Part shown: positions 1 to 64,000 of the stretch, piece after piece | Layout: every line of letters begins with the position of its first letter | How positions within the stretch are numbered: the stretch's first letter is position 1 | Assembly (NCBI GenBank): GCA_030998225.1 | Contig: JAPYXD010000744.1 | Coordinates: 1,302,001-1,366,000, forward strand | Direction: 5' to 3' | Source of the DNA: Diplolepis rosae | Taxonomy: Eukaryota; Arthropoda; Insecta; Hymenoptera; Diplolepididae | DNA: 64,000 nucleotides | Program-made: the position numbers and the translations under genes | Notes under the pieces: model-generated | What the model saw: the letters and a program-made list of their open reading frames with translations, nothing else | What the model was told of the DNA's origin: nothing | The model's database searches: none

Positions 1-924
1 GTGTCTCAACTACTCGCTCTATAGGAATCATTGCAAGATGTATCAGAAGAAAATACACAATCTTGCAAATATAATAATTTTTTACACTCACATCACAGGA
101 AAAGATAATTTCTCTGGTAATAATAATGAATTTTATTGCACTGATGAGATTATCGTTAGACTTGTGGTTCTACAATAAAAAATAATAATATTAACCCTTT
201 GACGACGGGAAGCAGGTATTCGTGCTCTCCACAAACTATTTCGCCGAATTTTCTTAAATTTGACAGATAGCAGTTTTTGTTAGTTTTATTTTATTATATG
301 AAGTCGAAAAACCGATATTCAAGATGGCGAACCCTATATAACCGACTTTGTAATGGTCGAAAAATACAAGAGCATCATTCAATATTCACACTAATAAACC
401 GAGTTTGAAATTAGCTACAGGTTAAAAGAAATAATCTAACTCAGAATATACCAACTAATGATTACAAGTAACTGAGATGTATTTACAGTTTGAAGAGCGC
501 TAAACATAGATATTATAAAAAAAAATTTATATTAAATAGATACGGTACACACATTTGGAATGCTTATAAACAAATATATAAAAATATAAATAAATAAAAT
601 ATTAAGAATAGAGTTCCAAAAAAGTTACTGTAAATATCGACATATCTTTCATTATAATTTAATTTTGCTAAATAGTTTTGTTGTTTTGTAAGATGAAATC
701 AGTGTTATGCATAGAAAATAGTATATTGTGTAACAAGTAAGAAAAGCATGCAGTCCTATAGATTCTTATGTGAAAGATTACACTAATTTACAAATGTATT
801 CTAAAACTTATAATAATGTCTCTAATTAATAATTATTCCATACACAATTAACAATATATCATATGCTAGAGATAATAATCATATTCATATTCTGGACTTA
901 TTGTATCGACCCCCGTGTGTAAAT
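1..924. other. AT-rich stretch, no gene seen
   Basis: No coding region or RNA gene can be supported. The phrase ATTCTGGACTTA...CGACCC near 890-912 recurs at about 30800 and 32950, where it begins ribozyme-bearing insertions, so a truncated copy may start here. No ribozyme core was found beside it. Confidence 0.5.
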
Positions 925-1109
925 AAGGAGTGAAAATGCGATTGAATCAAAAGCATTTCTTTCCAAAATCATGTATACTAGTAATTCATAAAAATATACT
1001 ACAAGAACCAATAAATATGTTACTAATTTTATAGCATATTGATTTGAATCCATGATATACATGCTTTTGGAAAGAAATGCTTTTGATTCAATAGCATTTT
1101 TTTTCAGTG
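925..1109. mobile_element. Hairpin MITE (CACTGAAAAA-type end)
   Basis: The two halves are inverted copies built around AAAAGCATTTCTTTCCAAAA, with an AT-rich loop. The right end reads CAGTG followed by TA; the left end is degenerate (GGAGTGAAAATGC, preceded by TA). There is no coding capacity. It belongs with the many CAC-ended, 2-bp-TSD MITEs of this window. Confidence 0.7.
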
Positions 1110-1228
1110 TAGTTGCAATTACCGACTTCATGTGGTCTGGTTGATCCCTAGCCTTATAAGCTGTTCAATCTACTTACTAAGTTTTGTTATCCAAGATAGT
1201 TAAAGTTAACATCTCGGTTTCAAGACTT

Positions 1229-1690
1229 CACTGTTAGAAATGTTCAGGAAATTACAAAATTTTTATGTTACAAAGGTAACGTAAAATTTCACGATATTTA
1301 TAATATTTTTGAGTAAAGGTATCTTAAAATTGCGAAAAATGTACTGAATAACCTGAAACTTTTCTTAATATTATGAAATCCAACTTAATTTTTATAAAAT
1401 GTATCACAAAATTACGAAATTGTAAAATAAATTTCAGTTACATGTAAATGCATAAAACTACTTCAGTTATCTAGAACATGAAACTATTCCTGTTACAAGT
1501 TTCGGAATATCCAGATACAAATATCAGAATATTCAAGACTTTGCAACTGAAAATTAAGAATTTGTTTCTTAAGTTTACTAAGAAGTAATTCAATTTTATA
1601 AAATTCTATCTTAATTTTACGAAACTGTAACTGAATAAAACTCATCTAGTCACGTATTTCGGGAAATCACGGCAGAAATTTCTAACAGTG
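1229..1690. mobile_element. MITE with CACTGTTAGAAAT ends, TT target duplication
   Basis: The ends are CACTGTTAGAAATGTTC and the inverse of ATTTCTAACAGTG, flanked by TT on each side (1227-1228 and 1691-1692). The interior is AT-rich and non-coding. The last 200 bases are almost identical to 35020-35200, the same element in a second location with a TA duplication. The duplication is therefore 2 bp but not fixed in sequence. Confidence 0.8.
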
Positions 1691-1692
1691 TT

Positions 1693-2192
1693 AATATCTA
1701 GTTAGTTCAACCTCAATATCTAAGATCGTAATCCGATATTTAAGCTTCTAAGTTATTACCCATTACATACATTTTTTTCTCAGTGTACCTTCTGTCATAT
1801 ATGCTCTATGAAGATTTCTCTAATAGCGCTGAAAAAACGTTACTAATATATGGCAATGAGAATGCCTTTGTATAAAATTAGTAGTACACTATGAAAATAT
1901 TTCGAAAAATGTCCATACAATTCGTTAGCGACTATTCCACGTTATTGGAAAATTGAACTTTCATAAAGATTTTTGGAAATTTGGTTGGAATTTTTTTTTA
2001 AACTTTCGGAAATTTATTTGAACATTTGGAGACATTAGAAATGTTGGTTCAAATTAGCATCTTATCAATACTGGGGAAAATACTCCGAAGCATTTTTATA
2101 ATTAAATAGTGTACAATTGTTAAAAAAAAAAAAAAAATGAAAAAAACGTTGATAGTTTGACAAAAAAATTAACAATTGAAAATAACCACCGG
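1693..2192. other. AT-rich, no gene; possible MITE end
   Basis: No gene is visible. TTTTTTTCTCAGTGTA near 1771-1785 resembles the right end of the CACTGAGAAAA MITE family, but no matching left end was identified. Confidence 0.4.
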
Positions 2193-2583
2193 CCCAGGTG
2201 GAAAAGTCGGATTCATGCCAGTATTTAGAAACGACATAGTATCGCGGAAGTTGTAAACAAAGAGCAAAGCCTGTACTGGACAATTTGTACCAAGCCAAGG
2301 GTTGGCGCGGTACTGGCATAGTACAGCCCCAGTCCTGATACCAAGTGTTGGCCAACAACCGACAACGGACTAATGCCAGTACTGAGCCAATAAAGATTTC
2401 AGTGCTGGGATGGTACCGATGTCCAGTATCGCGCCAGTACCGATGGACAACTTCCAGCCAAGTTAACTTTCGGAACCATTCCGGTGGTAGGCCGTGCTTA
2501 TTATGCCAGTATCGCGCCAGTACTGCAAATCCTTCAGCGGTACTTGCACGGTACCAAAAGCCGGTTCTAAATTTCCACCTCGG
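2193..2583. mobile_element. CCC-ended MITE with GTACTGGCGCGGTAC repeats
   Basis: It starts CCCAGGTGGAAAAGTCGG and ends with the near-inverse ATTTCCACCTCGG. The interior is made of imperfect copies of the near-palindrome GTACTGGCGCGGTAC. These repeats create apparent open reading frames on both strands, which I do not treat as genes. It is the same family as 11995-14262 and resembles the ends of the autonomous element at 53488-60788. The right terminus is degenerate, so the target duplication is unclear. Confidence 0.7.
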
Positions 2584-3370
2584 AGTGAAGTATGATTTCA
2601 CAATATAATATATTTAAAAATTTCAATCTTCATGCAAAAAGATGAAACTACTCTTAAAAAAATTGTATGTTGTAGAAAATTTTCACTAAACGTACAAAAG
2701 GTTACAATTTTTTTCTAAAATCAAAGCAGTTTTAGAAAATTTAACAAGTAATTATAAATCTAAAAGAATTTAAAATTGTTACATCATTGTGGTCTATTTT
2801 AATTTATAGTACTTGGTTATAGAAACACATTTCTACTAGGGAAGAGAAGAGACTGTGCTTCATAGTAGGATGGCTTTGTATTGAAAATTGAAAGTTAAAT
2901 CTCTTGTCGAGAAAGTTGAGGCTTAAGGAAGCCATCTTGTCATCAGAAGCTGTAAAGGCTGTTCGCCCTCATCCGTTCATTTCTCTCAGTCATGGCTGAT
3001 AATCGCAAGGATTCCTGGATATCCAATGGACATTAGTTCCGCCCGTTATAAATAACGTGGAAGGCGCGATGGTTCTCCGTAACAGTATCGAGAAGTGCAT
3101 GGAGCGTAACCGTACACCGTACAGTGGACCATCAACACCGCGGAAACCTTAATAGAGGGTTTATTATTTTATGGAGCTACCTTATGCTTTGTGTACATAA
3201 CTCGTAGGTACCTCGTCATTGTCGAGGACCCGTAAATCATGAAATGTTGGTCGCACGGTAGCTCTCCGCGCGAACCAACTCCCTTTCGGGTCCTGAACTC
3301 TTGGCTTTTGGTCATTGGTCAGAAAAAGGTGCTTGTTCCTTTTCGAAATTCCTACTTTCAACTGACTCCG
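2584..3370. other. No gene recognised; locally GC-richer segment
   Basis: From about 2840 to 3330 base composition is more balanced than in the flanks. No long reading frame, RNA gene or repeat seen elsewhere in the window was found. It may be unique host sequence. Confidence 0.4.
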
Positions 3371-3374
3371 AGGT

Positions 3375-3560
3375 TAAAAGTGAGAGACTAATTCAATTTG
3401 GTCCAAATTTCTACTAAATATTAGTAATTTTTCTACTAATTGCACTTTTAAAAAACTTTATAACGAATTATGAAAATATAGTAGAAAAAGACTAATATTT
3501 AGTCGAAATTGTCATTAAAGTGAATTAGTGACTCACTTTTCACTAATTCAGATTTAGAGA
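3375..3560. repeat. Hairpin repeat, MITE-like
   Basis: Inverted halves surround AAATATTAGT/ACTAATATTT, with outer arms AGTGAGAGACTAATTCA and TGAATTAGTGACTCACT. A diverged relative with GACTAATTCGGATTTA lies at about 12590-12715. It is non-coding. Confidence 0.5.
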
Positions 3561-3779
3561 GTAAAATTTTTATTTTCCTAAATTCAATCAGGAGTTTTTT
3601 TATAAATATTTAATTAAGTTACTCAATTCTAGTTCTTTAATCAGTTTACTGAATTAAAATCATTAAAACATTTGTGAAAATCAGTACTCAAATATGAATC
3701 AGTGAAACTTTGACAGATTTCAATTAATTGAAATATTAATTATCTCAATTGATTACTATCGCGAAAGTATCGGATTGAA

Positions 3780-4180
3780 ATTCATTCCAAGCCAATCAGA
3801 ACTATTCCGATTCATACCAATATCTGTATCCGAGACAATGCGAATCATTCCGAACCAATCCGAAAAACGTTTTGTATCTCGTTTGATGAAAAACGGTCAA
3901 AACACAATCTGACTTAATCCGAACCATCAATCCGAACCAATCTGAACCAAGTTTTAAATCCGAATTTATCTGAGCTCGATTTAATCTAAACCGTATTTTC
4001 AATCAGAATCATTCCGACCTCGGATTCATTCAGACCTTGGATTCATTCAGATTAATTCTGATTGAAAATTAGATTTGGATCACTCCGAGCTCGGATGAAT
4101 TCGGATTGAGTCAAATTAAGTCAGATTGATTTTTGACCGTTTTTCATCAAACGAGATAGAAAACGTTTTTCAGATTGGTT
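3780..4180. repeat. Large imperfect palindrome of TCCGAACCAA-like short repeats
   Basis: The left arm contains repeated TCCGAACCAAT/TCTGAACC words and GTTTGATGAAAAACGGTC. The right arm carries the inverse GACCGTTTTTCATCAAAC. The whole stretch can fold back on itself. No open frame of note lies in it. Confidence 0.6.
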
Positions 4181-4337
4181 CGGAATTATTTAATTTTAGC
4201 CTTCAATTTTTCGAATGCAATAAGGTGTACGCGCGTTTAGGACAATAATTGTTGTGTTGTAAAAAATCATAAACAAATATGCAAGAAACTGAAATTTTAT
4301 GCTGTATTATTTTCTTGAGAACTAAAAAAAGCCCTTA

Positions 4338-4591
4338 CACTAAAACCTCATTTATCGGGACACTCATTTATCGGGATCATCACTTATCGGGATCTCACAA
4401 CCTCATTTATCGGGACATTTTTTTTCTCCTCCAGCCACCACTCCTTGTACATAGTGACATGAAGTGGAGTAAGGTGAAAGCATGGTGGGACTCCCACCAT
4501 GAGGCTGAAGGTGGTAGTGGGGAGCCCCTCGAAATCCCGATAAACGAGGTGTTTACATTTCAAGGGCGTCCCGATAAATGAAGTTTTACTG
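4338..4591. mobile_element. pogo/Tigger-like MITE, TA target duplication
   Basis: The ends are CACTAAAACCTCATTTATCG and the inverse of CGATAAATGAAGTTTTACTG, flanked by TA (4336-4337 and 4592-4593). CAGT(A)AAACC ends with TA duplications are typical of pogo/Tigger-type Tc1-mariner elements. The motif TTTATCGGGA recurs inside. Relatives lie at 46757-47517 and, with TTTATCGCAA, at 42204-43093. The 100-residue frame crossing it is an artefact. Confidence 0.75.
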
Positions 4592-4593
4592 TA

Positions 4594-5640
4594 TTATAAA
4601 TAGTTAATGGAGACTAAATATTTTTAAAAATTATACACACACCGAAAATTTAACATGAAATTGTGCAAATCGGCATATCCACGTGAATGTATTCCAGAAG
4701 ACAGGAAAGTAACATTATTTTTTTGAATGTTTTATCGTTTGTAAATGTTGGTAATACGATCATATTTTACACTTCCGAAGGTGGCAACACTTTTTTTTCA
4801 TTTTCTTGGCTACACTGCTTTCTCAAATTTTCCAAATAAATAACAAATTAAATAAAAATTTTAATGGTAAAATTTCAAATAGACTAATTTTTGTTTTTCT
4901 CAAAAAAAAGTTTGATTTTATTATTTTATCCTAATTTGAGATTTTCAAAGATAAGGTGAATGTCCTATTCCTGGCATACGTACCAATACTGGCACAACTG
5001 AACGCAATTTCAAAAAACAAATTCTCATTACTGAGTTTGAACATTTGAGACGATAAACTCTTAAGAAATTGTCTATAAAGTGACTAATATACCGTAATAA
5101 AAAGTCGAATTCAATCTTTCGCCTCTAACATTGGTATTCAAGTGAATATTGGTAGCCATCGCTTACTAAGAAACAGCTCGTCACTTCTCAGGGGAAATAT
5201 GCATGTTTATCTTAAAATAGTCAATGTCATTGTATTGAATCAATTTTGCATGGAACAAGATTTCATAAATCGATGAATAAATTAAATAATAATATCCTTT
5301 TTATTTAAAATTCAACCCTTTATCTACTCGTATACAGGGGCGCCAACCCCCGGGGGAGGGTATAGGTCAGGCGGCCACTCGACATTTTGCGCGGAGGGGA
5401 GGGGGTTTATGACAAATATAACAATAAATAATGTGTAAAAGAGTAAAAAAAAATGGGGAAATCATGTTAGGGAAGGGAAGGAAGCAAAATTAAACAGAAC
5501 GTCTGCAAATCCAAATTACGCACAAATAAGTTTATATTTGTCAGCAGACCAGTTCACGAAAATCACTGATAATTAATAATTAATTTGAAATCATTTATAG
5601 CCGCAAGGCTGAGCCACTAGGCGATATGAGGAGATCTTCC
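4594..5640. other. No gene seen
   Basis: AT-rich sequence with one short G/C-rich patch (5335-5405, CCCCCGGGGGAGGG). No repeat family or coding region can be supported. Confidence 0.4.
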
Positions 5641-5658
5641 TGTGGAGAAAGAGGTGTC

Positions 5659-5800
5659 GGACGCCTGTGTAGCTCAGTGGTTAGAGCAATCGACCGGCAT
5701 TCGAAAGACCTGGGCTCGAATCCCAGCGCAGTTGAAAGCGTTTATTTTCCACAGAAAGATTTCAAATTCTTTAAATCACTGATAATATTGAGTAATACGA
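5659..5800 (+). repeat. tRNA-derived SINE, full head
   Basis: The head has a pol III A box (TAGCTCAGTGG), a D arm GCTC/GAGC, a perfect T arm CTGGG-CTCGAAT-CCCAG that includes a B box, and a weak acceptor pairing CTGTG/CGCAG. The anticodon arm is poor, so this is tRNA-derived rather than a working tRNA gene. It is followed by GAAAGCG and TTCAAATTCTTTAAAT, the 3' end seen in the SINE copies at 9208, 51538 and 54340. Confidence 0.75.
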
Positions 5801-5880
5801 ATTACGAAAAGTGTGTCAAAAAATAGTTAACAAAAAAAGGAATAAAAAACAATAAAGATGTACTTATGAAAAAATTAAAC

Positions 5881-7690
5881 TAGTCAGGGCCCCGTAGGTA
5901 ACGTAACGCTTTTGTCGAGGTGGGCCCTACTAGACTTTCTAGTAGGGGTTTAGTGAGGTCAGCCCTTTCACTACCCCACCTACAAAAAAGGACACCATTA
6001 GGGCCCTATTCACCCTCCGCATTGAATTTAAGGGCATACATCAGCAGAGTCACGTGACCAATCTTGTTCAGGTATCTCTTTGAGAAAATAATAAATAAAG
6101 ACGATTTTCCACATTGAGAGAAAAAGTACAGGGGAAATTCGAGTTAAGACTCTAATATTTACCGTTTTTAACGGCAACGGAGGGATATTCGCTTGGAAGG
6201 TTAAGTTTACTGTTTTTACAGTAAAAAATCTGTTTTCAAGCTAGGGAATTTTTTTCTGAGTAAATTGACAGTACTTTTTCATTGCACGTACACCAAAAAA
6301 AATCTCATTAGGTTTGACTACTTTTTAACTTACTTTCCATAGTTTATAAAGGCCCCAGTGTAATTTTTGAAGTTAAGTTAATTTTAAAACTTTATTTACT
6401 TTCAAGCAGACTTTAACTTACTATTTTTATATACAAACTTACCTACAAACACACATTCCCCTCTACACTACACAAACGCTCGTTTAGGTGGTATTAAAAA
6501 TTATTCTTAACGCTGCGGGTTCGAACCCTCTCCTCCTACTTATGATTAACGCGTTACTTAACCTAACGACTAAGCCTCTCGGCTGCGCACGCTTGGAATA
6601 CAAGAAATGAAATAGCGCTTATAACCTGCAACTACTGCAGGGCCGTGTAAGAAGTGTATGGGCCCCGTGTAATCGGGAATTTTTTAATTTTATGCTAATT
6701 TATGATTCTGATTAAAATTTTTAATTATTAAATCGTTTTTTTATAAAATAAAATATTTTTGAAATAAACAGATCAAATTTTTGAATGAAAGAACATTACA
6801 TAATAAAAAGATTTATATACATTTTAGAAGTATTAATTTTTATTATTGTATATTAGTGATACTTTATACAGGTTATGATTCCTTTAATTTTGGTTTTTAA
6901 GAGTCAAATCAACGTATGTTCAGAATCTAAAAAATTTGAGTTTTTTCAATTCCAAAGATATGATGAAACTTTTGAATCAAGAAAATTATCGCATAACGAA
7001 ATTATGCATTAAAGTTCGCAATAAGTAATTCCAACTAATGAAGTACTATTAAAAAAAATAGTACACTTATTTACTTATCACTAGTTTGTTTTTCTAACTA
7101 CTCTTATGTAGAAACTTCTGCCGCTTATGTTTATTATGAAAGCTTCAATTGATTTTACTATTCACTCCATGTTAATTGAACTACATGTTTAGTTATTGTT
7201 ATTACCTCGACACAATAAGATACACACACATATACACACGTGCTCGCATATGATTATTATAATTACATGCGAATTCGAGTCAAAATTATGAAAAAGTTTT
7301 CTTAAATGTTCTTCCTCCCTCTTCAGTATTGATCTTATCCAAGACCGTGTTCAGAAAATCTCCATTTTTCTCAGATAAGATCAAATTTTAATGGGAATAA
7401 AGAATAAAGGTTATGTTGTATCTAATGGACCTAACCTTAACCACAAATATTACAAGTAGGGATTCTCTAGTCGGGGCCCCACCAGATACAAATAGATTTT
7501 CCATACTTAAGCGAAACAAGGAATTCCTCACTGGAACCTGACAGGGCCCCTATCAGTTTTTTCTGGACTAGAAATACTAATCGGGTGCTAACAGGGTCCC
7601 TACCAGTTTTTCCTAGATGAGGAAATTCTAGTCCGGGCCCTACTAGAACCCAACTTGAAATCAGGAAAGATAGGGCAATTTCTACACGGG
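5881..7690 (-). mobile_element. D element, copy 1, one terminus missing
   Basis: This is the reverse-complement relative of the complete element at 43903-45657. It retains the terminus at 7690 (TTTCTACACGGG) with its GGGCCC-rich subterminal repeats, and the tRNA-like module at about 6495-6600. It lacks roughly the outer 75 bases of the other end. The sequence at 7021-7040 is the unoccupied version of the site into which the 16099-17908 element inserted in copy 3. No protein is encoded. Confidence 0.75.
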
Positions 7691-7714
7691 ATAGGCAAAT
7701 AATTCTATATCTCA

Positions 7715-8224
7715 ACGTTTTTTTCGTATCTCACATATTTTTATTAAAAAATGAAATTATTGAATTTTATTCATATTTTTTAGAGTTAAAACGAAAAATA
7801 TACATTTTACCAGAAACTGTGTCAAACAAAATTTGTAGACCTTATTGAAGTCACCAATTTTGCATTCTTACGTTAATTTCGTATTTCACATATTATGGTT
7901 AAAAGCTTGAATTTTTTATTTTCAATGGTATTTTTTAAAATTAAATTAAAAAATATACATCTTATAAAAAAAATGGGACGATTCAAATTTGTAGATCTCT
8001 TTGTAGTAAACAATTTTGTATAATAACATTTTTCTCGTATTTCGAATAATTTAACTTGAAAATGAAATTAAGATATTGACTTTTTTCAAGTCTTAACATA
8101 CTGAAACTTTCTTAATTGTGGTTTAATCGAATAATATTATGAGGATAATTAAGGGAGAATGATGAGCACTATCAGAAATCAGTATTGGAATTTTGGATTC
8201 TTCTAAAAAGTCTTTTTCCAAAAC
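7715..8224. repeat. Degenerate AT-rich repeats, unit about 160 bp
   Basis: Successive blocks contain TCGTATCTCACATATTTT, AAAATTGAATTTT-like words and ACGAAAAATATACAT. The same blocks recur at 25860-26470 (inverted), 30700-30780, 31300-31590 and 60895-60990. They look like decayed internal parts of one larger dispersed element. Confidence 0.6.
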
Positions 8225-8390
8225 ATAGAAAATGCTCAAATTGACATGTTTGGTAACATGTCTATTATTATATTGACCCAAATTCATATAATGTTTGTTC
8301 ATTTCTTTGGCATAGAGTCAGTTTCTTCTTATTTTCATTGATTAAAATTGTTATTACATTTAAAAATGCGCAAAAAGAAAGAAAGGCAAA

Positions 8391-8421
8391 CGTTTCGGCC
8401 ACATATGGGGGCCCTCTTCAG
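8391..8421 (-). ncRNA. Hammerhead-like ribozyme core
   Basis: On the minus strand the order is CTGAAGA, a GGCC/GGCC stem II, then GAAACGTT. Bases immediately outside (GGCA and TGCC) pair as stem I. Stem III is the minimal palindrome ACGT and the predicted cleavage triplet is GTT. Confidence 0.6.
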
Positions 8422-9192
8422 TGCCATAAATTCAAAGATTAATTCAAAATTTATGTAAAGAATTACAATATAGAAGATAATCAAAAAAGAATTATAATAA
8501 AAATTAAAAACTTATCACATAGCTTGCAATTCAAAATGAAGTAGTCCAGTATGCAGCATCACGAATTGAAAAATTACGTGAAGTTCACTATGAATAAAAA
8601 ACCGGATAAATCAAAAACATAACAAATTTTGCACACGAACCGACCGGAATTTTTTTCAAAAAATGTTTATTATTAATGAATGATGCCAAATTGGTTCACA
8701 ATGGCAAAACGCGAACAAGTTTTACATTAATGAAAACTTCTCGTGAAGACTTTAATACCGGCGTCTCTCACAGAATAATCTGAACTGTTTTAAAAACCGA
8801 CTCGGGACATGTGGCTTTGCTGACCGAAAATTTTTCTCCTATAAGCAATCCTGAGAGGTTCTTTTCCTTTCTTGAAGAAGACTATTGTCCTGTACTTAGT
8901 TAAGAAATTCGAGACTTTTATGATGATTTTCACGAGTGGACGAAGGCGTTTATTTTTTCAAGAAAACGATTTTGTATATAGGCTTCACGGACAATCCATT
9001 TTACACTGAATTTGCAAGCGAGACGTTACATAAAGATAAAATATTATAATATCCATATATGTAATTTTACTCCATATTTAAAAAAATTGAAAGTTGTTTA
9101 TTTTCACATTCAGATTTATTCTGAGATGTTTTGGAAAAATGATAATAAATTTATCTTTAAAAATTAATAAAAATGCAACTTGAATATTCGTG

Positions 9193-9493
9193 ATATTAAT
9201 TATCACAATTAATTAGTTGAGTTTGAAATTTTTGTCACTGCCTACATTATCGGAGGATCACTAGTCGCGTATCAGATAGGATACGTTGTCGACAGGTGTC
9301 CTCGTAGACAATTTCAAACTCTTATATCGCAAATAATGCAAATAAATTCAATATTTAAAGAATTTGAAAATCTTTCTGTGGAAAAAATGACGCTTTCGAC
9401 TGCGCTGGGATTCGAGCCCAGGTCTTTCGATTGCCGGTCGACGTCTTTTTTTCAACAGAAAGATTTCAAATTCTTTAAATATTAATTATCACA
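9193..9493. mobile_element. SINE-like retroposon with 15-bp TSD
   Basis: The insert 9208-9478 is flanked by ATATTAATTATCACA (9193-9207 and 9479-9493). The neighbouring direct unit shows the empty site near 10540-10555. The insert carries a reversed tRNA-like segment (CTGGGATTCGAGCCCAG and GATTGCCGGTCGAC). It is the same family as 51538-51846. Confidence 0.8.
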
Positions 9494-9738
9494 TTTGAAT
9501 TTATTATTAAATTCAACTAGTTCTGAAAATGGTCAGAACTGTTAGATATTCTAACTTTATAGTGAAAGTGCCATTTTTAAATTTCAAATTGACATGTTTG
9601 GTAACATGTCTATTATTATATTGACCCAAATTCATATAATGTTTGTTCATTTCTTTGGCATAGAGTCAGTTTCTTCTTATTTTCATTGATTAAAATTGTT
9701 ATTACATTTAAAAATGCGCAAAAAGAAAGAAAGGCAAA

Positions 9739-9769
9739 CGTTTCGGCCACATATGGGGGCCCTCTTCAG
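9739..9769 (-). ncRNA. Hammerhead-like ribozyme core
   Basis: This is identical to the core at 8391-8421 and lies 1348 bases from it in direct orientation, or about 1062 once the SINE insertion and its duplication are removed. Tandem ribozyme copies are the arrangement that releases unit-length RNAs in known retrozymes. Confidence 0.6.
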
Positions 9770-11526
9770 TGCCATAAATTCAAAGATTAATTCAAAATTT
9801 ATGTAAAGAATTACAATATAGAAGATAATCAAAAAAGAATTATAATAAAAATTAAAAACTTATCACATAGCTTGCAATTCAAAATGAAGTAGTCCAGTAT
9901 GCAGCATCACGAATTGAAAAATTACGTGAAGTTCACTATGAATAAAAAACCGGATAAATCAAAAACATAACAAATTTTGCACACGAACCGACCGGAATTT
10001 TTTTCAAAAAATGTTTATTATTAATGAATGATGCCAAATTGGTTCACAATGGCAAAACGCGAACAAGTTTTACATTAATGAAAACTTCTCGTGAAGACTT
10101 TAATACCGGCGTCTCTCACAGAATAATCTGAACTGTTTTAAAAACCGACTCGGGACATGTGGCTTTGCTGACCGAAAATTGTTCTCCTATAAGCAATCCT
10201 GAGAGGTTCTTTTCCTCCTTGAAGAAGACTATTGTCCTGTACTTAGTTAAGAAATTCGAGACTTTTATGATGATTTTCACGAGTGGACGAAGGCGTTTAT
10301 TTTTCAAGAAAAACGATTTTGTATATGGGCTTCACGGACAATCCATTTTACACTGAATTTGCAAGCGAGACGTTACATAAAGATAAAATATTATAATATC
10401 CATATATGTAATTTTACTCCATATTTAAAAAAATTGAAAGTTGTTTATTTTCACATTCAGATTTATTCTGAGATGTTTTGGAAAAATGATAATAAATTTA
10501 TCTTTAAAAATTAATAAAAATGCAACTTGAATATTCGTGATATTAATTATCACATTTGAATTTATTATTAAATTCAACTAGTTCTGAAAATGGTCATAAC
10601 TGTTAGATATTCTAACTTTATAGTGAAAGTGCCATTTTTAAATTTCAAATTGACATGTTTGGTAACATGTCTATTATTATATTGACCCAAATTCATATAA
10701 TGTTTGTTCATTTCTTTGGCATAGAGTCAGTTTCTTCTTATTTTCATTGAACAATATCACGAATATTCAAGTTGCATTTTTATTAATTTTTAAAGATAAA
10801 TTTATTATCATTTTTCCAAAACATCTCAGAATAAATCTGAATGTGAAAATAAACAACTTTCAATTTTTTTAAATATGGAGTAAAATTACATATATGGATA
10901 TTATAATATTTTATCTTTATGTAACGTCTCGCTTGCAAATTCAGTGTAAAATGGATTGTCCGTGAAGCCTATATACAAAATCGTTTTCTTGAAAAATAAA
11001 CGCCTTCGTCCACTCGTGAAAATCATCATAAAAGTCTCGAATTTCTTAACTAAGTACAGGACAATAGTCTTCTTCAAGGAGGAAAAGAACCTCTCAGGAT
11101 TGCTTATAGGAGAAAAATTTTCGGTCAGCAAAGCCACATGTCCCGAGTCGGTTTTTAAAACAGTTCAGATCATTCTGTGAGAGACGCCGGTATTAAAGTC
11201 TTCACGAGAAGTTTTCATTAATGTAAAACTTGTTCGCGTTTTGCCATTGTGAACTAATTTGGCATCATTCATTAATAATAAACATTTTTTGAAAAAAATT
11301 CCGGTCGGTTCGTGTGCAAAATTTGTTATGTTTTTGATTTATCCGGTTTTTTATTCATAGTGAACTTCACGTAATTTTTCAATTCGTGATGCTGCATACT
11401 GGACTACTTCATTTTGAATTGCAAGCTATGTGATAAGTTTTTAATTTTTATTATAATTCTTTTTTGATTATCTTCTATATTGTAATTCTTTACATAAATT
11501 TTGAATTAATCTTTGAATTTATGGCA

Positions 11527-11557
11527 CTGAAGAGGGCCCCCATATGTGGCCGAAACG
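11527..11557 (+). ncRNA. Hammerhead-like ribozyme core
   Basis: The plus-strand copy lies in the inverted third unit: CTGAAGA, GGGCC...GGCC stem II with one bulged G, then GAAACGTT. Flanking GGCA and TGCC form stem I. Confidence 0.6.
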
Positions 11558-11659
11558 TTTGCCTTTCTTTCTTTTTGCGCATTTTTAAATGTAATAACAA
11601 TTTTAATCAATGAAAATAAGAAGAAACTGACTCTATGCCAAAGAAATGAACAAACATTA

Positions 11660-11994
11660 TAGAAAATGCTCTTATTTTGATAATTTTGGGCGGATGTGGC
11701 TGGTTAACGAACTTTTCCTTACTTTTTCGGCTTCGATAAATTATGCCAAAGCTCAATCCCACACGGGAAAAAATGAACTGTCAACTTGAACATCTGAACT
11801 GTCAAGAAAAAATGATAGATATAGTACGTGGTACTATCTGCAATATAAAACTGACATACCTAAAGTTTGACATTCCATTTTTCTCCGTGCATTCAATAAT
11901 TCTATCGAGAATCAAGAGTATACGACCTACTACAGATAAAAAATTTCGTAAAAACCGTTTTTTGTGACTCAGGAGGTCTCAAAACGTAAAGATA
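11660..11994. repeat. Dispersed repeat (TTTTGGGCGGATGTG type) with a nested MITE
   Basis: GGGCGGATGTGGCTGGTTAA, TTACTTTTTCGGCT and TAATTCTATCGAGA also occur inverted at 25730-25860. Downstream is the conserved GGTCTCAAAACGTAAAGAT block, also at 14460, 30210 and 31705. A MITE is inserted at 11762-11889. Confidence 0.65.
11762..11889. mobile_element. Short MITE, CACGG(G/A)GAAA ends, CA duplication
   Basis: The ends are CACGGGAAAAAATG and the inverse of CATTTTTCTCCGTG, with CA on both sides (11760-11761 and 11890-11891). The inverted repeat at 25740-25770 shows the related uninterrupted sequence GCTCAATCCAATCC. Confidence 0.7.
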
Positions 11995-12099
11995 CCCAGG
12001 CGGAAAAGTCGGACTTATGCCGGATCTTACGAACGGCATTGTACCGCGCCAGTTGTAAATAAGGAACAATGCCAGTACTGATGATTAGTACCGCGCCGA

Positions 12100-12545
12100 G
12101 CGTTGGCGCGGTACTGGTATAGTGCTGCCCCAGTATGGAGTCAAATGCTGGCTAGAAGCCGACTTAGGGATTTATGCCGAGCGTTAGCGCGGTACTGGTT
12201 CAGTACTGCCCCAGTATGGAGTCCAAATGCTGGCTAGAAGCCGACTTAGGGATTTATGCCGAGCGTTGGCGTGGTACTGGTGTAGTACTGCCCCAGTATG
12301 GAGTCAAATGCTGGCTAGAAGCCGACTTAGGGATTTATGCCGAGCGTTGGTGCGGTACTGGTTCAGTACTGCCCCAGTATGGAGTCCAAACGCTGGCTAG
12401 AAGCCGACTTAGGGATTTATGCCGAGCGTTGGCGCGGTACTGGTTCAGTACTGCCCCTGTATGGTGTCCAAATGCTGGCTAGATACCGACTCAAGGATTT
12501 ATGCCGAGCGTTGGCGCGGTACTGGTTCAGTACTGCCCCAGTACA
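12100..12545. repeat. Tandem repeat, unit about 82 bp, 5-6 copies
   Basis: Each unit contains TGCCCCAGTATGGAGTC, GGCTAGAAGCCGACTTAGGG, ATTTATGCCGAGCG and GCGCGGTACTGGT. The repetition produces repetitive open frames (for example 12174-12482), which are artefacts. Confidence 0.85.
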
Positions 12546-13010
12546 GATATAGATAAATTGATTTATCTCACAATAATTAATAGTTTTATATATTTGACTA
12601 ATTAATTATAGTAATTTTATTTTTACTAATGTTTCTGTAACGTTTTCTACTAAAAATTACTTAAATTTAACTAACAATTAGTCAGTTTTGACTAATTCGG
12701 ATTTAAAGAGTGTAATTTAAGAATTAAATTTATTTATTATCAAAATATTGGAAATATACAAAGTTCATCTTGAGCTGCTTCTGCGTTTTAAAACCAACGT
12801 CTTTAAGACGTTCCTTAGTTTCGACTTGATATTATTATTCTGATTTAAGTAAACGAGTGTACCCAGCCGGAAATGTCGGATCTTACGAACGGCATGGTAC
12901 CGCACCAGTTGTAAATGAGGAGCAATGCCAGTACTTATCATTAGTACCGCGCTGAGCGTTGGCGCGGTACTGGTATAGTACTGTCCCAGTATGGAGTCCA
13001 TGTGTACTAT

Positions 13011-13915
13011 TTTTTTTAATAGTACTTCATAAGTTGGAATAACATATTGCGAACTTGAATGCATAATTTCGTTATGAGATAATTTTCTTGATTCCAAAGT
13101 TTCATCATATTTTTGGAATTGAATAAACTCAAAATTTTTAGATTCTGAACATACGTTGATTTTACTCTTGAGAACAAAAATTAAAGGAATCATAACCTGT
13201 ATAAAGTATCACTAATATACAATAATCAAAGTTAATAATTCTAAAATGTATATAAATCTTTTTATTATGTAACGTTCTTTAATTCAAAAACTTGATCTGT
13301 TTATTACAAAAATATTTCATTTTATAGAAAATCGATTTAATAATTAAAAATTTTAATCAGAATCATAAATCGGGATAAAATCTAAAAATTCCCGATTACA
13401 CGGGGCCCATACACTTCTTACACGGCCCTGCAGTAGTTGCAGGTTATAAGCGCTATTTCATTTCTTGTATTCCAAGCGTGCGCAGCCGAGAGGCTTAGTC
13501 GTTAGGTTAGTAATGCGTTAATTACAAGTAGAGAGGGTTCGAACCCGCAGCGTTAAGAATAATTTTTAATACTACCCAAACGAGCGTTTGTGTAGTGTAG
13601 AGGGGGGAATGTGTGTTTGTAGGTAGGTTTGTATATAAAAATAGTAAATTAAAGACTGCTTGAAAGTAAATAAAGTTTTGAAATGTACTAAGAATATTCA
13701 TCGATTCAACTACTGATCTTATTTGATTTACCTATGTTCCTGCAGTTCACTTAACTTCAAAAATGACACTGGGGCCATTACGAACTACGGAAAGTAAGTT
13801 AAAAGTAGTCAAACCTACTGAGATTTTTTTTCGGTGTACGTGTAACGAAAAAGTATTGTCAATTTACTCAGAAAAAATTTTCTAGTTTGAAAACTTTCCC
13901 TGTATTTTTTATCTT
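13011..13915 (+). mobile_element. D element, copy 2, internal fragment
   Basis: It matches the central part of the D element, including the tRNA-like module (AGCCGAGAGGCTTAGTCG at about 13485, GGTTCGAACCCGCAGCG at about 13538). Both CCCGTGTAG termini are missing. It sits inside the composite element 11995-14262. Confidence 0.75.
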
Positions 13916-14262
13916 AGTACAATACAGATTTTCGGTACATTTCCCAGTACCGCCCCACTACTAAAAGACAACTCCCAGCCGAGTGACATTTTGTACTAAT
14001 GACAGTACCGCGCCAGTACAGTCCTTCGGTACAGGCATACTACTATTTCCAGTACAGCGCCGGTACAGATATTTGGTACAGGCATAGTACCATTTTTAGT
14101 ACCGCGCCAGTACCGACAAACAACTCCCAGCCGAGTGACATTTCGGACGAATACCAGTACCCAGCCGTTTTCCACCCGGTATTATGCCAATACAATGCCA
14201 GTACCGACATCCGCCCGGCGGTACTGGCGCGGTACCAAGCCAGTTGTAAATTTCCACCTGGG

Positions 14263-14490
14263 TATGATGAAAATTCCGAAAGTGATTTTGCACATAAAAC
14301 CAATACCTTCTCATATGATGAGAATGTAAAAATTAAAGATATATATTGATGTACGAGTAAAAATTAAAATTGAATAAATAAAATAACTATTTTTACATTC
14401 TCATCATAAATGAGAAGGTATTAGTTTTATGTGTAGAGTGACTTTCGAAATTTTCATCAAATCTTTACGTTTTGAGACCCCCTGAATCAG
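14263..14490. repeat. Head-to-head inverted dispersed repeat
   Basis: The arms read AATACCTTCTCAT...ATGAGAATGTAAAAA and its inverse and end in the inverse of GGGGGTCTCAAAACGTAAAG. The same block is found at 31690-31790 and 30195-30235. Confidence 0.65.
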
Positions 14491-15410
14491 AACACTGAGA
14501 AAAATGGATTGTAAACGGTAATGAAATAGTATATTACGTGCCTAGGCGCACAATGAGGGTTATTGCGTGACGAGCGACAATGCCCGCAGGAGATCGAAGC
14601 CAAGGCGTAGTCGAGGCGTAGGTGAGGCATAGTCGAGGCGTAGCCGATGCGTAGTCGAGACAAAGCCGAGACGAATCCGAGGCGCGATCAGTCCTGCGAG
14701 CATTGTCGCGAGTCTCGCAATGTCCCGAATTGTGTGCATTGGCACATATTCTATTTTATGTGACTGTGGTGCGGATACGAGTTTTTATGCGTACATTGGA
14801 ATCTAATCTAGTACTTATTGTAGTTGTTTGCTGCGCTAGTTGTACGAAGCGGGCGCAAATTGGCGACTAGTCCCGGCCATTTTGATTTTATCAGTCTTGT
14901 GTAGTAGTCAGTGCTAACGATGTACGAAGAAGAAGTGAGAAGAAGAAGAATAAGAAATAGATTGCGTTCCGCTGTAAGACTATAATACACATGCGCAGTT
15001 CAATTTCTACATTGTATTCCTCTGTAACGGAATATACAACATTGCTTTACTCTCAGCTGTAACGGAAAAACGAGTTTCCGCGGTTGAGGCACATAAAATA
15101 TGTTACCGGGTATAATCTTGGACTATTAACTATGGGACAGCGATCTAGATTATTACAACCATAATCTGTAGATGTTAAAAAAAAGGTAGTATTGGATAAT
15201 ATCTTGGATTATGAACTGAAACATACCAGATTTAACGCGTGCAAAACAAAAGAAAGATAGAGGGGTGATGAGCTTTGGCACTCAGAAGAGGGGAGGTTTC
15301 AGTGGGAACACATACACAAATATTATTATCATACCTTATTTATGTTCACATATTTAAGTACACAATGCTACACTATTTATAATCGCATACGCTTGAAATT
15401 AAATTTCAGA
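14490..15410. other. No gene; short GTCGAGGCGTAG tandem patch
   Basis: At 14595-14690 imperfect copies of GTCGAGGCGTAG follow one another. GCAC/GTGC-type inverted words surround them (CGCACAATGAGG, CATTGTCGCGAGTCTCGC). Nothing coding is convincing; frames on the minus strand here are low-complexity. Confidence 0.4.
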
Positions 15411-15411
15411 A

Positions 15412-15533
15412 TTCGCTTTTGGGTTCGAACCCTCTAAACTCTACCTATATCTACATTAACTAAACGCATTCATAACGCCTAAAGCCTCTCGGCTATTCTC
15501 GCTTGCCATATTCCGAAATAAATGTCGCTTATA
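15412..15533 (-). repeat. tRNA-like SINE head
   Basis: On the minus strand it reads TAGCCGAGAGGC (A-box-like), a long spacer, then GGGTTCGAACCC (B box with T arm). It is related to the tRNA-like module inside the D elements. It flanks D copy 3, which inserted at its edge. Confidence 0.6.
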
Positions 15534-16098
15534 CTCGTGTAGAAATTGCCCTATCTTTCCTTATTTGAAGTTGGGTTCTAGTGGGGCCCAGACTAGAATT
15601 TCCTCATCTAGAAAAAACTGGTAGGGGCCCTGTTAGAACCCGATTAGTATTTCTAGTCCAGAAAAAACTTATAGGGGCACTGTCAGGTTCTAGTGAGGAA
15701 TTCCTTGTTCCGCTTAAGTATGGAAAATCGATTTGTATCTGGCGGGGCCCCGACTAGAGAATCCCTATTTGTAATATTTGTGGTTAAGGTTAGGTCCATT
15801 AGATACAACATAACCTTTATTCTTTATTCTCATTAAAATTTGATCTTATCTGAGAAAAATGAAGATTTTCTGAACACCGTCTTGGATAAGATAAATACTT
15901 AAGAGGAAGCAACAACATTTAAGAAAACTTTTTCATAATTTTAACTCGAATTCGCATGCGTAATTATAATAATCATATGCGAGCACGTATGTGTATGTGT
16001 GTGTATCTTATTGTGCCGAGGTAATAACAATAATTAAACAAACTAATGATAAGTAAATAAGTGTACTATTTTTTTTAATAGTACTTCATTAGTTGGAA

Positions 16099-17908
16099 CC
16101 CGTGCAGAAATCGCCCGATTTGTCCTCATTTAAGGTAGGGCTACGGTTAGGCCCTCGCTAGAAAAAGTAGACTAGGAAGTTCTAGGCGGGCCCCGGCGAG
16201 GCGTTGATAAGGTTCACCCTGTTTGGTTTCTAGAAAAACTAGTTCCTTCTAGTCGGGCCCTATTTTTGGATTTTAGTCAGGCCCTAGGTAGTTCCTTATT
16301 TTAATAAAAAGTTTAGATATTCTTTGCTGCGCATGCTCATGCAAAAGGCCTTTACATACACGGAGAAAAATAGTTAAAGTAATTTTACTCAACTTCCGAT
16401 CAAATTTGGGACATAAGGACAAGTTAGAAGTTATTTAATATCATTGTATTTATTTGTGATATATTAAATGTTCGAAAATTAATCAAAGTTGAGTAAAATT
16501 CAGAAGTGTAGGGTGAAATATGAAATCGTGCATTAAAAATTTTTAAATAGATATATTATTACTCGTAGTATAATTCTCAAAAACCAGTCTCATTAAATCA
16601 CAAAAATAGTAGAGCTTTCCGTTCATTCTACTCTACGCTTCAATCGAGAGTTGAGTAAACCGTGAATCGCAAGATTTATTCCAACAGCTACATCTATTCA
16701 CGCAGGAACGAATGAAAGTAATCTGCGCCTTGGGCACACATGAAAAATTTTTTATTTCAAAAACTTAAATTCTTAAAATTAAATTGATCTTATGAAAATT
16801 TAAAAAAAAAAAAAATCGATAAGTGTATTACATAAAATATGAAATATCACATAAATTACTCAGGCAGAATAATAATTTGGAATTCGCAAATGTAAAATCC
16901 ATATTTTGAAAATATAAAACACAGAAAATAAAAGAACCTTCTTTTAAATGTTTTTATACAAGATACTTCTTAATAATAATGCAATTTTTTAATGTACATT
17001 TGAAAATTTAGTTTCACTAAACTTCATACATTGTTATAATAAAAATGTATACTAAATGTAATTTAATAATTATATTATATATATCAATAATCATAGTTAT
17101 AATAATTGTGTAATTATATCAATTTTTAAAAATATTTTATTAATCATTTATGAAAAAAGTTGATTTATTTTTACTTGAGTAAGGCTAAAAAATTTTATTG
17201 ACGGCACTTACTCTCACAAGCTCTGAATAACTCATGCATTCACTATATAAGAAAGTTCCAAATTTTATATCTCAGCATTGTAAGCGAGCGTGTGCGTGAT
17301 TCGACGAAAGCGTATTGTACTATATATAAGTGTTTTTATTAGGTTTATATATATAAGGTTATATGTTTAAGTGTTGTTTTTATTTAAGAGAACCATACCA
17401 TTGCCAGTTCAAATAATACGCCCGATGCTCATTTTACCCAACTACGATTTGAAGCACCTCAAGCGTCGGTGATATACTTGTACATTTCATGTTAACCCAC
17501 TGACGCATGTTGGTGCCCTGTCGTCGATAACGTTTTACTTAACTCCTTACTATTCCCTATGTAACGCTTATTGTTATTCACTTTGGGTGAATTAGGTATA
17601 TATCAAATTGATTTTACCCGACTAGGATTTAATAGATGTTCAAATGTCCTTATGTCCCAAGTTTAATCGACAGAGTTGAGTAAAATTACTTCAACTATTT
17701 TTCTCCGTGTAGCTGGGGCCCCATTGTACGGTTAGGCAATAGATATGTATTCTAATCAGGGCCCGACTAGATGTCTTAAATAGGGCCTGCCTAAAACAGC
17801 GTTACAGAAGTAGTTGGGGCCTGACTACTTTTCCCTACTAGATCCCGACTAGAAGTAGGGAAAAGTAGTCAGGGCCCTACTATATCCTAAATGAAATTTC
17901 TGCACGGG
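16099..17908. mobile_element. CCC-ended MITE nested in D copy 3, AA duplication
   Basis: The ends are CCCGTGCAGAAAT and the inverse of ATTTCTGCACGGG, with AA on both sides (16097-16098 and 17909-17910). D copy 1 shows the empty site (TTGGAATTAC, inverted, near 7025-7036). Without its own nested insert it is about 457 bases long and made mostly of GGGCCC/CTAG repeats. Confidence 0.85.
16359..17709. mobile_element. CACGGAGAAA element nested in the 16099 element, TA duplication
   Basis: The ends are CACGGAGAAAAATAGTTAAA and the inverse of CAACTATTTTTCTCCGTG, flanked by TA (16357-16358 and 17710-17711). The interior is AT-rich and non-coding. A 5'-truncated copy with nearly the same interior lies at 46600-47559. 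Confidence 0.85.
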
Positions 17909-19233
17909 AATTACTTATTGCGAACTTTAATGCATAATTTCGTTATGCGATCATTTTCTTGATTCAAAAGTTTCATCATATTTTTGGAATTGAAAAAACT
18001 CAAATTTTTTAGATTCTGAAAATACGTTTATTTTACTCTTGAAAACAAAAATTAAAGGAATCATAATCTGTATAAAGTATCACTAATATACAATAATAAA
18101 AATTAATACTTCTATAATTTTTATAATTCTTTTTATTATGTAATGTTCTTTAATTCAAAAATTTGATCTGTTTCTTTCAAAAATATTTTATTTTATAGAA
18201 AATCGATTTAATAATTTAAAATCTTAAATATTTTAATCAGAATCATAAATTGGCATAAAATTAAAAAATTCCCGATTACACGAAGCTCATACACTTTTTA
18301 CACGGCCCTGCAGTAGTTGTAGGTTATAAGCACTATTTTCTTTCTTGTATTCCAAGCGTGCGCAGCCGAGAGGCTTAGTCGTTAGGTTAGTAATGCGTTA
18401 ATTATAAGTAGAGAGGGTTCGAACTCGCAGCGTTAAGAATAATTTTTAATACTACCTAAACGAGCGTTTGTGTAGTGTAGAGGGGAATAATGTGTGTTTG
18501 TAGGTAAGTTTGTATATAAAAATAGTAAGTTAGAGTCTACTTGAAAGTAAATACAGTTTTGAAATGTACTAATAAGAATATTCATCGATTCAACTACTGC
18601 TCTTACTTGATTTACCCCTGTGTTCCTGCGGTTCACTTAACTTCAAAAATTACACTGGGGCCTTTGTAAACTATGGAAAGTAAGTTAAAAAGTAGTCAAA
18701 CTTACTGAGATTTTTTTTCGGTGTACGTGTAATGTAAAAGTACTGTCAATTTACTCAGAAAAAAATTTCCTAGCTTGAAAACAGATTTTTTACTGTGAAA
18801 ACTGTAAGCTTAACCTTCCAAGCGAATATCCCTCCGTTGCCGTTAAAAACGGTAAATATTAGAGTCTTAACTCGAATTTCCCCTGTACTTTTTCTTTCAG
18901 TGTGGAAAATCGTTTTTATTTATTATTTTCTCAAAGAGATACCTGAACAAGATTGGTCACGTGACTCTGCTGATATATGCCCTTAAATTCAATGCGGAGG
19001 TCCATTAGGGCCCTAATGGTGTCCTTTTTTGTAGGTGGGGAAGTGTAAGGGCTGACCTCACTAAACCCCTACTAGAAAGTCTAGTAGGGCCCACCTCGAC
19101 AAAAGCGTTACGTTACCGACGGGGCCCTGACTAGTTTTCCACGCTAGATCCCGACTAGAGATAGGGCAAACTCGTCGGGTCTCCACTAGACCCCTATCAA
19201 AATTTCTACACGGGTAAGCCACTACTGAGTTGG

Positions 19234-19268
<35 letters not shown>

Positions 19269-19617
19269 GGTGTGGGGGAAAAATGGCAAAAAATTTTATA
19301 GACGTTGTACAGGACTCTCCTAGGACGGGTCTAGGCATACCTGTTAAAACCAAAAAACCCCCTCTCTCGAACCAATACACCACCCGCGGGACCGCCTTTC
19401 GGCTTTAAACTTCACGGGTGGTTGGTTCCATTAAAGTCGCGTACGACTCTTCCGTCATCCGTTCGCTCGGAACTTCCACCCGCGGCCACACGCCCACTAG
19501 GATAACCGACTAGCCGCGCCACCCAGGGGAGAAACAAACAGATTCCCTCCCCGAACGACGCGGACAGCCAAGTCTACCCGAGACGCAGGACCGCGGGTGC
19601 CGGCCCCGATGCGATTT

Positions 19618-21623
19618 CTACTGGCCCTCCCCGTTGTTTCGCTCTCGACGCCCATCAAGCTCTCTCGTCTTCATCACAAGTGTGACGAATGACTCGATGA
19701 GCGTCCAGAACCGTTCAGACTGGAGCATGAGGGGGACTATCGTGTCAGGAGTAAGTTCGGAACCCACCGACTGACCGAGGACCCCCTAGCCACACCCCAT
19801 TTTGCGCAGACGAAGAGTGCGTGCTCTGCGTTATCCACCGGGGATTCGCAGTAGCAACACGTCTCCTCGTCTCTCTTCTTAAAGCGCCTCAGGTACGCGT
19901 TAAAACAGCCATGGCCCGAGAGCGCTTGCGCCAAGTAAAAGCCGACTTCCCCGTGCTTTCTGTTCAGCCAGGTGGCGAGCTCCGGGATCAGGCGGTAGGT
20001 CCATCTCCCTGTCTGCTCACCATGCCATCTCATCTGCCATTTCTCGACGAGTCTGCGCCTTCCATCCTTGCGGATGGCCTCCTTCGCGCGAGCGATTTCC
20101 TGCAGGTCGGCGCAGGTAAGCTCCTTGCGAAGCTTAAAGGTTTCCTGCCTTTCCTCCGCCAATAAATCTATTGGCGGGACGCTCGCCAGGACCAGCACAG
20201 CGTTCGTCGAGATAGTTCTATATGCCGAAACTATTCTCAGCGCGACAAGTCTCTGCGCCGAGAACAGCTTCTTCTGGATAGCATGGTTTTGCAAAGCATT
20301 GGCCCAGACCGGAGCTGCGTAAAGCAGCTTCGAATGGACCACGCTCGCCACCAATCTTCTTTTCGCTTCCCTGGGTCCACCAATGTTTGGCATAAGCCGG
20401 GCCAAATTCGCTCCACATTGGATGGCTTTGGCAGCTGCGATCTTTAGATGTTCGCCAAAGCTAAGCCTACGATCCAGCTGCACCCCCAGGTACTTAATGC
20501 TTGTTTTCCACTCGACTTCATACTCTCCGAGAACGATCCTCGGGTATTGGAAGGATCTCCTGTCCGTAACGAGCAAAGCCTCGGTTTTCTCAGGGGCCAT
20601 TTTAAGACCCCTGCCATCCAACCAGCGCCTTGCTCGCCACAGACTTTCATTGATCCTCAGCTCTAGGATTCTGACGTCGTCAGCGGCGCACACGACAAGT
20701 GCGTCATCCGCGAAGCCGACGATTCTCGTTCCAGCAGGCAGGTCCATGCGCAGGAAGTCATCATACATGATGTTCCAAACGAGTGGACCCACCCGCGACC
20801 CTTGAGGAGCGCCACATGTCATCTCTTCTTTGAGAGACCATTTGTCGCCCTCGTATATCACCCACCTGTCGCTCAGATAGTCATCCATCATTCGCAACAG
20901 GTAGTCTGGAACCTTTTTCCGCATCATCGCCTCGATGCAGATTTCCCATCTCGCGGTATTGAACGCATTGCGTATGTCAATGCTAATCAACGCACAGAAT
21001 CCCTTACGCTTACCAGTTCCTTTTCTTGCATTTGTGGCGATGTTAACCACAGCTTGGATGGCGTCCACAGTGGATCTGCCTTTCCTGAATCCGAACTGGC
21101 TTTCCGAGAGCCCGTTCTCCCCGACCAAGAGAGCCTGAAGCCGTTGTAGAATCAACTCCTCCAGAAGCTTCCCCATCGTATCCAATAAGCATATTGGTCT
21201 ATACGACGAGGCAACCCCTAGAGGTTTGTTGCCCTTCCTCAGCAGGACCAACCTCTGCTTCTTCCAATCTGCGAAGAACCTCCCATCCCGAAGACAGGAG
21301 TTAAAGGCTTCTAGGAGGATCTCCGGGTATGCCCCGATCACCTCTTTGAGGATCTCGTTCGGCACCCCGTCGATACCCGGCGCTGTATTTGCCTTAAGCC
21401 TTCCACCCGCTCTCTTTAGTTCTTCGAGAGTGAAGAGTTCTTCGCGCCGGACCACGCAGGAACTTCGGTCCTGTCTTTGGAACGGCTCTACGTGTGGAAA
21501 CAAGCTTCGCACAATGTACTTGACTCGATCGGGATTATCCAGGCCCGGGGTCTTTCTTCTAGTCACCAATCTCTTGGTGACTATTTTGAAAGGCGAGACC
21601 CCATGGATCCTTCTCGGCCTCAC
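19618..21623 (-). pseudogene. LINE ORF2, reverse transcriptase and C-terminal part
   Basis: This half of ORF2 copies element RNA into DNA at the nicked target. In the frame starting at 21623, catalytic motif A (SIDIRNAF) is at residues 214-221, motif B (GAPQGSRVGP) at 271-280 and motif C (FADD) at 304-307. A C-terminal CCHC (CCYC...H....C) lies near residues 590-610. That frame stops at 19737. The family's usual C-terminal tail (LTPDTIV-like) continues in another frame to a stop at 19618, so a one-base indel lies near 19755. The frame is also offset by one base from the endonuclease frame at about 21590. Family assignment to the R1 clade rests on these motifs and the CCHC. The protein is not made intact unless the indels are sequence errors. 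Confidence 0.9.
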
Positions 21624-22655
21624 CGATCAAGTCTTTCCAGCATTGAAGTCGGCTTTTCTTTATGCCTCGCCTCAAAGCTGTTTTTGCCCCTTTCCATGCC
21701 TCGTGCAGCGTAGCATCCCCCTTTGAACGGGTGAATTTTCGCCGCGCTGCGAGGCATTCTCGACGTAGGGCTGCTAACTGGTCGTTCCACCAGTACATCG
21801 AACCCTTGGCTTCCCTGCGCTTACGGCGAGGCATCGAGTAGTCACAAGCCGCGACCACCTTCTGCCTCACCGAGCGCACAGCAGCTTCGTACGACCCAGC
21901 AGGGCAGACCCAACCAAGCTCATCCATGAGCCTGGTTTCTTCGAGGTGTTCGCGAAGTCTTTCCCTGCTGAGTCGTCTCGTGTTCCAGGAGGGGCTCCTT
22001 CCTTCGCCGCCCCTACCCTTTTCCACTGCTTGGCACCCTTGTTCTAGGCTAAATTCGATGCACCGGTGGTCACTCAAGGTTATTACCTCGAGGACCGACC
22101 AGTCGCTTATCCTTGAAGCGAGGCGAGGTGCGGCGATCGTGAGGTCAATTATTGACCCTCCCGCTCCTCGTCTGAACGTGAAATCCCCGCCCTGATTCAG
22201 GACGATCAGGTCGTTCCTAGCGACCATCTCGCCAACCAAGATTCCCCTCCTATCTAGGCGGGCCTCACACCACTCGGGCGATTTACTGTTGAAGTCACCC
22301 CCTATGAGGGATCGCCCGATGGCCTCACTGAGGCTTTCCTCAAGGAGGAGGATCTGGGTCTCAAAGACATCGAAGGGATCGCCGGGGGAGAAGTAGCAGC
22401 TGTACACACGCACACCCGCCACCTCCACCCAAACGAACCCCGCGTCGGTCTCCAGGAAGTCTCCGACGCCCAAATCAGGGTTACAAACAAGAATGCCGGC
22501 CCTCCTTGATGCATCCTGATACCAAGCAGAGTTTTCGGACCACTTGTACTGCTCACTAATGAGCAGCACATCGGCGCCCCCCTCTCCCTGGCAGTCTGCA
22601 TCAGGAGGTCCTGGGCATCCCTCCCCCTTCCGAGGATGAGATGAAGGAACTTCAA
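21559..22655 (-). pseudogene. LINE ORF2, endonuclease domain
   Basis: This is the AP-like endonuclease that nicks the target to prime reverse transcription. The main frame (22569 to 21559) shows LLISEQY, the GGDFNSKSPEW metal/nucleotide motif and TLSDHRCIEF, which holds the catalytic SDH. The domain's N-terminal strand (AQDLLMQ) lies in a different frame upstream of about 22580, so a one-base insertion sits in a G run there. At the C-terminal end the frame diverges near 21590, just after DPWG, from the reverse-transcriptase frame. ORF2 begins close to or overlapping the ORF1 stop at 22652, as is usual for R1-type elements. Confidence 0.88.
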
Positions 22656-23997
22656 ATGATGCCTCTCAACCTCCGAAGCTCTTCCCGGAAGACCGGGCAG
22701 GAGCCGCTCCCTGACACATGTGCGACATCTTTTTCGCCCCTGTCTATGCATGTCAGGCACCTTGGTGGCGCCTTACAACTCCTGGCCAAGTGTCCCGTGG
22801 CGCCACATCTCCAACAGACGTTTTTTCTGTCGGGGTTGCTGCAGCCCCGGGACCCGTGGCCGTACCCAAGGCACCTGAAGCAGCGGGCGACTTCCACGTG
22901 CCCGCGAATGCGGCACGCGACCCACCCGATCCTCAGCTTACCTAGCTGAAGCAGACGCGCGGCGTCTGCCTCAGCCAGGCGGATCACTGCAGTCTTCACC
23001 CCACCAAAGCGGGTGAAGAGCCTGCAGGACCCCTCAAAAGCCGGTCTGCCCAGTGCCAAGCACAGGGCAGACACAACCTCCTCTTTTTCAACGGTCTCGT
23101 CGAGGTCCCTAATTTCGAGGGACCTCGTCGAGACCAGGGCTGAAATTTGCGCCCTTTCTCCGACCGCCAGGTCGAGCTCCTTTCGGAAGGCCGAAACGTC
23201 TCCCCCCTTTTTGAGGACCAGAAGGACTTCTTCCTTCCTGGTCCTCCGGATAGACAGGACCTCAAGTCCTGCCTTCCGGGGTCGACCTTCGCCTTCATTT
23301 CCTTCAAGATGTCGGCGTAGGACTGGCCGTCCTTCGCCGACACCTTGATGGCGTCGCCCGACCTGGCGGGCGTAGAGCGCTTCGACTTAGGAGTGGCGGT
23401 GGCCCCCTGCGCTTTTTGCGCCGGGTCCTCCGCCCTTTTCTCCTTTTTTCTTCTTTTTTTTTTCTTTTTCTTTTCTTTTCTCTTCTTTGTGACCACATGC
23501 CAGTCCCCTTCTTTATTTGGGGGCTGGCTCGTGGCCACCTGGGCATAAGAGGGCGAAGAGGCACCCTTTCCCCTCTTAGGAGTTTTTTCCAGAGGGGGGG
23601 AGGGTGCAGATCTCTTTTGCCCCATCACCTGATTTTTTGGGGCATCTCCCAGAGACGCCGAACGTGGTCTCTGAAAGATCCCCAGTTTCCTCATAGCGGG
23701 GTGAGATTCCATTTTCTTCTGGATTTTCACCCCGCTCTCCAGGAGGCACTTGTGGGTGTTGAGCATACCGCTCAACACCTCAGTTGCCTCGTTCACCGAG
23801 TCTTTAACGAAGCCAGGGTTATTCCTCAGCATACCCTGTTGGATAACGCTGAGGGCCCTGGCTAGTTTCTCCATTTTGTCATTTTGCTCCTTCAGGAGCT
23901 GGAGGACGTCTTGCCATCCCTCAGCCCCTGGAGGAGTGTGTGAGTGCGCATCTAGCGCCTTCACCTCCTTATCTCTTTCATTTTTTTTAGAATTCAT
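22652..23997 (-). pseudogene. LINE ORF1, gag-like RNA-binding protein
   Basis: ORF1 packages element RNA. The N-terminal frame (23997 to 22996) holds a charged helical region and a lysine/arginine-rich stretch encoded by a long T/C run (about 23445-23490). Downstream, a second frame carries three zinc-binding units: CFRCLGYGHGSRGC and CWRCGATGHLARSC (both CX2CX4HX4C) and a further Cys/His-rich segment (CLTC...H...C). The gag core before the knuckles is open in the second frame back to about 23285, so a one-base indel near there separates the halves. The start at 23997 is the first ATG of the open frame. Confidence 0.88.
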
Positions 23998-25130
23998 ATC
24001 TAATACCGTCGTGTCTTAAGACGGTTCGCCCATCATGGGAGCCCTACCGCAGTAGGGCTACTATCCCCGCCTGTATAGATCCCTAGTTATGTGCGCCGAA
24101 ACCGAGAAGCGGCTTATCGGATGGTCGATCCTATCAGCACATTTAAATGAGGCTAGAAAAAGGTTACGGGATAGGCCCGCGCCATAATGATGCAAAAGGT
24201 TTAACGTCACCCCTATCGAGCGAGCGGTACCGTGTCCGCCCCGACACCTGACCCGGACTTCAGGCTAGACGGTGTGCGATTTATCCTACGCAGCGTCGGA
24301 TATAAGGAAATACTGACCAGGTAATCCTTCATTCCTGCGCCCGGACGTCCATGATTTCAACCCCGAAATTGGCTCCAGACAGCAGAAACGTGAGCGGTTT
24401 TCCCAATTTAACAAGTGGTTTCACGAGATCTTTGCCCTTCGCGGCTGAGCACCGGAGGGACTTACATTTACCCATATTACTTCCACAGAGGTGAGGTACT
24501 GACATCGCGTCCTACCCTGGTCGAGAGGCTACTACTCCTCCCTTGGCTAGTCTATCGGGAATATCCACCAGGCGCCGGCCGCAGCCCCATTCACTCAGCA
24601 TCCCATTCATTCTGGTGTGTGTGGGTGTCGGTGTCGTGCATGTGATTGTGGTGTGACCGCAAGAGCGCACGCGGGAAGTTCAGCGTCATCGCCGCATACG
24701 CATTTGGGGCGATACCCCGATTAAGGGGCCCCCGCATTCACTCCGTGCTCGTTCATTCGGCATCAAGAGACCTGTTCAAGGTCCCCCGATGCTTTCGCTC
24801 CACACCGCGTCCTCACGCGCTTGAAAGTCGCAGAACAACCGTCGTGGCACGTGCGCCCGGAAGGCCCATCACTAGGGAAAAGCCTGTCTGTGAGGCTCCC
24901 TTGGCGGCCATCCTGACGGCGACAGCCCTACTGCTGGCAGAGTCCTTGTGGCTACTACCGTTGGTGGGCTGCAGGACGCGTCTGCTCCGTGCTTGGACTC
25001 ATGCATACACCTCGGCGTGACCCTGCCCGCCCGCAAAACGCTCTCTCGGTTGTTAGGCGTTTTGTGTTCAGTGTCGCTGTTATGTGTTATACGAAAAACC
25101 GAGAATGTATGTTTTGATTTTTGCTGCTCG
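23998..25130 (-). other. 5' untranslated region of the LINE
   Basis: GC-rich sequence with no in-frame extension of ORF1. Plus-strand frames of 76-124 residues cross it but have no recognisable domain; I read them as chance frames in GC-rich DNA. Composition drops to AT-rich host sequence near 25130, which I take as the approximate element start. Confidence 0.55.
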
Positions 25131-25640
25131 TCGCAAGGTTTATGGCAAGTTCATATTCACAATATGAATTTTTCAAATATGGTTTCTAGGTTATAATATT
25201 CATTGTTCGACTTATTAAATTTATTTTTAGAACACTTAGTAATCATAATATCATTTTTTAGTACTCTTTATTTTTCGAATGGAGATTCATAATATTTGGT
25301 ATTTAAAATACTAATTTCTCTTCTACACGTTTTAAAGACTGTTATGACTATATTGAATTTCGATGCCATAATATGAATAAATGTAATAAAACCTCGGGTT
25401 TCCTCATTTTAAAACACTATTGTACCAAACCTTCATTCAATCTTATCATTTACTCTAGCGAAAAGTTTCTCAGTGTAGGTTTATTATCTGCAGATGTTAC
25501 GAATTATTTTCTGAAGATTATAAGAATGTAACATCTGGAGATTATGTTTAGTAATATCTTCATATATTAGATAAAGATTATAGATCATACACTTTAACAT
25601 ATTTTATGTTACCGAATACTATCCTTACTTTTAACATCCA
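25131..25640. other. AT-rich, no gene
   Basis: There is an isolated MITE-like end (GTTTCTCAGTGTA near 25465) and TCAGTGAAG near 25660, without clear partners. Confidence 0.4.
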
Positions 25641-26470
25641 GGTTTTATGAGCCGTTGTTCTCAGTGAAGAAACGATTTCTGTCTGTGTCTGTCTGTCTGT
25701 CTAGTATAGTAGTAGGTCGTATACTCGATAACTCTCGATAGAATTATCCGGATTGGATTGAGCTATGGCATAATATATCGGAGCCGAAAAAGTAAGAACA
25801 AGTTCGTTAACCAGACACATCCGCCCAAAATTGTCAAAATATGAGCATTTTTGTGTTTTTGAGAAAAACTGTATGAAAAAATCAAAAATTTCAATACTAG
25901 TTTCTGGTAGTTCACATAAATCTCTACTAATTATCCTAATAAAATATTTCGATTAAACTAAAATTAGGAAAGTTTCAGTATGTTAAAACTTGAAAAATGT
26001 CAATATCCAAATTCCATTTTTTAGTTAAATTATACGAATTAAGAAAAAAAGATATGTTACAAAATTGTTTACTATATACAGATCTATACAAGTTTGAATC
26101 GCAATATTTTTTCATAAGATGTGTATTTTTCTTTTCAATTTAAAAAAATACTTAAAGAATTTGAAAATCATTCTGTATTGAAAATCCAAAATTCAATTTT
26201 TCAACAATAATATGTAGAATACGAAGAAAACGTAAGTTTGCAAAATTTTTCGTTTCAATAAGATCTAAAAATTTTGTCTGACATATTTTCTGATAAAGCC
26301 TATATTTTTCATTTTAATTTCAAAAATACGATTAAAATTCGAAAATTCCATTTTTATAATAAAATATGTGAGATACAAAATAAGCGTTAAAATCAAAAAT
26401 CGTTTGCTTAAAAAAAGTCTATGAATTTTTGCCTTTGTGAAAATGTAATCCACATCTACAATATTATAAA
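25641..26470 (-). repeat. Dispersed repeat, inverted: CTGT repeats plus 160-bp units
   Basis: It begins with (CTGT)n at 25680-25702, then the inverse of the TTGGGCGGATGTG block seen at 11690, then degenerate 160-bp units as at 7715-8224. A small frame inside is not a gene. Confidence 0.6.
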
Positions 26471-28055
26471 ATTGACTTGATCTTCAGTATCAAATTACAA
26501 GAAATAAACTTATATGTATGCAAAGAATATAAGACCAAACAAATAATTTTTAGTTTAGTGAATTTAGTGTATTATAATTTTTGTAATCGCATTACTTATG
26601 GATAAACATATATTAATGTCTTTATAGGGGGATTAGACAATGTAAAATTGATGAACTGGAAATGTCAGTTAGGTTGACGAGTTCATTGATGAAAGGAATT
26701 TTCTCATCGTTACTCACAAATCCTACACACGTGCCTGTGTAAGACTGGCTTTACATGGCACAGGTGGCGACGCTCAAAGCCAATTATGCGGACGCTCGGC
26801 GTCGACGTCGTTCCCGCAAATCCCTAGCGCGGCCAGAGAAGTTTAACTTGTCTCCGCTATAACGGATTAACGGTTGCGATTTATTTCCGAGTAATTGCCT
26901 CTACCCTTTAATTAAGTCGCATTTATTTCACTTAATGGAAACCGCATTCGCGAACACAACCGCCTCGACGAATAACTTTCTTATAGAGTTGAGCAAAATA
27001 TTCTTTTCAGACCACTTAAGTTTTGCTATTCATTCTAAACTCATTGAAATTATGAAATTAATTGCTTTCTTAGCAGATAGTTTACATTTGAGTTTTTGGC
27101 TGGCAAGAAATTACAAAATCTTCTAAAGGAAAGTAAATTAAAATTCAGTAAGAGGCGATGAATGAATTTGGGTTACTGCTATTTTTCCTCAAATTGTATA
27201 GTTTAATGAGGATTTTATTTGATACTTTCCTGGGTCATTAATTAAGAACACTAACAAATATAGAGATATAGTCGCAGTAAGCTAGAATTCTCTCGCTCGC
27301 CATTTTTGGAGCTATAAACCATTCTCGTAGTTCGGAGATTCCTCTTATCTTTCCTATTATCGATAGCTGGCTCGAGACCAATATGGCTTCGCTCGGTAAC
27401 CATGGCTACGCCCGATATTCCAACTCTATAGGGAGTCCCATCATCCGTACCATTATCGTACTTTCCCATAAATAAGAAGAGGGCACTCCCTCATTTCACA
27501 AGAGTGACTATATTACTCCTATATTCTCGCGTTAGACTATATACATATATAACATTCGCTAGTGAAACACAGCAAACACTAAATTTCACTGAAAAGAAGG
27601 AAAAGCTTTCATTTCTGCGCATTTTATTTTAACCAGAAGATGTTAAAAAATCCTTCAGGGGCGTGGACACATTCTCATCGACAGCATACAGCTTGCGTTT
27701 CGTAATTCCTACATATTATCTTCTTTGTGTTTAAATTAAATTAAATTAAAGTTTATTCATTATGTTTAGTACTACATATCTAATTTGAATAAATTTTATA
27801 ATATTGTAAAAGTGAATTCAATTTTTCCAAAGTTACTTCGACTTTGAGGAATGAATTCTCATCATGTGACTTGCACTTCGCGCTCGATATTAATGGTTAA
27901 AAAGAAAAAATTGGAACATGCTTTGAAGAAAAAATTGTATAGATAATAACCAAAAGTTTCATGTTTCTCAGCAAATAACGTTAGACAAGAAAAATAGGTA
28001 AACACGTGTCGAAAAATTTTATGGCAGTCTAATATCAGATCTGGCCCAGATCTGA
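26471..28055. other. No gene; two GC-richer patches
   Basis: 26700-26880 and 27290-27480 are GC-richer and contain words such as GGACGCTCGGCGTCGACGTC and GGTAACCATGGCTACGCC. They are not repeated elsewhere in the window. They could be regulatory or unique host DNA; no exon can be supported. Confidence 0.35.
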
Positions 28056-28489
28056 ATATTTCTAGACCGATTCGGCTGAAGTTTGTGATGTCTCATGTGA
28101 CGAATTTTTTTTTCGTCGTACACGCTAAAAAGGAATTTCTGAAAATCAGAAGATATCTGATTTGCTGAATTTTAGCATATTGTATACTAATATAATGTAG
28201 AATGCGTTATCAATTCGAGCAAGTTATATTTAATAAATAAGATATTTTCGTTTCATAATTATACCATACCTTGACTTTCTGAATTATAGTAAAAATTTCT
28301 GAATTGTAGCAGTAGACTTTCCGGATTTCAGAATGTCGCACTCTGAGATTTAGAATTTTGTTCTTAATCTTAGAAGATGGCTTCCTGATGTCGAGAAAGC
28401 GCTCTACTGAATTTTAGCAAGTGCTCTGTTAGATTTTAGCATTTTTATTTCGTGTCTCAACAAAAAAAATATTTTTTCGGGCACACTTA
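28056..28489. other. AT-rich, no gene
   Basis: Short recurring words (CTGAATTTTAGCA, GAATTTTAGCAAGTG) appear here and again at 31990-32060, suggesting a decayed dispersed repeat. Confidence 0.4.
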
Positions 28490-30184
28490 CACTACTATCG
28501 GATATTGTGCGCACGGTGCTTGTCATCGCTATTAAAAATCACTGCTGACTTTGAACCACGATATCTCGGTGAAAAAAAGAGATAGGGCATTTTTGAAAGT
28601 ATAGTTGGAAAGCTTATGAAATTCTACGTCTATTGATGCCCAGTTAATATTTATTTGACTTTCTGAAAATAATACAGCACGTGATTTTAATCGACGATCA
28701 CGGTTCTCGGCCGGTTTGTTGCTCCCTTCCTTCGTTGAGGCAGGACCGAATAGGCCATGCACTAAGGTGGCGCTTAAGAGGAGCTCTCTTATATGTATTT
28801 TTGATTCTGTTCATTAGTAATTTTTATTTCTAATTATTTTAAATTTTAAAAAATATTTATTGTTACACTGAGAAAACTGGAGTGTCAACCTAAACATTTG
28901 GAGGGTGAAGCAGACTATATTTGAGGTTAAACTATAGGACAGCCTTCTAGATAGTGTAACTTATTACCTGTGAATTGTGAAAATAAGATGGTCAACTTGA
29001 ATACTTTAGAGGGAAAAGTTGATCATCGTAGAGAGAAAAATAGATTATCGAAGAGGGAAAAACAGACTATAATCTACCTCTATGGCTAACCTCAAAAGTA
29101 TTACATTTAAGCTTTCACAATTATTATGTTATTATAGCAAGTGAAATAGGTACTCACCAATTAGTTAGCAAAAATAACCCTCGTGACACTTTAACACGTA
29201 ATGGACGTGAAACCGGCAATGAGGTTAGAGTCCACGCTGGTGATATTGGAGGAAAAATAGGCGAACCCACGTGACTTTACAATTTTGGCGCGTATTTCAC
29301 CAATCGACACTATTTATAGTGATTCTGACCCTCTGGTAACAGTTAAGCTGAATATCAAATGAGTGTCTCCCTGACCAAAAAGAAAAAATTTCGGAGAAAG
29401 TGTTGTACTATCTAGAAGTTCAGACTGACTATCTACATTTTAACACTCAAAGTTTGACACTCCAGTTTTCTCAGTGTATTTGTGATTATTAAAAATTATT
29501 TAAATCCAATATTATCCCCATATTAACGAATAGAACAATGATATGTAAACATTTTTTATTTCTTAAAATTCTTATAAATTAGAACATTAATAAAAATTTT
29601 AATAGTCATTGTAAATATCAACTATGAATGAAAGGAAAGGAAATAAAGGAAACCCGTTCTTGGATCAAAGAACATATATAAGAGAGCTCCACTTAAGCAC
29701 CACCTTTGTGCGTGGCCTATTCGGTCCTACCTCAACAAAGGAGGCGAACAACAAACCGGCCGAGAACCGTGATCGTCGATTAAAATCAACTCAAATACGA
29801 TTGAACATTTTTCATCGTATCTCGGGTACCCATGAATATTTTTCAAGTTCTCTTAGCTTAAATTAAAGATAAGATTTTAAACTTTATGTTGTATAATTTT
29901 CAGATTATGAAAAAAAATTTCCTAGGTCATGCAAAAAGTTGAAGTTGAGGTAGAGAATTTGAAAAAATCTTGAATTTTTTTTTTAACTCCTCACGTGCTG
30001 TATTATTTTCAGAAAGTCAAAAAAATATTTACTGGGCATCAATAGACGTGAAATTTTATATACTTTCCAACTGTATTTTTAAAAATGTCCTATCTCTTTT
30101 TTCACCGAGATATCGTGGTTCAAAGTCAGCAGTGATTTTTAATAGCGATGACAAACACCGTGCGCACAATTTCCGACGGTAGTG
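28490..30184. mobile_element. Long-TIR element (about 300-bp arms), TA duplication
   Basis: The outer ends are CACTACTATCGGATATTGTG and the near-inverse ending CCGACGGTAGTG, flanked by TA (28488-28489 and 30185-30186). Arms of about 300 bases include GAGATATCGTGGTTCAAAGT and its inverse. The right arm has an extra AT-rich segment at about 29795-29990. A separate MITE (28866-29476) is nested in the centre. Frames on the arms are mirror images of one another and not genes. Confidence 0.85.
28866..29476. mobile_element. MITE, CACTGAGAAAACTGGAG ends, TA duplication
   Basis: The ends are CACTGAGAAAACTGGAGTG and the inverse of CTCCAGTTTTCTCAGTG, flanked by TA (28864-28865 and 29477-29478). It lies in the loop of the long-TIR element and is non-coding. 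Confidence 0.85.
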
Positions 30185-30194
30185 TATTTGTTTT

Positions 30195-30620
30195 TCGAAA
30201 TTTTCATCAAATCTTTACGTTTTGAGACCCCCTGAGTCAGAAAAAATCTGCCCGCTTCGCGGGCACATTCTCAATGCGCGCTTCGCTCGCAAGTTTGAGC
30301 GCGCCTAGGGCGCGCGATTCGATCGTCGCGCTTCGCGCTCCGTTCTTTCTGGACCTCGCGCTTTGCGCTCGGTCTTGTGCTCTTCGCATACGTTTAAGTT
30401 TATTTCTTATAATTTTATACTGAAGCTCAAACCAATTTAATGATATTAAAGATGATGTAAATTAGTCATTTTCTCAAATTCACTAAGTTTCTTTTTCAGA
30501 TCAAGAGAAACAGGAAATTCAATTTACTTAAGGCTCTATCGGCCTTAAGGAACACATTCTCATCATGACACTCGCGCTTTGCGCTCGATTTTCTGTATGC
30601 ATTTTTGTAACTTTTTAATA
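30195..30620. repeat. Dispersed repeat followed by GCGCTTCGCGCTC-rich patch
   Basis: The inverse of the GGTCTCAAAACGTAAAGAT block (30205-30235) is followed by a striking GC-rich run with many TTCGC/GCGCTTCGC palindromes (30245-30395). A hairpin CTTAAGGC...GCCTTAAG follows at 30528-30547. GCGCTTTGCGCTCGATTTTC recurs inverted at 61045-61063, beside another MITE. Confidence 0.5.
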
Positions 30621-30908
30621 AATTACATGATTATTGATAAATTTATTTTCTTCCAAATCTTTTAAAAAGGAAAAACAATCGTAGACTTTATTTAAGGAAA
30701 TGATTTTGCAGAACAACGCTTATTTCGTATCTCACATATTTTAGTGAAAAAAATCGAATTTTTTCAATATTAAAAATAAAAAAATTAAAATGTACTCATA
30801 TTCTGGACTTACATTGACCCTTAATTAATAATTGAAGATATATGTTGATGTTGGTAATTGGCTTTAGGGTCCAAGGTTGATAAAAACTCAGAGTTTTACA
30901 TAATCAGA

Positions 30909-30938
30909 CGTTTCGGCTCTGATCGGAGCCCTCATCAG
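30909..30938 (-). ncRNA. Hammerhead-like ribozyme core
   Basis: On the minus strand: AATCA, CTGATGA, a stem II GGGCTC...GAGCC with one bulge, GAAACGTC, TGATT. AATCA and TGATT are perfectly complementary (stem I). GTC is the preferred cleavage triplet. Stem III is only the palindrome ACGT, as in dimer-acting hammerheads. Confidence 0.7.
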
Positions 30939-31139
30939 TGATTTATTTAAATCTTGATTAAAATTACGATTTTTTGTATAAATGTTATTATCCAGTTTTT
31001 TCTTTTTCCGTTTTTTAGGAAGACACATAACTTAGACTGCACACACTTCTCCCCTGGGAGGTTGACTCGTAAAATGAGTAAACTGGATAATAACATTTAT
31101 ACAAAAAATCGTAATTTTAATCAAGATTTAAATAAATCA

Positions 31140-31169
31140 CTGATGAGGCCTCCGATCAGAGCCGAAACG
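31140..31169 (+). ncRNA. Hammerhead-like ribozyme core
   Basis: This is the second arm: AATCA, CTGATGA, GGCCTC...GAGCC (one bulge), GAAACGTC, TGATT. All conserved core bases are present. Confidence 0.7.
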
Positions 31170-31259
31170 TCTGATTATGTAAAACTCTGAGTTTTTATCA
31201 ACCTTGGACCCTAAAGCCAATTACCAACATCAACATATATCTTCAATCATAAAATGTAC

Positions 31260-31593
31260 ATCCTGTCGAGAAATTTCTCGATAAGAATGTGTAGACCTTA
31301 TTTAGCCAAACAATTTTCATCTCAAAGTTTTTTTTGAATCTCACATATTTTGTCTAAAAAATGGAATTCTTGAATTTTAATCGTATTTTTTTAAATTGAA
31401 ACGAAAAATATATGTTTTTTCAGAAACTGTGTGAGACAAAACTTTTAGATCTTTTTGAAACTAACAACTTTGTATTCCTACGTTTTTTTCTTATTTTACA
31501 TATTATTGTTAAAAAATTGAATTTTGGATTTTCAATAGTTTTTTTTTTAATTAAAAAGAAAAATATGCATCTTATGAAAAAATGTTACAATTC

Positions 31594-31674
<81 letters not shown>

Positions 31675-31800
31675 CTTTCGTAAAAACCCTTTTTTCTGAC
31701 TCAGGGGGTCTCAAAACGTAAAGATTTGATGAAAATTTCGAAAGTCATTTTTCACATAAAACCAATACCTTCTCATCCATGATGAGAATGTAAAAAACCT
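31260..31800 (+). repeat. Dispersed repeat: 160-bp units, (GACA)n microsatellite, conserved tail
   Basis: Degenerate units as at 7715 are followed by a GACA tetranucleotide run (31594-31674), then GGGGGTCTCAAAACGTAAAG and AATACCTTCTCAT. It is the most complete copy of this dispersed family here. Confidence 0.65.
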
Positions 31801-32928
31801 AATCGCCCCCGCTGGGATTTATACAATTTATTTTATACAATTTTCACAAAATTGATAAAATCCTGAATTCTCACATTGACCACTTTGATGAAATATAATA
31901 TTATGATATACTAAAAATTAGAACATTCTTGCTGCTCTTGAGCAACCGCATGCTCGAATAACAGTAAGTCCTTTGCTGAAAATTTTAATGAGATCGACAA
32001 CACTCAATTTTAGCAAGTGATATGCTAAAAATTAGATCATTCTTGCTCTGCTCTTGAGCATTTAGTACTTATTCGCTGATATGTAGTAATTTTTGTACTG
32101 TTCAGCCGAATTTCTATAATCTAGAAAGCGCTTTCTGATATTCAGAAAATAATAAGTTTATAGACCTATTCAAGAGTTGGAGATACAGGTATTTACTGAA
32201 CAGAATCCTAGAAAATGTACAGAACTTTTCAAAATAAAATGCGGAACATTGAGGAAAAATTATTGAAAGTTCTGTATTTTATTCTAAAAATTTCAGTACA
32301 TTTTTCAGAACTCTGTTCCGTATATAAATTCCTGTATTCCCAACTCCTGAACAGTTCTATAAACTTTATTAAACTATTTTTTTCCGTGTATAGGGCCAGA
32401 TGTGATGATAGTTAGCCTAGTATATGACATGAAAATTTATAAATATCTATCACCTACATTTTTGTTCACTATTTGAAAAGATGCTATAGGTTGTCTAAAA
32501 TAATGCAAAAAAGAAATCATGTCATTGCTAAAAAAGTGTTTAACAAATTCGACTTGAGACCAAAAAATTCGACAAATGAGACCAAAAACTTTCAAAAGTG
32601 TTAATTACTTTCAGTCTTATTAATATTTTTCGAAATAATAGAAATTTGAGGTTTTTTGCCATTTATTTTTACAAAATTAACATTTTTTCTTGAACTTGGG
32701 CTCATTAGATGCAAAATTTTATCGGGAAAGAAATTGTAACCTGTTATTATGAAAACTAAGACATTTTAATAATACCTGAAACTACAGGTAAACCTGTCAA
32801 TTCCGACGATATAGTAGTGTATATGAATTCTCTAACTTCAACCTTGAATATTCTCGCTAAAATTCCTAAATAAGAAAGTATATAGCTGAATTAATTATTT
32901 TCATTAACTGAGTTTCATAGTTAACCAG
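31800..32928. other. No gene
   Basis: AT-rich, with two imperfect copies of TGCTAAAAATTAGA(A/T)CATTCTTGCT (31910-31935 and 32022-32050). Nothing coding is supported. Confidence 0.4.
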
Positions 32929-32972
32929 ATTTACGAGAATAATAATGAACAGGACTTATATCGACCCTCACA

Positions 32973-33094
32973 CACTCTAAAAACAAGTGTGTTACGTTAC
33001 GTTTGTAATGTGTATTAAAAATACACACTTCAAATGCCTAAAAAGTTACTATCGAGATTCACATGTAGAAGTAACACACTTGTTTTTAGAGTGT
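32973..33094. mobile_element. Short MITE, CACTCTAAAAACAAGTG ends
   Basis: The ends CACTCTAAAAACAAGTGTG and the inverse of CACACTTGTTTTTAGAGTG surround an AT-rich loop that is itself partly palindromic. The left flank is CA and the right flank TA, so the duplication is imperfect. Confidence 0.75.
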
Positions 33095-33117
33095 AGTATT
33101 ATTATTCAAATATTGTA

Positions 33118-33184
33118 CACGGAGAAAAAAAACTGTTGAATCAGCAGATGACATCTGTCGATTCAACAGTTTCTTTTCTCCGTG
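33118..33184. mobile_element. 67-bp palindromic micro-MITE, TA duplication
   Basis: CACGGAGAAAAAAAACTG and the inverse of CAGTTTCTTTTCTCCGTG, with TTGAATC/GATTCAA continuing inward and a loop of about 17 bases. TA lies on both sides. It is barely more than two joined termini. Confidence 0.85.
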
Positions 33185-33342
33185 TAGTAACAAGACTGCT
33201 TTTACGAAAATTATGTTCTTATCTTGTTCGCGACGATAGAAAAGAAAGACAAAAAGAAAATTTGTGATTGTGTCACTTCGATCAATTTTTTTCACCATTG
33301 TTTTGTTCGTCTACTTAACAAAATAACAGAAATAAATTCTCA

Positions 33343-33372
33343 CTGGTGAGTACTCCAATCTGAGTCGAAACG
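33343..33372 (+). ncRNA. Degenerate hammerhead-like core
   Basis: CTGGTGA (one core change), a GTACTC...GAGTC stem II, then GAAACGTT. Stem I is short (TCA/TGA). It is probably inactive. Confidence 0.45.
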
Positions 33373-33459
33373 TTTGAAAACATGAAACTTTGAGTTACAT
33401 TTTTGCTGGACCCTAAAGCCAACTAAGAACATCAACAATATTTGAATATTTACGAGAAT

Positions 33460-34418
33460 TCTTTTTCAATACAATTCGCAAAGTTTAACGAGTCTATTAT
33501 CTATTCGGAAGGAGCTAATCATTCATAAAATTTGGTATACACATTCTGTACAATTTTTTGAAATCCTGCAATCTAGAGTTTATTGGAAATTCCAGGGATC
33601 AAACCCTCCTACCCAATACCTGCTTTCTTTAGGTGGAGATACTGCTCGAAACAAAATTTTAAAGACGAACACTATTATATTCATAAAAATTACATTATGC
33701 AATTAATGTAGTAAAATTCTGATTGATCAATAAATAAAATAACAATTTTTAATAGCATTTAAAGTGTAATATTTGCTATAAACAGAATTAGAACAGTAAA
33801 ATATTCAGATCTTCATTTCTCAATTATTTCCTCTCATGCTTAAATTTACTTCAAAAAGTTTTACAAGTCGAGTAATCGGGGTCGTTTATGCTTTCCCTCG
33901 ATCTAAGATTATTTCTCCAATTTAACGAATACAAAGGAAGGTTCTAGACTACGGAGACAATTTTCGGTTATCATATACCGGGTAGAGTAGATATGAAAAC
34001 GATAAATCAAGAGAGCAAGCGTCGCGAAGGCGGGAGCTTCCCGGCAGCCGAATTTGTTTCATCGACTGTGAAGTTGCATTCGTCTTAATCTCATTCATCC
34101 TAGCCGTATCTCTACGCTAGAATACAAGAATGAAACTCGCGTGCGCATAATAGTCAAGATGGCGGTGCACCCTTATCACCGACGGTCACCCAATTGGATT
34201 GGGTGGCAGCCAGTATGGCGGTTCTCGTCAGTGATATCATCGCTCCGAACTGCCACCGAAGCTTGGCAATTGCAAACTAAAACTTGCACAAATCAAACTT
34301 TAAATTATTCTCGACGTTCTACTAGATAGATCGTTATCGACTTGTAATTTATTAAAAAGCTCGTTAGATTCATTAAATTTGTATCCAAAAAAGATCTTAC
34401 ACGCAGAAAAAAGATATA
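33460..34418. other. No gene; GC-richer, promoter-like patch
   Basis: 34010-34260 is GC-richer and contains GTCAAGATGGCGGTGCACCC and GGCAGCCAGTATGGCGG. No exon with splice sites can be argued. It is possibly the edge of a host promoter, with low confidence. Confidence 0.3.
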
Positions 34419-35209
34419 CACTACTAGAAATATTCGGAAATTTACAAAAATTTTATGTTACAAAAGTAACGTCAAATTTGTAGGTATTTATGATGTTTTT
34501 GAGTAAAGGAATTCTAAAACTACAAAAAATGTACTGATTTTTTTGAAATTTTTCTTAATATGAATCTCAAGTGAATATCAATGAAATGTATCTTAAAACT
34601 ACACTGTAAAAAATATCGGTAAATTTGTCCTACATCCATAGGGAGCATAGATTTTCCTACAAAAAGTGGAAATATTTCATAGATTTGAGGAAAATTGACC
34701 GAATTTTCGGACTTATTTCCGAAATATTGGGAAATTTTTTCCATGAAAGGCGGAAATTATTCCACAAAAACGGAAATTTGTTCACTTTTGTTGGATCTTT
34801 TTCCACTTAAATGATGAAATATATCAATTTTTTCTAATAAACTGGATACTCCTCCGACCAAACAGTAGAAACTATTTCCAGTTCTATGTCGGAAATATTT
34901 CCGACTATATCTTTGGAAAAATTTACGACTCATTTGTATTTTAAGCTGTCCGACTATTTTCGGAATAATTTCCAAAATTTTTTTTACAGTGTACTAAACT
35001 GTAGCAGAATTTTTATAAAATTTATCACAAAATTACGAAATTGTAAAATAAATTTCAGTTACATGTAAATGCATAAAACTACTTCAGTTATCTAGAACAT
35101 GAAACTATTCCTGTTACAAGTTTCGGAATATCCAGATACAAATATCAGAATATTCAAGACTTTCCAACTGAAAATTAAGAATTTGTTTCTTAAGTTTACT
35201 ATATAATAT

Positions 35210-35257
<48 letters not shown>

Positions 35258-35364
35258 ATTAATTCAATTTTCTGAAATTCTATCATAATTTTACGAAAAT
35301 GTAACTGAATAAAACTCATCTAGTCACGTGTTTCGGAAAATTACGGTAGACATTTCTAACAGTG
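34419..35364. mobile_element. MITE related to 1229-1690, with nested MITE and (TA)n
   Basis: The ends are CACTACTAGAAATATTC and the inverse of CATTTCTAACAGTG, flanked by TA. Its right half is nearly identical to the 1229 copy. It contains the nested element 34602-34991 and a TA microsatellite (35210-35255). Confidence 0.8.
34602..34991. mobile_element. MITE, CACTGTAAAAAA ends, TA duplication
   Basis: CACTGTAAAAAATATCGG and the inverse of TTTTTTTTACAGTG, flanked by TA (34600-34601 and 34992-34993). The interior has many GGAAAT/ATTTCC words. Frames inside are artefacts. Confidence 0.8.
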
Positions 35365-36010
35365 TACGTAAAATTTGTGGGAAGTTCATTACTTATTTTC
35401 ACAACTTAACTTTTTTGTAGAAAACTGTACTACACTGTAAAAAAAATCGTAATTTTCCAATACATAGGTGATGAAGTTTTTCAATAATAATTGAAAAAAA
35501 AAAGATCTTCTATCGAATTATTTCAATAATTTACAAGAAATATTTGAATCCCTATTGGATTTTCTTTTCAGTATTGAAAATTTTCAAGTGTAATCTTAGA
35601 ATTTTTCAAACTCAGGCACGCAATATTCGTCACGTCATTGAATATTTCCAACGTGATTTTATATAAAAATTTCAAAACATATATTGGTTAATTACTTCCA
35701 ATACTTTATTGGAAGTTTCCAAGAAAATTATTTAGAGTGTAAGTTTTTCTAAATTTATCTTAAAATAACGTAACTGCAACAGAATTTGCAGTTATATGTA
35801 TTTATACAGTTTCACTTACCCAAAACGTACATTTTATTCTCTTCCAGTATCAGAGTTTTCAGATGCAACTATCGGAGTATTTAGTAATTCGTAACTGAAA
35901 ATAAAAAAAAATGTTTTCTCAAGTTTACTGACATATAACAGAGTAATAATTGTATAAAGCTTCAGTTACGTGTCTCGGAAGATTCCAGCAGAAATTTCTA
36001 ATATTGTATG
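35365..36010. mobile_element. Diverged MITE of the CACTGTTAGAAAT family with nested MITE
   Basis: The sequence follows the 1229 family loosely to CAGAAATTTCTAATATTG near 36005. It is interrupted at 35433-35739 by a CACTGTAAAAAAAATCG element whose right end is GAGTG, with TA on each side. Confidence 0.55.
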
Positions 36011-36555
36011 CTAGCAAAATAGTAAAGTTATTACAAGGAATTTTGAACGAAATGAGTATAAAAAATAAAACAAAATAATTTTATTTTATTGATCCAACCG
36101 TTTCAAAAAGGAGAAAAATATATCATCTATAGATTGTATGAATGACAATGAGGTGAAAATTGACAAGAAAAAATTGACCTCTAGGGATTTAAATTATGCA
36201 AAGTGTATAAAAGTCTATAAAATAGCGTTATTTTTTTTCTAAACTACGCTGAATTGCAACCGAATTAAATTAAATTTAAGAAATCGTTTTTTAACTTCAA
36301 TTCGAAGTAAAAATAGCTTTAAAATAAATATAAATTTAATTTACATTAATAAATCAGGTTTTTAGCCTTTTTTAAATAAAAGAAATGATTTTTTAACATT
36401 ATTTATTTAATTTAAAAAAATATTTATTTCATTCAAATACAATACCGTCAACAAAAAATGTAATAAAGAAATAATTTATTTCATTTCATTAGCTTGAACA
36501 AAGAAAATATCAAAAGTAGTGTCAGCTGTATTGGCCTTCAATATTAATAAAATGG
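36011..36555. other. AT-rich, no gene
   Basis: Nothing is recognised beyond low-complexity A/T runs. Confidence 0.4.
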
Positions 36556-36559
36556 TAAG

Positions 36560-36910
36560 TTGTTGGAAAAATTGACTTTAGGATCCAAAAATGATTAAAT
36601 CGATTCAATCAGAGGTTTCTGCTCAGATCAAAACCCTTATCAGTGATATTTATTAAAATCTTTCACGTAGCTGGAGAAATATTAAATAAGTTGGACACTT
36701 CCGAGGTTGTTGGTGAGTGTGAGTTTGGTGGACAGTATGTGTTGTTTGGGAAAACCAACAATCTCGAAAATGCCCAACTTATTTAATATTTCTCCAACTA
36801 CGTGAAAGATTTTAATAAATATCATTGATGAGGGCTACGTACTGAGCCGAACGTCTGATTAAAGCGACTTAATTGTATTTAGATCCTAAAGCCAATTTTT
36901 CCAACAACGT
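36560..36910. mobile_element. Foldback ribozyme element, degenerate
   Basis: Inverted arms (TTGTTGGAAAAATTG...and AATTTTTCCAACAA; AATATTTCTCCAACTACGTG and its inverse) flank a short loop. Each arm has a decayed hammerhead core (36614-36643 minus: CTGATAA...GAAACCTC; 36835-36853 plus: TTGATGA...GAACGTC). Stem I ATCA/TGAT is kept in both. No clear target duplication was found. Confidence 0.6.
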
Positions 36911-39900
36911 ACCATTTTTTTAAAGATAATATACCTATGCGACTGCACAGACATTCATTCTTTAAATAATTCAACGAAAGAAAACAATCAAGAAATTTCT
37001 TTGAATCAAAGAAACGTTTCTTTGTTTGTGTTTTGTTTGATTCAAAGAAATTGTTTTTGAATCGATGAAAATTTGTTCTGGGTGCAGTTAGATGGCGCTA
37101 TATTTTATTTCCACAACCTAAAGTTTCAAATTGTATTTTTGGACACATCAGAACTACTCAAAGATCCTAATAACCCATAGATGACTGACTGGGTCGAGGA
37201 CACGAGGTCCTTGGATAATCGCTGTCATTTATTTGTTCCTCCTGTCAATTGCACCACTCCTGACTTTTGCTATTTTGGACTTGACAATAACTCAGGTGTC
37301 CTTGACACAATATTTTGACGCTCAACTTAACAGGATAACACGACTACATCGACTGGGGCGTCTCTAATCCCAAGGGAAAATCTCTTTCTAGCACAGTTTC
37401 CTATCCTGGTGAAAGGACCGCCTGGGATTGCGAGTTATTTTCTAGGACACCTCATGGACTCATCCTGGAGTGTTTGTTGTGATGTAGTGAGACAGTGTTT
37501 TGTCAACGTAACTGACTCGCTACATCGGGATGGATGCTTAATGTTTCCAGCTGAAAAAGGACGTGACTCAAACACAAATTTGCTATTTTAGCGTAACACA
37601 GCTAAGCATAGATCTTTTTATTTTCCCATCTAAAACTTATTCAATTACCTATATTAGGAATATTAGGATATCATCAGTGTTAGGCTGATAAATAATTTAT
37701 CTTTGTAGATTATATTATGAAGAGACTATTTCTTCAAATACAATTTAAAAACCTTTAAATTGTCTTTCTAATATATCCTTTCATAAATTGTTTGGTGAAT
37801 ACTTGTTTATTATTTCTTCAGCCAGTGACTTTAATTGAAAATACATCTTTTTTCAGTTGAAGGGGTTAGTTCCTATTCTCATTCCCATGGGAAAATTGAC
37901 TCTGATTAGTATTCTTTTCCCAGAAACTATCGAACAAAATTAAATGAATTTTTTTATACTTGTTAATAAATGACAAAAGAAGATTTTTGATAAAGGATAA
38001 GTCTTCCGGTTTTTTTCAAAGTTTGTAAAAAGCAGTTAACAGACACGCTTTATTGTATTTTGTTACATTTCTCAAATTTTAAGAAAGGTGTTTTGTAAAT
38101 TTAAAAACATTCTCTTGCATAAACGAATTAATGTATAATTTAGTCACGTGGCCCAATTAATCCATGGCCCTAAAAAATTCATTTTTCAAAAAAAGACCAT
38201 GGAGTTAAAAAAAAGTGTACTTTTGTGAAAAAACCTAGTTTTTAGGAGGAGGGAAAAATTTAAAAAGTATGAAGATACTTCACTAATTGAAACAAAAGCG
38301 AATCTCACTAGTATTGCTCATTATTATATTTAGTATGCAATTTGGGATTTATTTGAATATATTAAATCGAAAAGTGTTTTCATTAGAGAATTTTTTTTCA
38401 AAGTAGTAGTAAGTAAAACCTTAATGTTTACTAAAAGCTGAAAAACGACAAGTTTCAAAAAATTTTTAGGCCACTTCTAATAGTATCCAGATTTTAATTT
38501 TGAAAAGTTCATTTCTTTCAAAACTTTTCGAACATTGACCCCCTTAAATTAAATAAATTGCATACAGAATCTTACAAAATGATATTTCTTCTTTTTTCCC
38601 CAGTAAAAGCTTAAGAAAAATTATTATCATTGGAATATTTACAAACCGAAGTAGTTAGATTGATAAAAAAACCTTTAAAAGATCTAAGATCTAAATACGA
38701 TTGAAAACAAATTATGTTTGATCCACTTAGAAAAATATTTGATGAATTCCACCGAAATTTAGTTAGATCAGCCAAAGCATTTGTTTATTATAAGTTGACA
38801 TAATTTTTATTTTATTCAACCAAATAATATATTTTATGATATCAAAGATGGTTTCTTTGGATACGATTTGGTTTAATGAAATAAATATGTCAGTTGATTA
38901 ATCCAAACTTTGTTAAGTGAATTAAGATCTTTAGTTAAGTGGAAGAAAAATTGTTTCAAGTTTAAACAAATTATCAAGTCTGAGGAATGATGTTTGCATG
39001 AAAGAAAACGATTTTTGTGATTGTTAGTGAAGCTAAAGATTTTCGTTCAGGTTAGAAACGAAGCCATTATCAGTTAGAAAGTATGCGTGCAAGGTGCGAG
39101 ACAAATCGTGCAACATTAACAAAGTAAGAAAACATTTTCACGTGTCCTTGAGGAGCTGGTGCCCTGCTAACCCAGAAGAGAAAAACGAATCTGTTGAACG
39201 TCGGTATAAATCTTCTTTTCATCAGCGTTGCTGGATCTTGGTACTCGGTAAATATTTCCAAAATATTTAGTACACCCCCCGTTGGTCCGGCACGCGCCAC
39301 TTTGCTCTAATGCACATTTCTTCCTCAGATCTTTTCTTCTTTCTACTCATTTTCACCGTTGAAGCTTCCGCTTTGACGACTTCTGCTTACTCCTCCACGT
39401 AAGGTAGGTTCGCTTCTTCGTACATTTGCTTCGTTCATCTTATACGACCTTGACCAACCAATTCCAACAATGAAGAGAATGCGTTTAGTCTTTGGCATCT
39501 CTTTTCGATGCTGGAAAGTTTTATTGGGACATAAATAATCGTCACGAGGCTTTACGACCCTTTCCCGCGTCCTATTGTTATTGACTGGACAGTGGGCTTC
39601 CGAATTTTATTGGCTAATCCACTTTCGGGATAGTAGAAGCTTCCGTTTTAGCGATATCAAATTTTCCTCAATTACGAGTCAAATTTAGACATTTATTTTG
39701 GAATTTTTGAAATCATATCTAAATTAGATTTATAAGATAACAGAGAATTATAGATAGATGTATTTTAAGTTTATAAGTTGAAAATATTTTTGTCCATTCT
39801 TGATACTACCTTTTAATCTTTTCAAATTCTTTAATAATATGTAAAGAAGAGTCTAAGCTGAAATAAAGAAAAAAAACATTTTTTCCCTCTGTAAAATATT

Positions 39901-41212
39901 AGCTCATAAATTATGACCGAGCTTCCACTTTCAATTTTAGTATTGTTTCTTTGGGTCAGTAGTTTTCATCTTTCTTAGCTTTCTCTACTTTGGATTTTGA
40001 AGGACTACTGCTATGAAAATGACAAATTTTCAATTAAAAGTACTAAATTTTTGTGCGCAAGGCGATTAAATGTTTTTTTCTTCCTGAATAAAAATAATAA
40101 AAACAAAAGAATAACTTCCACTGCTATTTGGAATAAATCAATTTTCATTAGATGGTTAAGTGATGAGAAAAAGTCGAAGCAGAAGTCAATGTCAAACAGT
40201 GGTTAAGTACTTCCAAATAGGTTTTCCTCTTAATTCTGCGAAGGGCAAGTGGAAGCACGAGGAATAATGGCAGTAGGTCATTTGGGTACTAAATCATTAA
40301 ATTTACTCTCTCCAAATTATCTTTACTACTCCTTGCTAACTTTGACAGATTTTTCGGTTTACCAGATACATCATATTTTTTACAGCATTATAAATTTGAC
40401 AGGTTAAACTTTTTGAGGAAATACAATTTTTATAATTAATTAAATGACTCCCCCTCATCCCTCCACCGTTGTAAATAAAAGTAACAATTGAAATGACAAA
40501 AATGCAGCACATTCCACTCGTTTATGTAATTATTGGATTCAACGGAATTTAATTCAATTTTGATCAATCCAATATCATTAAAATCAAATTGTTCAAATTG
40601 AACAGAGAGTCATTTTATTTTACGAAGCCTGTATTTATGACTAAGAAAAATAAAGTAAATAATGGCCCTTTGAATTCGATTTCCTTTTTAATTTTAATTA
40701 TTATATGAACAATATATTTTAAAAGAAGACGAGGCACTAACAATTTAAAGCTACGGAAGTAGCTTTAACTACTATGGCAACTAAATAATTTTTTAATCAA
40801 AATAAATGAAATTAATTATTGGGCTTAAAAACTTGTTGAAATGGCGTTTTATATGAAGTTTATTGGGAAAAAAACTTGAAGAAGTATTTGGGTATTTCCA
40901 CGTGTGATGGGCACTATACATTTAACGAAACTGCTCTTAGATAATGGGCTACAAAATTTATATAATACCGATTTAAAGATATTTTTGTGATATCACTTTA
41001 AAGAATATGTTTTAAATTTTCCATTTGTGAATATATTATTGACCTAAATACTTTCTTATCGCAAATAATTGGAACTAAGTGTCAATTTGAAAGACACTAC
41101 ATAAAAGGAAGTCAATTTTTGGAGTGTTTTTAAACTTTGAAAATCTTTCTCACCATTTGAGGTATAGTTAAACCATACATAGTAGGAATATGAAGTTTGC
41201 ATCAAATGATGG
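36911..41212. other. Longest repeat-poor stretch, no gene recognised
   Basis: No recognised transposon end, RNA gene or domain-bearing frame. Reading frames here are under 80 residues with no visible family signature. It may be genuine unique host DNA, intronic or intergenic. Confidence 0.4.
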
Positions 41213-41220
41213 AACGAAAC

Positions 41221-41461
41221 CATAGAGATATTATAGATAGAGGAGACAAGCCATAGGCTGCTCTGTAAGTGGCAACGTCAGTCCGCAAACTTGGTGAGAG
41301 CGAAAGAGAGAGATGATGGGAGGTTAACCTATCTTTGTCTACGCGTGCCGCGTTAGCCTCGGCGTTAGCGAGTGACAGCCTAACCCACAATTCACTCTCT
41401 CCCTCGCCCGAGCTGACAGGTTTCAGGCTGGCTTGTCTCCTCTATCTATAATATCTCTATG
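41221..41461. mobile_element. MITE with 32-bp perfect TIR and 8-bp TSD
   Basis: The ends begin CATAGAGATATTATAGATAG and are perfectly inverted for about 32 bases. The element is flanked by AACGAAAC (41213-41220 and 41462-41469). An 8-bp duplication is a hallmark of P, hAT or Merlin superfamilies and sets it apart from the 2-bp families around it. The interior is GC-richer with GAGAGCGAAAGAGAGAGA. Confidence 0.9.
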
Positions 41462-41638
41462 AACGAAACACAATAAATTATTCACAGATGATTTATTCGG
41501 AAATTGGTGTGTAACGACACTACAGTTGAAAACGTGACGGATACTATAAGTGCTAATATTAGACGTCTAGTAGAACTCAAATTGGCCGCTAATTCCACTA
41601 TTTTTGGCGTCTAGAAGACGATCGAAAAAAAGCATCTA

Positions 41639-43743
41639 CACGGGGAAACTTTTCATTGTAAAATTTAGTATTATTATATTTAATTTTACTAAAAGCCAAT
41701 AGGAAGCGAGGATATAGTAACAAAACTAGTTTTATTTACCATAGCAGTAGGAGGAAATACATTTTCTGAACCAATTGTAAATATAGTGCAATTTTATAAA
41801 TTACCATTGAGAGTTGCAAAGATTAATATCTTTGATGGCAAATTGAAACTAGAAATAGGTGATACCTATATAAATAAAAAGTAAAACTATCTATGCAAGA
41901 ATTGGTCTTTTGAATAATATAAATTGCAAAATAGTTTAGAGAAATTACCATTGTCAATAGTAATGAACAATGAAGAGAGAAAGACTTGAATATTTTGCAA
42001 TCGAATACATCATATATTGGAATAGTACGTTGTCAAAATTCCCATTGGAAATATTAAATGTACTGCCGAGTGACGTCAGATACGCCGAACGTTTCTGATA
42101 TTACCCGAGAATCTAGCAGAGGGACTACCGAGCTTTTCTTCACAAATCATAAAAGTTTCCACAGTTCATATATAATGAAGTTGCTACATTGTAATTGACA
42201 ATACAGTAAAACCCCGTTTATCGCAACACCCGTTTATCGCAACTCCCGTTTATTGCAACTTGTCTCTCCCGTTTATCGCAATAAACCTTACCATTTTTTT
42301 CCCCCTCTTATTAGTAGAAGGAGTGGTCACGTGATTGTTAAGGATAGGCGGGAATACCCCTCACTTTTAAATTTGTGATGCATATATTTATATGAATTTT
42401 CGTCTATTAAGGAGATATGAAATTATTTGTAGCCATTAATTTATTAAAAGGATTTTATTACATTTTTTTAAGCGTCTTTGGAATCCGTACTTATTTTGAG
42501 AGGTACATTTTTTTTCTTATGAAATGCATAAATGTTTTAGAAATTCTTTATTTAGCAGTTCTTTCCAAACTATCGTTTATGTATATATTTCTACATATTT
42601 GTGTTTTACATGTAACAGAAAAATATATAAATTTTTCACATTTCAATGTATATTAATATGACAAATTATAGCATGAATTGTGCCTAGTACAGCAATCGCT
42701 TTACCAATTGCGAATCAATTGTTTTACAAAATGCGGGAATATTTCTACTGAAAAAAATTCAATCATGCATTCGAAAATTATAAGAGAAATATGTAAGCTT
42801 TAAAGTAATTAAAATGTATTGTTTGTACTAGTCGTTTACGTACCATCGTTCGGTTCCACGTTTTTACTCATTTATAATTGCACATATAATGACAATAAAA
42901 AAACGCATTCGAGGTTATTGAAACTCGACTGTAAACAATGATAAACAGCGAAAGCGCGTGAAACTATTCGTTTAGGCGCATGTGCTGATAATCAGTTGTT
43001 CAAGCTGGTGGCGAAGAAGTGGGAACCCCTCTGTTTTTGCGATAAACGGGAGGCATTTGATTGGAAGGTGTTGCGATAAACGGGGTTTTACTGTATTGAC
43101 ATATCACTGCGATGCGATTATGAATGTGTGCGTTGTGCAGTTAGGTTAAGTTGCGTTGAATTAGTATTTGAGCGTGCATTGGTATGTTTATTATTTATAT
43201 ATATATACATATATATATATGTGTGTGTATGTGTATGTAAATATGTAACTATGTTTATAAATACTCTCTATGTAGCCCACAAAATCTAATAAGAACTATG
43301 GTAAAATTTACGAATGACTGATTTTTTTATATCATGGAGGTGCAATTATTTCCTATTTTCGATAGGAAAAGTTATAAATATGGTTCCACTATCTCCAAAA
43401 GACTATGGTAATTCGGTTAGACAGAAGATGTGACTTGACTATTGTCTTTTGTAAACTTAACATTCTTTTTTAGCAATTAATGAAACATTTATTGGGTTTA
43501 CTTCAATATAATTCGTTCGATGTGTCGATTACGATTTTACTATTTCAAGTAATAAAATTTGCTTTTGTTTTTAGGCATAAATACAATTATATCAGCATTT
43601 TCTCCAACATTATTAGTAACTCCATAGTTTAATATTCACAATAGTAATTTCAAAAAAAGTGACGTTATATCCTCGTTTCCTATTGACTTTTAGTAAAAAT
43701 AAATATAATAACACTAAATTTTGCAATGAAGAGTTTCTCCGTG
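41639..43743. mobile_element. CACGGGGAAAC element, TA duplication, empty site present
   Basis: The ends are CACGGGGAAACTTTTCATTG and the inverse of CACGGAGAAACTCTTCATTG, flanked by TA. The intact other arm of the host repeat proves the target was CATCTACAAG. A pogo-like MITE (42204-43093) is nested inside. Confidence 0.85.
42204..43093. mobile_element. pogo/Tigger-like non-autonomous element, TA duplication
   Basis: The ends are CAGTAAAACCCCGTTTATCG and the inverse of CGATAAACGGGGTTTTACTG, flanked by TA (42202-42203 and 43094-43095). Subterminal TTTATCGCAA is repeated. A 79-residue AT-rich frame inside has no domain. Confidence 0.8.
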
Positions 43744-43902
43744 TACAAGACGTCCTTATGTCGTCTTTTAGAGGAGTGTCATTTGATGAGTTTTAAATTG
43801 TTTGAAGAGCTCTATTAGAGCTTCTTAAAAACATATTCCAGTCCTCTTTAATCTATTACAAAATGGCCTAAAAGTGGTATTTTTACTGTTTTTTCAGATA
43901 TT

Positions 43903-45657
43903 CCCGTGTAGAAATTTCCCTATCTTTCCATATTTCAAGTTGGGTTCTAGTGGGGCCCGGACTAGAATTTCCTCTTCTAGAAAAAACTGGTGGGGGCCCT
44001 GTTAGCACCCGATTAGTATTTCTAGTCCAGAAAAAACTGATAGGGGCCCTGTCAGGTTCCGGTGAGGAATTCCTTGTTTCGCTTAAGTATGGAAAATCTA
44101 TTTGTATCTAGCGGGGCCCCGACTAGAGAATCCCTACTTGTAATATTTGTGGTTAAGGTTAGGTCCATTAGATACAACATAACCTTTATTCTTTATTCCC
44201 ATTAAAATTTGATTTTATCTGAGAAAAATGGAGATTTTCTGAACACGGTCTTGAATATGATCAATACTTAAGAGGAATCAAGAACATCTAAGAAAACTTT
44301 TTCATAATTTTGACTCGAATTCGCATGTAATTATAATAATCATATGCGAGCACGTATGTGTATGTGTGTGTATCTTATTGTGTCGAGGTAATAACGATAA
44401 TTTAAGTTTCTTGATTCAAAAGTTTCATCATATTTTTGGAATTGAAAAAACTTAAATTTTTTAGATTCTGAACATACGTTGATTTTACTCTTGAAAACAA
44501 AAATTAAAGGAATCATAACGTGTATAAAGTATCACTAATATACAATAATAAAAATTAATACTTCTAAAATGTATATGAAGCTTTTTATTATGTAATGTTC
44601 TTTAATTCAAAAATTTGATCTGTTTATTTCAAAAATATTTTATTTTATAGAAAATCGATTTAATAATTAAAAGTCGTAAAAATTTTAATCAGAATCATAA
44701 ATTGGGCTAAAATCTAAAAATTCGCGATTACACGGGGCCTATACACTTCTTACATGGCCCTGCAGTAGTTGAAGGTTATAAGCGCTATTTTCTTTCTCGT
44801 ATTCCAAGCGTGCGCAGCCGAGAGGCTTAGTCGTTAGGTTAGTAATGCGTTAATTATAAGTAGAGAGGGTTCGAACCCGCAGCGTTATGAATAATTTTTA
44901 ATACCACCTGAACGAGCGTTTGTCTAGTGTAGAGAGGGGGGTGTGTGTTTGTAGGTGTGTATATAAAAACAGTAAGTTAGAGTCTACTTGAAAGTATATA
45001 CAGTTTTGAAATGTACTAAGAATATTCATCGATTCAAGTACTGCTCCTTATTAGATTTACCAATGTTCCTGCAGTTCACTTAACTTCAAAAATGACACTT
45101 GGGGCCTTTACAAACTACGGAAAGTAAGTTAAAAAGTAGTCAAACCTACTGCGATTTTTTTTCGGTGTACATGTAACGAAAAAAGACTGTCAATTTACTC
45201 AGAAAAAAATTCCTATCTTGAAAACAGATTTTTCACTGTGTAAACAGTAAACTTAACCTTCCAAGCGAATATCCCTCCGTTGCCGTTAAAAACGGTAAAT
45301 ATTAGAGTCTTAACTCGAATTTCCCCTGTACTTTTTCTCTCAATGTGGAAAATTGTCTTTATTTATTATTTTCTCAAAGAGATACCTGAACAAGATTGGT
45401 CACGTGACTCTGCTGATGTATGCCCTTAAATTCAATGCGGAGGGTGAATAGGGCCCTAATGGTGTCCTTTTTTGTAGGTGGGGTAGTGAAAGGGCTGACC
45501 TCACTAAACCCCTACTAGAAAGTCTAGTAGGGCCCACGTCGACAAAAGCGTTACGTTACCGACGGGGCCCTGACTAGTTTTCCACGCTAGATCCCGACTA
45601 GAGATAGGGAAAACTCGTCGGGGCCCCACTAGACCCCTATCAAAATTTCTACACGGG
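43903..45657 (+). mobile_element. D element, complete copy 4, TT duplication
   Basis: Its ends are CCCGTGTAGAAATTTCC and the inverse of AAAATTTCTACACGGG, with TT on both sides (43901-43902 and 45658-45659). Both ends have clusters of GGGCCC and CTAGTC/GACTAG words, like the subterminal repeats of CACTA elements. The middle carries the tRNA-like module (about 44815-44890). This is the reference copy for D fragments at 5881, 13011 and 15534. It encodes no protein and needs a transposase in trans. Confidence 0.88.
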
Positions 45658-46077
45658 TTGGTCTGAAGATAAATATCTGTACTACATTTTTCGGCTTTTA
45701 TTTGTAGAAAATCTCATGTAAAAATATCACTTTTTGCCCATTTTTAATATTTAAATAACAACTTTTCATACCTCTTCTAGAGCTCTTAACCTAGAGCTCT
45801 AGGAAATATTTACTTACCTGTTCTAGCAGAATTTCTAATTGTTGTCTAAAAGACGATTTTCGTAAAGTCTTGTAGAATAGATCATCGCGAGCTCTAATAG
45901 AGCTCTTCAAACAATCTAAAACTCATCGAATGACACTCCTCTAAAAGACGACATAAGGACGTCTTGTAGATGCTTTTTTTCGATCGTCTTCTAGACGCCA
46001 AAAATAGTTGAATTAGCGGCCAATTTGAGCTCTATTAGACGTCTAATAGCACTTTTGGCGGAAAATCGGAACGTCTT

Positions 46078-46220
46078 CCCAGGCGGAAAAATCGGACTTA
46101 TGCCGGATCTTACGAACGGCATAGTACCGCGCCAGTTGTAAATGAGGAGCAATGCCAATATTGATCATTAGTACTGCGCCGAGCGTTGCGGCGCGGTACT
46201 GGTTTAGTACTGCCCCACAC
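46078..46220. mobile_element. CCC-ended MITE fragment
   Basis: It starts CCCAGGCGGAAAAATCGG and continues with GTACCGCGCCAGTTG and GGCGCGGTACTGG, as in 11995-12140. The right end is not recognised. Confidence 0.6.
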
Positions 46221-46259
46221 CGAAAAATTTTTTTTTCCGAGAGTCGACTATTACCCATA

Positions 46260-46600
46260 GTAAGTCTAACCTAGTTGAAATAACATTCCTGTTTAAGAGA
46301 ATCACGTACATACAGTTAAACATACCAATATAAATCTTGTTACAGAGAAATAAATAATTCTAGTTCCATTAACAATTAAATTCAATTGAAATTGCTATGC
46401 TGTTATCACAAAACTCCGCTGTAAAAAGAATATCTTCTGTATTTATTACTTTTTCACTGTGTAAACAAACATTTATTTTTTTCAATAATTCTTTAAGACC
46501 CACTTTTATCAATATAAATTTTGCTCTAGTAGATCGTAAATGTAAAGTTGTTTTTTGGTTATGTTTAATACATGCGCCTGAAAGGATCTGTCCGCGTCAT
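46260..46600. other. AT-rich, no gene
   Basis: No recognised repeat or coding region. Confidence 0.35.
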
Positions 46601-46756
46601 ATCAACTTGCTTATACATTTGAAAATTTAGTTTCATTAAACTTCATACGTAGTTATAATAAAAATGTATACTAACTATAATTTAATAATTATATTATATA
46701 TATCAATAATCATAGTTATAATAATTGATTAATTACATTAATTTTTTTAAATTAAT

Positions 46757-47517
46757 TAGTAAAACCTCATTTATCGGGACACTTTATTATGTCAATTTTT
46801 TTACATACCTTCGTATTATATTTACACTCGAGATTCCCTGTAACGTAAAGCTCGAGCATCGGAAACCTCTCTGTAACAAACGCGAGAGGGATCCCCTCCA
46901 TATCCTACTTGTTGCTAAGCGCTGTTATGCGCATTATATAATGCGCGCAGTCTGTCTGTCAGTGAGGCTATGTGAATAATATATTTACATAGTTAAAACG
47001 GTATAAAAAAGATTTCTGTGAGTATTGAAGATGGAATTAACTTATTTGACGGTATGTTCTCAAAATACTAAAAATATAATAATATAATAATAAAAATATT
47101 TATGCTTATATCAGGTGTATTTTTTAATATTTTCAGAAAAAAAGAAATTACACTATCAAGTAATTTTTCAATAATTGACAAATAATTTTCTCATTAATTT
47201 GTGATAAAAGCCATCAAACTCATTGATTACTTTTTCAAATTCGAGCGCCCTTCATTCCGTAGTAGTGGGGGAAGAGGGGTCGATCGTCTGCACGTTATAG
47301 GGAGGCGTGACGCGCTTGTTACAGAGAGGTTTTGTTACAGGGAATTCCGTTATAGGGAATCTCGAGTGTACCTTCATTACCATTACTAAATGTCAACATA
47401 CAACAAGAGTCATGGCAACCCACCATGAGACTGTAGGTGGTAGTGGGGAGCCCCTCCAAATCCCGATAAACGAGGCGTTTACATTTCAAGGGCGTCCCGA
47501 TAAATGAGGTTTTACTG
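46757..47517. mobile_element. pogo-like MITE with nested element
   Basis: The ends are AGTAAAACCTCATTTATCGG and the inverse of CGATAAATGAGGTTTTACTG. It is a relative of 4338-4591 (shared GGTGGTAGTGGGGAGCCCCT). TA follows the right end. Confidence 0.7.
46825..47368. mobile_element. Element with CACTCGAGATTCCCTGTAAC ends, TA duplication
   Basis: CACTCGAGATTCCC and the inverse of GGGAATCTCGAGTG, flanked by TA (46823-46824 and 47369-47370). Subterminal ACAGAGAGGTTT recurs. It is non-coding. Confidence 0.75.
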
Positions 47518-47574
47518 TACTTGAGTTGAGTAAAGTTACTTCAACTATTTTTCTCCGTGTAGTATAGTATTTCG

Positions 47575-47760
47575 TACCAAATCCAGCACTGCACCAGTAC
47601 AAACTTTCGGTACAGGCACAATACCATTTGCAGTAACGCCCCAGTACTGACAGACAACTCCCAGCCGAGTGACATTTTGTGCTGTACCGCGCCAGTACAG
47701 ACCTTCGGTACAGGCATACTGCTGTTTACAGTTCAACGCCAGTACACACTGAGAGACTTT
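47575..47760. repeat. GTACTGGCGC-type repeat fragment
   Basis: Words such as CAGTACAGACCTTCGGTACA and ACAACTCCCAGCCGAGTGAC match 13960-14140. Termini are not seen. Confidence 0.6.
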
Positions 47761-48331
47761 TCGTTAGAATAAATCGTAAAAGTGAATCATAGTTTAGTAT
47801 AATATCGTTTCAAAGTGAGGCAAGCAGGGTTTACATATCAGAAATTAATATAGTGGTTTTCAAGGGGCAAATTGATATTTTCGTTTGTACCCGTGTGGAA
47901 ATTTCGTCCTGGCGCTAGCCAGGCCCCAACCAGAAAAAACCGGGCCCCTACTTGGGTATCGAGGCAGGACCAAACCGCTAATGAAACTTGGCACCGTTCA
48001 TTTTGTGAGTCTCAGTCAAATTGAATCAGTGCCTCAGCCACATACATTTTTTTTTTAATGACTTCATCTAATCCTTCTAGAATAATTTTCGAGATTTAAA
48101 ATGTAGTTCAAGTCATATATTTTAATATTATTAACAAATATTTTGAATTGAATTTGATTTTGAGATTACACGGAGAAAAATGGATATTGACCCATAATAT
48201 CTAGATATTGAGGCACAATGTCAGTAGCATTCAACTATGTGACAAACTTTTGTAATAGTTAATTTGGCATGGGGTCAGTTTTGATACGGATTTATTTTTT
48301 TAAGTGATAGAACACATAAAAAATACAAAAA

Positions 48332-48362
48332 CGTTTCGGCCACAAATGGGGGCTCTCTTCAG
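48332..48362 (-). ncRNA. Hammerhead-like ribozyme core
   Basis: On the minus strand: CTGAAGA, GAGCC...GGCC stem II (slightly diverged), GAAACGTT. Stem I is weak. Confidence 0.5.
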
Positions 48363-48943
48363 TGCCAATTAGCTTAATAGTAACCTTTAAATATTTATTA
48401 ACTAAGACATGCAACTTAATAATTATTGTATTTTTTGTTTTTTTCTTTTTTTCCTTTGCTTATTGATATTAGAAAAAGATAGAGTAAACATGCGGAAAGA
48501 CTTATGGGTAAGCGAGTTCCTAGGTGTGAAGGAACCAGACCGTTCCAAAAACTGTTCCAACGAGTAATCCTCTCCCACAGGAACCGTGAAAAATGCGACC
48601 GCGGAACGCACTCTCTCAAGGGCACATATATAAACACAATTATTTCACCAAAGAAAGAAACAACACGATGGAGAATATAACGTGGATCCTTGGTAAAGCA
48701 CGCACAGCAAACCACACACATTCACGAGCACCAGAAGTAAAGGACACTGAAGTTAAAACAATAAGAACGATGTAATTGGTGCGGAAAATTTTTTATTTTG
48801 TATTTTCTCCGAAGCCGCAGAGATGACAGACGAAAGTAAGTCCACCACTCTGCCACATGGCTAAAAGAAAACTGATTTGGGAAGAAGTCGTATTTAGGAA
48901 GACTAGTGTTCAGAGTTTGACGTGTATAGAAAGCATTCTCCAG

Positions 48944-49259
48944 ATAGGTCAGGTTCCAACACCAAGGGTTATACACAGTAAAACCTTATTTTAATGTCCC
49001 CGGCACTTGAGATTATTATGTGCTCAAGCGTCCGACAAAAGCAAAGACCCACCACATGTTCGAAAAACTCTGTAAGGAAAGGCACTCACTACGGTCCCGA
49101 CGTCGTAAAAATTGTACACATTTCTGTGGGTATAGAAAGTAAAATGCAACTAAAGTGGAAATTCACGAAAAATTAATTTCCTGGTTTTTCGAAACCTCTG
49201 ATTCTTAATAACTGGAACCCGGAAAAATACAATATTAAGTTTATAAGTATGATGTCCGA
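48944..49259. other. Non-repeated segment between arm and satellite
   Basis: It contains one pogo-like end (ACAGTAAAACCTTATTTTAA, about 48975). No gene. Confidence 0.35.
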
Positions 49260-50759
49260 GTTTTTCAGATTATAAGACTGTTGTAAAGTGGCAAAATATT
49301 ACGAGAGTTATTCGAACTCTGACTTAAATAGAGTGGCCAATTAATACAGTAGCACTACGGATTCTAAGACTGATAAAAAATGGCCAAGTAATGCGCGAGC
49401 ACTTCGGACTCTAATTCTGAGTAAGGTGGCCAAGTAATGCGCGAGCACATCAGACCCTGATTCTGAGTAAGGTGGCCAAGTAATGCGCGAGCTCTTCGGA
49501 CTCAGATTTTCAGTAAGGTGGCCAAGTAATGCGCGAGATCAAACAAAGTCTGACCTAAATAAGGTGGCAAAGTAATGCGCGAATGCTTAGTACAGAATTT
49601 TTATATATAAAGTGGCCAAGTAATGCGCGAGTTCAATGGACGTCAGGACTGATATAAATGCAAAAATAGCCGCGTAATACGCGAGTTGAACGAAGTCTGA
49701 TCTGAAAAGAGTGGCCAAGTAATGCGCGAATTCTTAGGGGTATAAGAATTTTTATAAAGTGGCCAAAAAATAATAATTAACGCGTAGGCTCGTTATACTC
49801 TGACTTGAATAAAGCGGCCAAGTAATGCGCGAGTTCAATGGACGTCAGGACTGATATAAATGCAAAAATAGCCGCGTAATACGCGAGATCAAACGAAATC
49901 TGACCTAAATAAGGAGGCAAAGTAATGCGCGAATTCTTAGTACAGAATTTTTATATAAAGTGGCCAAGTAATGCGCGAGCTCTTCGGACTCTGGCTTAAA
50001 ATTATGTGGCCAAGTAATGCGCGAGTTCAATGGACGTCAGGACTGATATAAATGCAAAAATAGCCGCGTAATACGCGAGATCAAACAAAGTCTGACCTAA
50101 ATAAGGTGGCAAAGTAATGCGCGAATTCTTAGTACAGGATTTTTATATAAAGTTGCCAAGTAATGCGCGAGCTCTTCGGACTCTGGCTTAAAGTTTTTTG
50201 GCCAAGTAATGCGCCAATTCTTAGGGGTTTAAGAATTTTTATAATGTGGTCAAAAAATAATAATTAACACTTAGGGTCCTTAGACTCTGACCTGAATAAA
50301 GCGGCCAAGTAATGCGCGAGCACTTCGGACTCTGATTTACAATAAGGTGGCCAAGTAATGCGCGAGTTCAATGGACGTCAGGACTGATATAAATGCAAAA
50401 ATAGCCGCGTAATACGCGAGATCAAACGAAATCTGACCTAAAAAAGGTGGCAAAGTAATGCGCGAATTCTTAGTACAGAATTTTTATATAAAGTGGCCAA
50501 GTAATGCGCGAGCTCTTCGGACTCTGGCTTAAAATTATGTGGCCAAGTAATGCGCGAGTTCAATGGACGTCAGGACTGATATAAATGCACAAAAAGCCGC
50601 GTAATACGCGAGATCAAACAAAGTCTGACCTAAATAAGGTGGCAAAGTAATGCGCGAATTCTTAGTACAGAATTTTTATATATAAAGTGGCCAAGTAATG
50701 CGCGAGTTCAATGGACGTCAGGACTGATATAAATACAAAAATAGGCGCGTAATAATAGC
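49260..50759. repeat. Satellite array with GGCCAAGTAATGCGCGAG box
   Basis: About 25 boxes of GGCCAAGTAATGCGCGAG (variants GGCAAAGTAATGCGCGAA and GCCGCGTAATACGCGAG) recur every 55-60 bases. A higher-order unit of roughly 215 bases (AATGGACGTCAGGACTGATA ... TTCTTAGTACAGAATTTTTA) repeats several times. Confidence 0.9.
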
Positions 50760-51335
50760 GAATGCTTTCTATACACGTCAAACTCTGAACACTAGTCTTC
50801 CTAAATACGACTTCTTCCCAAATCAGTTTTCTTTTAGCCATGTGGCAGAGTGGTGGACTTACTTTCGTCTGTCATCTCTGCGGCTTCGGAGAAAATACAA
50901 AATAAAAATTTTTCCGCACCAATTACATCGTTCTTATTGTTTTAACTTTAGTGTCCTTTACTTCTGGTGCTCGTGAATGTGTGTGGTTTGCTGTGCGTGC
51001 TTTACCAAGGATCCACGTTATATTCTCCATCGTGTTGTTTCTTTCGTTGGTGAAATAATTGTGTTTATATATGTGCCCTTGAGAGAGTGCGTTCCGCGGT
51101 CGCATTTTTCACGGTTCCTGTGGGAGAGGATTACTCGTTGGAACAGTTTTTGGAACGGTCTGGTTCCTTCACACATAGGAACTCGCTTACCCATAAGTCT
51201 TTCCGCATGTTTACTCTATCTTTTTCTAATATCAATAAGCAAAGGAAAAAAAGAAAAAAACAAAAAATACAATAATTATTAAGTTGCATGTCTTAGTTAA
51301 TAAATATTTAAAGGTTACTATTAAGCTAATTGGCA

Positions 51336-51366
51336 CTGAAGAGGGCCCCCATTTGTGGCCGAAACG
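51336..51366 (+). ncRNA. Hammerhead-like ribozyme core
   Basis: CTGAAGA, GGGCC...GGCC, GAAACGTT in the right arm of the foldback. Stem I (GGCA versus TTTG) does not pair, so activity is doubtful. Confidence 0.45.
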
Positions 51367-51517
51367 TTTTTGTATTTTTTATGTGTTCTATCACTTAAAA
51401 AAATAAATCCGTATCAAAACTGACCCCATGCCAAATTAACTATTACAAAATTATTATTGTGGGTCAATAAAACATTGAACATGTACGGAAACATGTCACG
51501 ATATTATGTGACAAACA

Positions 51518-51866
51518 TTTAGATATTCTACTTCAATTAATTAGTTGAGTTTGAAATTTTTGTCACTGCCTACATTATCGGAGGATCACTAGTCGCGTAT
51601 CAGATAGGATACGTTGTCGACAGGTGTCCTCGTAGACAATTTCAAACTCTTATATCGCAAATAATGCAAATAAATTCAATATTTAAAGAATTTGAAAATC
51701 TTTCTGTGGAAAAAATGACGCTTTCGACTGCGCTGGGATTCGAGCCCAGGTCTTTCGATTGCCGGTCGACTGCTGTCGAAAGACCTGGGGTCGAATCCCA
51801 GCGCAGTCGAAAGCGTCATTTTTTCCACAGGAAGATTTTCAAATTCTTTAGATATTCTACTTCAAT
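51518..51866. mobile_element. SINE-like retroposon with 20-bp TSD
   Basis: The insert 51538-51846 is flanked by TTTAGATATTCTACTTCAAT on both sides. Its 3' half is a hairpin of two tRNA-like segments (GGTCTTTCGATTGCCGGTCG and CGAAAGACCTGGG...TCGAATCCCAGCGCAGTCG). The 5' half has GTCACTGCCTACATTATCGG. Confidence 0.85.
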
Positions 51867-52701
51867 GCCTGCAGATATTGAAAAAGAGATATTAAGCACC
51901 AGTATCTCAGATATTGAACTTGATTATCTCAGATATTAAGAATGAATATTCGAGATACTAAACTTCTGAATATCCTCGTTAGTCAACTTGAATGCCTGAG
52001 GTACTAGAGTTGACTATCTCACATATTTAACATCAATATCAGGTATACTGGAAATGTAAGTTATAGATGTTACATCAGCTCAATATCTAAGATACTCAAA
52101 AAATTATTTTAAAGGTTATAAAATAACTACATATTCAGTTTTTAGAAAAAAGTCAAATTATATTTTATTATGTTCGTTTCTGTAAAAGTAATGTAGATGT
52201 TTGAACCAAATTTTCATTATTTGGCATGTCTAAAATTAATTTAATGTTCTTGTTAGAAACTTAAACTTAACACTACGGTTATATTTCATTTTCGGCTATA
52301 AACCACATATAGAGAAAATATATAACTTATATGTTTTACTTACTGCATCTCAAGTTAATGACCCGATCACTTTTATTCCATTAGAAACACTTATTAGAAT
52401 TTAAGTAAACTTTAATAAACTTTTAAAATTTATCTTTCCGGAACGCTGCAAGCATGTCAATCTTAGATTCACTTAGATTTCGATGAGAGCGAAAAAGTGA
52501 TCACATAACCTTTATATATATGCGCGCGCACTTCATGCTTCAATATCTAAACTATTGAATCTGAATATCAAATGTTACTTCTTGGCAAAATCTTATATAT
52601 TGAAAAAAAAAATTTTAATATTGCGTGTCAATATCTAGATATTATGGATGAATATTTCCTATTTGAATATCTACTTTGCAATATCCATTTTTCTCCGTGT
52701 A

Positions 52702-53202
52702 CACTGTGAAACCAAGTATGAACTTTTTAAGAACCTTTTAATGGAGTTCACGACAGCCCATTCATTTATTAAAAATGAAAGTGTCAAACACGCAGTTAAA
52801 ATAAATGAAAAAATTTAACACTTTATTCCAACCTCTAAAATGACAGATTCAAAGTCTAATCTACAAATTTGATTTAGTTACTATCGTTTTCATTGCTTAC
52901 TCTTCTTGCTTTAATTATCGCGCGATTTCTCCGGACTCGTCCAGTGCTCTTTATTTTGGGCATTTTAATTAGCACGCACAGAAATTAAACACATACACTA
53001 TCGAACATAATCATTAATATCTTTGCCATAATTTAAAGAACCCGGGTTTAAGATTGGAGGCGATCTAAAAACACAACCACAGCCAAAGTAGGTGGCACTG
53101 TAACCGCAACCAGTATTGAACAAGGATCAAGGTTGGCTTTATGCCACATCCAAGACATTCGCCATGTTGTAGCCAAATAATAATTTTCCAAGTTGGGGCC
53201 AC
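52702..53202. other. No gene; remnant of the outer element
   Basis: A/T-rich sequence between two insertions; assigned by position to the element 47889-60825. Confidence 0.35.
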
Positions 53203-53481
53203 ACGGAGAAACTTTTTATATCAATTTTTACTATAGTATTTTTCAATTTAGGGAAAAACGTATCACTTTGAGAATTTTTGTTAGTAAAAATGCTAAACCT
53301 TATAATAATGATATGAAACTTTAGTATAAACTATAGTAAAATTTGCTATGAACTGTGCTGAAGTTTCATATCATTATTATAAAGATTAGTATTTTTACTA
53401 ACAAAAATTCTCAAAGTGATGCGTTCTTCCCTAAATTGAAAAATGCTATAGTAAAAATTGATATAAAAAGTTTCTCCGTGC
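53203..53481. mobile_element. Palindromic MITE, CACGGAGAAAC ends, CA duplication
   Basis: Almost perfectly inverted halves (CACGGAGAAACTTTTTATAT; TTACTAACAAAAATTCTCAA), flanked by CA. It sits seven bases from the 53488 element. Confidence 0.85.
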
Positions 53482-53766
53482 AAACTTCCCATGTGGAAAT
53501 TTTTCTAGGCGCTGTACAGAATCAGTCAAGTCCGTCTAGAATTTGTACTGGCGCGGGACAGATTGACTGTCCAGTGGCTATACCGAAATGTAACGCTCGG
53601 ATCGACTAGCAACAAGACAGTTTGGCTATGTAGAAGCTAGGCAGTGGGGCTAGATATATCTAGTAAACCTACATGAAATCTGGATTCGGAATTAATATGT
53701 ATGTTTAATTATGAAAAACCAATTAAAGCCTATGAATAAAAAGAGAAATTGTTACTTTTTACTCTT

Positions 53767-56700
53767 TTATTTGTTCAACACTTCTATTTCTTTATCGTTA
53801 ACTTTCTCCAGCATTAAAATATCTCCATCTGGATTTGTTAAATCTTTTAAATTTGATTTCTTGTTTGCTCTTAGAGCCCGATAACCGTCCCAGTCGACAG
53901 AGTTTGTTATTACTGGTCCTAAGGACTTTAAAAACTCCTTTTCCGTTAATTGTTTGCCCTCCAACTTGTATCGTTTGGTGATAATATCTGAAATTCAAAG
54001 CACATATTTTAAAATTTGAACCATACAGGTAGTTTTGGAATAGAAGCTAAGTAAAATATAATATAATAAATACCATACCAAGCATACACTTGTAGAATTC
54101 CGTGTCTTTGAAAATGAAAGCCCTGTTCTCAGTTTTTTTAACGGCATTAAAAAGAATCATAAGATCCCTCGCAAAATAACATTTGAGAATGCTATTTTGA
54201 GTTCGAGATAGTATGCCACTTCTGTCCATTGAATCGTTAAAAGTTTGTTTCTGCAAAATTAAAATAATAATGATTCTTTACAATAATAAATTTTATTGTT
54301 GTAAAAATTGTACAACAATAGATATTATTTCAAATTAATTAGTTAATTAATTAATTGAGTTTAAAATTTTTGTCACTGGCTACATTATCGGAGGATCACT
54401 AGTCGCGTGTCAGATAGGATACGCTGTCGACAGGTGTCCTCGTAGACAATTTCAAACCCTTCTATCATGCAAATGAATTCAATATTTAAAGAATTTGAAA
54501 ATCTTTTAGTAGAAAAAAGACGCTTTCGAGTGCGCTGGGATTCGAGGCCAGGTCTTTCGATTGCCGGTCGACTGCTCTAACCACAGAGCAGTCGACCGGC
54601 AATCGAAAGACCTGGCCTCGAATCCCAGCGCAGTCGAAAGCGTCTTTTTTTCCACAGAAAGATTTTCAAATTCTTTAAATATTGAATAAATATTATTGTT
54701 GTTACAATTGTGCAACAATCAATATTATTGTTGTAACTAATAAATAAATGTAAAAATAAATATTGTTGTTTAAAACGTACATATATGAAGGCATTTGTTA
54801 AAATAATATTATGCAAATTTGTGAACCTACAAATTCATATCTAAAGGAAGAATCAGATTTAAGTCGATTGTCAAATTCTTGGAATGCCTCTAGATTCGGG
54901 ATGGGCAAAGACAATTCATGTTTTTCGCCAAAAGTGCGAGGTAGATCTAGATTCAGACCGTTAGCAACTAGCATAGCCTCAATGTCCTGCAGCTTTCTTT
55001 TCATTTCCTGATTATCTAGATGAAGGATGTGTAGTGCTTTCATCACTTTCACAAACAGGAGTCCGGCATTTTCTATAAATACAATAAATAATAACAATAA
55101 TTTATTACTATATTACCTTTTAATTAAATTAAACAGTAGCGTAGTGGTAAATTAACAGATCGATGAATATTGTACATAATACTACTTTGATACCTTTTTC
55201 TTCAGCAGTAATCACTCCTCCAAATATTGGAAGAAATTCATCGTTTTTCTCAAGGATAGGTGCTGAAATGTATACAAAACAATACTATAATATTCTTTAT
55301 AAATTTCAAGTAGCTAAAGTTCTAAAAGCTCAAATGAATGAAAATTTTTCTTATAGTAAAACTTGTTTTGAAATATTGTTCCAACTACAAATGAAAGTGC
55401 AATTTACAGGTTTTACTCAACGCTACACTAATTTCCTTGTAAAGTAAAAATGTATTTAAGATTAATTTGATTTTCAAATCAATCAAATAAAAATTTCGTT
55501 CATTTGAACATATAGGTCTTCAGGCACATATAAATTTCAGAAACTTTTTTCTTTAGCAATTATAATTTGTAAGTACTCGTATTAGAAAACTATTGAAATT
55601 ACTTACTGTTGAAAAATATTTTTGAGCGTTCCTTGAGAACTTTGCCACTCTTCTTAGAAACGGCTTTTTTAGTCAGATCACCGGTAGAGCCTGGGCTTAG
55701 TTTCTCAAACGCAGATAAATAAACTTGGGAAGTTTTTTTGCTTAAACACTTTTTCAAATCTGCAAATTAAAATAAAATGCATAGTAAACTTAATCTAAAA
55801 ACGAGTGTATTTTTACTTTCTGTAGAAAATTGATTTACTTTCTTTATTACTGATACATTTTTTAGAAGGCCTTAATTTTTTTGGAGAAGGTTCTGTTTCG
55901 ACAGCTTCATGAACCTCTGCGAGTACAGTCTTCTCCCTGGAGAAACCTGTGCATTAGAAATTAAAATTGAGTTACATTACTAGACATGAAAAAGAGGAAA
56001 AGAAAATATTCTTTTGAACATACTATAAGAATTGTTTTCAAGTGGTGTATTTTCGACAAATGACATCCTTTTTCGCTTTCTGATTTTTTCCCTCTCAATC
56101 GAAGAAAATGAATTGTCGGTACTCGCATTTTTATCAGAGTCTATAAAAAATTAGAAAATAAGCGAAAGAAATAAAATCACAGCCTTAATGATTTATTGAA
56201 ACGGGCTCTTACCACTATTCATATTCATCTTTTTCGGGCGTTTCGAAAAAGGCTTTAATTTTTTTCTTTCCTTTTTGTTAGAAGATGGTCCGTAATCATT
56301 TATCGATTCTTCTGATGCTGGAAAAGATTTTATTCAAAGTAATATACTTCTAGTGTTTGGATTTCACAAAGTTATTTAATTAACCTATAAATTATTTAGA
56401 GTAAAAATATGGAATATAATTTTCAAAATAATTAACAAATGTAGTTTTTCACTCTTTCTTATTTAATATACCTAAATAGAAATATTTACTTGAATTTTTT
56501 GTGTATCCTGTATCTATATAAGAGAATGGAGCGCTAACTTTCAAAACTTCGTCTTCCTCTTGCTGACTGACTTTTAATTTGGTATCACGAAACCTTTTCT
56601 TAGCAACTTCCGCTTGCTCAGCTGCATTGATTTCAGTCTCAGTTGTATAAACATATTCTGTAAATTTTAATTTATTCAATCGAATTTTTGCATCCTCCCA

Positions 56701-57060
56701 AGTTTCTGTAATAAAAATTTGTTTAATAACTTATTCCTTATAAAAATTTGTATGAAAAATAAGCATTAAATAAAATAAAAAATAAAATTACTTACTAGCA
56801 CGGCCTTTAAAAGCTATTGGGTATTCAGACCAATAATCGGGAGCATCTCCTAAAGTTTTCAATAGCTTGTTTAATTCAAGAAGAGTACTTTTGTTATAAG
56901 GAGGAGGGGGGTATTTAGTGACATGGATTTCCTTACTTCTTTTGAAAGAAATCCACGTACTTAAAACAATATCTACAAGAGCTCTGCCCTCGTTATCTTC
57001 GTACCCAAGAAATGAAACCAATTCATAAGGGTAGTCATCTTCATCCTTGATACTCGACAT
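53767..57060 (-). CDS. DUF4806-domain protein, transposon-borne, ten exons
   Basis: I assembled ten exons (57060-56796, 56705-56472, 56317-56213, 56140-56024, 55946-55839, 55759-55607, 55262-55194, 55072-54831, 54250-54079, 53987-53767) with GT-AG introns. They join in one frame of 561 residues without a stop; seven introns are phase 1. The N-terminal 110 residues (LVSFLGYEDNEG..., PYNKSTLLELNKLL, KTWEDAKIRLNKLKFTEY) resemble the N-terminal part of insect DUF4806 proteins. The middle is basic and low-complexity with KKERKKLKPFSKRPKKMN, a likely nuclear signal. A short coiled coil (HLDNQEMKRKLQDIEAML) precedes the C-terminal DUF4806 (LPIPNLEAFQEFDNRL... to FYKCMLDIITKRYK). The domain's function is unknown. 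Being inside the same ends as the transposase suggests an accessory DNA-binding or regulatory role, like plant TnpA; that is inference. Start: first ATG; an upstream in-frame ATG at 57090 is possible. Confidence 0.8.
54331..54690. mobile_element. SINE-like retroposon in an intron of the DUF4806 gene
   Basis: It has the same 5' part as 51538 (GTCACTGGCTACATTATCGG) and a near-perfect hairpin of tRNA-like segments (54515-54660) around GACTGCTCTAACCACAGAGC. It lies in the intron between exons 8 and 9, so splicing removes it. The exact target duplication is unclear in the surrounding TTAATTAATT sequence. Confidence 0.75.
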
Positions 57061-57912
57061 TATTCTAAAAAGAAAAGTTACCCATGTCATACTTACAATT
57101 TAAAAATATCATATTAAAGCAAATCTAAACTAGAATGAATTAAATATTTTTTAAACGTAAAAACAGTGGAAAATCAGTATTAATCATATAATCTAACACC
57201 CAGACAAAGATTATTAAAATACAACTTACAAAAACGTTTTAAAACTAGGTTGTGCTATATATCCTTTATTTGCACTTGCCTTTTTAATTGCCACAAAAAC
57301 TGCAAAAAGCACCAAAAAACTGGAAATCGGAGAAGGCTGATATAGGATTCTGATATAAGGATTTCTCATGAGATTGAAATTTTCGTGTCAAATGAAAAGG
57401 AAAATTAAGCACAGGTTACTACGCGCACCTTTCCTTTGTCTTTCCTTTTTGTTCTTTTTCTCGAAATTTCTAAAAACTCCAACTCACTTCAATGTTATGG
57501 CGTCTCACACTGACACCAACCTATCTAAGCGGAACCTACCACCGGGTATGCAATAAAAAAATAAGTTAAGGCTTAAATCAATTGTCATTTTTGAATTCTG
57601 AATAAATTGAAAAGCTTCTACTTTCCTCGATCGTTAAGCACGGTCCAATCAATATTTTTTAATTGAACTTTTCCTGAAAATTTCATAAAAGTATTCTAAA
57701 TTTCGAAATCGTAAATTCAATTAGACGTTTTTTTGATTGTATATAAAATATATATATGTATCATAAATTTTTTCACATTTTATGTATATTTTTAAAATTT
57801 TAACATAAGTAATTTTTATTATTAATTCAATAAATTGGACACTTCTACAAAAATAAATTCAATATCAAATAACAAATAAATTTTAATGTGAGTAATATAA
57901 ACAACGTTTACA
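57061..57912. other. Spacer between the two transposon genes
   Basis: AT-rich, with a short GC-richer part at 57400-57540 just upstream of the DUF4806 start that could hold its promoter. No domain-bearing frame. Confidence 0.4.
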
Positions 57913-60334
57913 TTAATCATTGTGGAGAATAGGTACAACGTAGAAGTGTTTGCCTCCTTCTGCTTTTATTGTGATCGCCATTTTCACCAGTTTAGCTTGT
58001 ATAGATGTTACAGGGAAAGTTCTCAATCCAGCTGAGGGTTTGCTGTAAATTTCCCACATATGCAGTAACGATGAATCAAAAGGATAAGAAAATATTGGTT
58101 TTTTTTTCCCGTAGATATATCCTGAAATTTCCAGATTTTCTACACTTCCAGCTATTTTTACTACTTTTATAATTTCGTTATTCGTTAAAAGAATTGTGTT
58201 ATCAGTATTATTTGTGGTGCAAATTGTAATTCCTTTGACTTTAATTTTTAAAATGCTGTTCGCCTTTTCTTTCAAAATCTCTATATTAGGAGGTAGTTTA
58301 GGTTTCGCTTCCACTATTGACCTTTCTTCGTGTAGTCTTCTGCATATCTGGGCTAGCAACTTATATGGAGTTCTTAATCTTTCTTTTAGTTTTCCTAAGA
58401 AACTCTCGAATGCAAAAGCCGAAATTCTACTTAAGCTGCATCCCATCTGAATTACATCATCTGCTAAATGAATTAGGTGATGAGCATTTAGGACTTGTGT
58501 TTTTGCCCCGTAAAAAACTTTCAAGCCTTTGAAAAAAGCTCTTAGATATTCTTTAGCATACGCATTAAATGTAATGCAAATATCGTCCGAGCACAAAATT
58601 CTACAAGCGACGTGGCAAAGTAAAAAATGTTTATATAATTTCCGTGGCAGAACGTTTATTAGAACAATTGGTCCACAGTACAACGCAAAAAAACGAAATT
58701 GTGTGGCTTTCCAATTATTAAATTTTTTAGTTGTCTTCGGTTTTCGTTGATGAAACTCAAACGGAACTTGTGATTTAAGCAACTCCATTCGGTCTGAAAG
58801 AACCTCTCTCATTCTAGGACCTAATTTTACATTTAGGTCACCAGTAAGCCACCATTCAATCAATTTCTTCATAACACCCAGACAACACAAATGCATGAAA
58901 TCCAAGACAAACAACAATATCATATTGACTAGAGGATTTATTTGCAGTAAATGTGTTTGTCCGTTATGATGATCTGGTTGTGTTTGGTTTCTAAAGGATG
59001 CATCTGATCTTTCAGGGCAATCTGATGAGGGATAAACAGTGCTAGGCAAGTTTCCTTTCGTTCCATCTACTGTGCACCTTTCACAAGCATTTTTTGCACC
59101 ATGGTAAACCGTATTTTTGCAGAATGCTCTCGCTGGAGTGTCGCACACAAAACATTTTACGCGTACAGTATACTGTTTTCCTGCTATTATAATTCCGTCC
59201 CTCAGTAATTTGTTGCTTTCCTCAACGAATTTTTCAAAATATAATTCGTTACTGCCTGGTTTTGATTTTCCACAGAAAATGGAAATTGGAAATGGTTTGT
59301 AGATATCTGGATTAAAATGAACTTGGCATGAATGAGGCCAAAGTTGATCATCGCCACCTGATTTATTAACCGGAAGACCATCCACAGAGAATTTCAACTC
59401 AATTACGTCGTTTACGTGCACTGCAGGATCGATACAAGCTTCCAGCCCTTTTTTAATTCCAAAGTACACAAATTCTCCTTCAGAGCCATCGTTTGCTTAC
59501 ATTGGCTCAATTGTGTACCTTGCACTTGTCGTATTTAGGAAAGTTTTCGCACTTTTGGGTAGATCTGGCAATAATCTGGCTCTCAGAATTTGGAGCATTT
59601 CGTCTACATGAGCTTGGTCTATTTTATTTTTGATTGCCCAAGTACGCAAACGTTGAATATCACCAAGGTCTTCATTTTCACCTTCTTCACTATCAGAGTC
59701 ACCAGCAATCAATCTTACATCATGAGAATCTTCCTCTTGGTCTTCATCTGTGCTTTCTTCCCTGCTTTCTGAGGATGAATTCAAAGAGTCCTTCTCTTCG
59801 CTTTCAGAAATTCTTTGTCCCATTTCAGAATCTGAAGTCACGGCTTCATTTGTGCTGCCCAATTGCACAACTTCAGCATCAATGTTTTCAGAAATCCCCG
59901 CTAGAAGTAAAATGTTAATTGTAACAAAAAGTTTTATTTGTAAATAGAAATTTAATAAAAATTAAAATAAAAATGTAATATTTCCAATTATCAAGTCATT
60001 TTTTTAAATTTTCTATTCAAGATGATTAATGTTCTTCATGAAGACAAATAACTGTTTTCATAAAGCTATTAATGAATGTTTACTTAAGTAAAGTAATAGC
60101 GAAAAAAATATTGGTTGATAAATTTGGGAAAGAGAATTAGCTACGTGTAAGTCAAAATAATTATCGCAGATAAATAGCTCTTTTCATAGAATAAAATGTC
60201 TTACCTTCCGAGTCCGAGCCAGTTGACGATAAATTGACAGCTCCTGAATCCCGTAATTTGGCAGCTTTGGCAAGAGCTCTAAATTTCCTTACACGGGCTA
60301 CTGTTAATTTTCGTTTACGTTTTAAATTTTCCAT
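57913..60334 (-). pseudogene. CACTA/tnp2-like DDE transposase, two exons, one in-frame stop
   Basis: Exon 1 (60334-60205) encodes a basic start MENLKRKRKLTVARVRKF; donor GTAAGAC. Exon 2 starts at 59900 after TTCTAG and stays in frame. An acidic region (SESREESTDEDQEED) leads to YTIEPM, then TAA at 59499-59497, then the same frame continues for 527 residues. In the 518-residue part, the order VDGLP (Asp30), CFVCDTPARAF (Asp110), CERC (129-132), LDFMHLCCLGVMK (Asp190) and FAFESFLGKLKE parallels plant tnp2 (SDG...DFPA...CPYC...DVMH). Asp30, Asp110 and the FES glutamate are candidate DDE residues. It would cut and join element ends. One stop, possibly a sequence error or read-through, is the only visible lesion. 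Confidence 0.82.
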
Positions 60335-60788
60335 ATTTTGGACCTATTAAAGGATACAAATTACATGGTATTAAACTGATTAGAACTAACCTCCACTTAA
60401 ATAAATAAAAGTCAATGAATACCTACCTGCGATTGTTTTAGGCAATATACTTCAAGAATAATTATAATTTCAAACAACACAATTTTTTATGATTCATAAA
60501 GTAATTATATGTATATAAAAATGTTTAAACATGACATACCTTTTTTTCTAAGTTCAAATAGGCAGACTGTCTAGTACCATCATAAAATCTTGAGAGATTT
60601 TCAGTATCGCTAAAGTCTCGTGATTTTATATTGGCTCTTTGCAGACTGACTTGACAACGATACAATCACAGTAAAACTAGACAGCGCCAAGATCGCACCA
60701 GTCTAGCAATTCGTGAATAGTCAGGCGTCATAAAAACTGTACCGGCGTTAGTATGATTCCAAACTGCCATGAAATTTTTCCACACGGG
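60335..60788. promoter_or_regulatory. Subterminal region upstream of the transposase
   Basis: It contains repeated AGACTGTCTAG, GCAGACTGACTTGAC, CTAGACAGCGCC and CCAGTCTAGC words. By analogy with CACTA elements these may be protein-binding repeats; the transposase promoter should also lie here. Confidence 0.45.
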
Positions 60789-60827
60789 TTGTAATAGGGC
60801 AAAAATTTGGCAATTTCCACACGGGTA

Positions 60828-61063
60828 TAAATGGAATATATATATGAGGTCTACAAATTCTCAGTAAGACTTAGTAATTCTCAGTAATTTTTTAACCAAA
60901 ATATGTGAGACACAAAATAAGCGTTAAAATAATAAATCGTTTGCTTAAAAACAGTCTACGAATTATTTTCCTTTTTGAGATATTTGGAAGATAAATTTTT
61001 CTTAATCATACAAACTATTAGAAAGTTACAGAAATGTATACAGAAAATCGAGCGCAAAGCGCG
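60828..61063. repeat. Degenerate 160-bp-type repeat and GCGC patch
   Basis: AAAATATGTGAGACACAAAATAAGCG-type sequence as at 26360, then TCGAGCGCAAAGCGCG, the inverse of the patch at 30565-30580. Confidence 0.5.
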
Positions 61064-62139
61064 CACGGAGAAAAATAGATAGAAAAAACCGCAATATCTT
61101 GATATTAGCAGATAATATATTTGCGATTTAACTATGGGACAGCCATCTAGATATTGAAACAAAGTATCTATAGATATTTAAAAAAATATGTTATTTCGCA
61201 ATATCTAAGATATTGAAGTAAAGAATCCAATATGTTAATTTGAAATATCTCAGATGTTAAGCTGAAATACATTAGAAATCAGGTCATAGTATTCGAGATA
61301 TTAAACTGTAATATCTTAGATAATTAAAGTCAATATTTATGTCATTGCATGAAATTGTCTAATAGTTATGTAAAAATACTGATTGAAAAATTGAAAGAAA
61401 AAATGAAATTAAGAAAATTTAACATGATATAAATAATGGTTGATTAAGGAATTAAAATTTTCTTATAATCTCCTTTTTTTCTCAAATTCCTCGATCTAAG
61501 AGTTTTCGCAAGTCCATATATTTGGTTGATTATTATTCTCAAAATCAAGGCAACCTGTTGATAAATGGAGATTATAAAAGCGTTCAACATAATTGTAAAG
61601 ATTTCGAATCTATTACGAATTCCAGTAAGCAAATTCCGATTCGAAGTTGAATTTGAAAACGGCTATATAGAGAACGTGTTATTGAGAGGTTAGAAAATTC
61701 ATTTCAAAGATTGAAGGTTTAATAATGACATATTTATATAGATAGAGAGATACTTACTGAATTCAGTACTGGTAATTTGAAATTTTGTTTAAAATGACAC
61801 TTCAAAACTTCATATAGACACAACATTATTAATTCAGTGTCGAAACCAAAAACCACGCGACCGGCAAAACTATGGGCGAGCGCGATAGACAAATTATATG
61901 GAATTCAAAGACTTTGATCACGTGACTTTTCCTCAGGCACGTGCACGCTACTGTCAATAATATCTTAGATATTAAAGTTTAATATCTAATATTGTAAATT
62001 TTGAATATAAACTGTCATTGGTCATTAATATCTTGTATATTTAAGAGAATATATTAGATATTATGTAGTATAATCTAGATGATATAAGGTAATATCCAAC
62101 ATTCTAGTATCTCAGTTTTACTATCTATTTTTCTCCGTG
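61064..62139. mobile_element. CACGGAGAAAAATAGATAG element, CG duplication
   Basis: CACGGAGAAAAATAGATAG and the inverse of CTATCTATTTTTCTCCGTG, with CG on both sides (61062-61063 and 62140-62141). The interior is rich in ATATCTAGATATT-like words, as in 48169-52699. It is non-coding. Confidence 0.85.
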
Positions 62140-62900
62140 CGGCTCTTATGGTGACAATGTGTTCCTTAAGGCTGATAGAGCCTTAAGAAAATTTAATTTC
62201 CTTTTTAATTTAAAATCAAAAGCAAATTTGCAGTATCTGCTACTCTGGAAAAATAATTATATTTATGTAACAGGACATTCACAAAACGTGAAGGAAATTT
62301 CAGTCATCGCGCTTAAGAGTGGAAGAAGAGTACACAAACCGCCCCTAAATTTACCCGGTAGCTCATTTTCGAAATTCCAGGGGCGTATCTAATGTGCTGG
62401 TACCTCGGACACAATGAGAGATCCTATTGTAACATTGAGACATCCCGCTATAATTTATGAGCCCTGTTTACCGACAGAGATTGCGGGTGGCTCTTTGGAG
62501 TCGAAGAAACTTATGGAATACACGAATCCTACAAGAGGCTCTAACGAATTGACTTTAGCTATGCTTAATCGTCAGGTCCGTGCATTATTGCCGATCATAA
62601 TTTTCTTTGAGTTTCGCCCGCTCCTTCCTAGTCGCTGATCGAGGCGATCTGCTCAAATAACATCGTTCCCGACAAATAGCCAATCTTTCAAAATATCCCT
62701 CCCACAATTAGCACCGCTTTCCCTTCATTATAATTTTAAACTTTTCTATACTAAACACATATGAGAAGAGCGCGTGCTGAATATCTTATTATGAAATAAT
62801 TATGATCTTCAAATTATTCATGTAATTCAAAGATTTTTTAAGTTAGCATTTTTATTATAATATAACGTGACATATATGAAATCGCATCTCTATTATCTTT
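62140..62900. other. No gene recognised
   Basis: It opens with the inverse of the CTTAAGGCTC...GCCTTAAG hairpin of 30528. 62330-62640 is more balanced in composition, with plus-strand frames of 74-77 residues lacking any family signature. It may be unique host DNA. Confidence 0.4.
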
Positions 62901-62914
62901 ATTGGCCCAAAAAC

Positions 62915-63380
62915 TTTTTTCAAAAGCGTTTATTGGAAAAAATGAGAAAAAAAATTTCGGCCGCATATGGAGATCTTTTCAGTACCATAAATTCGAAGAA
63001 TATTTCAAAATTTCTACAAATTAATAAAAATTATGAAAATCGTAAAAATTAAGAACTCATCTCATAGCTTGCAAATCAAAATGAAGCAGTTTATTGGCGA
63101 AATTTCACATACACTAAAAAGATTCGTAAAATTTACAGAAAGTTCGGTACTTATTTTTACAACTTGACTTTTAGTATAGATTTTACAAGAATTCCAGTTT
63201 AATAAACAGGCTGTCTATACATTTCGCCAATGGACTAATTCGTTTTGTTTGCAGGCTGAGATAAATTCTTAATTTTTCAAATTTTTATACATTTATAGAA
63301 ATTTTGAAGTATTCTTTGAATTTACCTGACTTTTTTGCGTTTTTTCCAATAAACGCTTCTGATGATTTTTCTATAATGAA
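62915..63380. mobile_element. Degenerate foldback of the ribozyme-element family
   Basis: Inverted arms (CAAAAGCGTTTATTGGAAAA and TTTTCCAATAAACGCTTCTG) surround TTTCGGCCGCATATGGAGAT...CAGTACCATAAATTCG, a decayed version of the 8391 core (62955-62982, minus). TCATAGCTTGCAA matches the units at 8520 and 9865. Confidence 0.55.
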
Positions 63381-64000
63381 AAAAAAAATGAACAAAGTAA
63401 TCCCATGTCAAAAGAATAAGAATACAATAAATTCTTACTAAAGTTTAGCAAAAACAACTACAAATATAAAAAATGAAAACAATAGAGTAGCTCTTGAACG
63501 TAAATGAGGAATAATTTTTCTTATAACTTTTTCCCAATTTAAGTATTTTTGCCAAAAATGTACTACTTTATATGTCAGGCATTGTTACATAAAACTGATA
63601 TTTTGAGACAGAAAAATTTGTAGTAAAAAGAAAAAATAGAAAAAGACAGAATGTGCTTTTAAAGAACGAATAAATTCGGGAAATTATTCAATTTTGAATG
63701 TTAACGATGTGAAATTTATTATTAAAATAATTGCTTAATCGAATAATGCCTATTTCTTACCGTTGATAAATTTTATATTTATTTTATACTCAACCCCAAT
63801 GATCTCTATCCTTTTAATTATTACTCTCTAAACCTGAATCTGTGAAATAGTTACTGATTATATCAGTGAAAATATATCAACTGATAAATCAGTGCCCTGC
63901 TTTGATTTCACTGAGGAATCAGTAAATACGTCACGTGAAGATAACTTTTGAATTCGCGAAATCATAACTTTCATCTACACTTTACTGATTTATCCTCCCT
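63381..64000. other. AT-rich, no gene
   Basis: Nothing coding. ACTGATT(A/T)ATCAGTG words recur near 63855-63910. Confidence 0.4.

Follow-up and report, generated by a model that had tools for sequence, protein, structure and literature searches.

A two-gene transposon of 7,301 bp was found in the window analysed here, a stretch of 64,000 nucleotides from Diplolepis rosae; it occupies positions 53488-60788, has CCC-ended inverted repeats and is flanked by TT on each side. It carries a transposase gene and a gene of the DUF4806 type, and comparison with other copies showed that the two genes share one set of ends and move as a unit, with order and strand kept in diverged families. With a probability of roughly 0.6, we infer that this is a TRC-type two-gene element whose DUF4806 protein would act as a DNA-binding partner in transposition. 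The conclusions rest on one genome of 757.7 Mb.

Ends and gene content of the window element

The features of the element are given below with the basis of each call.

53486-53487, unstranded: TT target-site duplication, left (sequence read)
53488-53505, plus strand: left terminal inverted repeat CCCATGTGGAAATTTTTC (sequence read and pattern count)
53767-57060, minus strand: second gene, DUF4806 type, ten predicted exons, 555 aa, open (splice options, translation, spliced alignment, Pfam)
57060-56796, 56705-56490, 56317-56213, 56140-56024, 55946-55839, minus strand: exons 1-5 of the second gene
55759-55607, 55262-55194, 55072-54831, 54250-54079, 53987-53767, minus strand: exons 6-10 of the second gene
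54079-55072, minus strand: DUF4806 match, residues 399-483, exons 8-9 (Pfam; relatives above cut-off)
56797-57060, minus strand: exon 1, conserved N-terminal domain of the second protein (alignment; W36, P54 and W77 invariant in 7 sequences)
57913-60334, minus strand: transposase gene, exon 1 at 60334-60205 and exon 2 at about 59900-57913 (open reading frames, start and donor; exon 2 acceptor by eye)
57934-58290, minus strand: BAH-like C-terminal domain of the transposase, about residues 403-521
58303-59496, minus strand: RAG1/Transib-like core (alignment and structure model)
59380-59382, 59140-59142 and 58405-58407, minus strand: candidate DDE triad D39, D119 and E364 (invariant in 41 of 41 aligned sequences)
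60771-60788, minus strand: right terminal inverted repeat CCCGTGTGGAAAAATTTC (sequence read and pattern count)
60789-60790, unstranded: TT target-site duplication, right (sequence read)

The initial annotation had described matched ends with a TT duplication enclosing two genes on one strand, and the ends, the duplication and the gene strands were all found, both genes lying on the minus strand inside the inverted repeats. The consensus of the two ends, inverted, was CCC[A/G]TGTGGAAA[A/T][A/T]TTTC, and CCC was present at both termini of the window element and of the C383, C108 and C32 copies. A pattern derived from the element's two ends, CCCRTGTGGAAAWWTTTC, matched the window 8 times with up to three mismatches allowed (6 matches besides the element's own ends), against 0.61 expected, and 8 or more matches were reached in 0 of 100 shuffles.

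The first gene had been called a tnp2-type DDE transposase, of which the tnp2-related, RAG1-like core held up, but the frame is interrupted and the window piece matched no Pfam model at E ≤ 1. Transposase_21 (PF02992) was matched by 2 of 15 aligned relatives (best E 2.3e-6), and was precomputed on 5 of the 120 homologs among the matches listed. The core was modelled with a fold like that of RAG1/Transib followed by a BAH-like C-terminus, and D39, D119 and E364 are likely the DDE triad, judged from where the model places them, following strands and within a late helix. Scans of viral and prokaryote contigs with the transposase profile returned no relatives. The interruption is a single in-frame TAA (59497-59499) where homologs read through; it is absent from the C108 copy, and the C418 copy is deleted at that place. 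The element is structurally complete, but because of this stop the window copy is not autonomous, and the description of it as a complete transposon was wrong for this copy.

The second gene had been annotated as intact, with ten exons and a DUF4806 end. The ten exons and the open frame stood; all introns in this reading are GT-AG, and near-equal alternatives at two splice sites would shift the length by 2-4 aa. A spliced aligner given the 555-aa protein recovered the same exons, which is a consistency check and not independent evidence of transcription. The Pfam score of the window protein against DUF4806 (PF16064) was 17.2 bits (E 0.0063), below the gathering cut-off of 25 bits. However, the second genes of two relatives passed it (C32, 25.4 bits; C393, 26.5 bits), and through these relatives the DUF4806 assignment becomes probable; the second gene of C150 scored 22.7 bits, below the cut-off, and the C309 genes and the C-terminal parts of C383 and C418b had no DUF4806 Pfam match. 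The N-terminal domain was modelled at pLDDT 87.3, and a fold search of this model against the PDB gave nothing better than E 1.9. A sequence search of the PDB with the DUF4806 domain, which is split over exons, found no match, and protein database searches with the second protein, limited by their word search, found no relatives (7992, then 76 candidates scored). The DUF4806 Pfam HMM had 0 matches in the whole genome and also 0 in 14 control genomes, so the scan was uninformative; the domain is split by introns.

Other mobile sequences were noted in and around the element. A palindromic repeat of about 340 bp (54345-54687) is a short mobile element nested in intron 8 of the DUF gene; further copies, whole or in part, occur at 51535-51856, 9207-9487, 5672-5776 and 26147-26184. 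Directly left of the transposon lies a MITE-like inverted-repeat element of about 280 bp (53202-53480) with ends CACGGAGAAACTTTTTATATCAA (by eye). An outer pair of CCCGTGTGGAAATT ends at 47890 and 60825 has TA on both sides, and the 7.3-kb element may have inserted into a larger 12.9-kb relative, near the right end of the latter. Further left lies a 1.75-kb non-autonomous element (43903-45657), bounded by CCCGTGTAGAAATTT ends within a TT duplication. On the left its end is similar to the left end of the C353 two-gene family, and motifs like GGGGCCC/GACTAG are repeated close to either end (by eye).

Copies and related families in the same genome

Alignment of the full element to the genome, which the initial annotation had proposed as a check, identified two further copies, C108 and C418, which are 99.1% and 98.7% identical along the element (gaps of 299, 39 and 131 bp) and span the same ends with both genes, with duplications of TT and AT. 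In both copies gaps and new stops (1 and 2) break the second gene, and gaps are present in the transposase as well. Because of this damage in both sister copies, the window family looks dead. Non-silent changes in the DUF gene, stops included, numbered 10 and 14 in the two sister copies against 1 and 1 silent. Between sister copies the DUF gene thus decays like the transposase, and no selection is visible at that depth.

The same arrangement was found outside this family. The C383 element has its ends at 87 and 7717 of a joined stretch, a TG duplication and the second gene inside, and its transposase of 647 aa has an unbroken frame. Seven copies of C32 share one right end (one base differs in one copy) within seven different flanks, and six of them have a common left end, with 2-bp duplications in 4 of the 6; two C32 copies are 99.6% identical over 10.1 kb, both genes included. 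Over all insertions with both ends read, a 2-bp target-site duplication was present in 10 of 12, which shows that these ends generate 2-bp duplications. Copies ending between the two genes had been named as the case that would speak against the pairing; a search of this genome found none among the three own-family copies, C383 and the seven C32-family copies (two checked in full, five by ends and DUF exons).

To extend the comparison, downstream DNA was fetched for eight related families (C32, C383, C353, C382a, C393, C150, C88 and C309), whose transposases are 38-56% identical to that of the window; weak matches had already been seen in C383 and C353. Homology of the second gene was scored by spliced alignment with the two parts of the window's second protein, against a null of 200 random sequences pooled over ten targets (20 first-order chains for each). 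This null was used in place of earlier controls, in which 14 window control stretches gave maxima of 161.8 (window query) and 125.4 (C383 query), and one of 11 antisense controls scored 324.8, namely the reverse strand of the C383 locus searched with the query taken from that locus. For the N-terminal part, 0 of 200 random sequences reached the score observed in C383, C32, C353, C382a, C393 and C150, 1 did so for C88 and 15 for C309. For the C-terminal part the count was 0 of 200 for C383, C32, C393, C150 and C88, 1 for C309, and 9 and 17 for C353 and C382a, which are not significant; C382a has a recognisable C-terminal exon at the extreme end of the fetched stretch. Both parts were therefore clear in four of the eight families and one part in three, with C309 marginal by score.

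C309 is the most diverged family opened (38% transposase identity to the window). Two other C309 copies share 3.9-4.1 kb with it at 99.4-99.6%, a segment which holds most of a DUF4806-like gene, downstream of the transposase and on its strand. By eye, the C309 locus has DUF4806-like genes at L040:3536-6679 (minus) and from L040:8515 onward (plus), the former antisense and tail to tail with the transposase and the latter on the transposase strand.

Judged from these sequences, the DUF4806 gene is a gene of the element, because its place and strand are conserved and it recurs in diverged families. It could instead have been captured from the host and travel as a passenger that does nothing for the element, and both the extra antisense DUF4806-like gene in C309 and some related loci with DUF genes and no transposase would fit such an origin. 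However, the same type of second gene lies downstream on the same strand in families with 38-56% transposase identity, and independent captures would not be expected to preserve place and strand, which makes a passenger improbable.

Genome-wide association of the two genes

At least 80 transposase loci were located, a lower bound (82 of 903 candidates scored). With the window protein as query, 97 places were found that form 37 loci, and 5 of these lay within 10 kb of transposase loci among the matches listed, against 0.08 expected (P 2e-8 under uniform placement). With the C32 protein as query there were 67 loci, and 33 of them lay within 10 kb of a transposase among the matches listed, against 0.15 expected; this count used 78 of 120 places, the other 42 being further exons of loci already counted. 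All 33 pairs are on the same strand with the DUF gene downstream, 0.8-5.4 kb apart. The pairs include 24 outside the C32 query's own family and 9 within it, and about 7 look like C383-family copies. The nominal P of 6e-69 for this pairing is overstated, copies within a family not being independent, and what carries weight is that order and strand agree from one family to another. The enrichment of DUF4806 genes near tnp2-like genes that the initial annotation had proposed to look for was thus observed, with one strand and one order. A chance adjacency of two independent features at one locus, which the single copy in the window would allow, is contradicted by the three own-family copies, the seven C32-family copies and the 33 of 33 oriented pairs, and its probability is close to nil.

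Many loci had no transposase within 10 kb among the matches listed (34 of 67 with the C32 query, 32 of 37 with the window query), and these unpaired 34 and 32 loci are a result against simple one-to-one pairing. The idea that the pairing explains the copy number of DUF4806 was accordingly borne out for this one genome in part, the unpaired loci among the matches listed standing against it. Most of the unpaired window-query loci (21 of 32) are short pieces of 107-560 bp confined to the protein's end (residues 394-555), and 10 of the 32 were opened for inspection. L065 and L066, which belong to the 21, are derivatives with internal deletions, and each stops at the left end of the window element bar one base (only one end of each lies inside the fetched stretch); they and the C108 copy are bounded by the nearly identical left end CCCATGTGGAAATTTTTC. 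The C418b element of 2.6 kb (L061:6379 to L063:452) is bounded by CCC on both sides and by an AT duplication; it retains portions of a DUF4806-type gene and no transposase. Transposase fragments lie upstream of the DUF locus in C252. A CCCGTGTGGAAAAATTTC end was found near C424:10561156, C394 and C418b, whose fetched stretches hold no transposase, and C237, C347, C94 and C372 have a common short repeat that carries exon 1, also with no transposase at these loci.

Role of the second protein and comparison with known systems

As the initial annotation had proposed, the recurring pairing suggests that at least some DUF4806 proteins are partners of a transposase in animals, and for this proposal the genetic pairing is well supported. 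BEN domains bind DNA, and for this reason a DNA-binding partner is the simplest mechanism. The element would encode two proteins, a DDE transposase that has a RAG1/Transib fold and ends in a BAH-like module, and a DUF4806-type protein that has a conserved N-terminal domain of its own. The window copy is a dead member, in which the DUF gene is open and the transposase is not. DUF4806 has been described as a BEN (DNA-binding) subtype, with reference to Pan et al. 2023, in the accessible part of one report (PMC11075544). If it is of BEN type as published, the second protein would bind element DNA, and it may help the transposase at the ends and/or control the element's promoter. By analogy, this role might parallel that of TnpA beside TnpD in maize Spm.

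Another possibility is that the DUF4806 gene belongs to the element and stands outside the transposition machinery, its product regulating transcription or countering host silencing. In the portions of the literature available, proteins with BEN domains figure as factors of transcription and chromatin. The transposase carries a BAH-like, chromatin-reader-like module, so that chromatin may matter to the element, and the fixed order and orientation of the two genes are compatible with any essential element gene. However, such a regulator is inseparable here from a transposition partner; maize TnpA is reported to do both jobs, acting on the element promoter and also being required for transposition (background in the available text of PMC1636069). 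We consider a regulator alone rather unlikely, and prefer the DNA-binding transposition partner.

More tentatively, and at somewhat less than even odds, the insect DUF4806 family, and perhaps those of Hydra and zebrafish, may in large part represent a BEN-type DNA-binding subunit that works with a RAG1-like, BAH-tagged transposase as a two-protein system, and stranded copies of it would be the apparent host genes. In the accessible part of a Hydra report, 69 and 54 DUF4806 genes were given for two species (PMC7642931). On this wider reading, animal BEN-type factors would have a transposon-borne branch. The pairing makes it directly testable what animal CACTA elements use instead of TnpA. It also provides a genome-supported context for DUF4806, an uncharacterised domain listed as expanded in genome papers, and a caution that some gene models annotated as DUF4806 may belong to transposons. 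No link between DUF4806 and transposons was found in the available passages of the open-access papers searched, and none between BEN domains and transposons or transposases, or between TRC and TnpA, in the titles and opening abstract lines among the papers listed; subscription journals and Repbase were outside this scope.

Plant CACTA/En-Spm elements (TnpD and TnpA) share with the window element a tnp2-type transposase and a second element-encoded protein, and both TnpD and TnpA have been reported to be essential for transposition of maize Spm (background in the available text of PMC1636069). Their termini are CACTA, whereas those of the window element read CCCRTGT, and two separate genes are predicted here by the gene model. 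Exact repeats of 6-8 bases in two subterminal 200-bp stretches of the window element showed no excess over shuffles, which, for exact motifs in this one element, counts against a close TnpA analogy. In the structure model the window transposase shares its catalytic-core fold with the RAG1/RAG2 recombinase (RAG1) and Transib, with about 9-14% of the aligned core residues identical. Hydra Spongebob/EnSpm-4N1_HM, classed as TRC, shares the CCC ends and 2-bp duplication, and a second gene is not mentioned in the available text (PMC4298943).

On its sequence characters, the window element is best read as a TRC-type (animal CACTA/EnSpm) cut-and-paste transposon, because it ends in CCC, makes 2-bp duplications and carries a tnp2-related transposase, the Pfam domain being reached by relatives only. 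The TRC elements (SmTRC1 of Schistosoma; Tribolium and Aedes elements) have in common with it the CCC ends, a 2-bp duplication and, by way of its relatives, a Transposase_21-related transposase, and, in the available text of PMC1636069, spliced transcripts and proteins besides the transposase (SmTRC-PrA and others). According to the same available text, SmTRC1 is about 4.5 kb long with 54-bp repeats (DeMarco et al. 2006, PMC1636069), the portions of TRC beyond Transposase_21 have no detectable conservation, and further SmTRC1 proteins were reported but no conserved second family. In contrast to TRC as published, the wasp elements have a recurrent second gene of the DUF4806 type.
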